This document shows positions 1 to 64,000 of a stretch of DNA of 64,000 nucleotides, in pieces; within the stretch, counting starts at the first letter, position 1, and each line of letters starts with the position of its first letter. Under the pieces are notes generated by a model. It was not told the origin of the DNA. It searched no databases and saw nothing but the letters and a program-made list of their open reading frames with translations. The stretch comes from Longitalea arenae (GTDB lineage Bacteria > Bacteroidota > Bacteroidia > Chitinophagales > Chitinophagaceae): positions 1-64,000 of the forward strand of contig NZ_JAFFJX010000026.1 of NCBI RefSeq assembly GCF_016924755.1, given 5' to 3'. A program made the position numbers and the translations under genes.

Positions 1-93
1 CTGTTTATGTTTAATGAACCGCCGTATGCCGAACGGCACGTACGGTGGTGTGAGAGGACAGTAAGGGAAGTAATCCCTTACTTCCTACTCGAT
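1..93 (+). mobile_element. 3' end of a group II intron (domains V and VI)
   Basis: Bases 18-49 fold into a domain V hairpin: arms 18-26 and 41-49, a two-base bulge at 39-40, an upper stem 27-30 with 35-38, and a GAAC loop at 31-34; CGC at 20-22 sits where the catalytic triad is expected. Domain VI follows: 52-58 pairs with 83-90 leaving A87 unpaired, which fits the branch-point adenosine, and 61-68 pairs with 74-81 as the distal hairpin. The 3' splice site should be near base 93 (after CTCGAT). The intron runs on the plus strand, so its reverse transcriptase gene, if present, lies left of the window. It is inserted about 30 bp past the stop codon of the convergent gene at 124-1107. Confidence 0.85.
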
Positions 94-123
94 AAGTTGC
101 ATTTCCATTATCACATCATCACA

Positions 124-1107
124 TTAATGCCGCGAGATTCGTTTCTTAATACGCACGGTGGCGTTTTGGGTGTAGCTGCTCGAAAGAAAGACCTCGAACC
201 GCGAGATCCCATCGGTAACCACCATTAAAGCGGTATTCGGCGGAATGCGGCCCAGGTTCTCGGCAAACAGGCTCACCTCATTTACATCTTTACTGTTGTC
301 GAGGGTCAGGTAAATATTCATGGCCCGGGCGGTGAGCTCCTGGTGTGCTATTACCGGCTTGCCATTCAGGAAGACGGTAACCGTGTCACCGTCAATTTCG
401 CCATTGTCGTAAAGGCTTACGCGGATGGAATCGCTGGCTATTTCCAGGTCCTTGATGTAAACGATCTTTCTGCGGGTGAACTGGGCTACCAGGTTCCGTT
501 CATTGAAATCGATAGCGCTGTCGGTGATCTTGGCCGGCGCAATGGTCGTCGTATTAGGGCTGCCGTTCACAAGGGGCGCGCTGGCTTTTACCACCACATC
601 TTCCCGTTGCGGCATCCAGAATTTTTTCCCTACAATGCTGTTGCTCAGCATGCTGTCGAGGTTTTTCGTAGATACATCGAGGTTGAAGCTTACCCGCATT
701 TCGGGACAGGTGTACTTGTATTTGTCGATGGTCACAAACGACCCGTTTAAAGAGCTTTTGACCTGGCTTACCCGCAAAGTGCCTTCAAAATCCATCATAC
801 ATTCTGCGCCGTTCACCGTTGACCGGCTTCGGTAGAAGATAAAAGGCAAGTTTTTGATCCGCACTGCCCGGGTTTCCTTGTTGTAGGTGCCGCGAACAAA
901 AAAGCTCTGGTATGTATCTTTAAAATAGTAGCCGAAAACCCCTTCTACTTCATTGCCTCTTTGTTTTAAGACTAGCTCGGTAAGGTAGTTATTGTATACA
1001 CCTTGTACCACTACATCAGCCTTGCCAAACCAGGAACCCGATATGGACTGGGAAAATGCAAACCTTCCGCTAACTAATAAAGAGAGAACTAAAATAAAGC
1101 GTAGCAT
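124..1107 (-). CDS. secreted protein of unknown function, 327 aa
   Basis: The first 20 residues form a signal peptide ending in FAFSQ, so the protein is exported. The N-terminal half (about 22-150) is beta-rich, with a GSWFGKA start and repeated G-x-F/Y strands, as in lipocalin-like or calycin-like domains. The C-terminal 110 residues carry a pattern known from many secreted Bacteroidota proteins (LYDNGEIDGDTV, then ENLGRIPPNTALMVV, then a positively charged last strand), of unknown role. Start ATG at 1107 is placed directly before the signal peptide. No partner gene is close: upstream are 386 bp without a gene, downstream is the group II intron. The family is recognised only by this C-terminal pattern and no function is assigned. 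Confidence 0.8.
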   Translation of the reverse strand: MLRFILVLSLLVSGRFAFSQSISGSWFGKADVVVQGVYNNYLTELVLKQRGNEVEGVFGYYFKDTYQSFFVRGTYNKETRAVRIKNLPFIFYRSRSTVNGAECMMDFEGTLRVSQVKSSLNGSFVTIDKYKYTCPEMRVSFNLDVSTKNLDSMLSNSIVGKKFWMPQREDVVVKASAPLVNGSPNTTTIAPAKITDSAIDFNERNLVAQFTRRKIVYIKDLEIASDSIRVSLYDNGEIDGDTVTVFLNGKPVIAHQELTARAMNIYLTLDNSKDVNEVSLFAENLGRIPPNTALMVVTDGISRFEVFLSSSYTQNATVRIKKRISRH

Positions 1108-1460
1108 ATGTTAATTTAAGTAGAAAAATCAAGCCAAGCAATAAATTGCAAATTTCATAATACGAATGTCTGTTAAGTAGAACCAGTTGCAGGGTACTTA
1201 ACGATTTTCTGAACGGCCTATGGCTTGTTTCCGGGTGGGTGTTTTTCCATTGGATAATGTTCGGGAAGGGTACAGATAGTCACAAAAATATATCGCAGTT
1301 TCCATATCTCAGAGTAATTGGCAACTGCTGTGGAAAATAAATTTTTCTAATAGGTCAGGCCGATGGTAAAAGGGTAATAATCAGGGAAATACCGGCATAA
1401 ATTGTAAGCCCAGCCTGTGCATAATCAGCAACTTAAAACTTTATTAAGAGCCGCGAATGA
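1108..1460. other. intergenic stretch without a recognisable gene
   Basis: Between the secreted protein (minus strand) and the repeat downstream of smpB. It is AT-rich with no convincing ORF. It should hold the promoter of the 124-1107 gene, but no exact TAnnTTTG box was found on the minus strand. No tRNA-like or riboswitch-like fold was recognised. Confidence 0.5.
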
Positions 1461-1498
1461 GCAAACCACAAACCACAAACTACAAACCACAAACTATT
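1461..1498. repeat. heptamer array, word AACCACA
   Basis: About five copies of AACCACA/AACTACA with a strict period of 7, ending at the 3' end of smpB, whose last codons (…RYLK, stop) abut it. One of many period-7 or period-8 arrays in this window. Confidence 0.75.
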
Positions 1499-1931
1499 TC
1501 AGATATCGCTTCATTTCCCGCTCGGTATCCCGTTGTTTGATGGTCTCGCGTTTGTCGTACTGCTTTTTACCCTTGCCCAGGCCGATCTCCATCTTAACAA
1601 GTCCCTTGCTGCTGAAGAAAATGCGCAGCGGCACGATGGAAAAGCCTTTTTCCTTGATCTTCGATTCCAGTTTTCGCAATTCTCTCTTTGTAAGCAGCAA
1701 CTTACGCTCCCGAACCGGGTCATGATTATTGACCGTGCCATGCGAGTATTCTGCAATATGCAGGCTTTTGATCCACAATTCGCCTTTATGAAAATAGCAG
1801 TAGCTGTCGTTAAAGCTGGCCCGCCCGTCGCGCAGGGATTTTACTTCGGTTCCTAGCAATACCATCCCCGCATCGTATTTATCTTCGATGAAATAATCGT
1901 GGTAAGCCGAGCGGTTCCTGATATCAGCCAT
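1494..1931 (-). CDS. smpB: SsrA-binding protein SmpB
   Basis: SmpB binds tmRNA (SsrA) and brings it to stalled ribosomes for trans-translation in the cytoplasm. The protein is 145 aa, close to the family norm of about 150. Family hallmarks are visible: an N-terminal YHDYFIEDKYDAGMVLLGTE strand region, SLRDGRASFNDSY, HIAEYSHG with the following NHDPVRERKLLL stretch, and a basic tail with YDKRETIKQRD. The frame is open further upstream through a TTG at 2012, but those 27 residues are encoded by the inverted repeat of 1942-2019, so the ATG at 1931 is taken as the start. It lies about 108 bp after accD on the same strand and may be co-transcribed with it. Confidence 0.95.
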   Translation of the reverse strand: MADIRNRSAYHDYFIEDKYDAGMVLLGTEVKSLRDGRASFNDSYCYFHKGELWIKSLHIAEYSHGTVNNHDPVRERKLLLTKRELRKLESKIKEKGFSIVPLRIFFSSKGLVKMEIGLGKGKKQYDKRETIKQRDTEREMKRYLK

Positions 1932-1941
1932 GGAGGAATTG

Positions 1942-2019
1942 CGGGATTTTGAGATTTGGAGGATTTTGAGATTTATCGGAAAGTCTGAACTAAGAAGATC
2001 CAAAAATCTCAAAATCCCG
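1942..2019. repeat. inverted GATTTTGA/TCAAAATC array
   Basis: The 16-base arm CGGGATTTTGAGATTT at 1942-1957 is perfectly complementary to 2004-2019, with a further copy of the word (GGATTTTGAGATTT) inside. RNA from either strand can fold into a long hairpin between accD and smpB. The same word pair recurs near 22.4, 35.4, 39.8, 40.9 and 53.2 kb. Confidence 0.8.
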
Positions 2020-2039
2020 AAATCAGAAATATTCGTGTA

Positions 2040-2951
2040 TTAATTTTTAAACAATGAAAGTACGGTGGCGAGCTTCTCTTTTAGTTCCTTACGCGGAACA
2101 ATGAAATCCAGGAAGCCATGTTCCAGCAGGAACTCACTTCGCTGAAAACCTTCCGGCAGGTCTTTTTTAATGGTTTCCTTGATCACCCGCGGCCCGGCAA
2201 AACCGATAAGGGCTCCCGGTTCGGCGATATTCAGATCACCGAGCATACCGAAGGATGCAGAAATACCACCGAAGGAGGGGTCCGTCTGTAAAGAGATATA
2301 AGGAATTTTTGCATCTGTTAACTGCGATAGTTTACCCGATACCTTGGCCAGCTGCATCAGCGAGAAGGCGCTTTCCATCATGCGGGCCCCACCTGATTTA
2401 CAAATGATCATCAGGGGAATATTTTCTTGCAGGCAAACGTCAACAGCGCGGGCGATACGTTCCCCCATAACACTGCCCAGGGAGCCGCCGATAAATTCAA
2501 AATCCATACAACCCACCATCAGGTCAATTCCTTTTACAGCACCTTTCCCTATACGAATCGAATCGGTGATATCGGTCTTCGACCAAATTTCATCAAGACG
2601 TTTTCCATACGACTTCAGGTCGGTAAAGTTCAAGAAGTCTTTAGACCGTATGTTCTCGAACAATACGTCGTACTTATTGTCGTCGAAAATGATCTCAAAA
2701 TATTCGGCGCTGCCGATGCGGTGATGGTGATTGCATTTGGGGCAAACAAATAAGTTCTCCCGAAGTTCGGTCATGGTACATATATAACCGCATTCAGGGC
2801 ATTTGCTCCATAACCCTTCCGGTGTTTCTTTTTTTTCAGCAGTACTGGTAAGGATGCCTTTCTTAATGCGTTTGAACCAGCTTCTCTTGGCTTCTTCACC
2901 CTGACCATCTTCACCTGCTAAGTTGGCTTCAAAATCCTCTTCCTGTTTCAT
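2040..2951 (-). CDS. accD: acetyl-CoA carboxylase carboxyltransferase subunit beta
   Basis: AccD pairs with AccA to move the carboxyl group from carboxybiotin on the carrier protein to acetyl-CoA, giving malonyl-CoA for fatty acid synthesis. The protein is 303 aa. The zinc ribbon is seen as C51-x2-C54 and C70-x2-C73, followed by the crotonase-fold carboxyltransferase domain with GGSLGSVMGERIARA, SGGARMMESAFSLMQLAK, a GGISASFGMLGD glycine-rich loop and GFAGPRVI near the CoA site. An acidic N-terminal extension of about 25 residues precedes the ribbon. accA is not in the window. The gene starts at the ATG at 2951; the next gene downstream is smpB. Confidence 0.96.
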   Translation of the reverse strand: MKQEEDFEANLAGEDGQGEEAKRSWFKRIKKGILTSTAEKKETPEGLWSKCPECGYICTMTELRENLFVCPKCNHHHRIGSAEYFEIIFDDNKYDVLFENIRSKDFLNFTDLKSYGKRLDEIWSKTDITDSIRIGKGAVKGIDLMVGCMDFEFIGGSLGSVMGERIARAVDVCLQENIPLMIICKSGGARMMESAFSLMQLAKVSGKLSQLTDAKIPYISLQTDPSFGGISASFGMLGDLNIAEPGALIGFAGPRVIKETIKKDLPEGFQRSEFLLEHGFLDFIVPRKELKEKLATVLSLFKN

Positions 2952-3414
2952 TCAGTAGATTTAAAGGGGCTAAGATAGGGATTTTAACAAAATGAGTCCG
3001 AAACTCAGTCTTTTATACCACCAGAACGTACAAAGTATGTGCGTAGTATATAGGATAGAAAATGATTTCATCGTTTTCAAGGGCCTGTTAAACTTTACTG
3101 CCTTTTGCAGGAAAATTTTAACAGGATGTTGATTTTTAAGCTTGCTGCGTTAAATTTGCGGCAAATTTGATGGCTGTATTCAGCGATGAATTTTGAAAAG
3201 CTCTTTGTTATTTAACCTATCTTATTTAATACAGGTGCTTATTTATGCTCCTTGGTGGAATGAATAATACCTGTGCCCTTAACATTTTTTAAGATGCATC
3301 GTCCATGGCAAATTTCATTATATATAAAGGGCAATGAAAATTTTGCCGGGCGCGATCACTGTTGGCTGGCAGGCTTACAGTGTGGCCTTAAAATCGCAAT
3401 TAATTCATTTTCGC
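2952..3414. other. divergent intergenic region between accD and sdhC
   Basis: AT-rich non-coding sequence that must hold the promoters of accD (minus) and of the sdh operon (plus, see 3129-3158). An in-frame ATG at 3334 extends sdhC upstream, but those 27 residues do not look like the start of an SdhC. Nothing else was recognised. Confidence 0.5.
3129..3158 (+). promoter_or_regulatory. likely Bacteroidota-type promoter of sdhCAB
   Basis: TTG at 3129-3131, a 19-nt spacer, and TAAATTTG at 3151-3158, an exact match to the Bacteroidota -7 consensus TAnnTTTG. It predicts a 5' leader of about 250 nt before the ATG at 3415. The same TTG-N19 spacing precedes the ABC-F gene and, less exactly, the SSS symporter. 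Confidence 0.5.
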
Positions 3415-4128
3415 ATGAAATGGTCTGAGTTCTTCACGTCTTCGGTAGGTAAAAAGTTAGTAATGGCATTTACCGGATTGTTCCTGATCTCCTTTCTGGT
3501 CGTTCACGTAGGGATCAACGCCTGTGTCTTCGCCGACATCTACGATGATACTGACAACGGTAAAATGTTCAACAAAGCGGCTCATTTTATGGGCTCTTCT
3601 TATGTGATCCGTTTAATGGAAATTGGCCTCTTCATTGGAATTCTAGCTCACATCGTTCAGGGGTATATGCTCGAAGTGCAGAACAGGTCGCGCCGCAAGC
3701 AGGGCTACGCAGTAAGCATGGGCAGCAAAGGAAGCGCCTGGTACAAAAAGTCAATGACATTACTGGGCACATTGATCCTCCTCTTTTTGATCGTTCACAT
3801 TTCGCACTTCTGGGTTCCTTCCCGTATCACATATGCTGAAACTTTGAATCAGGCCACTTACAATGGTGTTGAAGTGCACGATGTGTTCAGTAAAATGGCC
3901 GAAGTATTCAGTCAGCCCATATGGGTCATATTATATCTGTTAGGTTGTTTTTCACTGGCCTGGCACCTGCTGCATGGTTTTCAGAGTTCTTTCAGAACTG
4001 TGGGTGTGCACAATAAAAAATGGTTAGCGCTTGTACAAAGCGTGGGTGTAGGGTTTTCAATCATAGTTCCTTTACTCTTTGCTTTAATGCCCCTTAGTTT
4101 TTATTTTGGCTGGGTTAATAATAACTAA
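3415..4128 (+). CDS. sdhC: succinate dehydrogenase cytochrome b subunit
   Basis: Membrane anchor of complex II. It holds haem and the menaquinone site and passes electrons from SdhB. At 237 aa it has five predicted membrane spans and haem-ligand histidines in [22 protein letters not shown] and [10 protein letters not shown], which is the B-type single-anchor subunit also found in Wolinella and Bacteroidetes; accordingly there is no sdhD. The start is taken at the ATG at 3415 ([14 protein letters not shown]…), because the family begins there; an in-frame ATG at 3334 would add 27 unrelated residues. It is the first gene of sdhCAB, 58 bp before sdhA. Confidence 0.93.
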
Positions 4129-4186
4129 TCAACACCAGACAAGCATCTTCCACATTCACGAAATTTTAAAAAAAGAAACGCTCGAT

Positions 4187-6178
4187 ATGCTTAATTCAAA
4201 AATTCCCGCAGGGCAGTTAGATCAGAAGTGGACCGAATATAAGGGACATTGTAAACTGGTAAACCCCGCTAATAAACGCAAGCTGGAAGTTATTATCATC
4301 GGAACCGGACTGGCCGGTGCTTCTGCTGCCGCTTCATTAGGCGAACTGGGATATAAAGTAAAAGCATTCTGTTTTCAGGATTCTCCCCGCCGTGCACACT
4401 CCATCGCTGCACAGGGCGGTATCAACGCTGCAAAGAACTATCAAAATGACGGTGACTCTGTTTTCCGTTTGTTCTACGATACTATTAAAGGGGGTGACTA
4501 TCGTGCCCGTGAGGCCAACGTACACCGCCTGGCTGAAGTGAGCGCCAATATCATCGACCAGTGCGTGGCGCAGGGTGTGCCATTCGCCCGTGAGTACGGC
4601 GGCCTGCTCAGTAACCGTTCATTCGGTGGTACACAGGTACAACGTACATTCTATGCGGCCGGTCAAACAGGCCAGCAGTTACTGATCGGCGCCTACCAGG
4701 CCCTCGAACGCCAGGTTGCCCTTGGTAACGTTGCCATGTATACCCGCCACGAGATGCTCGAGATCGTTAAGATCAAGGATGAAAAGACCGGGGAAGAAAA
4801 ATGCCGTGGTATCATTGCACGTAACCTCATCACCGGTGAGCTGGAAAGACATTTCGGCCATGCTGTGTTGTTATGTTCCGGTGGTTATGGCAACGTATTT
4901 TATTTAAGTACCAATGCTATGGGCAGCAATGTGACCGCTGCCTGGAAAGCCCACCGCAAAGGCGCTTATTTTGGAAACCCCTGCTTTACCCAGATCCACC
5001 CCACCTGTATCCCGGTGAGCGGTGATCACCAGTCGAAACTGACCCTGATGTCGGAGTCGCTGCGTAACGACGGACGCATCTGGGTGCCGAAAAAGCAGGG
5101 CGATAACCGCAAGCCGAGTGAGATCCCTGAAGAAGAAAGAGATTATTACCTCGAAAGAAGATATCCTGCCTTCGGTAACCTGGTGCCACGCGACGTGGCC
5201 AGCCGTGCTGCCAAAGAGCGTTGCGATGCAGGTTATGGCGTAGGGTCATCCAAACAGGCGGTGTACCTCGATTATGCTGCCGCCATTGAGCGTTATGGTA
5301 AAATAGAATGCGGTAAACTGGGCATCAGCAATCCTTCGAAAGAAGTGATCCGCAAGCATGGTGTGGATGTTGTAAAAGAGAAATACGGTAACCTCTTCGA
5401 TATGTATGAAAAGATTACCGGCGAAAACCCCTATGAAGTGCCCATGCGTATTTACCCCGCTGTGCACTATACCATGGGTGGTTTGTGGGTGGATTATGAA
5501 CTGATGACCACTGTGCCTGGTTTATATGCACTGGGTGAGGCCAACTTCAGCGACCACGGCGCCAACCGCCTGGGTGCTTCTGCCCTCATGCAGGGTTTGG
5601 CCGATGGTTATTTTGTAATTCCTTACACCATCGGTAACTACCTGGCCGATGAAATTCGCACCAATGCCATCCCTACAGATCATCCAGCCTTCGTACAGGC
5701 TGAGAAGGATGTACGCGATCGCATTGAAAAGCTGATGAGCATTAAAGGAACGCAATCAGTAGAAAGCTTCCACAAACGCCTGGGTAAGATCATGTGGGAT
5801 AAATGCGGTATGGCCCGAAATGAAAAGGGCCTGCAGGAAGCGATCAAAGAAATACAACAACTGAAAAAAGAATTCTGGAGTGATGTGCGCATCCCCGGCG
5901 GCATCCATGAAATGAATCCCGAGCTGGATAAAGCCAACCGGGTGGCTGATTTCATTGAGCTGGGTGAATTGATGTGTAAAGATGCGTTGAACCGTAATGA
6001 GAGCTGCGGCGGTCACTTCCGCGAAGAATCGCAAACCGAGGATGGGGAAGCCGATCGTAAAGATGCCTTGTACAGCTATGTGGCTGCCTGGGAATTCAAA
6101 GGCGAAAGCGACTGGCAGTTGCATAAGGAAGACCTCATCTTTGAAGTAGCTAAACCAACTCAGCGCAGCTATAAATAA
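4187..6178 (+). CDS. sdhA: succinate dehydrogenase/fumarate reductase flavoprotein subunit
   Basis: Catalytic subunit of complex II: oxidises succinate to fumarate with covalently bound FAD on the cytoplasmic face. The protein is 663 aa. Seen are the Rossmann FAD motif ([20 protein letters not shown], near residue 36), the histidine for FAD attachment in [16 protein letters not shown], the substrate-site [12 protein letters not shown], and the FAD-binding [17 protein letters not shown]. The start is the ATG at 4187, preceded by an A-rich AAAGAA stretch; the frame continues upstream to a TTG at 4106 inside sdhC but this adds nothing recognisable. sdhB follows after 32 bp. Confidence 0.97.
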
Positions 6179-6210
6179 AATTCACAAATTCTCAAATTAA
6201 CACGATTATA

Positions 6211-6975
6211 ATGGAGCACTATACAATGAATCTTACGCTGAAAGTCTGGAGACAAAAGAACAGCAACGATAAGGGCAGGTTTGAGACTTATCAGGTAAGT
6301 GATATCTCCTCTGAAATGTCATTTTTGGAAATGTTTGATGTGCTGAATGAGCGACTGATCAAAGAAGGAAAAGACCCTATTGCATTCGATCACGATTGCC
6401 GCGAAGGTATTTGCGGTATGTGCTCCATGTACATTAACGGCCGTCCTCATGGTCCCTGGCATGCCAATACAACCTGCCAGTTGCACATGCGGGCTTACAA
6501 AGATGGCGATACCATTGTGGTAGAACCCTGGCGCGCCAATTCATTCCCGGTCTTAAAAGACCTGGTGGTTGACCGTGCCGCATTCGACCGGATCATCCAG
6601 GCTGGTGGATATATTTCTGCAAATACCGGGAATGCCGTTGACGCCAACGCCATGCCTGTTGAAAAAGAAAAAGCGGATGCTGCCTTCGCTGCTGCCGCCT
6701 GTATTGGTTGCGGCGCCTGTGTGGCTGCCTGTAAGAACAGCTCCGCTATGTTGTTCCTCTCGGCCAAGGTATCGCACCTGGCATTGCTGCCACAAGGTGA
6801 GCCCGAGCGCAAGACCCGTGTGCTGAACATGGTACAGCAAATGGATAAGGAAGGATTTGGTTCCTGCACCTTTACAGAAGCCTGCGAAGCGGTTTGTCCG
6901 AAAGAAATTTCAGTAACGAATATTTCACGTCTCAATAAAGAATATCTTGCTGCCGGTTTAAGCGTCGACAAGTAG
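6211..6975 (+). CDS. sdhB: succinate dehydrogenase iron-sulfur subunit
   Basis: Electron-transfer subunit of complex II, 254 aa, carrying three clusters between SdhA and SdhC. [2Fe-2S]: C63, C68, C71 and C89 (CREGICGMC … C). [4Fe-4S] and [3Fe-4S]: C164, C167, C170, C174 ([11 protein letters not shown]), then C219, C225 and C229 ([16 protein letters not shown]). All ligand cysteines are present. ATG at 6211; a second in-frame ATG lies five codons on and cannot be excluded. Last gene of the operon; a strong hairpin terminator follows at 7000. Confidence 0.97.
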
Positions 6976-6999
6976 TCTTTTTAGTTGAAAGGTTGTTAG

Positions 7000-7064
7000 G
7001 GTTGATAAGTTAACATGTTAATGTGCCCTTGTATATTGACAGGTTAACTTATCAACCTTATTTT
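7000..7064 (+). terminator. intrinsic terminator of sdhCAB
   Basis: A perfect 15-bp inverted repeat (GGTTGATAAGTTAAC at 7000-7014, its complement at 7043-7057) with a 28-nt loop, followed by TTATTTTTTT. It ends 22 bp before the next start codon and separates the sdh operon from the VOC gene. Confidence 0.7.
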
Positions 7065-7085
7065 TTTAACCGAAAACATCATAAC

Positions 7086-7568
7086 ATGGAATATACAGTA
7101 CCATCCGGAGCACGTATCGGGCATGTTCACCTGAAAGTGTCTGACCTGGATAAAGCGCTTGCCTTTTACCAGGGGTTGTTAGGCTTCGAGATCACGCAAC
7201 GTTATGGCGCCCAGGCGGTATTTATTGCTGCCGGCGGCTATCATCACCATATCGGACTCAACACCTGGTACAGTAAAAATGCGCCACCGGCGCCACAACG
7301 GGCCTGTGGTCTGTTCCATACCGCTATTTTGTATCCCACCCGAAGGGATCTGGCAGTTGTAATGCAACGTTTACTCGATGCGGGTTATCCTATTACCGGC
7401 ACCGCCGATCACGGAGTGTCTGAAGCCATTTATTTAAACGATCCCGACGGCAACGGTGTGGAACTGTATTACGACCGGCCGAAGGAAAATTGGCCATTCG
7501 ATGAAGAAGGGAACCTGCAAATGGTGACCGAAGCACTCGACGTGCAGGGATTATTAAGTCTTATTTAA
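7086..7568 (+). CDS. VOC-fold (glyoxalase/extradiol dioxygenase superfamily) protein
   Basis: 160 aa. The N-terminal betaalphabetabetabeta module starts with GHVHLKVSDLDKALAFYQGLLGF, and the metal-ligand positions are visible: H in GHVHLKV, H in CGLFHTAILYP, and E in DPDGNGVELYYDRP near the end. The best resemblance is to CatE-like ring-cleavage dioxygenase/glyoxalase proteins of Firmicutes and Bacteroidota, which often have no known substrate; no specific reaction is claimed. The ATG at 7086 is used; the open frame to 7023 runs through the sdh terminator and is not coding. The membrane-protein trio begins 36 bp downstream, so the four genes may form a transcript. Confidence 0.85.
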   Translation: MEYTVPSGARIGHVHLKVSDLDKALAFYQGLLGFEITQRYGAQAVFIAAGGYHHHIGLNTWYSKNAPPAPQRACGLFHTAILYPTRRDLAVVMQRLLDAGYPITGTADHGVSEAIYLNDPDGNGVELYYDRPKENWPFDEEGNLQMVTEALDVQGLLSLI

Positions 7569-7604
7569 ACAGCTCTATCATAAACCTTTTATCAGTCCAT
7601 TAAC

Positions 7605-9110
7605 ATGAAAACCGCCCTGCAACGGAAGGATTATTATCTTTTGTTGATTGTGATCCTGGTTACCCTCATCATTTTCTTTCCCATCTTCTCTGCCCGGTAT
7701 TTATATACAGATGAGTGTTTACAGTTGTGGGCCTATAAACCAGGCACTGGCTTTAAAATGTTCATCGATCAGGGCCGGTTGATCACAGAATGGATGTTCA
7801 TATGGCTTTTTGGCGCAATTGATAAAATAAACGAAGTAACATATATCCGCGTCTTCTCTTTGGCTGGCTGGCTGCTTTGTTTACCACTTTGGTATATCAT
7901 TCTAAAAAAGGGAGTGGCAAAAGAACCTGCCTATCAATACCTGCCATTTTTTACCTGTTTATACCTGGTGACCAGTTTACCTTTCGGTGTTACCATTCAA
8001 TGGGCTTCCTGTCTTGAATTATGGCTGGCCAACACGAGCGGACTGGCAGCTGGCGCTCTTGTATACAATGCCGTTCAATTCAATGGCAAAAAAATACGCA
8101 TAAGGTCCATACATGCTCTTGCAGGCTTGATATTGGGCATTATTTCCTTATTTACTTATCAAACCGGGCTGGGTTGTTTGCTGATCCCATTCCTCCTTCA
8201 TTATATAAGCCCTCATTCCAGCAATAAAGACCGGGTAATAATTGCCGGTATGATTTGCTTCTTCCTGGTATATGCGCTCTATTTTCCCCTGTTTAAGCTG
8301 AGCATGGCCATGAATGATTTGGGGCATAACGACCGTACTGACATATACATCGATCCCATCAATAAACTCGCTTACTTTTTCTCGCATCCATTGGAAAGAA
8401 GCTTTTGGTTCAATGCCAATGTGTATGAATACAGCAAAGTAGCAAGAGCCCTTTATAAAGTAATGCTCATCGGCTGGATGGTATTGGCCTTCGTACGGTT
8501 TGGGAAGGAATACGGGAAAGCGATCAAATACATACTGGTTGTGCTGGGCGTTTTTTTACTGGCCTATTTTCCAGGTTTGATCGTTAAAGAAAATTTTGCC
8601 TCTAACAGGACCATGTTGGCCCTGAATATTTGTGTTTGGCTGGTTTGTTTGGAAATGGCCCTGTACTTTATAAAGAACAGGATGGTGCTGGCAATTGGTG
8701 GAGTAGTGGTAGGCCTGGTGTTGGTAATAACCGCCTGTTATAATCACCGCATTCAGTTTCTGAAACCGGTTACGGATGAATATGCTGCGCTGAAAAAATA
8801 TATTCAGCAAAACTATCATCCGGGTATCAATACCATTTATGTGAATTTAACGCCGGTAGATGCATTTGTAAAGAAATACAATATTCACCAGAACATGGAT
8901 GAATACGGCGTGCCCTCATCCACCTTTGAGTGGACCATGATACACCTTCCTAAGCAATTGGTATGGGAGATCACCGGCAGCCGCAAAACCGCCGAACAGC
9001 TGAGCGTAGAAAAATGGGATGCCCTGGAAGCCTTTGTAAAAGCGGGTGGCGACACAACCGCAAACAATATCATGGTGGTCGATCCGGTTACTATAATCAA
9101 TCAACAATAA
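7605..9110 (+). CDS. polytopic membrane protein, GT-C-like, paralogue 1 of 3
   Basis: 501 aa with about eleven hydrophobic spans and a soluble C-terminal part from about residue 395. A short basic start (LQRKD) leads into span 1, followed by an acidic pair in the first outer loop (YTDE, D36-E37). A first-loop acidic motif after span 1 plus many spans is the layout of GT-C glycosyltransferases that use lipid-linked sugars, so that fold is proposed, not shown. The C-terminal part has MDEYGVPSSTFEW and EITGSRKTAEQL, repeated in the next two genes. It ends 22 bp before paralogue 2, so the two are probably co-transcribed. No specific family was recognised. Confidence 0.85.
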   Translation: MKTALQRKDYYLLLIVILVTLIIFFPIFSARYLYTDECLQLWAYKPGTGFKMFIDQGRLITEWMFIWLFGAIDKINEVTYIRVFSLAGWLLCLPLWYIILKKGVAKEPAYQYLPFFTCLYLVTSLPFGVTIQWASCLELWLANTSGLAAGALVYNAVQFNGKKIRIRSIHALAGLILGIISLFTYQTGLGCLLIPFLLHYISPHSSNKDRVIIAGMICFFLVYALYFPLFKLSMAMNDLGHNDRTDIYIDPINKLAYFFSHPLERSFWFNANVYEYSKVARALYKVMLIGWMVLAFVRFGKEYGKAIKYILVVLGVFLLAYFPGLIVKENFASNRTMLALNICVWLVCLEMALYFIKNRMVLAIGGVVVGLVLVITACYNHRIQFLKPVTDEYAALKKYIQQNYHPGINTIYVNLTPVDAFVKKYNIHQNMDEYGVPSSTFEWTMIHLPKQLVWEITGSRKTAEQLSVEKWDALEAFVKAGGDTTANNIMVVDPVTIINQQ

Positions 9111-9132
9111 GGGAGCGATAGCTTATAATCTT

Positions 9133-10644
9133 ATGAACGCTCTTCAACGGAAAGACAGCTTTTTACTGGCATTACTATTCCTGGTAGTGATGCTGATCTT
9201 TTATCCACTCTTTTCTGCTGAATACATTTATACCGATGAAGTAAATCAACTCTGGTTATACCGGCCTGGCAGTAATTTCAGCATGTTCGCCCAGCAGGGC
9301 AGATGGATCACCGAGTGGCTTATGTCAACCTTATTTTCAGCAGTAGATTCCATTCGCGAATTAACATACCTCAGGGTCTTTGCCCTGGTTTCCTGGCTCT
9401 TGTGCATACCACTTTGGTATACCATTGTAAAGCGGTTAGTGGCAGCTGCGCCCGGTTACGAATACCTGCCTTTTTTAACCTGCCTGTACCTGGTAACAAG
9501 TTTACCGTTTGCGATCACCATTCAGTGGGCGTCCTGTATGGAAATGGCCATCGCCAATACGGCTGGATTATTGTCAGGAGCCATCTGGTATTTGGGCATC
9601 AGGGAGAAAAAGAAGGGAGAGATCCCCTTGACAGCCGGTTTAGGCGCCATCCTAACCGGATTTGTATCATTGTGTACCTATCAAAGTGGCTTCGGCTGCT
9701 TTCTCATTCCTTTCTTATTTCATTATGTAAGTGCTTTTACCACCCGGAAAGACCTGGTATTTATAAAAGGACTGGCCGTTTACTTCCTGATATATGCTAT
9801 CTATTTTATAGCGTTTAAGCTGTATGTATCGGTTACCCATGTGGCAAGTGATCCCCGCACCGGTATTTATATCAACCCGCCATATAAATTATATTATTTC
9901 CTTTCAAAACCGTTGAAGCGGGCATTCTGGTTCAATATTATTGTAAATGATGAAAGCAGGGTGGCAAAAATTATCTACCTGGCTTTGTTTGCCGGCTGGA
10001 TCCTGCTGGCTTTTCTTCGCTTTGGTAAAAAGAACCTGCCGGGAGCGGGGAAATACCTGGCAGCCGTGCTCTTGGTCTTTCTTATTTCGCAACTGCCTTC
10101 CCTCGTGGTGAAAGAGAACTATGCATCCAACAGGACTATGCTTGGGCTTTACATGAGTGTATGGATCGTGTGTGCTGATATGGTCATGCATTTTGTGAAA
10201 ACAACGGCGTTATGCCGAACCATTGCCATTGGTCAGGCTATTTTACTGCTGGCATTTGGCTGGTATAATTTCAATAAGCTGTTCTTACAGCCGGTACGGG
10301 AAGAATACCGTGCAATCAGAAATTACCTTCAACAACAGTACACGAGGAGAACCACCACCATTTATTTTATCAGGCCGGCAGAAGATGCTTTCAGCAGGAA
10401 ATATCAGCTGCCATCATCCATGGACGAATTTGGAGTGCCTTCCACTTATTTCGAATGGGTGCCCGAGAACCTGGTACAGCAGATGGTATTTGAAATGACC
10501 GGCAGCCGCAGGATCGCTGAACAACTGGTCGTAAAACACTGGCCCGATACAGCGCGTTTTGCTGCATCCGGTGTAACTGTAACCGGTAATGTACTGGTGG
10601 TAAATGCACCTGCGCTTATTGATGCGGAAAATACCAAACATTAG
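9133..10644 (+). CDS. polytopic membrane protein, GT-C-like, paralogue 2 of 3
   Basis: 503 aa, collinear with its neighbours over the whole length: LQRKD start, YTDE (D35-E36) after span 1, the block PLWYTIVKR, LPFLTCLYLVTSLPFAITIQW, FASNRTM-type ENYASNRTMLGL, and the C-terminal MDEFGVPSTYFEWVPE and EMTGSRRIAEQLVVKHW. The match extends through the spans, so this is tandem duplication and not only shared hydrophobicity. It starts 22 bp after paralogue 1; palindromes at 10668-10757 separate it from paralogue 3. Function unknown. Confidence 0.85.
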   Translation: MNALQRKDSFLLALLFLVVMLIFYPLFSAEYIYTDEVNQLWLYRPGSNFSMFAQQGRWITEWLMSTLFSAVDSIRELTYLRVFALVSWLLCIPLWYTIVKRLVAAAPGYEYLPFLTCLYLVTSLPFAITIQWASCMEMAIANTAGLLSGAIWYLGIREKKKGEIPLTAGLGAILTGFVSLCTYQSGFGCFLIPFLFHYVSAFTTRKDLVFIKGLAVYFLIYAIYFIAFKLYVSVTHVASDPRTGIYINPPYKLYYFLSKPLKRAFWFNIIVNDESRVAKIIYLALFAGWILLAFLRFGKKNLPGAGKYLAAVLLVFLISQLPSLVVKENYASNRTMLGLYMSVWIVCADMVMHFVKTTALCRTIAIGQAILLLAFGWYNFNKLFLQPVREEYRAIRNYLQQQYTRRTTTIYFIRPAEDAFSRKYQLPSSMDEFGVPSTYFEWVPENLVQQMVFEMTGSRRIAEQLVVKHWPDTARFAASGVTVTGNVLVVNAPALIDAENTKH

Positions 10645-10667
10645 AATGATCTTAGAGCCGCATTAAT

Positions 10668-10757
10668 TTTCCGGGCAGCCCGGAAAGAAATTTATCATGA
10701 CATAGGGGTTATCGGCATTTCCTGGTTTTATAAGTGCCAACAATTTTATAAAACCAG
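10668..10757. terminator. two hairpins between paralogues 2 and 3
   Basis: First a short palindrome TTTCCGGGCAGCCCGGAAA at 10668-10686. Then a perfect 12-bp inverted repeat, CTGGTTTTATAA at 10722-10733 with its complement at 10746-10757 and a 12-nt loop. There is no long T-run, so termination is only possible; the pair could also be a processing or control site ahead of the third gene. Confidence 0.4.
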
Positions 10758-10819
10758 AAAGCGCTTGGTTAATCGAACTTAACCGATGGCGGCTTCTATT
10801 GCCAATAGGCTTGCCATAT

Positions 10820-12322
10820 ATGCAACGTAATGATCTTTACCTCTTAGGGACTCTATGGCTTTGCGCATTATTTATATTCCTGCCCCTTTTTTACAGTGAT
10901 TACCTGTTCATGGATGAGGTTTGGCAGCTTTGGGGCTACCGGTCGATCCCCGGCTTTTACATGTTCATTGATGAAGGGCGGTGGTTAACAGAAGTACTGC
11001 AACGCTGGCTTTTCAATATGATCGATACCATACATGGGGTCATCTACATGCGATTATTTTCCCTGTTCGGGTGGCTGCTTTGTTTACCAATATGGTATCT
11101 TATCTTTAAAAGGGAGGTGGCAAATGTCAGCAGTTACCAATACCTTCCCTTTTTCACCTGTTTATACCTCATCACCAGCCTGCCGTTTATCGTAGCGGTT
11201 CAATGGGCCACCTGTTTGCAGTTCTTCATTGCTGATACTGCCTGTTTACTGGCCGGCGCCCTGGTCTTACAAAGTATTCGTTCGGGCGATGCTAAATTAC
11301 GAATGGCCTTCAGGGCATTTATCGTTCCCCTGCTATTAGGCATTCCTGCTCTCTTTTTGTACCAGGGATCATGGGCCTGTTTCCTGCTCCCCCTGTTATT
11401 GTATTTTATAAATCCTATGAACTATAAAAAAGACAGGGTATTGATGATAGGATCGCAGGTGTACTTTTTAGTAAATGCCGTTTATTATATAGCCTATAAG
11501 GTAAGTTTCCGTTTTTTCGAGAACATCGTGCCGGATCCCCGCAATGCCCTGCATTTCGACCTGTTCGAAAAAATGAAGTATTTCCTGGCCCGCCCCCTCG
11601 AAAGGAGTTTCCGGTTCACCTTGTTAACCCACGAGGAGAGTGCTCTTTCGAAGAAACTCTATGCTGTGATGCTGCTGGCGCTGGTAATACTCGCTTTTGT
11701 CAGGTTTGGCAAAGCCAAATGGCTGCAGGCAATTAAATACCTGGGTGTCATAGGGGCATTTTTTGTGTTTTCCTATTTACCATCCTTGTTGATCGAAGAA
11801 CGCTTTCCCTCCAACCGCACGCTCATGGCCTTGAATATGTGTGTGTTCATTGTCTGGCTCGAAATGGCATTGTACTTTATCAAGAACAGGCGCCTGCTGT
11901 TGGTTGTGGGCGTGGCCGGATCCTTGTTTTGCATTTTTTGCGCCCGGTATAACTTCCAGGAAGCATTCCTGCGGCCCCAGGTAGATGAACTGGCAGCCAT
12001 CAAAACACATATTCAACAGCATTATCACAAGGGTATTCAAAGCTTTCATTTTATCAGGCCTTCCGACCAGTTTGTGGCTGAGAAATACAAGGTGCATAAG
12101 TCTATGGACGAGTTCGGGGTAGCTTCCAGCTCTTTTGCGTGGGTGCCGGAATCCCTGGTGAAGCAGCTGGTGTATGAGCAAACCGGGAACCGGCAGCAGG
12201 CCGCACAGCTTGTCGTAAAACACTGGGCCAGCAAAGAAGAATACATCCGCTCGGGCGAAACATTGAACAGTAATACCTTACTCATTGATGTTCCGGCGCT
12301 TATGAATTCCATCAAGCCCTGA
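10820..12322 (+). CDS. polytopic membrane protein, GT-C-like, paralogue 3 of 3
   Basis: 500 aa from the ATG at 10820. An upstream in-frame TTG at 10799 is less likely because the paralogues start with the same MxxxQRxD element seen here as MQRNDLYLL. The acidic motif is YLFMDE (D32-E33), so D-E is invariant in the three copies while the preceding YT is not. Shared blocks: LPIWYLIFKR, LPFFTCLYLITSLPF, ERFPSNRTLMALN, and the C-terminal MDEFGVASSSFAWVPE and KHW. It is the most diverged copy and has its own 175-bp leader with hairpins. Function unknown. Confidence 0.85.
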   Translation: MQRNDLYLLGTLWLCALFIFLPLFYSDYLFMDEVWQLWGYRSIPGFYMFIDEGRWLTEVLQRWLFNMIDTIHGVIYMRLFSLFGWLLCLPIWYLIFKREVANVSSYQYLPFFTCLYLITSLPFIVAVQWATCLQFFIADTACLLAGALVLQSIRSGDAKLRMAFRAFIVPLLLGIPALFLYQGSWACFLLPLLLYFINPMNYKKDRVLMIGSQVYFLVNAVYYIAYKVSFRFFENIVPDPRNALHFDLFEKMKYFLARPLERSFRFTLLTHEESALSKKLYAVMLLALVILAFVRFGKAKWLQAIKYLGVIGAFFVFSYLPSLLIEERFPSNRTLMALNMCVFIVWLEMALYFIKNRRLLLVVGVAGSLFCIFCARYNFQEAFLRPQVDELAAIKTHIQQHYHKGIQSFHFIRPSDQFVAEKYKVHKSMDEFGVASSSFAWVPESLVKQLVYEQTGNRQQAAQLVVKHWASKEEYIRSGETLNSNTLLIDVPALMNSIKP

Positions 12323-12359
12323 CCCGGCACAGTGGGCCGCAATTGTTAAAATGCAACCG

Positions 12360-12452
12360 CCAACTGTGAACTGTGAACTGTGAACGCGAACTGCGAACTG
12401 AGAACTGTGAACGCGAACTGCGAAATGCCAACTGCGAACCCTGAACTGCATA
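12360..12452. repeat. heptamer array, word AACTGTG/AACTGCG
   Basis: About a dozen copies of AACTG(T/C)G with a period of 7 and a few 6-bp steps, just upstream of the ABC-F promoter. The same word family recurs at 49.1 kb. Confidence 0.8.
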
Positions 12453-14129
<1,677 letters not shown>

Positions 14130-14152
14130 CTCAGTTAATAGGTGATATGTTA

Positions 14153-14186
14153 GCCCCGTCCAGGTTTTGCCAGGGCGGGGTTTTTG
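14153..14186 (+). terminator. intrinsic terminator of the ABC-F gene
   Basis: CCCCGTCC at 14154-14161 pairs with GGGCGGGG at 14173-14180 (one G-U pair), loop of 11 nt, then TTTTT. Confidence 0.85.
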
Positions 14187-14264
14187 TTTGGCAGTAGCGA
14201 TAAATATTTATCTTTATCGCCCTTGGCTTTCACACCGGGATCACACACTTATCAACGTTCAATT

Positions 14265-14996
14265 ATGAGCAAAAAAGGCTGGGATAATTTCTGGAAAGAT
14301 CAACGGCAGTCATTCTATGCGGTCATGAAAATGGCTACGGGCTATTTCGTAACCCAGCTCGAAAAAAAGTACCGGCTACAGCCAAATGATACCATCTTCG
14401 ATTACGGATGCGGTCCGGGTTTTGTGGCCGACTCCCTGGCTGGTAAAAACAACCGCATCGCCGGGGCGGATATCAATGAGTTCTTTATACAGCAATGCCG
14501 CCATAATCACCCTGAGGCTTTATTCTTTCTTATAACAACAACTGTAGCAACCAATAAAAAGATCCTGGAAGAACAGTTGCAGCATAGAAAATTCGACTAT
14601 ATCCTTGTTTTGAGCATTGTACAGTACCTGCCGCATGAAAAGGAGCTTGAAGAAATTATGGGCTTGCTTGGCCGGTACCTGGAACCGCAGGGAAAGCTGA
14701 TCATTGCCGATGTGCTCGATGAGAACACCTCTTCCCTAAAAGATGCATTTTCACTCTTCATCCATTGCCTTAAAAAAGGCAGGCTGGGCGCCTTTCTTGG
14801 TTTTATATCCTACCTGCTGTTCTCTGATTACCGCATGATCTCGAAACAGAATAAACTGCTTCATGTTTCTGAACAGGCCATTCGCGATATGGCCAAACGC
14901 CAGGCGCTCACTTGCGAAAAAGTGCCGGGCCTCACGCTGCAAAAGTCCCGCTCAAATTATGTATTAGGTCATGGCTCCGTAAAATCGCCGGTTTAA
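14265..14996 (+). CDS. class I SAM-dependent methyltransferase
   Basis: 243 aa. The SAM-binding motif I is clear (IFDYGCGPGFVADSL, about residues 44-58), followed by the acidic end of strand 2 (GADINEFF) and a motif near IIADVLDE. The C-terminal third has a hydrophobic stretch (FLGFISYLLFSDYRM) that may form the substrate lid. The substrate cannot be told; related proteins act on small molecules or lipids. ATG at 14265 is used because the open frame before it runs from the upstream terminator. It is a single gene; the next ORF begins 177 bp later. Confidence 0.85.
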   Translation: MSKKGWDNFWKDQRQSFYAVMKMATGYFVTQLEKKYRLQPNDTIFDYGCGPGFVADSLAGKNNRIAGADINEFFIQQCRHNHPEALFFLITTTVATNKKILEEQLQHRKFDYILVLSIVQYLPHEKELEEIMGLLGRYLEPQGKLIIADVLDENTSSLKDAFSLFIHCLKKGRLGAFLGFISYLLFSDYRMISKQNKLLHVSEQAIRDMAKRQALTCEKVPGLTLQKSRSNYVLGHGSVKSPV

Positions 14997-15173
14997 GCCC
15001 GGTATGGCTGTATTAAGTGCCATTTCATGCAATAAATGCTAACTTTAAGCGCTAATTAACTGTATGGCTGATCTCGCTTACCGGTGACGATCAGTGGGGC
15101 TACCCAAACCACTTCTTTTCAGAAGATGCCGTAAGTATCCTCTTTTGAAAAGATACCTAAAATCAAACTAAGG

Positions 15174-18100
15174 TTGTTGATCGGGAAGTACCTGATACTG
15201 TGCTTTTGTTTTTCCGTAAGCTGGCTGCTGACCGCTGCCCAAACGCCCCGTCCGCCCGGGGCTGGCTCGAATCTGCGCAAAAAGATGGTTCCCGTAAGAC
15301 AACAGGCCATCCAGCTCGATAGCCTGAGCATCGTTCCCGGCACCGTTTCCCTCACCGGAATTCCCGATAGTTTGTACGACATTGATTTTGTGAATGCCCG
15401 CCTTAGCTGGAAGCAATTACCCCCCCTGGATAGTGTTCTCGTGCGTTACCGCGTATTTAAAACCCGTTTGAACGCCGCGGTTAGCCGCATGCAGTATGAT
15501 AGCGTCATGAATAATTTCATGGGCGCGCCTTTTATTCCTGACTACGTAGGGGCGGGTAGCGTGGGCGATAACTTTTTTAACTTCGGCAACATCAATTACA
15601 GCGGGAGTTTTGGCCGGGGCATATCTTTTGGCAATAGCCAGGATGCAGTGTTCAGCAGCAACCTGAACCTGCAGTTAAGCGGTTACCTGGCCGACAGTAT
15701 CGAGATCGTGGCCGCCATAACCGATAATAATATACCGGTTCAGCCTGATGGCACCACCCAGCAGCTAAACGAGTTTGACCGCATCTTTTTACAGTTCCGA
15801 AAAAAGAACTGGCAGTTAAGCCTGGGTGATATCGATATCCGCCAGCAGCAGCAAAGTTATTTCCTCAACTTCTACAAACGCCTGCAGGGCATTGCCTTTG
15901 AAACAACGACCGCCTTCACAGATAAGATCTCCAATAAATCCCTGCTCAGCGGTTCTATTGCCAAGGGAAAATTCACCCGTTATATCCTGACCCCGCTGGA
16001 AGGAAACCAGGGACCTTACCGCTTGCAGGGAGCCAATAATGAATTTTACTTTGTAGTGCTGGCCAATACCGAACGTGTATATATCGATGGGGTGTTAATG
16101 CAGCGGGGTGAAGACCGCGACTACGTGATCAATTATAATACGGCGGAAATTTCCTTTACACCCCGGCAAATGGTCACCAAGGACAAACGGATCGTGGTTG
16201 AATTTGAATATGCCGACCGCAATTACCTCAATTCAAATATCTATCTCACCAATGAAACCAATTTCAATCAAAAAGTAAAACTGCGGCTGGGTTATTTCAG
16301 TAATGCCGACGCCAAAAGCTCGCCCATCAATCAAAGCCTCGACCCCGAACAAAAGAACTTTCTGCGGAATCTGGGTGATAGCATAGCAAGGGCATTTTAT
16401 CCCTATTCAACCATCGATACATTTTCAACCGGCGCTATCCTCTATAAAAAGATCGATACAGTATATAATGGCGGCGCCCATGATTCCATCTTTGTGTATT
16501 CTACCAACCCCGATGAAGCCCTGTATTCCCTGTCGTTTATCGATGTAGGCGTTAATAACGGGAATTACGTGCCTGATCTGAACGGAGCCAATGGGAAAGT
16601 ATACCGCTGGGTAGAACCGGTGGGCGGCGTAAGGCAGGGGTCCTTTGAGCCGGCAGTATTCCTGGTAACCCCTAAAAAACAGCAGATAGCCAACCTGGGT
16701 GTCGAATACAACATTTCAAAGAATACGGTGCTGAATACCGAAGTGGCCATGAGTAATTATGACGTAAATACCTTCTCCGATATCGACAAAAGCAATGACA
16801 GGGGGTATGCTGCCAAAGTAGATTTCAAAAATACCCTGCCATTTAAAAGCTCAAAAAAAGGTTTGAAGTTAACGACCGATCTTGGGTATGAGTATGTTGA
16901 CGCCCGCTTTAAACCGCTGGAACGGTTAAGGAATATAGAGTTTACCCGTGATTGGGGGCTGCCGCTGCTGCTGAATGTACCCGAACATGAAAATATTGTA
17001 ACGGCAGGTTTACAGTTGTCAGACGGTAAAAACAATTCCCTGCGTTACCAGTTCACGGAATATAACCGGGGAACCAGCTTTACCGGTTTTCGCCATAGCG
17101 TTACCCATGTGCAAAATATCAGGGAATGGATCATCAATAACCAATTCACTTTATCGGATATTGACGCCACCGATGATAAAGGATATTTCTGGCGGCCAAC
17201 CCTCAATCTTTCCCGGCAGTTTAAAAAGCTGAACAATTATACTATTGGCGGTTCCTATGCAGTTGAGCATAATGCCATTCGCAATAAGTTCACCGATAGT
17301 ATGGCCGTGCAAAGCTTTTCATTCAGCCAAACCTCGGCATTTCTACGATCAGATCAGAACAAACCCAACCGCTGGGGAATTAACTGGTTCACCAGAACCA
17401 ATGCATACCCAATGGGCACCGAACTGATAAAAGCCGACAGAAGCCAGAACGTAACGGTAAGCGGTGAATTAGCGAAAGATCCCCGGCATCAGGTGCGCTT
17501 TACGAGCACCTATCGTAAGCTGCAGATCCTCGACAGTACCCTGAACCGGCAAATGCCGGAAGAAAGTTTACTGGGCCGGGCCGAATACCAGATCAATATC
17601 CTGAAAGGATTAGTGAGCGGGAACCTGCTGTATGAAGTGGGGGCCGGACAGGAGCAGAAAAGAGATTATTCCTATCTGGAAGTGCCGGCAGGGCAGGGGG
17701 AGTTTACCTGGATCGATTATAATAATGATGGCATACAGCAGCTCAACGAATTTGAAGTGGCGCTGTTCCAGGACCAGGCCAAGTTCATTCGTATTTTCAC
17801 ACCTACGAACGTTTATGTAAAGGCCAACTATAACACCTTTAACTATAGTGTAAACGTTAATCCCCGCGCTGTAATAAATGCAGCCAGGGCTAAAAGCCTT
17901 CCCCGGTTTATTTCGAAGATGAATTTGCAATCATCCTTACAGATCAGTAAAAAAGAAGTGGCCGATAAGATCGTTCAGTTCAACCCATTCAAGTCGCCGT
18001 TAAACGACACCTCCCTGATCACCCTTACTGCTAATTTTGTAAATACCTTTTCATTTAACCGGTTCAGTCCAAAATGGGGCTTCGATATAACCAATGCACG

Positions 18101-18689
18101 CAATGAAACGAAATCATTGCTCACCTATGGTTATGAGAGTCATAAGCTCGACGACTGGACCCTGCGCACCCGCTGGAATATCACCAAAATGTTTGCGATT
18201 GAAACAACCGGCCGCACCGGTGTCAATCAGCTGACCTCCTCCAATCCGAAATTCAATAACCGCAATTACAGGATCAACCAGTATTCGGCTGAACCACGGC
18301 TTACGTTTACCAGGGGATCCAATTTCAGGGTGGGGGTAGGTTACAAATACAGCGATAAGGAAAATACCCAGGGCAGCCAGGAAAGATCCAGGGCCAACTC
18401 ATTGAATAGCGATATAAAATATAACATTTTACAGAGCACGTCCATCATGGCTAAATTCACGTATACCGATATCAGTTTTACATCGCTTGATAGTATACCG
18501 AATGTGAATTCATCGTCGGGGTATATAATACTGGAAGGATTAATGCCGGGAAAAAACTTTTTGTGGACGCTTGATCTTACCAAAAGACTTTCGAACAATC
18601 TTGAATTCAGCATGCAGTATGAGGGCCGTAAACCGGGTACCTCGCGGATCGTTCATATAGGCAGGGCTGCCATACGGGCGCTGTTATAA
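15174..18689 (+). CDS. large outer-membrane beta-barrel protein, 1171 aa, non-ATG start
   Basis: After a signal peptide (hydrophobic stretch ending in LTAAQ near residue 23), the protein is almost entirely short alternating beta strands with many aromatic girdle residues and ends with a charged last strand, so an outer-membrane barrel is likely. Near residues 290-350 it has the pattern YIDGVLMQRGEDRDYVINYN and then VEFEYADRNY, an Ig-like unit also found in large Bacteroidota surface proteins such as SprA. A calcium-loop-like DYNNDGIQQLNEFE lies near residue 850. No ATG exists in frame: the frame opens at 15135 and the first usable start is TTG at 15174 (or 15177). A frameshift before the signal peptide is the alternative. 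Function unknown. Confidence 0.75.
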   Translation: MLIGKYLILCFCFSVSWLLTAAQTPRPPGAGSNLRKKMVPVRQQAIQLDSLSIVPGTVSLTGIPDSLYDIDFVNARLSWKQLPPLDSVLVRYRVFKTRLNAAVSRMQYDSVMNNFMGAPFIPDYVGAGSVGDNFFNFGNINYSGSFGRGISFGNSQDAVFSSNLNLQLSGYLADSIEIVAAITDNNIPVQPDGTTQQLNEFDRIFLQFRKKNWQLSLGDIDIRQQQQSYFLNFYKRLQGIAFETTTAFTDKISNKSLLSGSIAKGKFTRYILTPLEGNQGPYRLQGANNEFYFVVLANTERVYIDGVLMQRGEDRDYVINYNTAEISFTPRQMVTKDKRIVVEFEYADRNYLNSNIYLTNETNFNQKVKLRLGYFSNADAKSSPINQSLDPEQKNFLRNLGDSIARAFYPYSTIDTFSTGAILYKKIDTVYNGGAHDSIFVYSTNPDEALYSLSFIDVGVNNGNYVPDLNGANGKVYRWVEPVGGVRQGSFEPAVFLVTPKKQQIANLGVEYNISKNTVLNTEVAMSNYDVNTFSDIDKSNDRGYAAKVDFKNTLPFKSSKKGLKLTTDLGYEYVDARFKPLERLRNIEFTRDWGLPLLLNVPEHENIVTAGLQLSDGKNNSLRYQFTEYNRGTSFTGFRHSVTHVQNIREWIINNQFTLSDIDATDDKGYFWRPTLNLSRQFKKLNNYTIGGSYAVEHNAIRNKFTDSMAVQSFSFSQTSAFLRSDQNKPNRWGINWFTRTNAYPMGTELIKADRSQNVTVSGELAKDPRHQVRFTSTYRKLQILDSTLNRQMPEESLLGRAEYQINILKGLVSGNLLYEVGAGQEQKRDYSYLEVPAGQGEFTWIDYNNDGIQQLNEFEVALFQDQAKFIRIFTPTNVYVKANYNTFNYSVNVNPRAVINAARAKSLPRFISKMNLQSSLQISKKEVADKIVQFNPFKSPLNDTSLITLTANFVNTFSFNRFSPKWGFDITNARNETKSLLTYGYESHKLDDWTLRTRWNITKMFAIETTGRTGVNQLTSSNPKFNNRNYRINQYSAEPRLTFTRGSNFRVGVGYKYSDKENTQGSQERSRANSLNSDIKYNILQSTSIMAKFTYTDISFTSLDSIPNVNSSSGYIILEGLMPGKNFLWTLDLTKRLSNNLEFSMQYEGRKPGTSRIVHIGRAAIRALL

Positions 18690-18691
18690 AA

Positions 18692-18785
18692 GGCAACAGG
18701 CAAATCAGGCAATAGGCAATAGGCAAGAGGCAAGAGGCAAAAGGGAAAAGGCAAAAAGACAATAGGCAATAAGCAATATGCAATA
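18692..18785. repeat. heptamer array, word AGGCAAT
   Basis: About 13 copies of AGGCAA(T/G/A) with a period of 7, starting 3 bp after the stop codon of the large barrel protein. Confidence 0.85.
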
Positions 18786-18835
18786 GGCAGCATTGTAAGC
18801 AGCGCAAGTCAGCTATTATTCTCAGAATCGGCGAG

Positions 18836-18908
18836 CCATTGACCATTCACCATTGACCATTCACCATTGACCATTCACCATTGCCCATTCACCATTGACC
18901 ATTGACCC
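18836..18908. repeat. heptamer array, word CCATTGA/CCATTCA
   Basis: Ten copies of CCATT(G/C)A with a period of 7. The same word is found at 46.2-46.4 kb upstream of rnpB. Confidence 0.85.
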
Positions 18909-18930
18909 CAACTCGGCCATCAGGAAAATA

Positions 18931-18966
18931 AAAAAGGGACCAACCTTTTGGGTCAGTCCCTTTTCG
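18931..18966. terminator. bidirectional terminator
   Basis: AAAAGGGAC at 18932-18940 pairs with GTCCCTTTT at 18956-18964, giving an A-run and a T-run on both sides. It lies between the convergent barrel gene and the coiled-coil gene and can serve both. Confidence 0.75.
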
Positions 18967-18985
18967 AATATAGTATAATGAAAGA

Positions 18986-19963
18986 TTATCCGAAGATTCC
19001 GCCTTTTTTCAGTGAACGGGTAGCTTCACCGATCTTGAAACCGTTGTGGTATACTTCGATCTTGTAGTTACCTTGTTTGAAAGCACTGTTTTGTTTCCAG
19101 GCAAATTCAACATGTTTGGTTTTGCCTTGTTCGAAATCAACAGGAACTTTAGCAGTGAACAATTTTTCACCTTCTTCACGAGTAGTGAATTTACCAGAAC
19201 CTAAAGCTTCAACAGCGATTGGTTGGCCATCAGGACCAGTGATGCAAACGTAAACATCAGTAGAGCCTGTTTGAGCGATGCGGTTGCTTACATCCATTGC
19301 AATTACCAGTTTGTCAACTTTCTTTGCAGAGGTTGTTTCTGATTCTTTGCCACCTTTTCTCTCGTTAACAGGAGTAACAGAGATGTTAGATGCATTCAGC
19401 GTAGAAGCGATATCTACTTTACCGGCTAACTCATCTTTTTGTTGAGTAGTAGTTTGCAGGTCGCTGGTGAGTTTTTCTTTGTCTGCTGTCAACTGTGTTT
19501 TTTCAGTAGTCAGGGTTTGATTTTCCTGAGTCAAACGAGCTACTTCTGCTTCCAGGTTAGCGATCTTGTCATTCAGCTCACCGATCAAAGCCTGGGCTTT
19601 TTTCTTCTCGCCTTCAGACAAACGTTGTTTTTTCAGGATGCTTCCGATCTGACCTTTCAGCTTTTGAATTTCGCTTGTTTTGTCGTTTACTTTTCCTTCC
19701 AGTTCGTTGTTATAACCGGTTAAAGAATCTAAACGGGTCAAAGCAGCATCAAAGCTTTTTTGTAATTCATTCTTTGATGAATCTACTGCCACGTATTGTG
19801 TTTGCAGTTGCGTGATCTTTTGATCAGATTTGTTTTTGTCCCATAAAAAGTATCCCCATGTTCCAAGAATACCTACGGCCAGTAAACCGATGATCAGGTT
19901 CTTTGAATCGCGTTTTGGGGGTGTTCCTTGTGGACTTGCGGATGGATAATTGGTTGTACTCAT
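18986..19963 (-). CDS. membrane-anchored coiled-coil protein, 325 aa
   Basis: A short polar N-terminus (about 22 residues) is followed by one membrane span (LIIGLLAVGILGTWGYFLW), then a long coiled coil from about 45 to 185 with heptad leucines and many K/E/Q, then a beta-rich C-terminal domain (about 205-325) with GSTDVYVCITGPDGQPI and YKIEVYHNGFKIGEATRSLKKG. The C-terminal domain should be outside the cytoplasm. Such proteins are common in Bacteroidota and are often mislabelled as SMC or ParA because of the coiled coil; there is no ATPase motif here. Function unknown. Start ATG at 19963. Confidence 0.82.
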   Translation of the reverse strand: MSTTNYPSASPQGTPPKRDSKNLIIGLLAVGILGTWGYFLWDKNKSDQKITQLQTQYVAVDSSKNELQKSFDAALTRLDSLTGYNNELEGKVNDKTSEIQKLKGQIGSILKKQRLSEGEKKKAQALIGELNDKIANLEAEVARLTQENQTLTTEKTQLTADKEKLTSDLQTTTQQKDELAGKVDIASTLNASNISVTPVNERKGGKESETTSAKKVDKLVIAMDVSNRIAQTGSTDVYVCITGPDGQPIAVEALGSGKFTTREEGEKLFTAKVPVDFEQGKTKHVEFAWKQNSAFKQGNYKIEVYHNGFKIGEATRSLKKGGIFG

Positions 19964-20219
19964 AATAAGTGTATGTTTATTTTGAAAGGTTATAAAATCG
20001 GGTTCAGTATTCGTGATATTAAAGGGTTAGTACTTTCCTAACTGGGTTTCGCATATGGGTTTTACCAAAAGCATGCCAGAATTTGGCAATTATCCTTTCC
20101 ATAGGACGGGGAAAAACGATGAAACGTAGTATAGTATTGTGTTACAGTTGTGTATAATTCATTATATGTCACCGCTTTTTTTGTGGTAATATTGCAAAGT
20201 TTAAACCACGATTTTATTC

Positions 20220-21218
20220 ATGTCTGCAGAAAAAATTATATCCGATTGGAAGAAAAAGCTCTTTAAACCTGTTTACTGGCTGGAGGGTGAAGAGGATTAT
20301 TTTATCGATAAAATTGTGCATTATGCCGAGCATAACATTTTAACGGAGGCTGAGGCCGGTTTTAACCTCACCGTCTTCTACGGCAGGGATGCAGACTGGA
20401 CCCAGGTGATCAACGCCTGTAAGCGTTATCCAATGTTTGCCGAGCGGCAGGTAGTTTTACTAAAGGAAGCGCAACATATGCGTGATATCGACAAATTGGA
20501 ATCGTATATTTCACAGCCTTTATCATCCACCGTTTTCGTAGTAGCCTACAAAGAAAAAAAGGTAGATGGCCGTACGCAGCTGGCCAAGCTGCTTAAGTCG
20601 AAGGCTGAGTTATTTACTACCAAGAAAATGTACGATAGCCAGTTACCTGAATGGACAAATGAACTGGTTAAAAGCAAGGGATACACGATATCCCAGAAAG
20701 CAGTTTTATTACTCGTTGATCATATCGGTAATGATCTTAGCCGCATCGATAATGAAGTAGATAAAATGCTGGTGAACCTGGGCAGCAGGACCAACATTAC
20801 CGAAGATGATATTGAAAAGTATGTGGGCATTAGCAAGGAATACAATCCATTCGAATTACAAGCTGCCATGGCTGCCAAAGACCTGCCCAAAGCCATGCGT
20901 ATAATACAGTATTTTGAGGCGAATCCCAAAGCGGCTCCCATACAATTGGTATTACCTACACTATACAATCTGTTCAGTAAGACGTATATGATCTTTGGCC
21001 AAAGTGCAAAGGATGACAAGACCATTGCCGCCAATATCGGGGTGAACGCCTGGTTTGTGAAAGATTATATGTTAGTGGCGCGTAACTATGGTTATAACGG
21101 TGTAGAGAAAGCGTTGTTGCTGCTGCATCATTACAACCTGCGCAGTGTTGGGGTCAACGATACAGGAACACCCGATGCCTCGTTGTTAAAAGAAATGGTG
21201 GTGAAAATGGTAAACTAA
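20220..21218 (+). CDS. holA: DNA polymerase III subunit delta
   Basis: 332 aa, the usual length. Delta opens the beta clamp in the clamp-loader complex. The family start is clear (KPVYWLEGEEDYFIDKIVHYAE, then NLTVFYGRD and LLKEAQHM), followed by the AAA-like lid region with DNDLSRIDNEVDKM-type sequence (GNDLSRIDNEVDKMLV), EYNPFELQAAMAAKD and the C-terminal collar domain. Bacteroidota HolA is divergent, but the order of blocks fits. It is a single gene, ribF lying convergent downstream. Upstream, TAATATTG about 25 bp before the start is a near match to a -7 box. Confidence 0.9.
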   Translation: MSAEKIISDWKKKLFKPVYWLEGEEDYFIDKIVHYAEHNILTEAEAGFNLTVFYGRDADWTQVINACKRYPMFAERQVVLLKEAQHMRDIDKLESYISQPLSSTVFVVAYKEKKVDGRTQLAKLLKSKAELFTTKKMYDSQLPEWTNELVKSKGYTISQKAVLLLVDHIGNDLSRIDNEVDKMLVNLGSRTNITEDDIEKYVGISKEYNPFELQAAMAAKDLPKAMRIIQYFEANPKAAPIQLVLPTLYNLFSKTYMIFGQSAKDDKTIAANIGVNAWFVKDYMLVARNYGYNGVEKALLLLHHYNLRSVGVNDTGTPDASLLKEMVVKMVN

Positions 21219-21252
21219 TTAGCTAATGTGCTAATTAGCTAATGTGCTGATT
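21214..21252. repeat. octamer array, word GCTAATTA/GCTAATGT
   Basis: Alternating GCTAATTA and GCTAATGT with a period of 8, directly after the holA stop codon. The word is part palindromic. It recurs at 32.1, 47.6, 57.8 and 62.1 kb. Confidence 0.75.
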
Positions 21253-21278
21253 AAACGCTTTGAACTTAGAACTTTGAA

Positions 21279-22343
21279 CTATTTAAGGCCCAGTACTTTT
21301 AATGTATCCTCTTTGTCCTTCGCCAGTTGTTCTACCAATGCCTCAAGCCCATTGAACTTTACTTCAGGGCGCAGGTATTGTTTAACATACACCCGCAGCG
21401 ATTTGCCGTAAATATCTTCGTTGAAATCAAAGAGGTTTACTTCGATCACCCGGTCGGTGCCACCGATAGTGGGTCTTATGCCAATGCTCATCATGCCGGC
21501 AAGGAGGGTTAAAGTCTGAGGGGCAAAGTTTGAGGCCTGAAGTCCGAGGGCTGATGTCTTATCTCCGGTATTCTGACCTCCGGCCTCGGCCGTCTTCTGA
21601 GCTCCGCCTTCCGGCCTCTGACTTCCGTGTTCCGGTCTCCGGCTTCTGATCTCTGCCCTGACAGCATAAATGCCATTGCCCGGAATAAGTTTTTCCTCGT
21701 TCTCGATGTGCAGGTTAGCGGTAGGGTAACCCAGCGTGCGGCCCAGTTTATTGCCATCTACAACAGTGCCTTCGAAGAAGAAATCATAACCCAGCAGGGT
21801 GTTGGCCCTATCGATATTCCCCTGCAGAACAGCTTCCCGGATGCGGGTGGAGCTTACGGTATTATCATTGATCACATGGGCTGGAATTTCCATGAGGCGG
21901 AAGCCAAGCCGGTCGCTGTATGTTTCCAGTAATTTGTAGTCGCCTTCGCGGTTCTTGCCAAAACGGTGGTCGTAGCCGATAATAACGGTGTGCGGATGGA
22001 ACTTTTCAACCAGGAACTGTTCGATATAGGCCGACGGACTTTGCTGTGCAAAAACATCGGTAAAGGGAACAACCACCAGGTGATCGATGCCGTTCTTATC
22101 GAGCAGTTCAATTTTTTCGTCGATCGTATTGATCAGCTGGATGCCGGGCTGGCCGCTGACGATCACTTTGCGCGGGTGCGGATGGAAAGTGATTATGACC
22201 GTTTCGCCACCGATGCGTGCTGCTTCCCGCTTCAATTGCTCCAGGATGCTTTTGTGGCCGGTATGTACGCCATCGAATGTGCCGATCGTCACTACTGCCT
22301 TTTGAAAGGCCGGGATAGTATCTGTTGAAAAGTAAACTTTCAT
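21279..22343 (-). CDS. ribF: bifunctional riboflavin kinase / FAD synthetase, with an in-frame repeat insertion
   Basis: Makes FMN from riboflavin and FAD from FMN. N-terminal FAD synthetase domain: TIGTFDGVHTGH (HxGH motif) and SSTRIREAV. C-terminal riboflavin kinase domain: GTVVDGNKLGRTLGYPTANL, IGIRPTIGG and VNLFDFNEDIYGKSL. At 354 aa it is about 45 residues longer than usual. The excess is residues about 230-277, between the YAVRAEI strand and MMSIGIRPTIGG; this loop is low in complexity with a seven-residue period and is encoded by a heptamer DNA array (21515-21661). Catalytic motifs are intact, so it is probably functional. Start at 22343 (MKVYFSTD); an upstream TTG-like extension is less likely. 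Confidence 0.93.
   Translation of the reverse strand: MKVYFSTDTIPAFQKAVVTIGTFDGVHTGHKSILEQLKREAARIGGETVIITFHPHPRKVIVSGQPGIQLINTIDEKIELLDKNGIDHLVVVPFTDVFAQQSPSAYIEQFLVEKFHPHTVIIGYDHRFGKNREGDYKLLETYSDRLGFRLMEIPAHVINDNTVSSTRIREAVLQGNIDRANTLLGYDFFFEGTVVDGNKLGRTLGYPTANLHIENEEKLIPGNGIYAVRAEIRSRRPEHGSQRPEGGAQKTAEAGGQNTGDKTSALGLQASNFAPQTLTLLAGMMSIGIRPTIGGTDRVIEVNLFDFNEDIYGKSLRVYVKQYLRPEVKFNGLEALVEQLAKDKEDTLKVLGLK
21515..21661. repeat. heptamer array inside ribF, word CTCCGGC/TTCTGAC
   Basis: About 147 bp of degenerate 7-bp units (CTCCGGC, TTCTGAC, CTTCCGG, TCTCCGG and similar). 147 is 21 x 7 and 49 codons, so the reading frame is kept; translation gives a loose seven-residue repeat (RRPEHGS, QRPEGGA, QKTAEAG, GQNTGDK). 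Confidence 0.8.
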
Positions 22344-22377
22344 AAATGCGGTGCGAAAATACAATCTGAAATCGATT

Positions 22378-22460
22378 TGGGATTTCCGGATTTTGGATTT
22401 TGAGATCTCGGGATTTCAGAATTTGAGATTGAGCTGGTAAATCCTTAAATCCCTGAATCA
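22378..22460. repeat. GATTTTGA-type array upstream of ribF
   Basis: GATTTCCGGATTTTGGATTTTGAG-like units at 22378-22436 followed by AAATCCTTAAATCCC at 22440-22455: left and right arms of the GATTT/AAATC family seen at five other loci, here more degenerate. Confidence 0.6.
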
Positions 22461-22470
22461 GAAATCAGCA

Positions 22471-22730
22471 ATTTCCGCTGAAATGGGAGATTCCATGATT
22501 TACGCAAAAGTTGGGATTGGTGTAAATCTCGAAATCCCACAATCAGAAATCAGCTATTTCCGCTGAAATGGGCGATTCCATGATTTACGCAAAAATTGGA
22601 ATTGGTGTAAATCTCGAAATCCCAAAATCAGAAATCAGCAATTTCCGCTGAAATGGGAGATTCCATGATTTACGCAAAAATTGGGATTGGTGTAAATCTC
22701 GAAATCCCGCAATCAGAAATCAGAAATTTC
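22471..22730. repeat. three tandem copies of an 85-bp unit
   Basis: The marker ATTTCCGC occurs at 22471, 22556, 22641 and 22726, exactly 85 bp apart. Copies differ at only a few bases (for example GGGAGATT against GGGCGATT, AAAGTTGGGATT against AAATTGGAATT). Each unit has its own internal arms (GAAATGGGAGATTCC and AAATCTCGAAATCCC). The array fills the divergent region between ribF and purM and runs up to the purM -7 box. Confidence 0.9.
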
Positions 22731-22735
22731 CGCCT

Positions 22736-22743
22736 TACCTTTG
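22736..22743 (+). promoter_or_regulatory. -7 box of purM
   Basis: TACCTTTG, exact match to TAnnTTTG, 36 bp before the purM start. No TTG was found at the usual distance; that place is occupied by the last part of the 85-bp array. Confidence 0.45.
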
Positions 22744-22779
22744 CCGATTCATAAGACAGTCATAAGATAATTTTCAGTA

Positions 22780-23943
22780 ATGAGTTTATATTCACAACGG
22801 GGTGTTTCTGCCCAGAAAGAGGAAGTTCACAAGGCAACGGAAAAACTGGATAAAGGGTTGTATCCCCATGCTTTCTGCAAGATCTATCCTGATTACCTTA
22901 CCGGCCACTCCGATTGGGTGAATGTAATGCATGCCGATGGCGCCGGCACCAAAAGCATCCTGGCTTATTTGTACTGGAAGGAAACCGGAGATCTTTCTGT
23001 TTGGAAAGGTATTGCCCAGGATGCCGTTGTGATGAATCTCGACGACCTGTTGTGTGTAGGCATCACTGACAACCTCTTATTTTCTTCAACCATCGACCGC
23101 AATAAAAAGCTCGTGACCGGCGAAGTGCTGGAAACAGTGATCAATGGAACACAGGAACTCTTCGATTCCCTGAAACAGTTCGGGGTGAATATCCATTACC
23201 TGGGCGGCGAAACAGCCGATGTAGGCGATGTAGTGCGCACCATTGCGGTGAATGGCACCATGACGGCCCGCTGGCCCAAAAACCGGCTGGTGACCAATGA
23301 AAAGATCCAGGCAGGCGATGTAATAGTGGGTTTCAGCAGCTTTGGACAAACCGTGTATGAAACGGAATACAACAGCGGTATTGGCAGCAACGGACTTACC
23401 AGCGCCCGCCACGATGTGTTAAGCAAGTTTTACGCAAAGGAATTTAAAGAATCATATGAGAACAGCCTGGCCGATGAAGTAGTGTATATCGGGCCCCATC
23501 GTTTGACAGATACAGTGGGCGCTGAAAAGCACCAGGTGGGTAAACTGCTCTTATCGCCCACGCGCACCTATGCTCCTTTATTGAACCTGTTCTTCGATAA
23601 TTATTTTGATGCCATTCATGGCCTCATTCATTGCAGTGGCGGCGGGCAAACCAAATGTATGAAATACCTCCCCGGCAATTTCCGCGTAGTGAAAGACAAC
23701 CTGTTCGAACCACCCATTATTTTCCAGCTCATTCAAAAAGCCTCCGGTTCCAATAACCGCGAAATGTACCAGGTGTTTAACATGGGCCACCGGCTTGAGT
23801 TATTTACCCATGCCTCTTCTGCACCCTTATTCATCGAGGCGGCTCAAAAGCTCGGCATTGAAGCGCAGATCGTAGGCCGCGTAGAAGCAAGTGATAAAAA
23901 AGAACTGATTTTGAAAGTAGACGGTGAAGAAATAGTTTATTGA
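22780..23943 (+). CDS. purM: phosphoribosylformylglycinamidine cyclo-ligase (AIR synthetase)
   Basis: Fifth step of purine synthesis: ATP-dependent ring closure of FGAM to AIR in the cytoplasm. 387 aa, slightly longer than the 345-aa E. coli enzyme. Family motifs: HADGAGTKS near residue 50, QDAVVMNLDDLLCVG, YLGGETADVGD, VGFSSFGQ, then IHGLIHCSGGGQTKCMKYL and FNMGHRLELF, where AIR synthetases have the MFNMGxG-type loop. The sequence is of the longer Bacteroidota type. Single gene, convergent with the DeoR-type gene downstream. Confidence 0.93.
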   Translation: MSLYSQRGVSAQKEEVHKATEKLDKGLYPHAFCKIYPDYLTGHSDWVNVMHADGAGTKSILAYLYWKETGDLSVWKGIAQDAVVMNLDDLLCVGITDNLLFSSTIDRNKKLVTGEVLETVINGTQELFDSLKQFGVNIHYLGGETADVGDVVRTIAVNGTMTARWPKNRLVTNEKIQAGDVIVGFSSFGQTVYETEYNSGIGSNGLTSARHDVLSKFYAKEFKESYENSLADEVVYIGPHRLTDTVGAEKHQVGKLLLSPTRTYAPLLNLFFDNYFDAIHGLIHCSGGGQTKCMKYLPGNFRVVKDNLFEPPIIFQLIQKASGSNNREMYQVFNMGHRLELFTHASSAPLFIEAAQKLGIEAQIVGRVEASDKKELILKVDGEEIVY

Positions 23944-23949
23944 TACTGT

Positions 23950-24072
23950 TTATAGTTTAGAGTTTGTGGTTTATCGTTTATGGTTATTCAACCATTAGGT
24001 CTCGCGACAACTTGCGAACTGAATAACTTCTAACCAACAACTGTCAACTATGAACATTGAACTGTGAACTAA
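23950..24072. repeat. two short degenerate arrays (GTTTATG and AACTGTG words)
   Basis: GTTTATAGTTTAGAGTTTGTGG-like heptamers at 23950-23985 and ACTATGAACATTGAACTGTGAACT at 24045-24070, between the convergent purM and DeoR genes. Period about 7, weaker than the other arrays. Confidence 0.55.
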
Positions 24073-24818
24073 ATAACGTCAATCCCCGCATCCCGGTAAG
24101 GTTTTAAGATAGGATCATCGGGCGGCAGCTCGGTGATCAGCATTTGTATTTTACCGATCTCACAAATATGTATAGGCTGCAGGCTATTGATCTTTTCCGC
24201 TATACTCAGGCAAACCACTTTTTGGGAAGATTCGATCATGGCTTTTTTCAACTGAACTACATCCCAGTCGCTATCGGTAATACCGTCTTTCAGGCTGATG
24301 GCGTTAACGCCTAAAAAGCACAGATCGGCCCTGATCCTTTTGATCTGGGTAATGGCCTCGCCACCGGTGGTGATCTTAGCGTTTTTCGATACTTTATCAC
24401 CAATGGCGATCACCTCTACGGAAGGGTGCTGCATATATTCCAGGATGGCCGGTATACTGCCTGAAACAAAAGTAGCTTTCAACCGCGGTGGTAAAGCCCG
24501 CGCCATTTCTATAATGGTGGTACCGCCCGTAGTAAGCACGAACATGCCGTCATGTATAAGCGACGCAGCTTTACGCGCAATGGTCTTTTTATGGTCGTGT
24601 GAATAGATATGGGAACCGGAATAATGCACCTGGCTGAAGGAGTGTGACAGGGCGCCACCATGTACTTTAATGATCTTTCCCTCATCGGCCAGTTCCTGCA
24701 GGTCGCGCCGGATCGTGTCTTCCGACACATTCATATCCCTGCTGAGATTCGATGACATTACTTTATTGTGCAGGTTCACCTGGTGCAGGATGTAAGCTTG
24801 TCGTTCTTTCTTTAACAT
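24069..24818 (-). CDS. DeoR-family transcriptional regulator
   Basis: 249 aa, the usual length. N-terminal winged helix (about 1-60) with the DeoR signature VSEDTIRRDLQELADEGKIIKVHGGAL; C-terminal DeoR sensor domain of the phosphosugar-binding isomerase fold with TTGGTTIIEMARALP, SGSIPAILEYM, IGDKVSKNAKITTGGEA and DLCFLGVNAISLKDGITDSD. DeoR regulators usually sense a phosphorylated sugar and control a linked sugar-use operon, but no such operon is adjacent, so target and ligand are unknown. ATG at 24818. Confidence 0.93.
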   Translation of the reverse strand: MLKKERQAYILHQVNLHNKVMSSNLSRDMNVSEDTIRRDLQELADEGKIIKVHGGALSHSFSQVHYSGSHIYSHDHKKTIARKAASLIHDGMFVLTTGGTTIIEMARALPPRLKATFVSGSIPAILEYMQHPSVEVIAIGDKVSKNAKITTGGEAITQIKRIRADLCFLGVNAISLKDGITDSDWDVVQLKKAMIESSQKVVCLSIAEKINSLQPIHICEIGKIQMLITELPPDDPILKPYRDAGIDVI

Positions 24819-24931
24819 GTTCGTTGAAGGGTATAATATTTCCGGTGCCGGTTAAAATGGGAAAGCTATAGAAAATCCTGTATAAAATTTGCAAAAATTT
24901 CGCTGAAACTGTCAAGTGCTGCCACTATTAA

Positions 24932-24967
24932 AACAAAGGGCCTCTACTGTTTATAGAAGGCCCTTTT
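24932..24967 (-). terminator. terminator downstream of the TonB-like segment
   Basis: AAAGGGCC at 24935-24942 pairs with GGCCCTTT at 24959-24966, with further TCTA/TAGA pairing inside; on the minus strand it is followed by a T-rich GTTTTAAT. It lies 23 bp after the stop of the TonB-like segment, so the transcript of the blaI-M56 operon should include that segment. Confidence 0.75.
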
Positions 24968-24989
24968 GCTTATATGTTAATTTCATTAT

Positions 24990-25481
24990 TTAAACGGCTG
25001 GCTGTTTCTTTTTTTGAATGCGGAAATCAACCTCAAAATAGTATTGAGCCGGTGGCCGTTCGTCGCTGGACAGTTTTAATTTCTTATCAAAAACCCGTTT
25101 CACTTCGTCTTCCAGTAGTCTTCGCATTTCTTCCCGGGTAAGCGGTTCACCAATGGCGGCACCTTTGTCTGCTTCCAGTCCTACGGAAGTGAAACTTGTT
25201 ATGGTCTTTATTTCATGGGGCGCCTGATCATAAAATTTTATATTATTCACCTCACCGTTTTTATTTACGGCCAGCGAAAAATAAACAACGCCTTCTACAT
25301 GATTGTCCATGGCTTTTTTCGGGTACCGGGCGTTGCGGCGGTAATGCCATGCAATTTTGAAAAGAGTGGAATCTTCGTCAATGTGTTTTGAATCCTTACC
25401 CGTGTTTGCTGTCAGGTGTTTGTTTGTTTGCAATGCCTGCCTTGCATTGCTGGCTGTCTGCCTGGTGGCAGCCGGTGCAGC
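24990..25481 (-). pseudogene. TonB C-terminal-like domain cut off by an in-frame TAG
   Basis: About 163 codons in the same frame as the M56-amidase gene, directly after its TAG at 25482-25484. The domain (VEGVVYFSLAVNKNGEVNNIKFYD, preceded by YPKKAM) is the start of a TonB C-terminal fold as found at the end of many M56-family proteins in Bacteroidota. There is no ATG before the domain; the first possible start is TTG at 25433. The Ala/Pro-rich linker continues on both sides of the stop (SEPAPSPQPHA, stop, AAPAATRQT), which points to a single nonsense change in what was one protein. It could instead be readthrough, a separate TTG-started protein, or a sequencing error. Confidence 0.75.
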
Positions 25482-27056
25482 CTAGGCATGTGGCTGTGGC
25501 GAAGGCGCCGGCTCACTAACGGCAGCAGTTGTTTTGTGCTTACTGTTCACAATGCCTTCCAGGATCTTTTTGGCAATGGCTTCCTGGTTGCTGCTCTTGC
25601 TCACAAAGGCCAGGTCTTTTTCATTGGTAATATAGCCGCATTCGATCAGCAGGGCCGGGCAAGGGGAGTTGTCAAGCACCCAGATGCCCTTGCTTTTCCG
25701 TTGCAATAAAGCTGTATTCGTCTCGTATAATTTACCCAGTTCCTGCACAATGCCTGTACCATATTGCCGGGCCACCTCGGTGTTATTGTTCTCATTTCTC
25801 GACACATAAACCTCAAAGCCTTTATTAGCAGTTTGCTGTTCTTCTGCAGCAGCTATATGAATGGCAATGAAGAGGTCAGCCTTTGCCTTTTCTGCGATCA
25901 TAGTGCGGGCTTTCAGGCCTTCATTTTTATCGCCTGTGCTGCCGGGCAGATTATCATCGGTGCGGGTCATTTCAACCTTTACATTATACGCCGGGGCAAG
26001 CTGTTGGATCTTCCGGCTTATTTGTAAGGTGAGGTCTTTCTCGGCCACCTTTCCGTCTTTACTGTAAGCGCCGGCATCCGGTCCGCCGTGACCGGCGTCG
26101 ATAATTACGGTTACAGGCTTCCGCTCCGGATCGGAAAGCCTAAAGTTGGCAAAGGTGTTGGCCGACCGTTGCGCATATAAGGCAACGGTGCAGAATACCA
26201 GGGCCAATACGGGCAGAGCCATCAGGCGGCTGCGATAACTGGAACGGGTTGACTGGTTGTTGGTGATCATGGCTATACGTCTTTTTATATGGTTTTGAAA
26301 AAAATGGTTGGTAATGGAAACCTGTTTTGCCCGCAGTGTTTGCAGCACCAGTAATTCGGCATAAGCATAGCGGTCGTTATCAGAGATGGCGTATTGATCG
26401 GCCAGGAACTCGTGAATAGCTTTCAATTCCTTTTTAAGCAAATGAAAAAAAGGGTTGAACCAGAAGAAAGCGGTAATGATCTCGGCTAGTATTATATCGG
26501 TAGTATGCTTTTGCTGTACATGGAACAGTTCATGACGGAAGATCTGCTGCCCATCGCGGCTGTTGAAGGGCAGGTCAGTATTCCAAAAGATCGAGCGGAA
26601 AAAGGAGAAGGGTGTGTTGGGTTCGCTGGTACTGAAGAATTTCAGGTCACCGATGCGTTCAAACGGATATTTTTTTGAGATCTTTTTTATGTAGATAAGC
26701 GACCGCAACAGCGTCCAAAGCAGCACGATGATACCGGCGCCGTAAAGCAGGTACAGCATGTTTTCCAGGGTAAACAGTTTTGCCAATACGCCCGGGCCGG
26801 CTTGCAGGCCCTCTGTTTCGCCATAATCCACCGTCAGTACTTCCAGGGTTTGGTACATGACCTGGTTCACGCGGTTTTTCGGTGTATACCATACCGGGAT
26901 CCTGATAAAAGGCAGGATCACCGAGAGCAGCAGGGTGGCCTGCAGGTAAAACCGGTTATAATGGTGGAACCGCCTGTTGCGTAAGAAGAGCCAATAATAG
27001 CCCAGCAGGATGCCGGAGCACAGCATAACTTTCCCCAGGTACAGCAAAAAGATCAT
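25482..27056 (-). CDS. M56 (BlaR1-like) membrane protease fused to an N-acetylmuramoyl-L-alanine amidase domain
   Basis: 524 aa. M56 part: spans near 3-25, 36-56 and 97-118, the zinc motif HELFH at 175-179 with a second glutamate in HEFLAD (E216), and a fourth span at about 280-296. M56 proteases cut BlaI-type repressors after a signal from outside. The periplasmic part (about 315-502) is an Amidase_3 domain: DAGHGG (H323), E339, H400 in IAIHIAA (usually SxHxN), and E472 in LLIECGY, so zinc ligands and catalytic glutamate are present. In BlaR1 a penicillin-binding domain sits here. blaI-type gene upstream overlaps by 4 bp. A TonB-like tail follows in frame after TAG. Confidence 0.93.
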   Translation of the reverse strand: MIFLLYLGKVMLCSGILLGYYWLFLRNRRFHHYNRFYLQATLLLSVILPFIRIPVWYTPKNRVNQVMYQTLEVLTVDYGETEGLQAGPGVLAKLFTLENMLYLLYGAGIIVLLWTLLRSLIYIKKISKKYPFERIGDLKFFSTSEPNTPFSFFRSIFWNTDLPFNSRDGQQIFRHELFHVQQKHTTDIILAEIITAFFWFNPFFHLLKKELKAIHEFLADQYAISDNDRYAYAELLVLQTLRAKQVSITNHFFQNHIKRRIAMITNNQSTRSSYRSRLMALPVLALVFCTVALYAQRSANTFANFRLSDPERKPVTVIIDAGHGGPDAGAYSKDGKVAEKDLTLQISRKIQQLAPAYNVKVEMTRTDDNLPGSTGDKNEGLKARTMIAEKAKADLFIAIHIAAAEEQQTANKGFEVYVSRNENNNTEVARQYGTGIVQELGKLYETNTALLQRKSKGIWVLDNSPCPALLIECGYITNEKDLAFVSKSSNQEAIAKKILEGIVNSKHKTTAAVSEPAPSPQPHA

Positions 27057-27424
27057 TGTTGTTGGTTTTTGGCGTTTTTGATCTGTTCCAGCAAAGCTTC
27101 GAGCTCTTCCTGGCTCAATTTGTTTTCGCTTACGAAATGCGACAACAATTTGGCGGGCGAACCTTCAAAATATCCTTTCACAAGCTGATTGATGCTTTTC
27201 TTCCCATACTCGCTCTTGCTTACGGCAGCTTTATACAGGTTATTGCGGCCCTGCACTTCATACGTTACAAAACCTTTCTCAATCAATATCTTAAGTATAG
27301 TGGCCACCGTATTCGAATGCGGTTTTGGCTCGGGGATCTTGTCCATGATCTCTTTTAAGAAACCTTGTTTTAACAGCCACAGGATCTGCATGACCTGTTC
27401 TTCGGCTTTTGTAAGGGACTTCAT
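27053..27424 (-). CDS. BlaI/MecI-family repressor
   Basis: 123 aa, the normal length. Winged-helix DNA-binding part (about 1-75) starts LTKAEEQVMQILW and contains PHSNTVATILKILIEKGFVTYE, the recognition helix region; the C-terminal helices (about 80-120) serve dimerisation. BlaI repressors sit on dyads in their own promoter and are removed by proteolysis through the partner M56 protease, here encoded by the next gene with a 4-bp ATGA overlap. Two 18-bp dyads and a TAnnTTTG box lie directly in front (27427-27475), so autoregulation is likely. Confidence 0.95.
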   Translation of the reverse strand: MKSLTKAEEQVMQILWLLKQGFLKEIMDKIPEPKPHSNTVATILKILIEKGFVTYEVQGRNNLYKAAVSKSEYGKKSINQLVKGYFEGSPAKLLSHFVSENKLSQEELEALLEQIKNAKNQQQ

Positions 27425-27426
27425 TA

Positions 27427-27444
27427 TAACTAATCTTTTAGTTG
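27427..27444. promoter_or_regulatory. proximal BlaI-type operator
   Basis: TAACTAATCTTTTAGTTG, an 18-bp dyad (TAACTAAT-nn-TTTAGTTG) 2 bp before the repressor's start codon on the minus strand. It should cover the transcription start. An almost identical dyad lies exactly 31 bp away. Confidence 0.75.
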
Positions 27445-27449
27445 TTCGT

Positions 27450-27457
27450 CAAATGTA
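27450..27457 (-). promoter_or_regulatory. -7 box of the blaI-M56 operon
   Basis: Minus-strand TACATTTG, an exact TAnnTTTG, 26 bp before the start codon and placed between the two dyads. Repressor bound to either dyad would block RNA polymerase. Confidence 0.6.
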
Positions 27458-27475
27458 TAACTAATTATTTAGTTG
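27458..27475. promoter_or_regulatory. distal BlaI-type operator
   Basis: TAACTAATTATTTAGTTG, same dyad as at 27427 with only the two central bases changed. It lies directly upstream of the -7 box, between the -7 and -33 regions. The centre-to-centre distance of 31 bp is about three helical turns, so two dimers would bind on one face. Confidence 0.75.
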
Positions 27476-27868
27476 CAGAGTATTTGCCTTGATTTTTTTC
27501 AAAATATTTCTAATAAAGGTTACGCTGGTATGAAAAATGGTACTAATATTAGAAGGACATGCTGTGCTGGCGGGCATTTTAGCCAATGGGAGCGGTCAGG
27601 GGCCGGTAAACGATAATAGAAAATATGTATTCGTGACTAACTACTAATCAATTATTGTCTATTACAGCTTCGATTTTATCCACAAAAGCTATGAGGTTTG
27701 GAGATTGAGTGTTACTTTTGCAGACAGTACCGGATGGATTAACAGGTTATTAGCACCTGATTTGCAACCTCCCCCGAACATAGTTAGTCTTGCAAATGTT
27801 AGTATAGTACCCTTAACAACAGAAAGGCGATTTATAATCGACGATTAAAGTCATTTTTATAAAGTAAT
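27476..27868. other. intergenic region upstream of rpoD
   Basis: About 390 bp without an ORF. It holds two possible rpoD promoters: TACTTTTG at 27713-27720 (exact -7 box) and TTTG at 27761-27764, 20 nt, TAGTCTTG at 27785-27792. The stretch ACTAACTACTAATCAATTATTG near 27645 resembles half-sites of the blaI dyad but is not a dyad. Nothing else recognised. Confidence 0.45.
27761..27792 (+). promoter_or_regulatory. possible promoter of rpoD
   Basis: TTTG, 20-nt spacer, TAGTCTTG (one mismatch to TAnnTTTG). Leader to the ATG at 27869 would be about 70 nt. The TACTTTTG at 27713 is an alternative or second start. Confidence 0.35.
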
Positions 27869-28726
27869 ATGAGACAGCTCAAAATTGCGACCCAGATCAC
27901 GAATCGAGATTCGCAGGCAGTAGAAAAGTATCTTCAGGAAATATCTAAAATTCCGATGATCACTCCCGAAGAGGAGACAGTACTGGCCCAGCGGATCAAA
28001 ATGGGTGATCAGAAGGCATTGGATAAGTTAGTGCAGGCCAACTTGCGTTTCGTGGTATCTGTTGCTAAGCAGTACCAGCACCAGGGTCTTTCTCTTAGCG
28101 ATCTGATCAACGAGGGTAACCTCGGTTTGATAAAAGCTGCCCAGCGTTTCGATGAAACCAAGGGTTTTAAATTCATTTCATACGCCGTATGGTGGATCCG
28201 CCAGTCCATTCTACAAGCGTTGGCAGAGCAGGGTAGATTAGTCCGCCTGCCTCAAAACAAAATTGGCACCTATAACAAGGCTAATAAAGCGTACATGGCT
28301 TTTGAACAGGAACATGAGCGTGAGCCAAGTACAGAAGAACTGGCCGAGTTGCTGGAAATGAGTGAAACAGAGATCAATAACATATTCCAGAGCAATACCC
28401 GTCATACCTCGCTCGACGCTCCGGTGCACGAAGCGGAAGACGTGGCAATGGGTGATCTGTTGGAAGGTGGAGATGATACCGATGATGATGTTATGAAAGA
28501 TTCTTTACGTAACGAGATCCGCCGCGTATTGAAATCACTCAGCCCCCGCGAAGCAGAGATCGTGAATGCCTACTTTGGCCTCGATGGCGAAAATGGCGTT
28601 ACCATTGAGCAGATCGGTCAGAAATACGATCTTACCAAAGAACGTATCCGTCAGATCAAGGAAAGAGCCATCAAGCGTTTGCAGAAAGCACGCTACAGCA
28701 ATGCTTTAAAAGCTTATTTAGGTTAG
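27869..28726 (+). CDS. rpoD: primary RNA polymerase sigma factor (RpoD/SigA)
   Basis: 285 aa. This is the short primary sigma of Bacteroidota, without region 1.1 and the large non-conserved insert. Region 1.2: AVEKYLQEISKIPMITPEEE; region 2: ANLRFVVSVAKQYQHQGLSLSDLINEG, LIKAAQRFDETKGFKFISYAVWWIRQ; region 3: LPQNKIGTYNKANKA; an acidic loop (GGDDTDDDV) and region 4: LSPREAEIVNAYFGLDGENGVTIEQIG, LTKERIRQIKERAIKRLQ. It directs RNA polymerase to the TAnnTTTG promoters noted here. It is transcribed alone, with a strong terminator at 28749. Confidence 0.97.
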   Translation: MRQLKIATQITNRDSQAVEKYLQEISKIPMITPEEETVLAQRIKMGDQKALDKLVQANLRFVVSVAKQYQHQGLSLSDLINEGNLGLIKAAQRFDETKGFKFISYAVWWIRQSILQALAEQGRLVRLPQNKIGTYNKANKAYMAFEQEHEREPSTEELAELLEMSETEINNIFQSNTRHTSLDAPVHEAEDVAMGDLLEGGDDTDDDVMKDSLRNEIRRVLKSLSPREAEIVNAYFGLDGENGVTIEQIGQKYDLTKERIRQIKERAIKRLQKARYSNALKAYLG

Positions 28727-28748
28727 TACAGTACTATAAAAAGAAACG

Positions 28749-28784
28749 AACCCCGGTTGGCTTAGCGCCTGCCGGGGTTTTTTG
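28749..28784 (+). terminator. intrinsic terminator of rpoD
   Basis: AACCCCGG at 28749-28756 pairs with CCGGGGTT at 28772-28779, followed by a run of T. Confidence 0.88.
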
Positions 28785-28805
28785 TTGATTACACACATAA
28801 ATAAT

Positions 28806-28828
28806 CGAACCATCATATATCTGGTTCG
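28806..28828. promoter_or_regulatory. short inverted repeat upstream of the DUF4249 gene
   Basis: CGAACCA at 28806-28812 and TGGTTCG at 28822-28828, 28 bp before the start codon. Could be an operator or a small leader hairpin; there is no independent support. Confidence 0.3.
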
Positions 28829-28855
28829 TTATTTGAATGCTGGTGATGGTCAATA

Positions 28856-29746
28856 ATGAAACGTATCGGATTAGTAGCAATCGTCATGGGGATGATTTTT
28901 GCTTCCTGCGAAAAAACAATTACGTTCAGGCCTGATAATGCGGAGCCTGTTCTGGTTGTGGAAGCTTCTATTGAGAACGGCCAGGCGCCGGTAGTTATAT
29001 TATCCCGGAGTTTTAATTACTTCAACCAGATCAGCGCCGAGCTGCTGGCCAATTCTTTTGTGCGCAATGCAGTAGTCACCATTTCCAACGGCAGCCGAAC
29101 CCATATCCTGAAAGAATATGCACAACCCGTAGCCAACGGGTATTCCATTTATTACTATTCCAACGACTCCACAACGAACCAGAATACCGCCTTTGCAGGG
29201 GAGTTCGGTAAGACCTATTCGTTAAGTATAAAGGTCGACGAACGGGAATACACGGCTACCACCACCATTCCCATGCTCACCAAAAAAATAGATTCCTTAT
29301 GGTGGCAGGATGCGCCTAACAATCCCGATCCGGTTAAGGTCATTCTGATGGGACGTTTCGTTGACCCGCCCGGACTAGGAAACTATACCCGCTATTACAC
29401 CCAGGTAGACGGACTGCAATTCTATCCCGGTTTCAATTCGGTCTTTGATGACCAGTTAACAGATGGAGTTACTTATAACCTGCAAATAGAAAAAGGCGTT
29501 GATCGCAATAATGGCATCAACCTCGAAGAATATGCTTTTTTCGACCATGGCGATTCGGTAGTAGTGAAGTACTGTAATATCGATAAAGCCACTTTTGACT
29601 TCTGGCGCACCATGGAATACAGTTACGCCAATATCGGCAATCCCTTTGCCGCGCCCAATAAGGTGCTTAGTAATATTGAAGGCGGCGGCCTGGGTTATTT
29701 TGGCGGTTATGCGGCGCAGTACAAAACAATTGTGATTCCTAAATAG
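28856..29746 (+). CDS. DUF4249-type lipoprotein
   Basis: 296 aa. Lipoprotein signal with the lipobox FASC (C19), so it is attached to a membrane, probably the outer one. A beta-rich N-terminal half (VLVVEASIENGQAPVVILSRS) and the C-terminal NPFAAPNKVLSNIEGGGLGYFGGYA are typical of DUF4249. Members are usually encoded next to a TonB-dependent receptor and thought to be its surface partner; here no receptor is adjacent: rpoD lies upstream and trxB downstream. ATG at 28856. Confidence 0.85.
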   Translation: MKRIGLVAIVMGMIFASCEKTITFRPDNAEPVLVVEASIENGQAPVVILSRSFNYFNQISAELLANSFVRNAVVTISNGSRTHILKEYAQPVANGYSIYYYSNDSTTNQNTAFAGEFGKTYSLSIKVDEREYTATTTIPMLTKKIDSLWWQDAPNNPDPVKVILMGRFVDPPGLGNYTRYYTQVDGLQFYPGFNSVFDDQLTDGVTYNLQIEKGVDRNNGINLEEYAFFDHGDSVVVKYCNIDKATFDFWRTMEYSYANIGNPFAAPNKVLSNIEGGGLGYFGGYAAQYKTIVIPK

Positions 29747-29831
29747 TTTGGTGAGGCCCCTTCTTCGGCTGCTGTTATTCACACTCAATGCAGGTATCCC
29801 GCCTTTATCATTTTCGTAACTCATTTTCAGG

Positions 29832-29839
29832 TAAATTTG
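29832..29839 (+). promoter_or_regulatory. -7 box of trxB
   Basis: TAAATTTG, exact TAnnTTTG, 28 bp before the trxB start; a TTTTCG lies near the -33 position. Confidence 0.45.
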
Positions 29840-29866
29840 TCAACTTTTCTTTAGAATATAGACAAT

Positions 29867-30805
29867 ATGGAAATCGAAAAAATACATTGCCTGATTATTG
29901 GAAGCGGACCCGCAGGATATACCGCCGCTATTTATGCAGCCAGAGCAAACATGAAACCGGTATTATACCAGGGAATCCAGCCCGGAGGTCAGTTAACAAT
30001 TACTACGGAAGTGGAAAATTACCCCGGTTACCCCGATGGGGTACAGGGACCCGAAATGATGGTTCATTTTGAAAAGCAGGCCGTTCGCATGGGCGCCGAT
30101 ATTCGTTTTGGGCTGGCTACCAAGGTCGATTTTTCAGCACCCCCCTTCAAAGTCTGGATAGACGAAGAGAAGCTGGTAGAAGCAGATTCGGTTATTATTG
30201 CAACCGGAGCATCGGCCAAATGGCTCGGTTTGGAAAGCGAGCAACGTCTCAATGGCTTTGGCGTAAGCGCCTGTGCCGTTTGCGATGGGTTCTTTTTCCG
30301 CGGCAAGGAAGTGGCGATCGTAGGCGCCGGTGATACCGCTGCCGAAGAAGCCTTGTACCTGTCTAAATTATGTACTACCGTACATATGTTCATTCGCCGT
30401 AATGAAATGCGGGCCTCCAAGGTGATGCAGGAGAGGGTACAACGCACCCCGAATATCAAAGTGTACTGGAATACGACCACTGATGAAATAATTGGTGAGA
30501 ACAAGGTAGAATCAGTGCGCATCAAGAATACCAGGACCGGCGAGTTGCAAACGATCCCCATCAGCGGCTTTTTTGTAGCCATCGGCCACCAGCCTAACTC
30601 GGAGATTTTCAAAGGCTGGCTCGAAATGGATGAAGCCGGTTACCTGAAAACGATCCCCGGTACCTCCAAAACAAATATCGAAGGTGTTTTTGCCGCCGGT
30701 GACGTTCAGGATAAGATCTACCGCCAGGCGGTTACTGCAGCCGGCAGCGGATGTATGGCGGCCCTGGATGCCGAAAGGTACCTTTCGGCCAAAGGCCTCG
30801 TATAA
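29867..30805 (+). CDS. trxB: thioredoxin-disulfide reductase
   Basis: 312 aa. NADPH-dependent flavoenzyme that reduces thioredoxin. FAD motif IIGSGPAGYTAAIYAARA (from residue 10), GGQLTITTEVENYPG, redox pair C136-x2-C139 in ACAVCDG, NADPH motif VGAGDTAAEEA near 152, and the C-terminal FAD motif FAAGDVQDKIYRQAVTAAGSGCMAA. All key residues are in place. Single gene, with its own -7 box 28 bp upstream. Confidence 0.97.
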   Translation: MEIEKIHCLIIGSGPAGYTAAIYAARANMKPVLYQGIQPGGQLTITTEVENYPGYPDGVQGPEMMVHFEKQAVRMGADIRFGLATKVDFSAPPFKVWIDEEKLVEADSVIIATGASAKWLGLESEQRLNGFGVSACAVCDGFFFRGKEVAIVGAGDTAAEEALYLSKLCTTVHMFIRRNEMRASKVMQERVQRTPNIKVYWNTTTDEIIGENKVESVRIKNTRTGELQTIPISGFFVAIGHQPNSEIFKGWLEMDEAGYLKTIPGTSKTNIEGVFAAGDVQDKIYRQAVTAAGSGCMAALDAERYLSAKGLV

Positions 30806-31009
30806 AGCTTATCGCTTAGCGGGCTTTAAGGCGGAACGCTTACACTAAAACAGGAATAAGAAAAGCATCGCCGAACTGCGGTGCGCATGTATAAACAGAA
30901 CGCTGAACACTTAATGCAGGTCTCCGGTTTCCGTGGACCAGCCTTAGGGGTTTAGCGTTCAGCTTTTAACGTCTTTTGTGGCATTATTTTAGCAAAACAA
31001 AACAGAGCT
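30806..31009. other. intergenic region between trxB and folB
   Basis: About 200 bp. GCTGAAC near 30903 and GTTCAGC near 30957 can pair across about 50 nt, and the middle has further short pairing. It could be a structured leader of folB, but no known riboswitch was recognised. Confidence 0.25.
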
Positions 31010-31369
31010 ATGGTTGTTATTGAATTAAATCAGGTAAGGCTGCATGCATTTCATGGTGTTTATGAGGGCGAGAAGCTTACCGGAAGTGCCTACGAGATCA
31101 ATGTACGGGTAGCCTATGAAGAAGGTGACAGTACATTTGATGATTTAAAAAATACGATCAATTACGTTGAAATACTCGAAATTGTAAAGCAACGAATGCG
31201 GATACCGTCGGGTCTTTTAGAGAAGGTGGCCAATGATATTATCCGCAGGATCCGGGACCAGTATCCTTTCACCACAGAGATCAATTTTTCGATCTATAAA
31301 TTAGAAGCCCCTGTTGAAAATTTTCAGGGGAAAATAGGCGTTACATTGCATAAGAAGTTTGATGGGTAA
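31010..31369 (+). CDS. folB: dihydroneopterin aldolase
   Basis: 119 aa, the normal size. Folate synthesis: converts 7,8-dihydroneopterin to the hydroxymethyl-pterin and glycolaldehyde. Family pattern: IELNQVRLHAFHGVYEGEKLTG with the conserved H-G-V-x-x-x-E, INYVEILEIVKQRM, LLEKVANDIIRRI and the C-terminal SIYKLEAPVENFQGKIGVTL, where the catalytic lysine (K-x-x-A/P) is present. It overlaps the next gene by 8 bp. Confidence 0.93.
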   Translation: MVVIELNQVRLHAFHGVYEGEKLTGSAYEINVRVAYEEGDSTFDDLKNTINYVEILEIVKQRMRIPSGLLEKVANDIIRRIRDQYPFTTEINFSIYKLEAPVENFQGKIGVTLHKKFDG

Positions 31370-32126
31370 AATAGGAAGTACAATAGGGCTGTTGCTTTTT
31401 TTGTTAATCCTGCCATTCGAAAACAATGCACAGGATATCAATACGCTGTTGAAGGAAGCGCAACAGCTGGAAAGCGCATTTAAGGAACCCGAAGCTTTAC
31501 AGAAATACCTCGCCGTCATCCGCCACCAGCCCAATAATTTGACCGCCCTCATTAAAACAAGCGAATTATACAGCATTTTAGGAAAACACCAGGGCACAAA
31601 AGAAAAACAGCGTGAATATTATCGTAACGCCCGCGTATATGCTCAGAAAGCGCTGCAGGTGAATCCCAACAGTTCCGACGCCAATGTGGTCATGTCGCTG
31701 GCCATGGGCCGTATGGCGCTTATTGCTTCCGGCGAAGACAAGATCAAAGCGGTAAAGGACGTAAAATCCTATTCCGAAAAAAGTATCCAGCTCGATCCCA
31801 CCAATTTTAAGGGTTACCATGTACTGGCCAGATGGCATTATGAAGTGAGCGATCTCACTTCCGTTGAAAAATGGCTGGTAAAAGTAGCCTATGAAGCGCT
31901 GCCAAAAGCCAGTTTAGACGATGCCATCAGATTGTATGAGAAAAGCCGCTCGCTCAATCCTTCCTTTTTATTGAATTACCTCGAACTGGCTAAAGCCTAC
32001 CATCGTAAGAACAACGATAAAAAAGCCGTGGAACTGCTCGAGACCATGCTTAAAATGCCTAACAAAATCGGTGACGATGGACATATCAAGGCAAAGGGGA
32101 AGAAATTACTGGAGGAATACAAATAA
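31362..32126 (+). CDS. exported TPR-repeat protein
   Basis: 254 aa from the ATG at 31362 (the codon before is a TTG). A hydrophobic N-terminus ending in NNAQ (about residue 24) is a signal peptide. The rest is alpha-helical with tetratricopeptide-like units (LLKEAQQLESAFKEPEALQKYLAVI; ALQVNPNSSDANVVMSLAMGRMALIASGEDK; SIQLDPTNFKGYHVLARWHYEV; SRSLNPSFLLNYLELAKAYHRKN). It resembles Bacteroidota periplasmic TPR proteins of the RMD/FIS1-like kind; role unknown, probably protein-protein contact. The 8-bp overlap with folB suggests translational coupling. Confidence 0.82.
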   Translation: MGKIGSTIGLLLFLLILPFENNAQDINTLLKEAQQLESAFKEPEALQKYLAVIRHQPNNLTALIKTSELYSILGKHQGTKEKQREYYRNARVYAQKALQVNPNSSDANVVMSLAMGRMALIASGEDKIKAVKDVKSYSEKSIQLDPTNFKGYHVLARWHYEVSDLTSVEKWLVKVAYEALPKASLDDAIRLYEKSRSLNPSFLLNYLELAKAYHRKNNDKKAVELLETMLKMPNKIGDDGHIKAKGKKLLEEYK

Positions 32127-32297
32127 TCAATGTGCTAATTTGCTAATGTGCTAATTAGCTGATTAATTCATTATCAAAATTTCATTAGCACATCAGCACA
32201 TCAGCTAATTGGGATTTCATCAGCACATCAGCACATCAGCACATCAGCTAATTGGGATTTCATTAGCACATCAGCACATTAGCACATCAGCTAATTA
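32127..32297. repeat. inverted octamer array, words GCTAATTA and TAATTAGC
   Basis: Left arm of GCTAATTT/GCTAATGT/GCTAATTA units (32132-32166), right arm of ATTAGCACATCAGCACATCAGC units (32180-32297), the latter with an internal duplication around AGCTAATTGGGATTTCAT. The arms are complementary, so the RNA can fold into a long hairpin between two convergent genes. Confidence 0.85.
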
Positions 32298-33656
32298 TCA
32301 AATTACTTTGTTTTTCCACTTCCCGCTCCGCATATACAAAAACGACGGTAAGAACAAACACACCCAGTACAGCCACTCACTCATCCAGCCATAGGTTATT
32401 GATAAGAAGAATTTATCTAATACGAGGTATATGTACACGCAGTAAAGAACAATAGCGAATAGTTCGATCAGTAAAGAAACCCGGCTATTACCCGATCCGG
32501 TAACGGAATTCAGGTATACCACGGAGAACGACATGATAATGATCGCCAGCGACATCACCCGTACAACGGGTACAGCCGCAGCCACAAATTCGCCCGACTG
32601 GCCATACAACGAAAACAACCATTCGGGAAACAGGTTAAGCAGTATGGCAATGACAATGGCCGAGCCCAGGCTCAACCTGATCATTTTGCGGATAAGCACC
32701 CAAACCTGGTCCTGCCGCCCCTGGCCAATGATATTGCTCACCATGGCATTCGTAGTGGAGCCAAAAGCCCAGGTTACAATACCCGCGAGACCAAGGATAT
32801 TGCGCATGGTATTGGAAACCCCCAGCGCTATTTCACCATGCGCATCGATGAGCAGGAAAAAATATTCCCAGCTTACAATGCTGATGCCGTGCTGAAAGAT
32901 CAGCGGGGCCGACATCGAAAATATCAGCCGCGAATTATAGGTGTCCCACCTGAAGTTCTTGAACAGATGCAATTGCTTGCCGATGCCTTTCTGCAGGATC
33001 ACCAGGTAGATCACCAGCAGGCCGGTGATCTCGGCAATGATCGAAGAAATAGCAGCCCCGTTCAGGCCCATTTCAGGGAAACCCGCTTTGCCAAAGATCA
33101 GCAGGTAGTCGAGCAGGATATTGGTGACCGCCTCGGCAAAAGCGCCGCCCACCAGGTATTTGCTTTGATTGGTGCCTACCAGCAGCGCATTGCGCATTTG
33201 GTAAACAAATAAAAAGGGCAGGCCCCAGATGCGGATCTTGCAAAAAGAAACGGCCTGTTGTAAACGATCGGGGTCGGTGATAAAATATCCGAATAGATGA
33301 GGGGTGACCGTATAGGTGATCAGGATGCCAAGCAGGGATATCGACAGGCCGATAAATACCGCCTGGCTGAATAATTTGCCAATTTCCTCAGGCCGGTTCT
33401 CGCCGGCGCGCCGTGCGATCAGCGCCTGCAAGCCATTGTTCAAGCCATAACCGATGGCAGAAAAGATCAGATAATAAACACCCGTAAGGCCGGCAATGGC
33501 CAGCGCCTGTTTGCTGTAATGCCCTAAAAAGATATTATTAGTAACAAAATTGATCTGTGGTATCAAAATGGCAAAGCTGATGGGAGCAGCCATTTTAATG
33601 ATCTGGCGGTTGGAAAGTTCTACCTGAAATCCTGTATTTTTAGATAAGGCGGTCAT
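32298..33656 (-). CDS. MATE family multidrug exporter
   Basis: 452 aa with twelve predicted spans in two homologous halves. Exports cationic or other small molecules by Na+ or H+ exchange. The N-terminal half has AAPISFAILIPQINFVTNNIFLGHYS and ARRAGENRPEEIGKLFSQA, the C-terminal half ALGVSNTMRNILGLAGIVTWAFGSTTNAMVSNIIGQGR, which matches the second MATE half. Substrate unknown. The minus-strand TATCTTTG at 33667-33674 is an exact -7 box only about 10 bp before the start, giving an almost leaderless mRNA. ATG at 33656. Confidence 0.9.
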   Translation of the reverse strand: MTALSKNTGFQVELSNRQIIKMAAPISFAILIPQINFVTNNIFLGHYSKQALAIAGLTGVYYLIFSAIGYGLNNGLQALIARRAGENRPEEIGKLFSQAVFIGLSISLLGILITYTVTPHLFGYFITDPDRLQQAVSFCKIRIWGLPFLFVYQMRNALLVGTNQSKYLVGGAFAEAVTNILLDYLLIFGKAGFPEMGLNGAAISSIIAEITGLLVIYLVILQKGIGKQLHLFKNFRWDTYNSRLIFSMSAPLIFQHGISIVSWEYFFLLIDAHGEIALGVSNTMRNILGLAGIVTWAFGSTTNAMVSNIIGQGRQDQVWVLIRKMIRLSLGSAIVIAILLNLFPEWLFSLYGQSGEFVAAAVPVVRVMSLAIIIMSFSVVYLNSVTGSGNSRVSLLIELFAIVLYCVYIYLVLDKFFLSITYGWMSEWLYWVCLFLPSFLYMRSGKWKNKVI

Positions 33657-33724
33657 AAAAAGGGGGCAAAGATACGAGCTAGTGATGAATGCCGAAGGGT
33701 AAATGGTAACTGGGAATATTTAAA

Positions 33725-33897
33725 TTAGTTACCAGTCGCCAGTTCCCGGTTGCCAGGCGCGTGGCGAACATTGTCTTATGATTGCCTGTAACTGTATTTT
33801 CCGGTAACCGGTAACCGGCAACTGGTAACCGGTAACTGGTAACCGGTAACCGGAAACTGACCGGCAACTGGTACCCGGCAACCGGCAACTGACTGAA
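33725..33897. repeat. inverted heptamer array, words GTTACCAG and CCGGTAAC
   Basis: A short left arm (GTTACCAGTCGCCAGTTCCCGG-like, 33727-33755) and a long right arm of CCGGTAA/CCGGCAA/CTGGTAA units with a period of 7 (33798-33893). The same word on the opposite strand builds the long arrays at 45.7 and 48.7 kb. Confidence 0.85.
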
Positions 33898-33938
33898 ACT
33901 TGTAACTTATTTCGTAACATTGCAGCTTTTGATAACAT

Positions 33939-34790
33939 ATGCTTAAGGCTAATTTTGATATTGTTCCTGAAACGAGAGATTCGGAAGAGCTTCGAAACAG
34001 TCAGTTGCTGGTTGAAGTGGGGGAAAAGACATTCAGCTTTGTGATCTACCATAAAGAGCAACGCCGTTTTATAGGACTGCGGCAGTACAATCTCGATTAT
34101 ACGCCTGGTAAAACCATGCTCGAAAACCTGCTGGAGATCATTACCAACGACGAGGTGTTGCAAACCCAGTTCAAAGAAGCATTTATCATTTACAATTATA
34201 CCGACAGCAACTTTTTACCCGAAAAGGTATTTCATATTGAACTAACCCAGCCCGTAACAGAGGTGGTATATGGAAATGCCAAAAAAGGGCTGCTCTTAAG
34301 TGAGAAAGTGATCGGCTGGAAAATGTATAACATTTACCGCGTTCCCCGCGAGATCCATGCGCTGCTGCAGCGGAAATTCTCTTCCGGGAACTACTGGCAT
34401 TATTATACGCTCCTGCTCTATGATAATGAAGTGCAGCCTTCCGAAGATGAACAGGTAATTAAAATGGTTATGCGGGCCGATCAGTTCCTGGTGGCCGTTT
34501 ATAAAGGCGCCACCATTCAATTGATACAGTCTTATGCCTATCAAACACCCGATGATGTATCATACTACCTGCTGGCGATCTGTAACCGCTTTAATATAAG
34601 CCAGGATAAAGTTACCCTGATCGTTTCCGGTTTGCTCGACGAGCAGTCGCGCCTGTACCAGGAGCTGCTGAAATATTTCCTGCAGGTACAATGGGATCGT
34701 TTGCCTGAGACGGTCAAACTCGACGCAACGTTCAATACGTTTCCATCGCATTACTTTTCACCGCTTTTGAAAATGGCATTATGCGTATAA
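33939..34790 (+). CDS. DUF3822 family protein
   Basis: 283 aa, soluble. Recognised as DUF3822 by its start (SQLLVEVGEKTFSFVIYH), the strand MLENLLEIITNDEVLQTQFKEAFIIYNY, LLSEKVIGWKMYNIYRVP and the C-terminal FPSHYFSPLLKMALC, and by its position: in Bacteroidota this family nearly always sits right before rsmD, as here with a 10-bp overlap. The fold resembles an actin/FtsA-like ATPase without clear nucleotide motifs. Function unknown; coupling with rsmD suggests a role in ribosome assembly, which is inference. Confidence 0.85.
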   Translation: MLKANFDIVPETRDSEELRNSQLLVEVGEKTFSFVIYHKEQRRFIGLRQYNLDYTPGKTMLENLLEIITNDEVLQTQFKEAFIIYNYTDSNFLPEKVFHIELTQPVTEVVYGNAKKGLLLSEKVIGWKMYNIYRVPREIHALLQRKFSSGNYWHYYTLLLYDNEVQPSEDEQVIKMVMRADQFLVAVYKGATIQLIQSYAYQTPDDVSYYLLAICNRFNISQDKVTLIVSGLLDEQSRLYQELLKYFLQVQWDRLPETVKLDATFNTFPSHYFSPLLKMALCV

Positions 34791-35326
34791 TAGGAGGGGA
34801 ACTGGGAGGAAGAAAGATCAATCCGCCAGGTAAGATGCCGCATACCCGGCCTACCACGGATATTGCCAAGGAAGGACTTTTTAACATCATCCAGAACAAT
34901 CTTGATATAACTGCCTTACATACCCTCGATCTGTTTGGCGGTACCGGCAGCATCAGCTATGAGCTTAAATCACGCGGCGCTGTCGCCTGCACCATCGTGG
35001 AGAAAGATGCTGCGATGTATGAATTCATTAAAAAAACGGCAGCTTCTCTGCAACTCGAAAACTTCAACGTGGTGAAGATGGATGTTTTCAAATTCATTAA
35101 CCAGTGCACCAGCAAATTCAATTTCATTTTTGCGGGACCGCCCTATGCCCTGGGCACCATTGATGAACTGCCCAAATTGATTGTAGAAAAACAATTGCTG
35201 CAACCCGGCGGCTGGTTTGTGCTGGAACATACGCCCAGGAATAGTTACGAAACATATCCGTTGTTCGCCACTTCGCGCAATTATGGAACTACTATCTTCA
35301 GCATTTTCGTAAATAAAAATTCCTGA
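34781..35326 (+). CDS. rsmD: 16S rRNA (guanine(966)-N(2))-methyltransferase, unusual GPPY motif
   Basis: 181 aa, normal length. Methylates G966 of 16S rRNA on the assembled 30S subunit. N-terminal MRIIGGELGGRKI and TRPTTDIAKEGLFNI are typical, as is SAM motif I LDLFGGTGSISYEL. The catalytic motif IV, normally (D/N)PPY/F, reads FAGPPYAL with glycine at 119 (codon GGA at 35135). Asp to Gly here needs two base changes, so it is not a single sequencing slip. Activity may be altered, or the group may use another residue. Confidence 0.9.
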   Translation: MRIIGGELGGRKINPPGKMPHTRPTTDIAKEGLFNIIQNNLDITALHTLDLFGGTGSISYELKSRGAVACTIVEKDAAMYEFIKKTAASLQLENFNVVKMDVFKFINQCTSKFNFIFAGPPYALGTIDELPKLIVEKQLLQPGGWFVLEHTPRNSYETYPLFATSRNYGTTIFSIFVNKNS

Positions 35327-35440
35327 TTTCGGGATGTAGAGATTTTGAGATCTCTTTTCCTTCAGCTTAATGATAGATCTCAAAATCCTGAAATCCCAAA
35401 ATCTGAAAATCTCAAAATCCCAAAATCCGAAATTATTAGA
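35327..35440. repeat. inverted octamer array, words GATTTTGA and AAATCCCA
   Basis: Left arm GATTTCGGGATGTAGAGATTTTGAGATC near 35325-35352 and right arm of AAATC(C/T)(T/C)(G/A) units with a period of 8 at 35378-35434. It ends 9 bp before the GTG start of bioD. Confidence 0.85.
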
Positions 35441-35442
35441 GG

Positions 35443-36072
35443 GTGGAACGAATATTTGTCACAGGTATAGGAACAGGTATAGGAAAAACGGTCGTTTCAG
35501 CGATCCTGACGAAAGCGCTGGATGCCGATTACTGGAAACCGGTACAGGCAGGTTTTGCCGATGGCACCGACAGTGAGTTCGTGGCGCAATGGCTGAAAGA
35601 TACCGGTTCGGTTGTGCATCCCGAAGTATACCGCCTGGCCAAAGCCGCATCCCCACATATTGCTGCCCGGGAGGAAGGCATAACCATTGATATTGAAAAT
35701 ATTGTTAAGCGTATTCCCATAAATAATCGTACCTTACTCATTGAAGGCGCAGGGGGATTATTGGTTCCATTGAACAATTCCACCTTTGTGGCAGACCTCA
35801 TCAAAGCGATCGGCGCTAAGGTGATCCTCGTCAGCCGAAATTACCTGGGAAGCATAAATCATTCATTATTAACGGCACGCGTTTGTAAGGAAATGCAAAT
35901 ACCGGTGATCGGATGGGTGTTCAATGACCAGTACCTCGATTATGAGCAAGAGATCGTACAATGGAGCAACTTTCCCAGGATAGCATCAATTCCCTATTCT
36001 GAAAATATAAACGGGACATTTATCAACACTCAGGCAGCTGCTATAAGAGCGCAACTGAAAGAATTATTATGA
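35443..36072 (+). CDS. bioD: dethiobiotin synthetase
   Basis: 209 aa. Closes the ureido ring of biotin from diaminopelargonic acid, CO2 and ATP. P-loop GIGTGIGKT at about 8-16, lysine in WKPVQAG, and EGAGGLLVPL as in the family. The start is GTG at 35443, directly before the P-loop strand. No other bio genes are in the window. It overlaps the next gene by 4 bp (ATGA) and so heads a bioD / formyl-THF cyclo-ligase / lpxK / rnr cluster. Confidence 0.92.
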   Translation: MERIFVTGIGTGIGKTVVSAILTKALDADYWKPVQAGFADGTDSEFVAQWLKDTGSVVHPEVYRLAKAASPHIAAREEGITIDIENIVKRIPINNRTLLIEGAGGLLVPLNNSTFVADLIKAIGAKVILVSRNYLGSINHSLLTARVCKEMQIPVIGWVFNDQYLDYEQEIVQWSNFPRIASIPYSENINGTFINTQAAAIRAQLKELL

Positions 36073-36638
36073 TAAAAAATACCGTTAGAAAAGAGTTTTT
36101 GCAACGCAGGATGAACATTCAGGAAGAAGAGCTGCAACGGCTAACCGCATTAATGGCCGCTAACTTCCAAAAACTGACCCTTCCCCAGGTAAATTATCTG
36201 TTGTCGTATTATCCACTCGCAAGCCGCAATGAATTTGACGTTTCAGTATGTGAAGACATCCTGAAGGAGCGGCATCTGCTGCTGCGCGTGGCATGGCCAA
36301 AGATCCATATCGACCTGCATGATATGGAGGCCGTACAGGTTGAAAAAGACGGCCTTTTTATCAAGAACAAATACAATATACTGGAACCGATCGCAGGGGC
36401 CATAATTCCGCCCCAACACTTCGATGTCATTTTTGTACCGCTGGTAGCATTTGATGAACGCGGGTACCGGGTTGGTTATGGCAAAGGCTATTACGACCGT
36501 TACCTGGCGCAGTGCCGCCCGGCTGCTATCAAGATCGGTTTCTCCTTTTTCGATGCAGTCAATTACATTGAGGACATCGACGAATTTGATGTACCTTTAA
36601 ACTTTTGCATTACACCGCATCGTATATATGAATTTTAA
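36069..36638 (+). CDS. 5-formyltetrahydrofolate cyclo-ligase
   Basis: 189 aa. ATP-dependent conversion of 5-formyl-THF to methenyl-THF. N-terminal RKEFLQRR basic region; the family signature VPLVAFDERGYRVGYGKGYYDRYL (about 125-148) carries the ATP/folate-binding residues; C-terminal VPLNFCITPHRI. Often named fau or ygfA. Overlaps bioD by 4 bp and lpxK by 11 bp, so all three are probably translated from one mRNA. Confidence 0.93.
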   Translation: MIKNTVRKEFLQRRMNIQEEELQRLTALMAANFQKLTLPQVNYLLSYYPLASRNEFDVSVCEDILKERHLLLRVAWPKIHIDLHDMEAVQVEKDGLFIKNKYNILEPIAGAIIPPQHFDVIFVPLVAFDERGYRVGYGKGYYDRYLAQCRPAAIKIGFSFFDAVNYIEDIDEFDVPLNFCITPHRIYEF

Positions 36639-37704
36639 TGCTCCGTTGCTGCGGCCTTTCCGCATATTATTGTTCCCTTTTTCCCTGTTATATGGCGCAG
36701 CGATTTGGATACGTAACCGATTGTATGACAAAGGTATCCTCAGATCTACCGGGTTTAACCTGCCCATCATCTGCATCGGCAACCTCTCTGTAGGCGGTAC
36801 CGGTAAATCGCCCATGGTCGAATGGCTGGTAAAATACTTGCATAGTGAAATGAAGGTGGCTGTATTAAGCCGGGGCTATAAACGCCGCACCAGGGGGTAT
36901 GCACTCGCTGGTGAAAATACAACTGCCCTTGATATTGGAGATGAACCTATGCAATTCCATATTAAATTTCCGGATGTAGCAGTAGCCGTGGGCGAAGAAC
37001 GGATCGTGGCGGTTCCGCAATTATTGCACGACCGGCCCGACACAAAGGTCATTATCCTGGATGATGCTTTTCAGCACCGCTCCATTAAAGCAGGGCTGAA
37101 CATCGTACTATCGAATTATGATAATTTGTTCACCCGCGACTGGACCTTGCCTACAGGCGACCTGCGCGATGAACGGAGATCCTATAAACGGGCAGATGTG
37201 ATTGTTGTTACCAAATGCCCCGCCGGTTTGCCGGTAGAAGAAAAAGAAGCCATTAAACGGGAAATAAAACCGCTGCCGCACCAGCAGGTGTTTTTCTCCA
37301 CCATCCGGTATGGATTTCCTTACCACATTATCAGTAAAAAAGAAATTTCCCTGAGTACAAGCACTGAAGTATTATTGGTAAGCGGTATTGCAAATCCGCT
37401 GCCCCTGAAAAAATATTTGCAGGATGCTACAAAAACCTACTATGAAATATTGTACAGCGATCATCATATCTTTTCCATCGACGACTGGAAGGATATCGTA
37501 AACCGGTTCAAGAACATCCCCACCCAAAATAAAATCATACTTACTACTGAAAAAGATGCCGTTCGCCTGATAAAGTTTGGACAGACCTTGCAAGATTACC
37601 CCGTATATGTAATTCCGATCGAGATCCAATTCCTTTTTAATGAGGGGCATCAGTTTACTGATATAATCAGTAAATTCATTACTGAATTCAGTATCACGAA
37701 TTAA
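36628..37704 (+). CDS. lpxK: tetraacyldisaccharide 4'-kinase
   Basis: 358 aa. Phosphorylates the 4' position of the lipid A precursor at the inner membrane. A hydrophobic N-terminal segment (FRILLFPFSLLYGAAIWI) anchors it; the P-loop is CIGNLSVGGTGKSPMVEWL (about 48-66), followed by LSRGYKRRTRGY, GDEPMQFH and the Mg2+/active-site LDDAFQHRSI. LPTGDLRDE is also conserved. Start overlaps the previous gene by 11 bp; rnr follows after 9 bp. Confidence 0.95.
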   Translation: MNFNAPLLRPFRILLFPFSLLYGAAIWIRNRLYDKGILRSTGFNLPIICIGNLSVGGTGKSPMVEWLVKYLHSEMKVAVLSRGYKRRTRGYALAGENTTALDIGDEPMQFHIKFPDVAVAVGEERIVAVPQLLHDRPDTKVIILDDAFQHRSIKAGLNIVLSNYDNLFTRDWTLPTGDLRDERRSYKRADVIVVTKCPAGLPVEEKEAIKREIKPLPHQQVFFSTIRYGFPYHIISKKEISLSTSTEVLLVSGIANPLPLKKYLQDATKTYYEILYSDHHIFSIDDWKDIVNRFKNIPTQNKIILTTEKDAVRLIKFGQTLQDYPVYVIPIEIQFLFNEGHQFTDIISKFITEFSITN

Positions 37705-37713
37705 AATGTTTGA

Positions 37714-39753
37714 ATGAGCAGAAAACAAGCCAAGAAGAAAAAGAAAAAAGGAGCTGCTGAGCCACATACGCTCAAAGGTGTTTTAGATATTACCCGCTCA
37801 GGCATCGGGTATGTAGTTGTTGAAAATCTTCCCAGTGACATACTCGTGCGGCCTGCGGATTTTAATACTGCGTTACATGGCGATACCGTGCGCGTTCGCG
37901 TACTCGGCGGCTCCGGTAAAAAAAGCGGCCGCCAGCAGGGACAGATCGTTGACGTATTGCAGCGTAAACAAACGGAATTCCTCGGAAAACTGGAAATAGG
38001 CAAGACTGCCGCTTTTTTCGCCGCAGATACCGAAAAGCCCATGCCCGATATTTTCATTCCCGAATCGGCATTGAATGGCGCTAAAGACGGTGACCGCGTA
38101 ATTGTACGCATCACCGAATGGGAAAAGCAAAAGAAACCTGTAGGTACTGTTGTACAGGTAATGGAGCCGGGTAACGAAGGTGATATGGCCATGAAAGAGA
38201 TCCTCATGGAAAACGGCTTTCCCTTATTTTTCCCGGAGAATGTTTTGGAAGAAGCAGAACGTATTCCCGATACTATTTCACCCGACGAGATCAATAAAAG
38301 AAGAGATTGCCGCGACGTGTTGACATTCACCATCGACCCGGTGGATGCGAAGGATTTTGATGATGCCCTTAGTATTCGGTTGCTGAAGAACGGTATTTAT
38401 GAAATAGGCGTGCATATTGCCGACGTAAGCCATTATGTAGAGCCCGATTCAGCGCTTGACAAAGAAGCCTATGACCGCGCTACATCCGTATACCTGCCCG
38501 ACCGTGTAGCACCCATGCTGCCCGAACGCATCTCGAATGAATTGTGTTCTTTACGGCCGCGCGAAGACAAGCTTACATTCTCAGCGATCTTTCAGATAAC
38601 CGATACCGGCGAAGTAAAACAATACTGGCTGGGCAGAACGGTGATCCATTCCAATCACCGCTTCACGTATGAAGAAGTGCAGGAGATCATTGAAAAAGGC
38701 GAGGGCTTGTACCTCGATGAAATATTGCTGTTGAATAAACTGGCGCAGGGCTTTAGGGCCAAACGTTTCAAGAAAGGCGCCATCAATTTTTCTTCACAGG
38801 AAGTGCGCTTCAAGCTCGATGAATCAGGAAAGCCAATTGGCATCATGGTCAAGGAAAGCAAGGAAGCCCATCAACTGATCGAAGAGTTCATGCTGCTGGC
38901 CAACCGCGTGGTGGCAGAAAACGTAGGTAAGGTAAAGGTCAATAAAAAGGACCTGCCCTTCCCATACCGGGTACACGATACGCCCGATGAAATGAAACTC
39001 CTGCCCTTTGTTGAATTTGCCAAGAAATACGGACATACCTTCGATACCAAAACACCGGAGGGAATTGCTGCTTCCTTTAACCAGATGCTGCTCGACGTAC
39101 AGGGTAAACCCGAACAGCATGTGCTGGAACAGCTGGGGATTCGCACCATGGCGAAAGCCATTTATACCACGGAGAATATTGGTCACTATGGACTGGGCTT
39201 TAAACACTATTGCCATTTTACCTCTCCGATCCGCCGTTATCCCGATGTGATGGTGCACCGGATCTTACAGGAAGTGATAGATGGTGATCCCGAGCCGCAG
39301 AAAAAGCTGGAATCGAAATGTAAACACTGCAGTGAAAAGGAACGCGCCGCTATGGAAGCGGAACGCGCTGCCAATAAATACAAGCAGGTGGAATATATGA
39401 AAGAATTCCTGGGGGAAGAATTTGAAGGGGTGATCAGCGGGGTGGCTTCTTTTGGTTTCTGGGTAGAGACCATCGAGCACAAGTGTGAAGGATTGGTAAG
39501 CATTAATAGTCTGCTCGAATACGACGATTTCCGCCATGTAGAAAGCGACTACAGTTTGGTTGGTTTGCGCAGCGGCCGCAAATTTGCGATGGGCGATAAA
39601 GTGCGCATAAAAGTAGTGGCGGCCAACCTTACCAAACGCCAGCTGGATTATGAGTGGGTGATCACTGCCAGTATGAAAGAAGAGACCGGCAGCGCTAAAA
39701 AGCCTGGAGCCAGAAAAAATGTTCCTGCTAAAAAGAAAGGAAGCAAAAAATGA
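37714..39753 (+). CDS. rnr: ribonuclease R
   Basis: 679 aa. 3'-5' exoribonuclease that degrades structured RNA. Lysine-rich N-terminus, cold-shock domains (about 15-170), then the RNB domain with the Mg2+ aspartates in FTIDPVDAKDFDDALS and the HFTSPIRRYPDVMVHR block, and a C-terminal S1 domain (FEGVISGVASFGFWVE … VGDKVRIKV-like) ending in a lysine-rich tail. In E. coli the equivalent is VacB. Last gene of the overlapping bioD-lpxK cluster, 9 bp after lpxK. Confidence 0.95.
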   Translation: MSRKQAKKKKKKGAAEPHTLKGVLDITRSGIGYVVVENLPSDILVRPADFNTALHGDTVRVRVLGGSGKKSGRQQGQIVDVLQRKQTEFLGKLEIGKTAAFFAADTEKPMPDIFIPESALNGAKDGDRVIVRITEWEKQKKPVGTVVQVMEPGNEGDMAMKEILMENGFPLFFPENVLEEAERIPDTISPDEINKRRDCRDVLTFTIDPVDAKDFDDALSIRLLKNGIYEIGVHIADVSHYVEPDSALDKEAYDRATSVYLPDRVAPMLPERISNELCSLRPREDKLTFSAIFQITDTGEVKQYWLGRTVIHSNHRFTYEEVQEIIEKGEGLYLDEILLLNKLAQGFRAKRFKKGAINFSSQEVRFKLDESGKPIGIMVKESKEAHQLIEEFMLLANRVVAENVGKVKVNKKDLPFPYRVHDTPDEMKLLPFVEFAKKYGHTFDTKTPEGIAASFNQMLLDVQGKPEQHVLEQLGIRTMAKAIYTTENIGHYGLGFKHYCHFTSPIRRYPDVMVHRILQEVIDGDPEPQKKLESKCKHCSEKERAAMEAERAANKYKQVEYMKEFLGEEFEGVISGVASFGFWVETIEHKCEGLVSINSLLEYDDFRHVESDYSLVGLRSGRKFAMGDKVRIKVVAANLTKRQLDYEWVITASMKEETGSAKKPGARKNVPAKKKGSKK

Positions 39754-39754
39754 T

Positions 39755-39870
39755 TTCTGATTTTTGATGTCGGGATTTCGAGGTTTGTTGCGCCTTCAAC
39801 CTTTCAATAATTTTGAAATCCCAAAATCTCTAAATCTCAAAATCCCGAAATCCCGAGATCTCTAAATCAA
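39755..39870. repeat. inverted octamer array, words GATTTCGG and AAATCCCA
   Basis: Left arm ATTTCTGATTTTTGATGTCGG-like (39757-39785) and right arm AAATCCCAAAATCTCTAAATC-like (39813-39868). It fills the gap after rnr and can fold as a hairpin, possibly acting as the operon's 3' end. Confidence 0.8.
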
Positions 39871-39889
39871 AGCCGTATTCTATCAATAT

Positions 39890-40855
39890 ATGCAAAGCTT
39901 TCAAGATCTATCCAAACAGTTCACTGAGTATTTCAACGTTCGGCATTTTCCCAACGAACCCGCCAGTTTATATGATGCCGACGAATATTTCCTGAGCCTT
40001 GGTGGAAAGCGCGTGAGGCCGGTAATGTGTTTAATGGGCAATGAATTATTTGATGAGATCAACAAAGACGCCTGGCCGGTAGCCACCGCAATTGAACTGT
40101 TCCACAATTTCACCCTCATTCACGACGACATTATGGATAAGGCGCCATTGCGCCGGAATCAGCCAACCGTTCATGCTAAATATGGCGAGTCAACCGCCCT
40201 GCTTGCAGGGGATGTAATGCTTATTGTAGCATATGATCATCTGAACAAGATCAGCACCGATTACCTGCATAAAGTGATCAGGTTATTCAACCAAACTGCC
40301 AAAGAGGTTTGCGAAGGCCAGCAGCTGGATATGGATTTTGAAAAGCAGGAACAGGTGAAAATGGATGCTTATATCCGTATGATAGAATTGAAGACCTCCG
40401 TTCTGCTTGCCGCCAGCTTGCGCCTGGGCGCTATTTTAGGCGGGGCCGGACAAAGCAACCAGGAACACCTCTACGCTTTTGGCCGCAACCTGGGCATTGC
40501 GTTTCAGATACAGGACGATTACCTCGACGCTTATGGCGATCCTGCCAAGTTTGGTAAGCAACCCGGTGGCGATATTATGGCCAATAAAAAAACCTTTTTA
40601 ATGATCAAAGCCATGGAGTCGGCAAACCCGGCGCAGTTAAAGGAATTGAAGCGGCTGATGCAGGAAAACCCTGACGATAAAGTGGCCAGGGTATTATCGG
40701 TTTTTGATGATTGTGGGGTTAATAAATGGGCCGCTGATCTGAAGGAAAAATATATTGCCGAAGCATTTGAGCACCTGGAAGAAATAGCGGTGGTGTCTAC
40801 CCGCAAAGAGCCATTGCGCCAGTTGGCGCATTTCCTCGTTCAAAGAGAACACTAA
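39890..40855 (+). CDS. polyprenyl diphosphate synthase
   Basis: 321 aa. Trans-prenyltransferase that builds linear isoprenoid diphosphates. First aspartate-rich motif HDDIMD (in LIHDDIMDKAPLRRNQPTVH), second FQIQDDYLDAYGD, plus GGKRVRPVM and KKTFLMIKA. Chain length cannot be read with certainty; the residues before the first motif (ATAIELFHNFTLIHDD) with phenylalanine at the fifth position upstream suggest a short to medium product such as FPP/GGPP. Flanked by arrays on both sides. Confidence 0.92.
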   Translation: MQSFQDLSKQFTEYFNVRHFPNEPASLYDADEYFLSLGGKRVRPVMCLMGNELFDEINKDAWPVATAIELFHNFTLIHDDIMDKAPLRRNQPTVHAKYGESTALLAGDVMLIVAYDHLNKISTDYLHKVIRLFNQTAKEVCEGQQLDMDFEKQEQVKMDAYIRMIELKTSVLLAASLRLGAILGGAGQSNQEHLYAFGRNLGIAFQIQDDYLDAYGDPAKFGKQPGGDIMANKKTFLMIKAMESANPAQLKELKRLMQENPDDKVARVLSVFDDCGVNKWAADLKEKYIAEAFEHLEEIAVVSTRKEPLRQLAHFLVQREH

Positions 40856-40861
40856 CGCGAA

Positions 40862-41030
40862 GGCAATTTCTGATTTAGAGATTGCTGATTTTGAGATTTA
40901 ATGGTTCAGCGTTCCGATAAATCTCAAAATCTCAAAATCCCGAAATCAGAAATCCCGAAATCAGAAATCCCGAAATCAGAAATCCCGAAATCAGAAATCC
41001 CGAAATCAGAAATCGCAAAATCAGAAATCA
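40862..41030. repeat. inverted array with 15-bp tandem repeats (CCCGAAATCAGAAAT)
   Basis: Left arm ATTTCTGATTTAGAGATTGC at 40866-40895, right arm AAATCTCAAAATCTCAAAATC at 40919-40938, then five exact 15-bp copies of CCCGAAATCAGAAAT (40939-41013) and one variant (41014-41028). The 15-bp unit is 8 + 7. Exact copies suggest recent slippage. Confidence 0.9.
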
Positions 41031-41093
41031 AAGATCCCCGATGGTATTTTTAGAGAATTTGCATAATTTTCCCCGCTTAAAAACCCCGTCAGC

Positions 41094-42863
41094 ATGCCAA
41101 ATTCTCTGTTTCGCACTAAAAAGATAGAATCGATCTTAAAAGAAGGAAGTGATGAGGGACATGGAACCGGGCTAAAGCGGGTGTTGAATGTACGTGATCT
41201 TACCTTTTTTGGCATTGCAGCCATCATTGGCGCAGGCAGCTTCAGCAGTTTAGGCGATGCCTGTTTTAAAGGTGGTCCCGGCGTGGTAGTATTGTTCATC
41301 ATGTGCGGGATTGCCTGTGCGTTTACAGCTTTTTGTTATTCAGAATTTGCCAGCCGCATCCCTGTAGCGGGTAGCGCTTACACATATGCATATGCTTCCT
41401 TCGGCGAATTGTTTGCGTGGATCATCGGTTGGGCATTGATCATGGAGTATTCCATCGGGAACATTTATGTAGCTTTTTCCTGGAGCGATTATTTTACCTC
41501 TTTTCTGCACAAAATAAATGTACATATACCCGATTACCTGAGCTGCAGTTACCAGGAAGCGAAAAAAACATTTCTCAATTATGCGGCGCAGGCGCCAGCC
41601 GATCAGCTTGAATTTGTGAAGAACCAGGCCAATGCAGAACTATTAAATGCGTGGAATAACAGTCCGGTCCTGGGTTCCCTGAAGATCATCTTCGACCTGC
41701 CGGCGCTCATCATCAATATTCTCATTACCACCCTCGTATATATAGGTATAAAAGAATCGCGCAATTTCAGCAATGCCATGGTGGTGCTGAAACTGGCCGT
41801 GGTAGCGTTGGTGATCATTGTGGGCGCTTATTATATCGATCCGGCCAACTGGGTACCGGTTAACGAAGCCGGTACAAAATCATTCATGCCGAATGGTTTT
41901 GGCGGTGTAATGGCGGCCGTGTCGGGTGTATTCTTTGCTTATATTGGTTTCGATGCGGTAAGCGTACTTGCCGAGGAAAGTAAAAATCCGCAGCGCGACC
42001 TGCCCCGGGGTATGACCTATTCCCTGGTGATCTGCACCATAGTGTACATTCTGCTGGCCCTGGTACTGACCGGTGTGGTACATTACAAGCAATTTGAAAA
42101 TGTAGGCGATCCGCTTGCCAAGATCTTTGAAGTGAAAAATGTAGGCTGGATGCAATTACTGGTTTCCGTTTGTGCCGTAATAGCCATGACCAGTGTCTTA
42201 CTGGTCTTTCAAATGGGCCAACCCCGCATCTGGATGAGCATGAGCCGCGATGGATTATTACCGCCCGTATTCCAGCGCATTCATAAAAAATACAATACCC
42301 CTTCATTTTCTACCATTCTTACCGGTATGGTGGTAGGATTGCCTATATTATTTACCGATAAATCATTTGTGCTCGACTTTACCAGCATTGCCACCTTATT
42401 TGCGTTTGTACTTGTTTGTGGCGGTGTGTTGTTGATCCCCCGTAAAGAAAAAGTACCCGGACGGTTTAATATGCCTTACATCAATGCCCAGTTTATCTTT
42501 CCCTTGTTGATACTGGCTTCATTGACCGTTTTGACGGTATGGGCGCCGGGATATTTTACAGATATGTTCAATTTTGATTTCTCCGCTGATCCTGGCTATT
42601 CAGCCAATACGGTCAGTTTTATGGATCTGGCCACACCCAAAATTTCAGCGATCGTTTTCTGGATCGCCTGTATCATTTTAAGCTTGCTGGCCCTTGTTAA
42701 AAAGTATTCCTTGATCCCTTTAATGGGCGTTACGACATGTTTGTACCTGTTAACGGGAATGACAAAAAGCAATTGGGCCTGGTTCCTCGGCTGGCTCTTA
42801 TTGGGACTGGTTATTTATATTTTTTATGGTTATAGAAAAAGCAAACTCGCCCGTACCAAATAA
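41094..42863 (+). CDS. APC-superfamily amino acid permease (CAT type)
   Basis: 589 aa with about fourteen predicted spans. N-terminal GLKRVLNVRDLTFFGIAAIIGAGSFSSLG holds the G-x-G-I-like unwound helix of APC transporters; EFASRIPVAGSAYTYAYASFGE, YIGFDAVSVLAEESKNPQRDLPRG and the RIWMSMSRDGLLPPVFQ region fit the cationic amino acid transporter group (YfnA/CAT). A long loop of about 70 residues between spans 3 and 4 is unusual. Substrate not determined. Overlaps the next gene by 38 bp. Confidence 0.9.
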   Translation: MPNSLFRTKKIESILKEGSDEGHGTGLKRVLNVRDLTFFGIAAIIGAGSFSSLGDACFKGGPGVVVLFIMCGIACAFTAFCYSEFASRIPVAGSAYTYAYASFGELFAWIIGWALIMEYSIGNIYVAFSWSDYFTSFLHKINVHIPDYLSCSYQEAKKTFLNYAAQAPADQLEFVKNQANAELLNAWNNSPVLGSLKIIFDLPALIINILITTLVYIGIKESRNFSNAMVVLKLAVVALVIIVGAYYIDPANWVPVNEAGTKSFMPNGFGGVMAAVSGVFFAYIGFDAVSVLAEESKNPQRDLPRGMTYSLVICTIVYILLALVLTGVVHYKQFENVGDPLAKIFEVKNVGWMQLLVSVCAVIAMTSVLLVFQMGQPRIWMSMSRDGLLPPVFQRIHKKYNTPSFSTILTGMVVGLPILFTDKSFVLDFTSIATLFAFVLVCGGVLLIPRKEKVPGRFNMPYINAQFIFPLLILASLTVLTVWAPGYFTDMFNFDFSADPGYSANTVSFMDLATPKISAIVFWIACIILSLLALVKKYSLIPLMGVTTCLYLLTGMTKSNWAWFLGWLLLGLVIYIFYGYRKSKLARTK

Positions 42864-43494
42864 GGTACGCGCTGGATGGGATCAATTGACCGCTAAGTAC
42901 GCTGGCGGTCGCGATCTGGCTGACCGCTTTTTCCAGGAAATAGTCAAAAAATACACAAGCTCCCGGCGGCACTACCATAACCTGCAGCACATACAGGCTT
43001 TATTGGAATTTTGTGAAATCTATGCGGCTCAGTTGAATGACCGCGATGTGGTGGAATTTGCCATTTTTTACCATGATATCATTTACAACGTACTGCGAAA
43101 AGACAATGAATTGCGCAGTGCAGGCGTGGCGGTGAAGCGGTTAGAAGCGCTGAAGTTTCCTGCTGATAAAATGGAGCAGGTTAAAATATATATCGAAGCT
43201 ACCAAAACACATGCGCTTACTGTTTCGGTTACCCATCCCAGGGACCTGCAATTCTTCCTGGATTTCGATATGTCGATCCTCGCCGCTGATTTGGATCAGT
43301 ATGAAGCCTATGCCCGCCAGGTGCGCCGGGAATACCGCATATATCCAGATAACTTGTATTATCCCGGCCGCAAGCAATTCCTGCAATCATGTTTAGCAGC
43401 CGAACATATTTTTCAAACCGCCATTTTCCAGGAATTGTATGAGGCGAAGGCCAGAACAAATATGGCCCGGGAATTAGACAAGTATGGTTTGTAG
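42826..43494 (+). CDS. HD-domain-like predicted phosphohydrolase
   Basis: 222 aa. Metal-binding motifs of the HD superfamily: RRHYHNLQHI (about 47-56), FYHDIIYN (about 82-89) and a late aspartate in FFLDFDMSIL. Similar proteins are called 'predicted metal-dependent HD superfamily phosphohydrolase'; substrate unknown. The ATG at 42826 makes it overlap the permease by 38 bp, which is long for this window; a later start would remove part of the N-terminal helix only. Co-transcription with the permease is likely. Confidence 0.85.
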   Translation: MVIEKANSPVPNKVRAGWDQLTAKYAGGRDLADRFFQEIVKKYTSSRRHYHNLQHIQALLEFCEIYAAQLNDRDVVEFAIFYHDIIYNVLRKDNELRSAGVAVKRLEALKFPADKMEQVKIYIEATKTHALTVSVTHPRDLQFFLDFDMSILAADLDQYEAYARQVRREYRIYPDNLYYPGRKQFLQSCLAAEHIFQTAIFQELYEAKARTNMARELDKYGL

Positions 43495-43555
43495 TTTATG
43501 GTTTACGGTTTGTGGTTTATGGTTTTTTGTTTGTAGTTTATTGTTTGTGGTTTTC
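43495..43555. repeat. heptamer array, word GTTTATG/GTTTGTG
   Basis: About nine copies of GTTT(A/G)(T/C)G with a period of 7, beginning inside the stop codon of the HD gene. Confidence 0.8.
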
Positions 43556-43649
43556 ACAACTTTATGCCGTGAACTTTGAACTGTAAGCTGGTTTCTCACC
43601 CCTTTACCCATCCAATTATACAATCCTTCAGGTTTTATCCGCCTCCAGA

Positions 43650-44080
43650 TAACAGCAGGGCTACCTCAATAGCTACCACAGGGCTACGGCCTATCGAACA
43701 GTTAGCCACATGGTTACCGCACAGTTTTCCCAGGGCTATTTCACGGCCCACCTAAGCACTATCGAACTGCTATCCCAGAACTACCCAACGCTACCGGCTT
43801 ACCGCAGATTTACCCAATGCTACCGCGCGGCTACCTGAGGGCTACCGCAGGGCTACGGCCTACCGAACAGTTACGCACTTGCTACCGCACAGTTTTCCCA
43901 GGGCTATTCCACGGCCCATCTAAGCACTATTGAACTGCAATCCCAGAACTACCCAACGCTACCGGGCTAACGCAGATTTACCCACCGCTACCGCGCGGCT
44001 ACCTGAGGGCTGTCAGTTACCCGAGGACTACCGAACGGCAACTTAAAGCTACCCAAGTGCTACCTGGACTACCGCAGGAA
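43650..44080. repeat. 11-bp-period array with a 169-bp duplication
   Basis: Words such as CTACCGCGCGG, CTACCTGAGGG, CTACCGCAGGG and CTACGGCCTAC follow each other with a period of 11. The sequence from 43681 (GGGCTACGGCC) recurs at 43850 with about 90% identity over 169 bp. Two further copies of the short word trail off near 44030-44080. No ORF runs through with codon bias, so it is treated as non-coding. Confidence 0.8.
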
Positions 44081-44600
44081 TACACCAGTATCACCCCAGT
44101 GGCGGGTCAGATCCGATAATTTTTCACCGATATCAGGCAGGACTCTCATACATGTCACGAGGATGTCTCGTCCCTTTAAAGGAACGGCTTATATACGGGA
44201 GATATACGAGACATCTACGGAATATCTACGGGAAATCCCTGCAGCTGGTCCGGAACAAACCCGATCCAGATGTAGTACTGGGTATAGTACGAGACTAATG
44301 AAGCGATAGCAAGCAGAGCCCCGCAAAGTCGGAATATCGATAAGGCAGGGCCCGGAAAGGGCCAGCCAGGCAGGGATGTGAGAAAACTGACCCAGGCCGG
44401 AGTAAAGGCCGTTGAAGCGAGGAAAGGGTAACGGTAATGGCTCTTTTATGCCCTATCTGTCTAAGCATGTGGCGTTCCATGCGGTTATTGGAAAAACCGG
44501 CCAGGGTGGGGCAAGGCTGTTCAGGTAGGAATGAGAAAACTGAGCAGGTTGGGGTCAAATGATCAAAAAAGGTGTGTGATCGGTGCTTATGGCTTCCTTT
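44081..44600. other. non-coding remainder of the 1.18-kb gene desert
   Basis: Contains ATATACGAGACATCTACGGA-type units with a period near 11 (44190-44235), a GGCCC/GGGCC hairpin near 44349-44363, and two related 60-bp segments centred on TGAGAAAACTGAnCAGG at 44378 and 44532. No protein with normal codon use, no tRNA and no known ncRNA was recognised. Confidence 0.5.
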
Positions 44601-44608
44601 TCCAACCG

Positions 44609-44616
44609 TACCTTTG
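44609..44616 (+). promoter_or_regulatory. -7 box of the DUF2027-Smr gene
   Basis: TACCTTTG, exact TAnnTTTG; TTA replaces TTG at the -33 position with 19-nt spacing. Leader about 50 nt. Confidence 0.45.
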
Positions 44617-44673
44617 CAGCTGATAAAAATTAAAACAGCAATATGCTGTGATTTAGCAATCAAATAATTATCC

Positions 44674-45702
44674 ATGAAATTTGAGGTCGGCGATAAGGTT
44701 GTGGTCATTCAGACCAATGAAGAAGGGGAGGTGATTGATATTATTAATAATAAAATGGTTATGATAGACGTGCGGGGTGTGAAATTTCCCGCCTACGTTG
44801 ATCAGTTGGATTTTCCATACTTTAAGCGGTTTACGGAGAAAAAGCTTTTCCCGCCCAAAAAAGAGAAAAAGTTCGTTGACGATGTGCCGCGGGAAAAGAA
44901 AAAGATCACCCAGCGGGTGGTGGATGGTGTCTGGATCACCTTCATTCCCGTGACCGTAAATGATGAATTTGGCGACGATATTGTGACCGAGCTAAAAGTT
45001 CACCTGGTTAACCGGACTGAACAGGGCTATAAATTCACGTATAAACTCACCTATTTTGGCAATACTGATTTTGAGTTGGTGAACCAGATCCATGCATTTG
45101 AAGATTTCTACCTGCATGATGTGCCGTTTGAGAATTTGAATGACAGTCCGGTGTTTTGGTTCGAATTTTCCCTGGCTACGCCTGATAAGAACAAGGCTGA
45201 ATATTTTGAGGCTTCCGTTAAGTTGAAGCCAAAGCAGGTGTTCAATCGCATCGAAGAGGTGCGGCAAAAAGGAGAAGCTACTTTTTCCTATAAGCTGTTC
45301 GAAGAGTACCCACCGCGGCCGTATGAGGATAAACCAGCAGGACTTGACCTTTCGGGTCTGTCGAAAGCCGGTTTTAAGATCTATGATGCTTCCAAAGTGC
45401 GGCAACACCTGGAGCCCGCGAAACAGGAGCTTGACCTGCATATTGAAAAGCTTACACCTGCCTGGGAGTCGATGAGCAACCTGGAAATATTATCATTACA
45501 GTTGAAAACCTTTGAAAAGTATTTCGATCTGGCGATAGCGCACCACCAGCCCTGGCTGATCGTGATCCATGGCGTGGGCAGTGGTAAACTTCGTGACGAA
45601 ATACATGAAGTGCTGCGCTTGCGTAAAGAGGTCAAGAGCTTTGCCAATCGCTATCATCCCGCCTATGGGTATGGGGCTACGGAGATCTATTTTCAATATT
45701 AA
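44674..45702 (+). CDS. DUF2027 and Smr-domain protein (MutS2-related)
   Basis: 342 aa. N-terminal KOW/Tudor-like strand set (KFEVGDKVVVIQTNEEGEVIDI), a linker rich in lysine and proline, a DUF2027 central part (about 85-210, VWITFIPVTVNDEFGDDIVTELKVHLVN), and a C-terminal Smr domain (about 250-342) with LDLHIEKL and VIHGVGSGKLRDEI, the motif of a nicking nuclease or RNA-binding domain. There is no MutS ATPase. Role unknown; Smr domains act in DNA repair or ribosome rescue. Single gene with its own -7 box. Confidence 0.88.
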   Translation: MKFEVGDKVVVIQTNEEGEVIDIINNKMVMIDVRGVKFPAYVDQLDFPYFKRFTEKKLFPPKKEKKFVDDVPREKKKITQRVVDGVWITFIPVTVNDEFGDDIVTELKVHLVNRTEQGYKFTYKLTYFGNTDFELVNQIHAFEDFYLHDVPFENLNDSPVFWFEFSLATPDKNKAEYFEASVKLKPKQVFNRIEEVRQKGEATFSYKLFEEYPPRPYEDKPAGLDLSGLSKAGFKIYDASKVRQHLEPAKQELDLHIEKLTPAWESMSNLEILSLQLKTFEKYFDLAIAHHQPWLIVIHGVGSGKLRDEIHEVLRLRKEVKSFANRYHPAYGYGATEIYFQY

Positions 45703-45711
45703 TACAGCGTT

Positions 45712-46215
45712 GCCGGTTGCCGGTTACCGGTTACCAGTCGCCGGTTACCAGTTTCCGGTTACCGGTTACCAGTCGCCGGGTGTCAGTTACCAGTTACCGG
45801 TTGCAGTGTTATGGAGTTCCAGGTTTCAGGTTGCAAGTTACAGGGCGGTTTCCGGTTACCAGTTTCCGGTTACCGGTTACCAGTTTCCGAGTGCCAGTTA
45901 CCAGTCGCCAGTCGCCGGTTATCGGTTACCGGTTACCAGTTGCCGGTTACCAGTTGCCGGTTGCCGGTTACCAGTTACCAGTTACCGGTTACCAGTCGCC
46001 GGGTGTCAGTTACCAGTTACCGGTTGCAGTATTATGGAGTTCCAGGTTTCAGGTTGCAAGTTACAGGGCGGTTGCCGGTTACCAGTTTCCGGTTACCAGT
46101 TACCGGTTACCGGTTACCAGTCGCCGGTTACCAGTTTCCGGTTACCAGTTGCCGGTTACCAGTTGCCGGTTACCAGTTGCCGGTTGCCAGTTGCCGGTTG
46201 CCGGGTGGCAGTTGA
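45712..46215. repeat. 500-bp heptamer array, words GTTACCG, GTTACCA, GTTGCCG
   Basis: About seventy degenerate units with a period of 7, interrupted twice by the same 58-bp segment (…ATGGAGTTCCAGGTTTCAGG…, at about 45810 and 46031, 222 bp apart). All three forward frames are open and encode PVTGYQL-like heptapeptides, but these are translations of the array and not genes. Confidence 0.92.
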
Positions 46216-46395
46216 CCATTGCCCATTGACCATTGACTATTCACCATTGACCATAAAGCCCAGCTGCAACAGGCATAACTTTAAGAGCGGCTTTTCTCTA
46301 CTATTGACCATTGACCATTGACCATAAAGCCCAACTGCAACATGCATAACTTTAAGAGCGGCTTTTTTTCTACTATTGACCATTCACCATTGACC
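46208..46395. repeat. CCATTGA heptamers with a 71-bp direct duplication
   Basis: The 71-bp unit starting CCATAAAGCC at 46251 recurs at 46322 with few changes. Each copy holds CATAACTTTAAGAGCGGC, whose TAACTTTA (46276 and 46347) is one base from a -7 box. The array ends about 40 bp before rnpB. Confidence 0.85.
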
Positions 46396-46430
46396 CACCC
46401 GCCGCCTGCCAAGTCCTGATAACTATTTCA

Positions 46431-46438
46431 TAACTTTG
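46431..46438 (+). promoter_or_regulatory. -7 box of rnpB
   Basis: TAACTTTG, exact TAnnTTTG, six bases before the 5' end proposed for the RNA, as expected for a structural RNA. Confidence 0.6.
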
Positions 46439-46442
46439 CAAT

Positions 46443-46880
46443 AACTACAAACCGGGCTATCGCCTCGATCTTCGGGGAGGAAAGTCTGGACAGCATAGGG
46501 CAATGTACCGGTGAATAGCCGGGTCCTGTTCTTCCGGCCAACCGGGAGCATGGGAACAGACAGTGCCACAGAAAATTACAGCCTGCATTCCGGCCACCGG
46601 CCGGATTAGTCCCGATTAAGTTCGGGAGGGTGATGGTGAAAATGTGGGGTAAGAGCCCACGGCTCTGACCGGGTGACCGGCAGGGCGGGTAAACCTTGCA
46701 TGCTGAAATGCCATGTATACCAGCGTTGAAGGGCGGCTCGTCCGATCCTTCCCGGTTCACCGGGCAGGAACGTTGGGTGGGTAGGCAGAATGATCCAGTC
46801 AGTAATGGCTGGACAAGATAAATGATAGCCTCCCGGTTTATGACCGGGATACAGAATCCGGCTTACAGGTTTGTAGTTAT
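46443..46880 (+). ncRNA. rnpB: RNase P RNA
   Basis: Catalytic RNA that trims the 5' leader of tRNA precursors. The universally conserved core is present: GAGGAAAGTCTGGACA near 46478 (P4 5' strand), ACAGAAA near 46568, GGTAAGAGCCCACGG near 46649, AGATAAATGATAGCC near 46816 and ACAGAATCCGGCTTAC near 46851 (P4 3' strand). The ends pair as helix P1: AACTACAAACC at 46443-46453 with GGTTTGTAGTT at 46868-46878, followed by TTTTTT as terminator. About 438 nt, class A layout. ORFs read on either strand here are artefacts. Confidence 0.95.
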
Positions 46881-47182
46881 TTTTTATCACCAGGCCCAGT
46901 TATCCCCACTTATAATATTTTACTGGCTGATTATAACTGCTATAGCTATTCATGAATAAATGGATGGATTTTTCAGGCATTATTTTTGAATTTTTCCTAT
47001 CACTTCCAATACGCACCTGAAAGGTGCTTTCACCTTTGATAAGTCTGAATTCATGATGTTACCTTATCCTTACAGTATGGTTGTTGTTGAACGGCCATAA
47101 GTAACCGCTTTTACCAGTATTCCTATATATTCCCCTTTACTTTACAATCGTAGGGCCTATTTGTAACCGTAATATTCGCCTT
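46881..47182. other. intergenic region between rnpB and the OB-fold gene
   Basis: AT-rich, no ORF. It holds overlapping small hairpins at 47012-47040 (GCACCTGAAAGGTGC and AAAGGTGCTTTCACCTTT), which could be alternative folds. No known motif. Confidence 0.4.
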
Positions 47183-47584
47183 ATGAGGAACATCGTATTC
47201 ACCCTGGGATGCGGCCTTGTAGCATTTCTGGCCGGCCTGTTAATTTACTTCTATAATAAACCCAGGAACCTGGCTGCTGAAACCGGCATTCCAATTACTG
47301 CTACTGAATTATATGCTCAATTCACTTCCGATCAGCTTCAGGCTAACCAGGCCTATTTGAATAAAGTGTTGCAGGTGAGCGGGCGGGTACTAAACATTAA
47401 GAACAGCCGATATGCAGGCAGCACCGTTGTTCTATATACCGGCGATCCGACCTGCACCGTTTCTTGCAGATTTAATAAAGAACATAATTTATCTGTAAAA
47501 CCCGGTGATAAGATCACTGTTAAAGGGATCTGCTCCGGTTATTTCAGTGATGTTGTACTCACCAATGGTCAATTGGCTAATTAG
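47183..47584 (+). CDS. membrane-anchored OB-fold (tRNA_anti-like) protein
   Basis: 133 aa. One N-terminal span (IVFTLGCGLVAFLAGLLIYFY) and an extracytoplasmic OB-fold domain from about 40: ITATELYAQFTSDQLQANQAYLNKVLQVSGRVLNI … VSCRFNKEHNLSVKPGDKITVKGICSGYF. This matches the tRNA_anti-like/OB family frequent in Bacteroidota; ligand and function unknown. The last residues (GQLAN) run into a GCTAAT array. ATG at 47183. Confidence 0.82.
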   Translation: MRNIVFTLGCGLVAFLAGLLIYFYNKPRNLAAETGIPITATELYAQFTSDQLQANQAYLNKVLQVSGRVLNIKNSRYAGSTVVLYTGDPTCTVSCRFNKEHNLSVKPGDKITVKGICSGYFSDVVLTNGQLAN

Positions 47585-47990
47585 CTAATGTGCTAATGTG
47601 CTGATGAGCTGATGTGCTGATGGGAAACGATGTAAATCGCATAATCACTTCTTGAACTATGAAGAACATTTTGCATTAAGTAATTCGCTGATGCGAACGT
47701 TAGTGATCGCATATCGTATTACTTAAATTATAAAGGACATTGTGCATTAAAGGCAATTAGCAAATTAGCACATAAGCAAATTATCACATTATCTTATCCT
47801 ATTGTGATTCGTACCCATCGCCAGTGCAAAGGGTGGGCGTCTTTTGCTCAGGACGACCCGCCTTTGCCTGGCAACTAATTTAACCGATTAGCTAATTAGC
47901 TGATGTGCTGATGTGCTAATTAAAGCCAATTAGCTAATTAGCACATTATCACATTATCACATTATCACATTATCACCATTATCACATTAT
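47583..47990. repeat. inverted and tandem octamer arrays (GCTAATGT, CATTATCA)
   Basis: GCTAATGT/GCTGATGT units at 47583-47622, a diverged pair of 45-bp units (AACTATGAAGAACATTTTGCATTAA near 47655 and AAATTATAAAGGACATTGTGCATTAA near 47725), reverse arms at 47752-47795, more GCTAATTA units at 47888-47945, and six CATTATCA octamers at 47945-47990 ending inside the stop of the next gene. Confidence 0.85.
47820..47872. repeat. 53-bp GC-rich palindrome
   Basis: GCCAGTGCAAAGGGTGGGCG at 47820 is nearly complementary to GACGACCCGCCTTTGCCTGGC ending at 47872; loop about 9 nt. Much more GC-rich than its surroundings. It resembles REP/MITE-like palindromes or a terminator without a T-run. Confidence 0.6.
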
Positions 47991-48569
47991 CCTCACCGCT
48001 ACTCCTACCTGGATTTGATCTGATTTCCATTCATAACGGTTATCTATATTGTTGATGTCAGATAATCCTCTATTATAGCGTGCATAAAATCCTACACTGC
48101 TCAAATTCACCTGGGCGCCCAGGTTAGCGCTCCATGCTGCATTCTTGAAAGCCTGCCGGCCACTCTTTAACAGGTTCTCGTCATCGAACACAAGATGGCT
48201 GTATTGCGGGCCGGCCATTACACTGATCAATTTATTCAGATTGAATCGAACCAGCAGCGGTATACTAATGTAAGCCAGTTTAATTTTTTCATTCGCCGAG
48301 CTCCTGCCATAGTTATTGTAATAGGTCATGAAATCGCTGCTCTTTTTGTATTGCGACCAGGTATATAACAGTTCCGGTTGAATGGCCCAGTGTTTAGTAA
48401 TATTATATTCGAAAAATCCACCGGCCTGGAAACCGGGCGAATATTTGTTCTGCACGCCCTTACCGTCCAGGGCGCTATAACTGGCATCGAGCTTGGCACC
48501 AAAATGAAATTTCTGTGCATGGACTAACAGGGTAAACAACAAGATGGTGCATAGCATAATACATTTCAT
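47982..48569 (-). CDS. outer-membrane beta-barrel protein (PorT-like), 195 aa
   Basis: Signal peptide (CIMLCTILLFTLLVHAQ) and an eight-strand barrel with alternating aromatic residues: FGAKLDASYSAL, SPGFQAGGFFEYNITKHWAIQPELLYT, LAYISIPLLVRFNLNKLISVMAGPQYSHLV, WSANLGAQVNL and VGFYARYNRGLSDI, the last strand ending in RIM. This is the OMP_b-brl_2 (PorT) family of Bacteroidota; cargo unknown. The ATG at 48569 is chosen as it precedes the signal peptide; the frame is open to 48626. Confidence 0.87.
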   Translation of the reverse strand: MKCIMLCTILLFTLLVHAQKFHFGAKLDASYSALDGKGVQNKYSPGFQAGGFFEYNITKHWAIQPELLYTWSQYKKSSDFMTYYNNYGRSSANEKIKLAYISIPLLVRFNLNKLISVMAGPQYSHLVFDDENLLKSGRQAFKNAAWSANLGAQVNLSSVGFYARYNRGLSDINNIDNRYEWKSDQIQVGVAVRIM

Positions 48570-48726
48570 AATACGGAATTTGATAAAGGGCTTGTTTGTC
48601 ATATAACGTGATGGTTTGAATAGCATAATGTGAAGGTCGAATCAAATGTATTTGCCGGACATTCATGGGAAACGTTATAATCTGCGAAAGCCCGGAAATA
48701 ATAGACAAAAAAGCAGATTGTTGGGA

Positions 48727-48950
48727 TGGTTACCGGTTACCAGTTGCCGGTTACCAGTTACCGGTTACCAGTTACCAGTTGCCGGTTACCAGTTGCCGGT
48801 TACCGGTTACCAGTTGCCGGTTGCCGGTTGCCGGTTACCGGTTACCAGTTACCGGTTACCGGTTACCAGTCACCCGTTGCCAGTTACCAGTTGCATCAGT
48901 TGCCAGTTACCAGTCGCCAATTGCTGGTTTCCGGTTACCCATGGACCATT
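48727..48950. repeat. heptamer array, words GTTACCG/GTTACCA/GTTGCCG
   Basis: About thirty units with a period of 7, the same word as the 45.7-kb array. Open reading frames read from it are artefacts. Confidence 0.9.
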
Positions 48951-49017
48951 CTCAACATATTCACCAGCTTTTAATGGCATTTTAAGATTGCTGGTTTTCG
49001 TTCCGCATGCAACCGCC

Positions 49018-49050
49018 CGGACAGTATATGCATCTGTAACTGTCCGTTTT
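49018..49050 (+). terminator. isolated hairpin with a T-run
   Basis: CGGACAGT at 49018-49025 pairs with ACTGTCCG at 49039-49046, then TTTT. No plus-strand gene ends nearby, so it may end an unseen small RNA or be chance. Confidence 0.3.
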
Positions 49051-49077
49051 ACATTTGTTCTATTAGTATTCCATTTC

Positions 49078-49202
49078 GCCAACTGCGAGCTGTGAACTTT
49101 GAACTGTGAACAGTGAACTGTGAACTACGAATTGCCAACTGCAAACTGCGAACTGTGAACTACGAACTGCGAACCGCCAACTGCCAACTGCGAACTGCAA
49201 AC
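49078..49202. repeat. heptamer array, words AACTGTG/AACTGCG
   Basis: About sixteen units of AACTG(T/C)G with a period of 7, as at 12.4 kb, directly ahead of the SSS promoter. Confidence 0.85.
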
Positions 49203-49232
49203 TTGGTTATTGCTGATTTATTTATACATTTA
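49203..49232 (+). promoter_or_regulatory. likely promoter of the SSS symporter gene
   Basis: TTG at 49203-49205, 19 nt, TACATTTA at 49225-49232 (one mismatch to TAnnTTTG). The leader is about 20 nt. Confidence 0.4.
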
Positions 49233-49257
49233 CCTGAAGGGATAGATTGCTTGTATT

Positions 49258-50784
49258 ATGAATCATTTACCAACTGTAGATTTAACAATTATTCTCATCT
49301 ACTTTGCGGCCATGATCGCCGTAGGTATCTTTTTAAGCGGCAGAAATAAAGGATCCGAACAATATACCGTAGCTTCCGGCGCCATTCCGGGCTGGGCCCT
49401 GGGTATGTCGTTCTACGCTACTTTTCTAAGCGCCATCACTTTTTTAGGCGATCCGGGCAAATCTTTCGGCGCCAACTGGAATTCTTTTGTATTCAGTCTC
49501 TCTATGCCGTTTGCCGCCTTTATTGCTTCCCGTTTTTTTGTTCCCTTTTACCGCAACAGCGAAGCCATCAGCGCCTATACCCACCTGGAAGAACGCTTCG
49601 GCGCCTGGGCACGCACCTATGCCATGATCTGTTTTGTATTGATCCAGTTGGCCCGCATGGGAACCATTTTCTATTCCATTGCCCTTACCCTGAAAGCCCT
49701 TACCGGATTTTCAATGCCGGCCATCATGATCACCACCGGCATTTGTATCGTTGTTTATACCATGATGGGTGGCATGAAGGCGGTGATCTGGACGGAAGTC
49801 GTACAGGCTGTGATCAAAACCGTGGGCGCTTTATTGATCCTGTACCTGATCGTTTCGCAGCTCGACGGTGGGTTTAACTATATCATTGAAACCGGCAGGG
49901 CCCACGATAAATTCAGCCTGGGCAGTTTTAAAGTATCTGAATTTTCGATGTCAACATTCTGGGTGATCTTTCTCTACGGCTTTTTTATAAACCTGAATAA
50001 TTTCGGGATCGATCAGAATTACATTCAACGCTACCACACTGCCCGTAATACCCGCGATGCCAGCCGCAGCATTTGGATGTGTGTTTGGTTCTATGTACCG
50101 GTGAGCATGTTGTTCTTTTTTATCGGCACTGCCTTATATGCTTATTATCAACAGCATCCCGATCTCATTATGCCCTTACAGCAACAGGTGTCGGCAGAGA
50201 AGAACATTCCGCTGGCCAGCCTGACGCCTGCTGATTATGGCGACCGGGTACTGCCTTTTTTCATGCGCCATGAAGTGCCGCGCGGTTTGCTGGGACTGAT
50301 CATTGCCGCCATTTTATCTGCCGCCATGAGCACCATGAGCAGTGGCATGAACAGTTCCGCTACGGTCTTTTTGAAAGATATATACCTGCGGTATTTTAAC
50401 AAAGATGCTTCGGCAAAAGCGCAAATGAGGGTGCTCTATATTGCTACAGGGGTCATGGGCATCCTGGCCATCAGTTTTGGCATTGGCATGATAGGGGTAA
50501 AAAGTTTGCTGGATGCCTGGTGGAAACTGGCAGGCATATTTTCCGGCGGCATCCTGGGGCTATTCTTATTGGGATTGCTGGCGCGGAAAGCTAAAAATGT
50601 GGAAGCGGCCATTGCGGTCATTATCGGGGTGCTGGTGATCATCTGGATCACTTTTTCGCGGCAATTGCCCGATAACTATGCCTGGCTGCGCACCAACCTG
50701 CATGCAAACATGACCATCGTCATTGGAACCCTCACCATCTTTTTAACAGGCAAGTTCCTGGCCGGTTTGCGAAAAAGCAGCTGA
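49258..50784 (+). CDS. sodium:solute symporter (SSS family)
   Basis: 508 aa, about thirteen to fourteen spans. Na+-coupled uptake transporter. Family features: FAAMIAVGIFLSGRN and the following SEQYTVASGAIPGWALGMSFYATFLSAITFLGDPG, VIWTEVVQAVIKTVGAL, NLNNFGIDQNYIQRYHTARN, and ILSAAMSTMSSGMNSSATVFLKDIY, the conserved SSS span. The gene for an N-acetylneuraminate lyase/DapA-family enzyme lies downstream on the same strand, so a sugar acid such as sialic acid is a reasonable but unproven substrate. Confidence 0.92.
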   Translation: MNHLPTVDLTIILIYFAAMIAVGIFLSGRNKGSEQYTVASGAIPGWALGMSFYATFLSAITFLGDPGKSFGANWNSFVFSLSMPFAAFIASRFFVPFYRNSEAISAYTHLEERFGAWARTYAMICFVLIQLARMGTIFYSIALTLKALTGFSMPAIMITTGICIVVYTMMGGMKAVIWTEVVQAVIKTVGALLILYLIVSQLDGGFNYIIETGRAHDKFSLGSFKVSEFSMSTFWVIFLYGFFINLNNFGIDQNYIQRYHTARNTRDASRSIWMCVWFYVPVSMLFFFIGTALYAYYQQHPDLIMPLQQQVSAEKNIPLASLTPADYGDRVLPFFMRHEVPRGLLGLIIAAILSAAMSTMSSGMNSSATVFLKDIYLRYFNKDASAKAQMRVLYIATGVMGILAISFGIGMIGVKSLLDAWWKLAGIFSGGILGLFLLGLLARKAKNVEAAIAVIIGVLVIIWITFSRQLPDNYAWLRTNLHANMTIVIGTLTIFLTGKFLAGLRKSS

Positions 50785-50947
50785 CCCGCCGATCAGAGCA
50801 GATTAAATCCTCATTTTCAAGAGACTACCAACATCGTATTAAATAATAGATTTTATGCGATAATTGTCTGTAAAACAATATTTCCTTTTTAATTTTAAAG
50901 GGCGAAAAGGCCTGACATTTTTAACTACAACAATCAAAATAAATCGG

Positions 50948-51916
50948 ATGGAAAAAAGATTTGTTCCGGTAATGATCACACCGTTCAACCTGAAGGCAAA
51001 GATCGATTTCGATATGGTGGAACGATTGATCGATTTTTACCTGGCAGCCGGTGTAAGTGGTTTTTTTGCCAATTGCCTGAGCAGTGAAATGTACAGCATC
51101 AGCGAAGATGAGCGGCTTGAATTAACAGCCCACATTGTGCGTTATGTAAATGGCCGGGTGCCGGTGGTGGCTACCGGGTCTTTTGGACTGACCATTGAAG
51201 ATAAAGCCGAATTCAGTAAAAAGATCTATGATACTGGCATCGATGCCGTGGTGCTCATCACCGGGCATTATGCCAATGTGGATGATGGGGACGATGTGCT
51301 GTTGAAACGTTTCGAAAAGATGTTCTCATTAACGCCCAATATTCCGATGGGTACCTATGAGTGCCCGGCGCCCTATAAGCGTATTTTATCTGCCGATGTG
51401 TTTAAAACACTGCTGGCGACCGGCAGATTGAAATATCACAAAGACACGAGCATCGATCTGGAAAAAGTAAAAGAAAAATTGCAGATAGCGAATGTGCCGG
51501 GTTTCGACTTTTTCGATGCGCATACGCCTAATGCCATGCATAGTTTACAAATGGGCGCCCGCGGTATGTCATCTATCAGCGGTAATTTTTATCCCGAGAT
51601 ACTGGTATGGATGTGTAATAACGCCAATGATCCGGCTAAACAGGCAGAGGTAGAATGGCTGCAGTCGGAGCTTACGCGGGTTGATCCGCTCATTCACCAG
51701 GCTTACCCGATGAGCGCCAAATATTTCCTGCAATTGCGCGGTTTACCGGTTCGTACCATCAGCCGGGCCTACGTGCAGGAACTGACGCCGGCGCAGAAAG
51801 ACGTTTTAAAAGGTATTTACGATAGTTTTACGCAGTGGTGCGGCCGGTTGAATATAACGCCTGTAGATACGCGTAGCATTATGGAACCTAAAATTTTACC
51901 AGACCCTGCTATTTAG
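50948..51916 (+). CDS. dihydrodipicolinate synthase / N-acetylneuraminate lyase family protein
   Basis: 322 aa from the ATG at 50948; the frame is open to 50864 but the family begins at RFVPVMITPFN. (beta/alpha)8-barrel class I aldolase: the Schiff-base lysine is K165 in KYHKDTS and the tyrosine is in GTYECP (Y137), where most members have YNxP. The usual G-T-T-G-E motif is replaced by FFANCLSSEMYSISEDE. These changes place it outside true DapA; it probably cleaves or forms a 2-keto acid sugar. The SSS symporter upstream supports uptake and use of such a compound. Confidence 0.88.
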   Translation: MEKRFVPVMITPFNLKAKIDFDMVERLIDFYLAAGVSGFFANCLSSEMYSISEDERLELTAHIVRYVNGRVPVVATGSFGLTIEDKAEFSKKIYDTGIDAVVLITGHYANVDDGDDVLLKRFEKMFSLTPNIPMGTYECPAPYKRILSADVFKTLLATGRLKYHKDTSIDLEKVKEKLQIANVPGFDFFDAHTPNAMHSLQMGARGMSSISGNFYPEILVWMCNNANDPAKQAEVEWLQSELTRVDPLIHQAYPMSAKYFLQLRGLPVRTISRAYVQELTPAQKDVLKGIYDSFTQWCGRLNITPVDTRSIMEPKILPDPAI

Positions 51917-51996
51917 TACTGTCACTTTGTTTTATTGAATATTGTGTGTTCTTGATTCTGCCACAAATACTTCTTCAATAAATTGTGGTTAAAAAA

Positions 51997-52040
51997 GAAG
52001 CAGGAAGTAAGAAATTTGCGAGTTTCTTACTTCCTGCTTC
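51997..52040 (-). terminator. strong hairpin terminator for the 52.1-kb minus-strand gene
   Basis: A perfect 18-bp inverted repeat (GAAGCAGGAAGTAAGAAA at 51997-52014, complement at 52023-52040) with an 8-nt loop. On the minus strand it is followed by TTTTTT (complement of 51991-51996), 61 nt past the stop of the small secreted protein. On the plus strand there is no T-run, but the stem could still act for the lyase gene. Confidence 0.75.
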
Positions 52041-52100
52041 CTATCTCGTACTTCGCAATCTTTTGTAGAAAAGTTATACAACTACCAGTAACATCCACTA

Positions 52101-52490
52101 TTACCGTCTGCGACTATTGTAATAATCTTTCTTTGCCTGCAATATCTCCCTGTCACGTTCGATCTTCAGTGCATGCACCTGTTTTCTTCTTTCCTTCCGC
52201 GTAAGGCTTTCATCATGACGTACCGACCAGATCCTGTCTTTATAATCGGTTTGAATATCCTGGATCTCAAGGTCCAGTTTACTAGGCCGCGAATGATAAT
52301 AATATCCCGGAGGATAAGCATACCATGGACTATAGTAGAAAGGAGCATAGGGTCCCCAGCCGCCTAATCCAATACCAACAGCGACATGGGATCGAGGATA
52401 AAACCGGGGCACTGGTCGTATCACCTTTTGGGCCGATGCATGGAGGGTTAATCCCAATGCAAAGATTGCTATTAATGATACCGTTTTCAT
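52101..52490 (-). CDS. small secreted protein, aromatic-rich, 129 aa
   Basis: Signal peptide ending in LHASAQ (residue 21), then a Pro/Tyr/Gly-rich segment (GWGPYAPFYYSPWYAYPPGYYYH) and a charged helical tail (about 75-129; LDLEIQDIQTDYKDRI, LTRKERRKQVHALKIERDREI). Similar layouts occur in Bacteroidota periplasmic proteins next to stress or envelope genes. Function unknown. ATG at 52490; its terminator is at 51997. Confidence 0.8.
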   Translation of the reverse strand: MKTVSLIAIFALGLTLHASAQKVIRPVPRFYPRSHVAVGIGLGGWGPYAPFYYSPWYAYPPGYYYHSRPSKLDLEIQDIQTDYKDRIWSVRHDESLTRKERRKQVHALKIERDREILQAKKDYYNSRRR

Positions 52491-52696
52491 CTTACTAATT
52501 TTTAAAGTTTCATCTATAAGACGTCAAATAGTACGCAAAGGTTAATCTGAAATATTAAGTATAACGTTTCAATAACAAATGGCACCGGAGGACCAGGATC
52601 AGGAAGCTGTTGCATCAACCGGTTGGATTTTATCTTTTTATAAAGGATGTTTATGGTTATTTTTATCGTCTGTCAAATTAATTTAATTTGAGTTCT

Positions 52697-53131
52697 ATGA
52701 ACGACCAGCATATCAGTGGCAAATGGGTGGGTGCGTATACGTATGGTGAGGAATATGATGAACCTGTAAGAGGCAAAACGGTTTCTTTTGAAATGGAGCT
52801 GACAGTTGTTAATGGTTTGCTAAAAGGAGCGTGTACCGACGCCGAAGCGGCTGCTCATTTTCAGCAACCCGCCACCATTGAAGGATCAGTGCATGACAAT
52901 TCCATCAGTTTTATAAAACAGTATCCCCACTACTGGCAACACGAAAAAGGCGGACCGCGTTTTCTGCCTAAATTACCTTCCCAGAAAGTTTGTTATTCAG
53001 GAAAATTCATCGATGGCCGGTTTGAAGGAGAATGGGAGATCATAACGACGCTCTCCGGTGCGCAGGGCGAACCAGTATTATACAAAGGCTTTGGCCGCTG
53101 GTTCATGACCAGGGCAATTTCTGATTTCTGA
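52697..53131 (+). CDS. hypothetical protein, 144 aa
   Basis: Soluble, beta-rich, no signal peptide. It has G-K-W-x-G-x-Y (SGKWVGAYTYGEEYDEP), FEMELTVVNGLLKGACTDAEA and SGKFIDGRFEGEWEI, a lipocalin-like or META-like barrel pattern. Start at the ATG at 52697; the TTG at 52688 is less likely. The last residues (RAISDF) are encoded by the start of an ATTTCTG array, so the original C-terminus may have been replaced. Function unknown. Confidence 0.7.
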   Translation: MNDQHISGKWVGAYTYGEEYDEPVRGKTVSFEMELTVVNGLLKGACTDAEAAAHFQQPATIEGSVHDNSISFIKQYPHYWQHEKGGPRFLPKLPSQKVCYSGKFIDGRFEGEWEIITTLSGAQGEPVLYKGFGRWFMTRAISDF

Positions 53132-53245
53132 TTTCTGATTTCTGATTTTGAGATTTCGAGATTTCGAGATCTCATTTGATTTGACGTCTGATAAACCGCA
53201 AAATCTCAAAATCGCAAAATCACAAAATCTCAAAATCCCGAATCG
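53114..53245. repeat. inverted array, words GATTTCTG and AAATCTCA
   Basis: Left arm of TGATTTC units at 53114-53145, then GAGATTTCGAGATTTCGAG, and right arm AAAATCTCAAAATCGCAAAATC-like at 53200-53240. Same family as at 1.9, 35.4, 39.8 and 40.9 kb. Confidence 0.85.
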
Positions 53246-53257
53246 AAAATCGTATAG

Positions 53258-53803
53258 TTACTTCTTCCCAAGAGCAGCATTGATCGGCGCGCGGTCGATA
53301 TATTGTATCAGCTCATCTATCTGGTTCTCGTTTGTAAAGTGCAGATCGGTATGCACCCAGAATGTAAGACTCGCCTTATTTTTATAGGTTGCATTCACCT
53401 TTTGCCAATATAAGAGCCAGGTGCCTTTCTTTTCCGGGCCCTGTGGTTCATTAACGGTCACGGGCAGCCAGATATCATTACTGAAGCGAAGCGAATCAAT
53501 GACATTCATCCTGCGCTCTTTCCAATATTTTATGATGGCGGCTTTTCCGGCAAGGCTGTCGCCCGAAGACCAGCGGTATACGGCATTATCTGTAAAATTA
53601 CTGGCCCAGCCCTCGATATCTCCACGGGCAAACTGATCCCAGGCTTTTTTCCCGATGTCAATATATTTCTGATCGGCAAATTCTACGGGCGGGGGTGTTT
53701 TGGTGGATTCACCGGCGACTACAGACTGAGTACTTTTTTCTGCTTCGTTCTGGCAGGCAGCAGCCAGCATCAGGATGAGCGTTCCTAGAAAGATGTTTCT
53801 CAT
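53258..53803 (-). CDS. SnoaL-like/NTF2-fold lipoprotein
   Basis: 181 aa. Lipobox LAAAC (C17) after a short hydrophobic signal; then a low-complexity linker and, from about 50, an NTF2-like domain (YIDIGKKAWDQFARGDIEGWASNFTDNAVYRWSSGDSLAGKAAIIKYWKERR) of the DUF4440/SnoaL type, which usually has no enzymatic activity assigned. Membrane-anchored, periplasmic or at the cell surface. Function unknown. ATG at 53803. Confidence 0.82.
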   Translation of the reverse strand: MRNIFLGTLILMLAAACQNEAEKSTQSVVAGESTKTPPPVEFADQKYIDIGKKAWDQFARGDIEGWASNFTDNAVYRWSSGDSLAGKAAIIKYWKERRMNVIDSLRFSNDIWLPVTVNEPQGPEKKGTWLLYWQKVNATYKNKASLTFWVHTDLHFTNENQIDELIQYIDRAPINAALGKK

Positions 53804-54074
53804 AAATCAATCGTTTATGGGTTAAAAAATGGGAGTGGACCTGTTTGCAGAACCTTTAGCGGGATTAAAAGGAAGAGGCTCAAAGCAGCTAATGTAGGGA
53901 TATTGCAAGAGCTGGTCAAAAATATTGTCCCCTAAGCTGCTTGAACAGAGCAATTTATGATTTTAATCAGGAAAATAGGCCTGTCTGCATACTAAAATAA
54001 AACGAACGGGTGTTTGCATCTCCGTTTTTAGATCGTTATATTCACATACGACAATTCCTAAAACCCCCTACCAT
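53804..54074. other. divergent intergenic region
   Basis: About 270 bp between two lipoprotein genes, AT-rich, no array and no clear -7 box; both promoters must be here. Confidence 0.35.
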
Positions 54075-54710
54075 ATGAAACTCCACACACACCTCAGTAT
54101 TTGCGTATGGTCATTATTGGCAGCCTGCTCATCGGCCGATAAAACCAAGATACCGCCCATCAGCAATCAATATGCAGCAAATGCACCACAACCCACAGAC
54201 GAAGGATTTAAAAAACAACCGGCGGGCACGATCCTCCATTTTCTGCAATGGTACCGCTCCAATGTGCAGCAGCTTAAAAAGATCGATATGGTGAAACATT
54301 CCTCCCATCCTGATTCTTCAAACTATTATGTTGTGAATGATGCCGGAACGGAACAATACCTGGAGGCATTGAAGCAGAGCGGTTTTGTAAGCGATACCTA
54401 CATTACCAACTGGCGCGCGTATTTCAGAAAATGTAACGAGAACCTGCGTAAGAGCCCGCAAAGCGAAGCGCCGGTTCAGGGACTCGATTTTGACCTGGTA
54501 ATGCTCGCGAAAGAGTATGAAGAAGACCTTACGGGTATCGAAAGATCAACGGTGGAATATGTGAGCGTTGCCGAAGATAAGGGCTCTATTACGGTTGGAC
54601 TGCCTTCTGCAGGAAGATTGAAGTACAGGATCACCAAACAGGACGGGAAATGGCTTATAGACGATATTAAAGACCTGCGTAGTGCGCTTGACCAGGCGCA
54701 GAATGATTAA
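54075..54710 (+). CDS. DUF3828-like lipoprotein, 211 aa
   Basis: Lipobox LLAAC (C18). The mature part has ILHFLQWYRSNVQQLKKIDMVKH at about 50-72 and a C-terminal ITKQDGKWLIDDIKDL, the usual end of small DUF3828/DUF4878-type periplasmic proteins (NTF2-like). Function unknown. A long hairpin follows 8 bp after the stop. Confidence 0.78.
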   Translation: MKLHTHLSICVWSLLAACSSADKTKIPPISNQYAANAPQPTDEGFKKQPAGTILHFLQWYRSNVQQLKKIDMVKHSSHPDSSNYYVVNDAGTEQYLEALKQSGFVSDTYITNWRAYFRKCNENLRKSPQSEAPVQGLDFDLVMLAKEYEEDLTGIERSTVEYVSVAEDKGSITVGLPSAGRLKYRITKQDGKWLIDDIKDLRSALDQAQND

Positions 54711-54713
54711 CGA

Positions 54714-54752
54714 TAAACCCGTGCCACGGTTTTAAACCGCGGCACGGGTAAT
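54714..54752. terminator. hairpin between convergent genes
   Basis: CCCGTGCC at 54718-54725 pairs with GGCACGGG at 54741-54748, and CGGTTT inside pairs with AAACCG. No long T-run on either side, but the position between the convergent lipoprotein and gcvP genes suggests a two-way terminator. Confidence 0.65.
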
Positions 54753-54755
54753 TAT

Positions 54756-57683
54756 TTAAGCTTCTGCTTCAACATACGAACTTACCGGTTCGCAGGTACA
54801 GATCAGGTTCCGGTCACCATGGGTGTTATTCACTCTTGCCACACTGGGCCAGAATTTATTCTCACGTATATACGGTAACGGGAATGCTGCCTGTTCGCGG
54901 GTATAACTGTGTGACCATTGGGAACTGATCACAACATGTTGCGTATGCGGCGCATTCTTCAATGCATTGTCTTTTTTATCGGCCCTGCCTTCTTCAATCG
55001 CGCGGATCTCTTCGCGGATGCTTAACAGCGCATCGCAGAAACGATCGAGTTCGGCTTTGTCTTCGCTTTCCGTAGGTTCTATCATAATAGTGCCCGGTAC
55101 TGGGAAGCTCATTGTAGGCGCGTGGAAGCCATAGTCCATCAAACGTTTGGCCACATCTTCCGCTTCAATTTCAGCACTCTTCTTGAAGGGGCGCAGGTCA
55201 ACGATAAATTCGTGCGCACATTCACCATTATGGTTCGTGTACAGGATCTCGTATTGTCCTTCCAGGCGGGCCCGCATATAATTCGCATTCAGGATGGCAT
55301 ATTCACTGGCTTTGCGAACGCCTTCGGCGCCCAGCATCCTGATATAGGCATAACTGATAAGCAATATGGAGGCTGAACCATAAGGAGCTGCACTTACCGA
55401 ATTGATGGTGGTAAGGCTGGTAGATTTATCACGGCCACGGCTGCTCTCGATAGTAACATGTTCTGTTTGCAGGTTACCGGGCAGGAATCTGGCAAGGTGT
55501 TCCTTTACACAAATGGGGCCCATGCCGGGACCGCCGCCGCCATGTGGAATAGCAAAGGTTTTATGCAGGTTCAAATGGCATACATCAGCGCCTATTAAAC
55601 CGGGGGCGGTTAAACCCACCTGGGCATTCATGTTGGCGCCATCCATGTATACCTGTCCGCCATGCTGGTGAACGATCTTTGTGATCTCTTTTACGGTTTC
55701 TTCATAAACCCCATAGGTGCTGGGGTAAGTGATCATGATCCCTGCGAGGTTCTTGCTGTGTTGTTCCGCTTTAGCCTTAAGGTCTTCCACATCGATATAA
55801 CCATTTTCCAGCGCCTTCACGACCACGACCTTCATGCCGGCCATAACAGCACTCGCGGGGTTCGTACCGTGGGCAGAAATGGGGATAAGCATCACGTTGC
55901 GATGTGATTCGTTGCGGCTTTCATGGTAAGCGCGGATCACGAGCAGACCTGCATATTCGCCCTGGGCGCCGCTGTTCGGCTGCAGGCTGCAGGCGTCAAA
56001 GGCGGTGATCTCACAGAGGTATTTGCTCAATTCATCGGTGATCTGTTTATACCCTTCCGTTTGATCGGCCGGCGCAAAGGGATGTATTTTGCTCCAGTGC
56101 TGCCAGCTCAGGGGGATCATTTCACTGGCGGCATTCAGTTTCATAGTACAACTGCCAAGTGAGATCATGGATGTATTCAGCGACAGGTCTTTATTCTCAA
56201 GCTGTTTGATGTACCGCATCATTTCTGTTTCACTGCGGTGGGTATTGAACACCGGGTGTGTTAGATAATGACTGGTGCGGGTAAGCGTATTTGGAATATT
56301 GTACAGTACGGCGTCTTCGCTCAGGCTGAATGTGGCTACACTTTGATCGTTCGGATGATCGAGCAGTAACAGAATATCCAGCACATCGCTCAGGGTAGTG
56401 GTTTCATCGAGTGATATCCCTACCTCGTTATTGCCATAATAGCGGAAATTGATCTGAGCGGCTTCTGCTTTTTTGCGAATGCTGCTGGCATTCTTTGCCC
56501 TGAATACGATCGTATCGAAGAAGTTCTTATGTACCAGCTCATATCCTTCCGCTTCCAGTTCTTCGGCCAGTGCATTGGCAAGCACTGTGACTCTTTTGGC
56601 TATGTTCTTCAGTCCGTCGGGACCATGATAAACCGCGTACATGGCGGCCATGTTCGCCAGCAGGGCCTGGGCCGTACAAATATTGCTGGTGGCTTTCTCG
56701 CGTTTGATATGCTGCTCGCGGGTTTGCAGGGCCATCCGCAGGGCGCGGTTGTTCTGCGCATCGATGCTCACCCCGATGATCCGGCCGGGAATATTCCTTT
56801 TGAATTCTTCTTTAGCGGCAAAAAATGCTGCGTGCGGACCGCCAAAACCTAAAGGAACGCCAAAGCGTTGGGCGGAACCGAAGGCTACATCGGCGCCCAG
56901 TTCGCCGGGCGGTGTCAGCAGCGTGAGGGCCAGCAGGTCGGTACCCATGGCTACATAAGCGCCTGCCTGGTGTACTTTATTGATGAAGTCGCGATAGTCT
57001 TCTATGGCGCCTTTGTCGTTGGGGTATTGTACCAGCGCACCGAAGAACTGCTGATCGATCGTGGCAGTTCGGTAATCGCCAAACACTACTTCAATTCCTA
57101 CGGGTTCAGCGCGGGTAACCACTACATCTTTCGTTTGGGGGAATGTATCGATATCGATAAAGAACTTCGGCCGCGTGATATGTTCATGATCCTTATTCAG
57201 GGTGTTGAAGAACATGGTCATGGCCTCGGCGGCGGCAGTGGCTTCATCGAGCAGGGACGCGTTGGTCAGCGGCAGGGCAGTAAGATCGCTTACCATGGTT
57301 TGAAAGTTCAATAGGCTCTCGAGACGGCCCTGTGAAATTTCAGCCTGGTAAGGCGTATACTGGGTATACCAGCCCGGATTCTCAAATACGTTACGCAGAA
57401 TGACGCTGGGCGTAATGGTATCATAATAACCCTGGCCGATATAGTTCTTATAGACCTTATTTTTTAGCGAAATGTCTTTGATCAATTGCAGGTATTCATA
57501 TTCGCTGATGGAAGGCGGAATGTTCAGGTCTCCCTCCATGCGAATACCAGCCGGCACTGTTTTATCGATCAGCGCATCGAGGCTGCTTTCGCCGATAGCT
57601 TTCAGCATCTGGCGGGTTTCAGATTCAGTGGGTCCAATGTGGCGACGGATGAATTCAGTATTCTGTTGTTCAAAAAGATTCAT
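54756..57683 (-). CDS. gcvP: glycine dehydrogenase (decarboxylating), P-protein
   Basis: 975 aa single-chain P-protein of the glycine cleavage system: PLP-dependent decarboxylation of glycine with transfer of the aminomethyl group to the lipoyl H-protein. N-terminal half starts [59 protein letters not shown] is typical; the PLP lysine lies in [23 protein letters not shown] (about residue 711); the C-terminal half ends with [18 protein letters not shown]. gcvT and gcvH are not in the window. A minus-strand TAACTTTG at 57758-57765 is the probable -7 box. Confidence 0.97.
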
Positions 57684-57757
57684 AATCCCGTTTATGTTTG
57701 TAGTTTATTGTTTCTGGATCCTAAGCCTGGCAATGGTCATTTTAAGGTATAAGGCCG

Positions 57758-57765
57758 CAAAGTTA
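57758..57765 (-). promoter_or_regulatory. -7 box of gcvP
   Basis: Minus-strand TAACTTTG, exact TAnnTTTG, about 75 bp before the gcvP ATG. No glycine riboswitch was recognised in the leader. Confidence 0.4.
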
Positions 57766-57834
57766 ATATTAAACTGGCAGACTAACACCTGTTTGGCATC
57801 AGGCGTGAATTCAATGGGGATAAGAGCAAGACCT

Positions 57835-57870
57835 AGCTAATGTGCTAATTAGCTAATGTGATAATGCGAA
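57835..57870. repeat. short GCTAATGT octamer array
   Basis: Three to four GCTAAT(GT/TA) units with a period of 8 between gcvP's promoter and the fatty acid hydroxylase gene. Confidence 0.6.
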
Positions 57871-58003
57871 AACGCATTAATTTTTGGTTGTCAATCAGTT
57901 ATAAAGTCAATTAGATCATCAAGTGCATGAGAGCGCAGCGGCGTTCACCAATGGCTGACTTACTAACTAAGTGCTAACAAGCTAATAACAAAGCACTTGC
58001 GCG

Positions 58004-58927
58004 TTAAAACTTGGGGTTTTGAACTTTGTATGCAGAACGCTGTTTTTCTTTCGCCCGCATTTGGTCGCTGGTGAACCGGCTGCCGTCATGGCTCCAGCCC
58101 GGCGGACCAAAGAGGTACCTGAGCTTTTTTTTGAAGCCAATGTCCTTACGGCGCAGATCTTTCCAAATAGCAGCCCATTCGTGAAAAATGATATTGGGCA
58201 GGGACTCTTTTTCGAGGGGATGGGTGATGCCATAGCGGATGGGTTCATATTGTTGCGGCGGTAATTCTGCCTGAAAAGTGCCAAAGAGTTTATCCCAGAT
58301 GATAAAGACGGTTCCCATGTTCCGGTCGAGGTACCTCGCATTGGAAGCATGGTGAACCCGGTGATGGGAGGGCGTTACAAAGATATATTCCAGCCAGCCC
58401 AGCCTGCGCACTTTTTCGGTATGGGTTAAGATCGCCCACACCTGGCATACAGAATACATAAAGAAGATATCTATGGGCGCGAAGCCGGCCATTGTGATCG
58501 GAATAAAGAACAGGAAACTGTAAAAAGGTTCCAGTACGCCGCTGCGGAAACCCACACTGAAATTAAAGTGGGTTGAGGTGTGGTGGTTCACATGAACGGC
58601 CCAAAAAAAACGGCATTGATGTCCGAGCCGGTGCAGCCAGTAATGCATGAAATCGGTGAGCAGCAACAGTACGAGCCAGTGTATTGCAGAATGAGACCAG
58701 GAGAATAAGCTAAGAGTGAAAAACCAGGTAAGCACGATCAGACTGATGCCACGCATGGCCAGATCGGTTAAGCCGGTCAAAAGGCTGAGGAGGAAATTGT
58801 GAACGGTATCTTTCCAACTATAGGAACTTATACCTTCCAAATGGCTGATCAGCAGTTCGGCTCCAATAACCAGGACATATAGCGGTGTTGACAAAAGCAA
58901 TATGATCTGATCGTATAATGCGCTCAT
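58004..58927 (-). CDS. sterol desaturase / fatty acid hydroxylase family protein
   Basis: 307 aa with four to five spans. Di-iron membrane enzyme of the fatty acid hydroxylase superfamily: histidine boxes HYWLHRLGH (about 95-103), HVNHHTSTH (about 111-119) and HHRVHHASN (about 188-196). Hydroxylates or desaturates a lipid; the substrate is unknown, in Bacteroidota it could be an ornithine lipid, sphingolipid or carotenoid. The C-terminal 60 residues are charged and cytoplasmic. ATG at 58927. Single gene. Confidence 0.9.
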   Translation of the reverse strand: MSALYDQIILLLSTPLYVLVIGAELLISHLEGISSYSWKDTVHNFLLSLLTGLTDLAMRGISLIVLTWFFTLSLFSWSHSAIHWLVLLLLTDFMHYWLHRLGHQCRFFWAVHVNHHTSTHFNFSVGFRSGVLEPFYSFLFFIPITMAGFAPIDIFFMYSVCQVWAILTHTEKVRRLGWLEYIFVTPSHHRVHHASNARYLDRNMGTVFIIWDKLFGTFQAELPPQQYEPIRYGITHPLEKESLPNIIFHEWAAIWKDLRRKDIGFKKKLRYLFGPPGWSHDGSRFTSDQMRAKEKQRSAYKVQNPKF

Positions 58928-59182
58928 GTGAATTAAAAATCAAAAACCAAACCATGAATGTCAGGGATAAAGTAACTTGCAGGGGCCGGTAAAACTGCAT
59001 TCGCCCAATGAGGGACAGCCGTTTCCCGCTGGATCTCGCCGCTGCAGATGCCAAGTTACAGGCTGAAGTTTATAGCATAAGCGACCGGGCGAACGGGTGA
59101 CAATTATCCGGCAGGTTTAGGGTCGTTTTTAGTATTAATTCAGCCGGCCACTTTTAAAAATAAATGTAGTTATATAAAATAA
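58928..59182. other. divergent intergenic region
   Basis: About 255 bp between the hydroxylase and the YkgJ gene. AT-rich towards 59150-59180; no repeat array and no clear motif. Confidence 0.35.
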
Positions 59183-59698
59183 ATGACAGCACATCGCGAT
59201 AATAATGAGCCTGTTGGGGGAATGGCAGATGGCAACTGGCAGAAGAAAAGCGCAGAGCATCAGAAGCAGTACAAAACTTTGTTAAAAAGAGCAGACCGGA
59301 ACAAAGTGTTGAAAAAATTGCCCGAACTGCATGATGAAGCGTTTTCAACAGTTGATTGTTTGCAATGTGCCGCCTGTTGTAAGAACTATTCGCCCCGTTT
59401 TAAGACGCCTGATATCAAGCGTATCAGCAAACACCTTAAAATGAAGGAAAGTGTTTTCATTGAAACTTATTTACGGTTAGATGAAGAAGGGGATTATGTG
59501 GTAAAGCAAACGCCCTGTGCGTTTCTTGGGGCCGACAACTATTGTAGTATTTATGAAGTTCGTCCGTCTGATTGCGAGCGGTTTCCCTACACCGATGAAG
59601 ATGTGATCCTGAAACGGCCGCAGCTTACGTTAAAAAATTCGAGTTTTTGTCCGGCAGTGTATTATGTGATGGAAAGATTATTGCAAATTGAGAAATGA
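59183..59698 (+). CDS. YkgJ family cysteine cluster protein
   Basis: 171 aa. The cysteine cluster of the CxxCxxCC family (YkgJ, formerly UPF0153) is seen as DCLQCAACCKNY at about 58-69, followed by PCAFLGADNYCSIYEVRPSDCERFPY and a final C near 157. These cysteines bind a metal or Fe-S cluster. Some members are linked to flagellin or protein modification, but the role here is unknown. ATG at 59183; a second in-frame ATG 13 codons on is possible. Confidence 0.88.
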   Translation: MTAHRDNNEPVGGMADGNWQKKSAEHQKQYKTLLKRADRNKVLKKLPELHDEAFSTVDCLQCAACCKNYSPRFKTPDIKRISKHLKMKESVFIETYLRLDEEGDYVVKQTPCAFLGADNYCSIYEVRPSDCERFPYTDEDVILKRPQLTLKNSSFCPAVYYVMERLLQIEK

Positions 59699-59858
59699 GT
59701 GAACGAAAGGGTTATTACAGGTTACAGGTTTCAAGTGACAAGCCATTATACATTGGGATTATGAGCGTTATTCTCCCTGCAACCTGTACCGTAACACGGC
59801 ATCCCTTGCAGCTGTATTATCACATTAGCATATTAGCAAATTATCACATTGGCTTTTG

Positions 59859-62093
59859 ATGTCGCATTTACCAACCCTCATACAGGACCTAGCCTTGATA
59901 CTGGCCATTGCCGGTGTAACCACCCTGCTATTTAAAAAGTTAAAACAACCGGTAGTGCTGGGATATATCCTGGCCGGATTGCTGGTTGGTCCCAACTTCA
60001 CCTTGCTGCCTTCCATCTCTGACCTTGACGGCGTGAAGGTGTGGGCTGATATCGGTGTGATCTTCCTGTTGTTCAGCCTCGGTCTTGAGTTCAGCTTTAA
60101 AAAACTGATGAAGATAGGCGGCACGGCCGGGGTAACCGGGGTATATGAGATCATGTGTATGGTGACGTTAGGTTATATAACCGGGAAACTGTTGGGATGG
60201 CCTACGATGGATTGCATATTCCTGGGTGGTATCATTGCAATTTCATCTACTACGATCATCATCCGGGCTTTTGATGAATTGGGGGTAAAAACCCGAAAGT
60301 TCGCCGGTATTGTAATGGGGGTGCTGATCATTGAAGATCTCATGGCGGTGCTGATGATGGTCTTGCTCTCGACCCTTGCGCTTAGCCGTGAGTTTGCCGG
60401 TATGGAGATGTTGCTATCGGCACTAAAGCTGGTATTTTTCTTATGTCTCTGGTTCCTCTCGGGCATATTTCTGCTTCCGGGCTTCTTCAAATGGGGGCGA
60501 AAGCTGATGAATGACGAAACCATGCTGGTCATATCATTGGGTTTGTGTTTGGTAATGGTGGTGCTGGCTACCTATGTCGGTTTCTCTGCCCCTTTAGGCG
60601 CTTTTATTATGGGCTCTGTGCTGGCGGAGACAACGCAGGCTGAAAGGATAGAGCACCTGGTGCAACCGGTCAAGAACCTGTTTGGCGCCATATTTTTTGT
60701 ATCGGTAGGATTATTGATCGACCCCGAAATGCTTATTAAACACATTGGCCCGGTGCTAATAATATCAGCCGTGGTGATCCTGGGCAAAACGGTCAATGTT
60801 ACGATAGGCGCCCTGTTATCGGGCCAGCCATTAAGGCAATCTATCCAGGCGGGCATGAGCCTGGCGCAGATCGGGGAATTCTCCTTTATTATTGCCACCC
60901 TTGGGTTATCATTGAATGTGACCGGTGATTATTTATACCCGATAGCGGTAGGCGTTTCGGTGATCACCGCCTTCACCACACCCTATATGATCAAACTGGC
61001 GGATCCTTTCTTTGGCTGGCTTGCACCCAGGTTACCACTGAAATGGCGAATGGCGATCAATCAGTACAGTACCGGCGCCCAAACCCTTCAGGCCGAAAGC
61101 GACTGGCGGGTGGTATTGAGATCTTATCTTACGGTGATGACTTCAAATTCGGTGATCATTATTGCCATTATATTATTGTCTGCCACTTATTTGTTGCCGG
61201 TGTTGAAAAACAATGTAACTGGTGAAATATGGCCGGCGATCGTAACTTGTGCGATCACCCTGATCGCTACCGCTCCTTTCTTTTGGGGATTGGCCATTCG
61301 GAGGCTGCACTCTATGTCGTATACAAATTTATGGCTCGATAAAAAGTATAATCATGGTCCGCTCGTAATGCTCGAAGTGCTGCGAAATGTATTGATGGTG
61401 CTGCTGGTTGGTTTTATGGTAAACCAGCTGTTCAATACCATGATCGCCTTTGTGGCCATATTACCGGTCATCGTGATCGTATTGCTGGTATTTGCCCGGC
61501 GGTTAAATTCATTCTATGCGCGCATAGAAAAACGGTTCCTCATGAATTTGAACCAACGTGAGCAGCTGCAACCTTCGGGCACCAGTGACCTGTCGCCCTG
61601 GGATGCGCACATGGCGTTTTTTACCATGCCGCCCGAGTCGGCGGTAGTAGGTAAAACCCTGCAGGAGCTGGCCTGGCGGGAACAATATGGGATCAACATT
61701 GCGTATGTGGAACGGGGCTCAATAACTATTACAGCGCCATCGCGCACAGACGTATTATATCCTTTTGATAAGATTGCGGTCATTGGCACGGATGTACAGC
61801 TGGAACAGTTCCGCAACATTCTGGAATCGGCCATTCTGCCTTCACAGAACGGTGATTCAGAGATCATCCTGAATAGATTGATCGTGGATAACCATACTGC
61901 CTTGCGCGGAAAGACGATTCGTGCCTCCGGTATTCGCGAGATAACGAAAGGCGTGGTGGTTGGCATCGAGCGCGATGGAAAGCGCATTTTGAACCCGGAT
62001 TCAAATACGGTTTTTGAATGGGACGATATTGTGTGGATCGTAGGCGACCGCAAGAAGATCGAAGAGCTGAAGGAAATGGGGATCAGGCAATAA
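59859..62093 (+). CDS. KefB-type cation:proton antiporter (CPA2) with two TrkA-C domains
   Basis: 744 aa. N-terminal CPA2 transport domain (about 1-385), starting with LKQPVVLGYILAGLLVGPNF and GVIFLLFSLGLEFSF, with GLGVK-like and LIIEDLMAV helices. A second membrane block of four spans (about 425-555) follows, which plain KefB lacks. The C-terminal cytoplasmic part has two RCK_C/TrkA_C domains (MPPESAVVGKTLQELAWREQYGI; TALRGKTIRASGIREI), but no NAD-binding TrkA_N domain. K+ or Na+ efflux controlled by a ligand at the TrkA_C domains is the likely role. The ATG at 59859 follows a TTG in frame. Confidence 0.9.
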   Translation: MSHLPTLIQDLALILAIAGVTTLLFKKLKQPVVLGYILAGLLVGPNFTLLPSISDLDGVKVWADIGVIFLLFSLGLEFSFKKLMKIGGTAGVTGVYEIMCMVTLGYITGKLLGWPTMDCIFLGGIIAISSTTIIIRAFDELGVKTRKFAGIVMGVLIIEDLMAVLMMVLLSTLALSREFAGMEMLLSALKLVFFLCLWFLSGIFLLPGFFKWGRKLMNDETMLVISLGLCLVMVVLATYVGFSAPLGAFIMGSVLAETTQAERIEHLVQPVKNLFGAIFFVSVGLLIDPEMLIKHIGPVLIISAVVILGKTVNVTIGALLSGQPLRQSIQAGMSLAQIGEFSFIIATLGLSLNVTGDYLYPIAVGVSVITAFTTPYMIKLADPFFGWLAPRLPLKWRMAINQYSTGAQTLQAESDWRVVLRSYLTVMTSNSVIIIAIILLSATYLLPVLKNNVTGEIWPAIVTCAITLIATAPFFWGLAIRRLHSMSYTNLWLDKKYNHGPLVMLEVLRNVLMVLLVGFMVNQLFNTMIAFVAILPVIVIVLLVFARRLNSFYARIEKRFLMNLNQREQLQPSGTSDLSPWDAHMAFFTMPPESAVVGKTLQELAWREQYGINIAYVERGSITITAPSRTDVLYPFDKIAVIGTDVQLEQFRNILESAILPSQNGDSEIILNRLIVDNHTALRGKTIRASGIREITKGVVVGIERDGKRILNPDSNTVFEWDDIVWIVGDRKKIEELKEMGIRQ

Positions 62094-62210
62094 TTAGCTG
62101 ATGTGCTGATGTGCTAATTAGCTGATGTGCTGATTTGCTGATGTGCTAATGAAATACGGGCAATAATTAGCTGATGTGCTGATTTGCTGATGTGCTAATG
62201 AAATACAGGT
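62094..62210. repeat. octamer array that has copied the end of the antiporter gene
   Basis: GCTGATGT, GCTAATTA, GCTGATTT and GCTAATGA units with a period of 8. The string CAATAATTAGCTGATGTGCT spanning the stop codon (from about 62087) recurs at 62160, and GAAATACGGG/GAAATACAGG copies echo the gene's GAAATGGGG before its stop. Confidence 0.85.
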
Positions 62211-62263
62211 GAATACGTAAGCAATTCTGTCGAAGGTCAGTTTTTTTCGGGCGGCAATACATT

Positions 62264-62271
62264 TACCTTTA
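62264..62271 (+). promoter_or_regulatory. possible -7 box of the DUF4242 gene
   Basis: TACCTTTA (one mismatch to TAnnTTTG) 17 bp before the start; a TTTTTTTCGG lies near the -33 position. Confidence 0.35.
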
Positions 62272-62287
62272 TAGTAAATTAATTGCT

Positions 62288-62566
62288 ATGCCAAAATTCG
62301 TCATTGAAAGAGAGATGCCCAATGTTGGTAATCTTTCCCAGGAACAACTTCAACAGGCAGCCCAAACGTCCTGCGGCGTGTTAATGGAAATGGGCCCTTC
62401 CATACAGTGGGTACACAGTTATGTAACAGATAATAAGATCTACTGCGTTTATAATGCAACTGATGAGGAAGCGATCAAAAAACATGCAGCTACTGCAGGT
62501 TTTCCGGCCGATAGGATAAGCCGTGTGCGCACTATTATGGATCCTACGACGGCGGAAGTTTCTTAA
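62288..62566 (+). CDS. DUF4242 domain protein, 92 aa
   Basis: Complete small protein of the DUF4242 family: FVIEREMPNVGNLSQEQLQQAAQTSCGVLMEMGPSIQWVHSYVTDNKIYCVYNATDEEAIKKHAATAGFPADRISRV. It is predicted to have a ferredoxin-like fold; some members bind nickel or act as small sensors, but no function is established. The histidine in VHSYV and the one in KKHAA are the candidate metal ligands. ATG at 62288. Confidence 0.85.
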   Translation: MPKFVIEREMPNVGNLSQEQLQQAAQTSCGVLMEMGPSIQWVHSYVTDNKIYCVYNATDEEAIKKHAATAGFPADRISRVRTIMDPTTAEVS

Positions 62567-62569
62567 AAG

Positions 62570-62640
62570 GCATCGAAGCAACAAGGCAAAAAGGCAATGA
62601 GGCAACAAGGCAGAGAAAAGACAACAAGGCAACAGGCAAT
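62570..62640. repeat. octamer array, word AAGGCAAC
   Basis: Units AAGGCAAA, AAGGCAAT, GAGGCAAC and AAGGCAAC with a period of 8 (and some 7), right after the DUF4242 gene. Confidence 0.7.
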
Positions 62641-62716
62641 CGGGAATGGAGATTAATACTCTCAATAGAAAGTATTGCATGACCTAGAACTCAATTGATC
62701 AATTTTATTAACCTAA

Positions 62717-63337
62717 TTAACTCGTCAACTTTCCACCTGTTTCCGATTTTGCTTTGACCTGGGGCAATGCAGGCGCCTTAGGCTTCACCATATTGTTCGT
62801 ATGATTCACCACAAGATTGTTTTTACCGGGCACAGGCAGCAGATTATTTCTTCCCATTTTAAAAGCTACATACAACAGACATAAGGTTACGATAAACTGA
62901 ATGACGGTAAGCGAATTTGACACTACATGGACGGCCGGACGGATCGCCCTTTTCATCTGTGATTCTTTCATGGCCGACAGGGGAGGGTAAATGGTCGCAT
63001 CGCCAAAATAGATCATCTCTGATATGATCACCTGTTTATTGATGGTAGCTATGAGCAGGATGAGCATGGAGCCTGCAACGAGCATGATAATATTCGATGC
63101 TTTCCTGCTGAACTGGTGCCTGATCTCTTTTACCAAAAAGATAAAAAAGGCAAAGAAGATAAATAACGGTAATACAATTTTCCAGGAAGAGATGGTGAAA
63201 TAGGTCTCGTGCAGGCGGATGTCGAAATGATTGCTGAGGAAGGTCCAGCCAAACACAAAAATGGTCACCAATACGGTGGCGTTCAGGATAAGACCTAACC
63301 AGATCAGTTCAATGAGTAACGGCTTAAATTTTTGCAT
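62717..63337 (-). CDS. small membrane protein with a COX1-like helix
   Basis: 206 aa, four predicted spans (about 8-30, 52-68, 85-102, 148-166) and a basic, proline-rich C-terminal tail. After the first span it has FDIRLHETYFTISSWKIVLP, which resembles HDTYYVVAHFHYVL of cytochrome c oxidase subunit I, though the haem-ligand histidine (second H of the COX1 motif) is replaced here. Such proteins occur in Bacteroidota without other oxidase parts. No oxidase genes are near. Function unknown. Confidence 0.75.
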   Translation of the reverse strand: MQKFKPLLIELIWLGLILNATVLVTIFVFGWTFLSNHFDIRLHETYFTISSWKIVLPLFIFFAFFIFLVKEIRHQFSRKASNIIMLVAGSMLILLIATINKQVIISEMIYFGDATIYPPLSAMKESQMKRAIRPAVHVVSNSLTVIQFIVTLCLLYVAFKMGRNNLLPVPGKNNLVVNHTNNMVKPKAPALPQVKAKSETGGKLTS

Positions 63338-63380
63338 AGGTAATCAGGCTTGGATTAAATATACAAAAACCGTGCGATTA

Positions 63381-64000
63381 TTATCCGAACAGATCGCTGC
63401 TCAGATACCGGTCGCCCCGGTCGCAAACGATGAACACAATTACGCCTGATGTAAGCTCTTTGGCCACCCTGAAAGCGGCAGAAGCGGCTCCCCCACTGCT
63501 CATGCCTGCAAATACGCCTTCCACTTTGGCCAGTTGCCGGGCGGTAATCGTAGCTTCCTGCTGCGATACATCGATGATGCGATCGACCCGGCTGGGATCG
63601 AAGATCTTGGGCAGGTATTCCTTGGGCCAGCGCCGGATGCCGGGAATAGAGGACTCTTCCGTTGGCTGGCAGCCCACGATCTGGATCGCCGGGTTCTTTT
63701 CCTTAAAGAACATAGAACAGCCCATAATGGTGCCGGTAGTGCCCATCGAGCTCACGAAGTGGGTGATGGTTTGGTTCGTATCGCGCCAGATCTCGGGACC
63801 GGTTGTTTTATAATGCGCTTTGTAATTATCAGGATTAGAGAACTGGTTCAGGATGATGAACTCACCGGTAGCTGCTTTTTCTTCGGCGTAATCGCGGCAT
63901 TTTTCAATGCTCTCCAGCAGCGTTACTTTGGCGCCGTATGCTTCCATGGTGAGGGTTCTTTCGCGGGTTGATGTGGATGGCATCACCAGTTCAATATCAA
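63381..64000 (-). CDS. cysM: cysteine synthase (CysM/CysK type), N-terminus outside the window
   Basis: PLP enzyme that makes cysteine from O-acetylserine and sulfide or thiosulfate. At least 206 C-terminal residues are seen: PSTSTRERTLTMEAYGAKV, FILNQFSNPDNYKAHYKTTGPEIW, the PLP-phosphate loop VSSMGTTGTIMG, PTEESSIPGIRRWP and EGVFAGMSSGGAASAA. GIRRWP and the lack of the CysK C-terminus point to CysM. The PLP lysine is in the missing N-terminal part. Confidence 0.93.
   Translation of the reverse strand, partial: DIELVMPSTSTRERTLTMEAYGAKVTLLESIEKCRDYAEEKAATGEFIILNQFSNPDNYKAHYKTTGPEIWRDTNQTITHFVSSMGTTGTIMGCSMFFKEKNPAIQIVGCQPTEESSIPGIRRWPKEYLPKIFDPSRVDRIIDVSQQEATITARQLAKVEGVFAGMSSGGAASAAFRVAKELTSGVIVFIVCDRGDRYLSSDLFG

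Follow-up and report, generated by a model that had tools for sequence, protein, structure and literature searches.

In the bifunctional flavin enzyme RibF, one loop appears to have been entered repeatedly by a DNA repeat process. In Longitalea arenae, degenerate 7-bp units are arrayed in frame inside ribF, within a window of 64,000 nucleotides (the whole stretch of DNA analyzed here), and arrays of unlike heptamers recur at the same RibF site in relatives. The array described in the preliminary description was confirmed, and its first interpretation was supported in part. We consider it probable that the arrays are best read as the outcome of a heptamer process acting at the DNA level and filtered by protein tolerance.

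The gene at positions 21279–22343 on the minus strand was assigned as ribF, encoding a bifunctional riboflavin kinase/FAD synthetase of 354 residues, by Pfam, NCBIfam and comparison of an AlphaFold2 (AF2) model with solved FAD synthetases. Both FAD_syn and Flavokinase were matched in Pfam. The protein exceeded the cut-offs of the NCBIfam equivalogs NF004160 (304.6 bits; cut-off 295) and TIGR00083 (242.1 bits; cut-off 184.35), as expected of a bacterial bifunctional RibF, while several sister models stayed below their own cut-offs. It was the one match in its genome (7.28 Mb searched). The reading frame is open, and P207, T208, A209, N210 and E301 occupy invariant columns in an alignment of 54 proteins, so that the PTAN motif and the conserved glutamate of RibF proteins are kept despite the loop. 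The preliminary description had held the catalytic motifs to be intact, which is borne out for the conserved residues; we take these residues to be catalytic. From the single copy and the conserved residues, we infer that RibF would be functional with its loop.

The AF2 model, built from a 54-row alignment, had a mean pLDDT of 87.6, and it aligned over both domains with solved FAD synthetases at TM-scores, normalized by query, of 0.76 (3op1) and 0.75 (2x0k). The loop starts at the end of a flavokinase-domain strand formed by residues 224–233 (21645–21674, minus strand) and stops at the strand of residues 281–292 (21468–21503, minus strand), which contains GMMSIGIRPT; both strands were assigned by DSSP. 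Residues 240–264 had pLDDT below 50, whereas most other residues were confident. The loop thus lies between two kinase-domain strands, as the preliminary description had placed it, and the model suggests that it is disordered. In the alignment, the Corynebacterium FAD synthetase has a short additional stretch between the corresponding parts, indicating that this connection varies beyond the family.

The array spans 21510–21661 on the minus strand and encodes approximately residues 228–278; it was recognized by lag-7 identity and codon shuffling. Within 21515–21661, the 147 bp originally described, identity was 0.52 at lag 7, 0.54 at lag 14, 0.49 at lag 21 and 0.41 at lag 28, and did not exceed 0.33 at any other lag from 2 to 29. 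In 5160 coding segments of equal length (147 bp), taken from 1.244 Mb of this genome, the maximum was 0.41 and none reached 0.52, and the codon-shuffle test of the loop gave P = 0.0005, the lowest value it can return. Detection by Tandem Repeats Finder was partial owing to the degeneracy of the units: with default settings only 21596–21646 was found, as a 21-mer, and further fragments appeared at score 30. The array can be traced to about 21510, so its limits are soft. On the ribF strand, purine-rich units (GGAAGTC, AGAGGCC and GGAAGGC, for example) come first and pyrimidine-rich units (CCTCGGA, CTTCAGG and CCTCAAA) follow, in arms set by eye at 21571–21654 and 21510–21549, respectively (both minus strand). 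The purine fraction of the 5' half of the loop is 0.73. The pyrimidine-rich arm is in part an inverted copy of the purine-rich arm (P = 0.007 for inverted matching of the two halves), and the loop folded with z = –2.43 as DNA against dinucleotide shuffles and z = –0.52 as RNA against codon shuffles.

It is very improbable that this pattern stems from an assembly artefact or from low complexity arising by chance. The units are degenerate and the assembly is in 40 contigs, as such an origin would allow, but neither the coding segments nor the codon shuffles reproduced the periodicity, and a related array occupies the same place in RibF of the separately assembled Longitalea luteola. The loop exceeds that of L. 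luteola by 27 codons; this 81-bp difference is not a multiple of 7, and 147 bp is therefore not a measured insertion length. The preliminary description had also pointed to 147 being 21 × 7. This arithmetic carries no evidence, because the lengths of array-bearing loops are scattered over all residues modulo 7 and any insertion that keeps the frame must have a length divisible by 3. Growth in steps of exactly 21 bp was rejected on the same scatter, which is a weak argument since the base length of the loop varies too. As to a dispersed element, 1.244 Mb of the genome held only weak unit-level relatives of the array (best E-value 7.6e-05), with five intergenic matches at E ≤ 0.14; no common consensus element of the REP or MITE type was found at different loci.

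Of 195 genomes of the family, 186 contained RibF; 80 loci of named genomes also had it, and 120 more loci were fetched. The loop was readable in 225 of the 231 loci and yielded 214 distinct protein sequences. Of these, 139 came from genomes drawn from the family and 75 from named ones, with 17 of the 75 belonging to a set (L093–L111) that lies mostly outside the family by title. The nearest named relatives were L. luteola and Niastella populi. With an array called when the 7-bp period reached P ≤ 0.001 against 2000 codon shuffles, 27 of 213 testable loops, mostly from Chitinophagaceae, carried one, including 20 of the 139 drawn from the family; in L093–L111 the only array was that of L095, a 'Chitinophagales bacterium'. 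At the same threshold, periods 4–6 and 8–13 were found in none of the 213 loops and period 14 in 24, and two loops had period 8 at the looser P ≤ 0.01. Loop length ranged from 21 to 68 residues and was at most 33 in 173 of 214 proteins. Arrays were present in 17 of 24 loops of 41 residues or more, 4 of 17 loops of 34–40 residues and 6 of 173 loops of 33 residues or fewer. The units differ among species: TTTCCAG (L008, L019), ATCGGCA (L010, L036), CTGTCAA (L124, L125), GGCAAAT (L006), GTCAACA (L038) and AGGCAAT (L032), with the 27 arrays falling into 18 unit clusters. The preliminary description had named a loop conserved in sequence across most relatives as the counterevidence to look for, and none was observed in the RibF comparison.

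The arrays were concentrated in this one segment of the protein. At score 12 or above, 29 lay in 10.7 kb of RibF loop core and 3 in the remaining 196 kb of RibF, one of these being a run of N and another lying in an N-terminal ORF extension; other ORFs around ribF in the relatives had 16 in 459 kb. Outside the family, 40 loci from other families of the class were fetched and 34 loops read; 33 of them were 24 residues long, and one contained an array. That loop (L361, genome G268), with 75 residues by motif, is the longest found and has period 7, with purine followed by pyrimidine and inverted halves. The 62-residue loop of L005 lacks a heptamer period (P = 0.16) and carries the palindrome TCCCGATAGCTATCGGGA, to which ATAGCTATCGG in the loop of L095 is related.

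In the L. arenae genome, 1.244 Mb (17%) of 7.28 Mb was surveyed. Of the period-7 arrays with a score of at least 14, 80 were intergenic, 8 lay in called genes and 5 were partial. At score 13 or above, 7 of 10 in-gene arrays fell within the first 21 residues of a called ORF, a region in which the start call is uncertain; the remaining three were in RibF, in the linker of MutL and in an ABC-type ATPase. The preliminary description had called such arrays strictly intergenic elsewhere in the window. This held at score 13 or above, ribF being the sole gene there that contains a heptamer array; the genome as a whole differs, given MutL and the ATPase. The ATPase gene (L286:7488–8233; C11:727488–728233 in the genome) has its array, read as IGNWQWAIGNV, inside the ABC_tran match and downstream of the nucleotide-binding GPNGSGKST. 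The window also holds two higher-order repeats, one of 168 bp in 2.0 copies (43672–44011) and one of 223 bp in 2.2 copies lying over a long heptamer array (45709–46199).

Of 69 MutL genes, 12 had arrays, 14 in total, which lay without exception in the linker (22 kb, defined by position as residue 335 to 185 residues before the end) and never in the other 108 kb; no other period among 4–13 was found in the linker. The MutL of L. arenae (L268:16380–18320; C11:376380–378320) has its array at C11:377093–377130, in the linker between the N- and C-terminal domains, and the array in MutL of L. luteola is similar to it. Of the 16 arrays in other ORFs near ribF in relatives, 15 were examined: 13 were in PurM-like genes, one in MnmE and one in TilS. 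The 13 all lie directly ahead of LLLSPTRTYAP or close variants. We use the name PurM-like because the window's protein scored under the cut-off of the purM model; the assignment was made by shared sequence, with Pfam applied to the window's own protein and L124. Period 7 at P ≤ 0.001 was present in 16 of 127 PurM-like loops, and the other periods except 14 gave one match, of period 6. In the window, the PurM-like gene (22780–23943) is divergent to ribF; its homologs in relatives (L124, L159 and L018 among others) are a recurrent heptamer site, and the window's own copy has no heptamer array. Between the two divergent starts lies an 85-bp unit repeated in 3.4 copies with 93% matches (22447–22733).

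A single odd event confined to this ribF, as the preliminary description implied by treating the array as peculiar to it, would agree with the window, in which no other gene has an internal array. It is refuted by the 27 RibF loops with arrays at the same site in relatives and by the arrays in PurM-like genes and MutL.

Arrays of period 8 are nearly as common between genes in this genome (63, against 80 of period 7, at score 14; 55 against 66 at score 16), and at strict thresholds none was found in RibF, PurM-like or MutL loops. Of five period-8 arrays in called genes, four lay within the first 13 residues of the ORF and the fifth was at residue 45 of a weakly scoring 370-residue ORF. Stop codons were rejected as an explanation of this absence: outside genes, 60 of 74 period-8 arrays and 87 of 93 period-7 arrays were open in some frame.

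We mapped the presence of arrays on a tree inferred by FastTree from 210 RibF proteins, with the loop left out, and rooted at the midpoint. At least 20 changes of state, gains and losses pooled, were required, compared with 25.8 ± 1.0 (minimum 22) for shuffled labels. The root state was without an array, and the all-array clades numbered 22. Among five two-member array clades, L008/L019 and L124/L125 shared their unit fully, and the other three shared few 6-mers (L131/L158, 0; L012/L132, 0.12; L032/L033, 0.08). The six-tip clade of the window's species has arrays in L001, L003, L032 and L033 and none in L004 and L034; the window's species and L. luteola, whose units are related, are separated there by array-free neighbors. 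Likewise, L010 and L036, both with ATCGGCA, are separated only by L015. Since tips with arrays are split in this way by array-free neighbors, the number of separate gains is perhaps somewhat below 20, and some of the 22 all-array clades may share one old array. An extreme form of this account has a single ancestral ribF array inherited throughout, with units altered past recognition and many losses. The fully shared units of two sister pairs and the tree count lying under the shuffled minimum agree with it, and arrays in four of six tips make an older array, decayed in two of them, likely for the window's own clade. For the family as a whole we judge it quite unlikely: the parsimonious root state and the 22 all-array clades argue against it, with the qualification that the root is a midpoint and gains are not separated from losses.

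In 22 of 27 RibF arrays purine-rich sequence came first, compared with 40 of 100 loops without arrays, and no such polarity was seen among arrays between genes. This polarity and the absence of period 8 may reflect selection on the protein. One could go further and suppose that the hairpin extension was selected for a job, such as partner contact, oligomer control or regulation of flavin kinase activity, the arrays being its raw material. Besides the polarity, such selection would fit the many state changes on the tree and the spread of loop length in the family against the near-constant 24 residues in other families of the class. We regard it as unlikely, because the loop sequences are unlike across lineages and differ in units even between the members of three of five sister pairs, the stretch is predicted to be unstructured, most proteins do with a loop of at most 33 residues, and unrelated proteins also receive arrays.

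Unit words were compared between loci using RibF and PurM-like arrays called at P ≤ 0.01, in small sets that include related species. Words of RibF and MutL were closer within than between genomes (permutation P = 0.006 for 5-mers and 0.019 for 6-mers, n = 8); for RibF and PurM-like genes the values were 0.054 and 0.0375 (n = 7). RibF arrays resembled the others at their locus (P = 0.003, n = 14), a result carried largely by the sister species L124 and L125 and by L003, with 7 of the 14 sharing nothing. The MutL and RibF arrays of L. arenae itself showed no likeness, and several other pairs were also unmatched. Searches of 30 genomes for perfect trimers gave mixed evidence on pasting from popular words. 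Trimers of ATCGGCA gave 11 matches in G085, two of which lie 42 bp from each other, making 10 places, RibF included; G150 had them at 3 places, and they were absent from 28 other genomes, including G162 of the same genus as G085. For CTGTCAA, trimers stood at 3 places in G100, one being in RibF, and were absent from 29 other genomes, including the sister G173; the backwards version of this word is a rotation of the same unit and hence no control. TTTCCAG trimers in G112, an incomplete genome, were found in RibF only, as if grown in place, and the trimer of CAACATT, a near word of two G024 genes, was absent from G024 and present in four other genomes. Taken together, the words are partly common to unlinked genes of one genome, hinting at copying on mixed evidence from sequence comparison.

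Inverted matching of the two loop halves exceeded block shuffles at P ≤ 0.01 in 6 of 21 long loops, and a within/between permutation gave P = 0.0004, with controls of 0.03 (mirror) and 0.11 (complement). Given the mirror control and significant direct matching of the halves, the inverted signal is partly due to composition and array length. A hairpin as a general device was rejected: folding energies were inconsistent relative to codon shuffles, and intergenic arrays are without polarity. A bolder and rather unlikely proposal is that Chitinophagaceae possess an active, trans-acting system that writes heptamer arrays with genome-specific words by templated locus-to-locus and fold-back copying, and so repeatedly rewrites a few core-enzyme loops; RibF, PurM-like genes and MutL would thereby share a word, as all three share CTGTCAA in G100.

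We therefore return to the preferred reading, a heptamer process at the DNA level filtered by protein tolerance. A process generating degenerate 7-bp units in tandem would act across the genome, mostly between genes. The tip of the RibF β-hairpin would accept extra disordered residues at near-neutral cost, so that arrays that are in frame and free of stops could persist, turn over and decay. In the family this would have happened many times at the RibF site, and also in one PurM-like loop and the MutL linker. Growth would proceed by slippage, presumably supplemented by a degree of unit-word copying from locus to locus and of fold-back copying inside single loci. The repeat recurs every 7 bases rather than every 7 codons and exceeds what codon shuffles give, which indicates that the process acts on DNA; such a period is unexpected from codon-level selection and counts in favor of this reading. 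The sites of persistence are mostly variable protein connections, so that survival seems to be set by the protein. Against it stands period 8, which is nearly as common between genes yet absent from the loops, a difference that plain tolerance leaves without explanation.

Heptanucleotide simple sequence repeats are known in bacteria as a class, from surveys covered in the introduction of MacGregor (2015; PMC4679880). In the portion of that paper drawn on here, slippage has been proposed for them, with the suggestion that a polymerase may contact 7 nt. By comparison with that portion, the arrays described here are degenerate, and differing words recur in the same core-enzyme loops across a family. 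The same source describes TAACTGA repeats, for which mobility was considered; as here, they are heptamer arrays of which some lie inside ORFs, successful mainly at the protein periphery. According to those passages they consist of one fixed word, chiefly before start codons, to which the RibF array units listed above do not conform; here many words occupy internal RibF, PurM-like and MutL loops at recurrent sites. The amino-acid tandem repeats of Borgs, as summarized in part of PMC9879509, originate independently, change rapidly and give rise to disordered protein stretches; the RibF arrays resemble them, and for the RibF loop the low pLDDT suggests, as a prediction, disorder too. In that summary their in-ORF units are all divisible by three and their proteins often extracellular or membrane-bound, whereas here the period is 7 bp and the enzymes are expected to be cytosolic. 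The Bacillus tandem repeats of constant size and variable sequence, in the extract of PMC8161180 used here, resemble the present arrays in having a fixed period and variable sequence, and differ in being 20–21 or 52 nt. Among the top-ranked matches in the open-licence literature, we found no report of heptamer arrays in RibF or Chitinophagaceae, and none of a recurrent core-enzyme site filled by unlike heptamers.

For annotation, the results carry a warning: in this family, long loops of RibF, like some of those in PurM-like proteins and MutL, are repeat arrays and not new domains. The RibF loop provides a countable natural experiment in the conversion of repeat DNA into protein, with at least 20 changes of state and a unit that is not a multiple of three. 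Its arrays make it possible to test slippage in place against copying between loci, and to ask why 7-bp repeats, and not 8-bp repeats, enter proteins.
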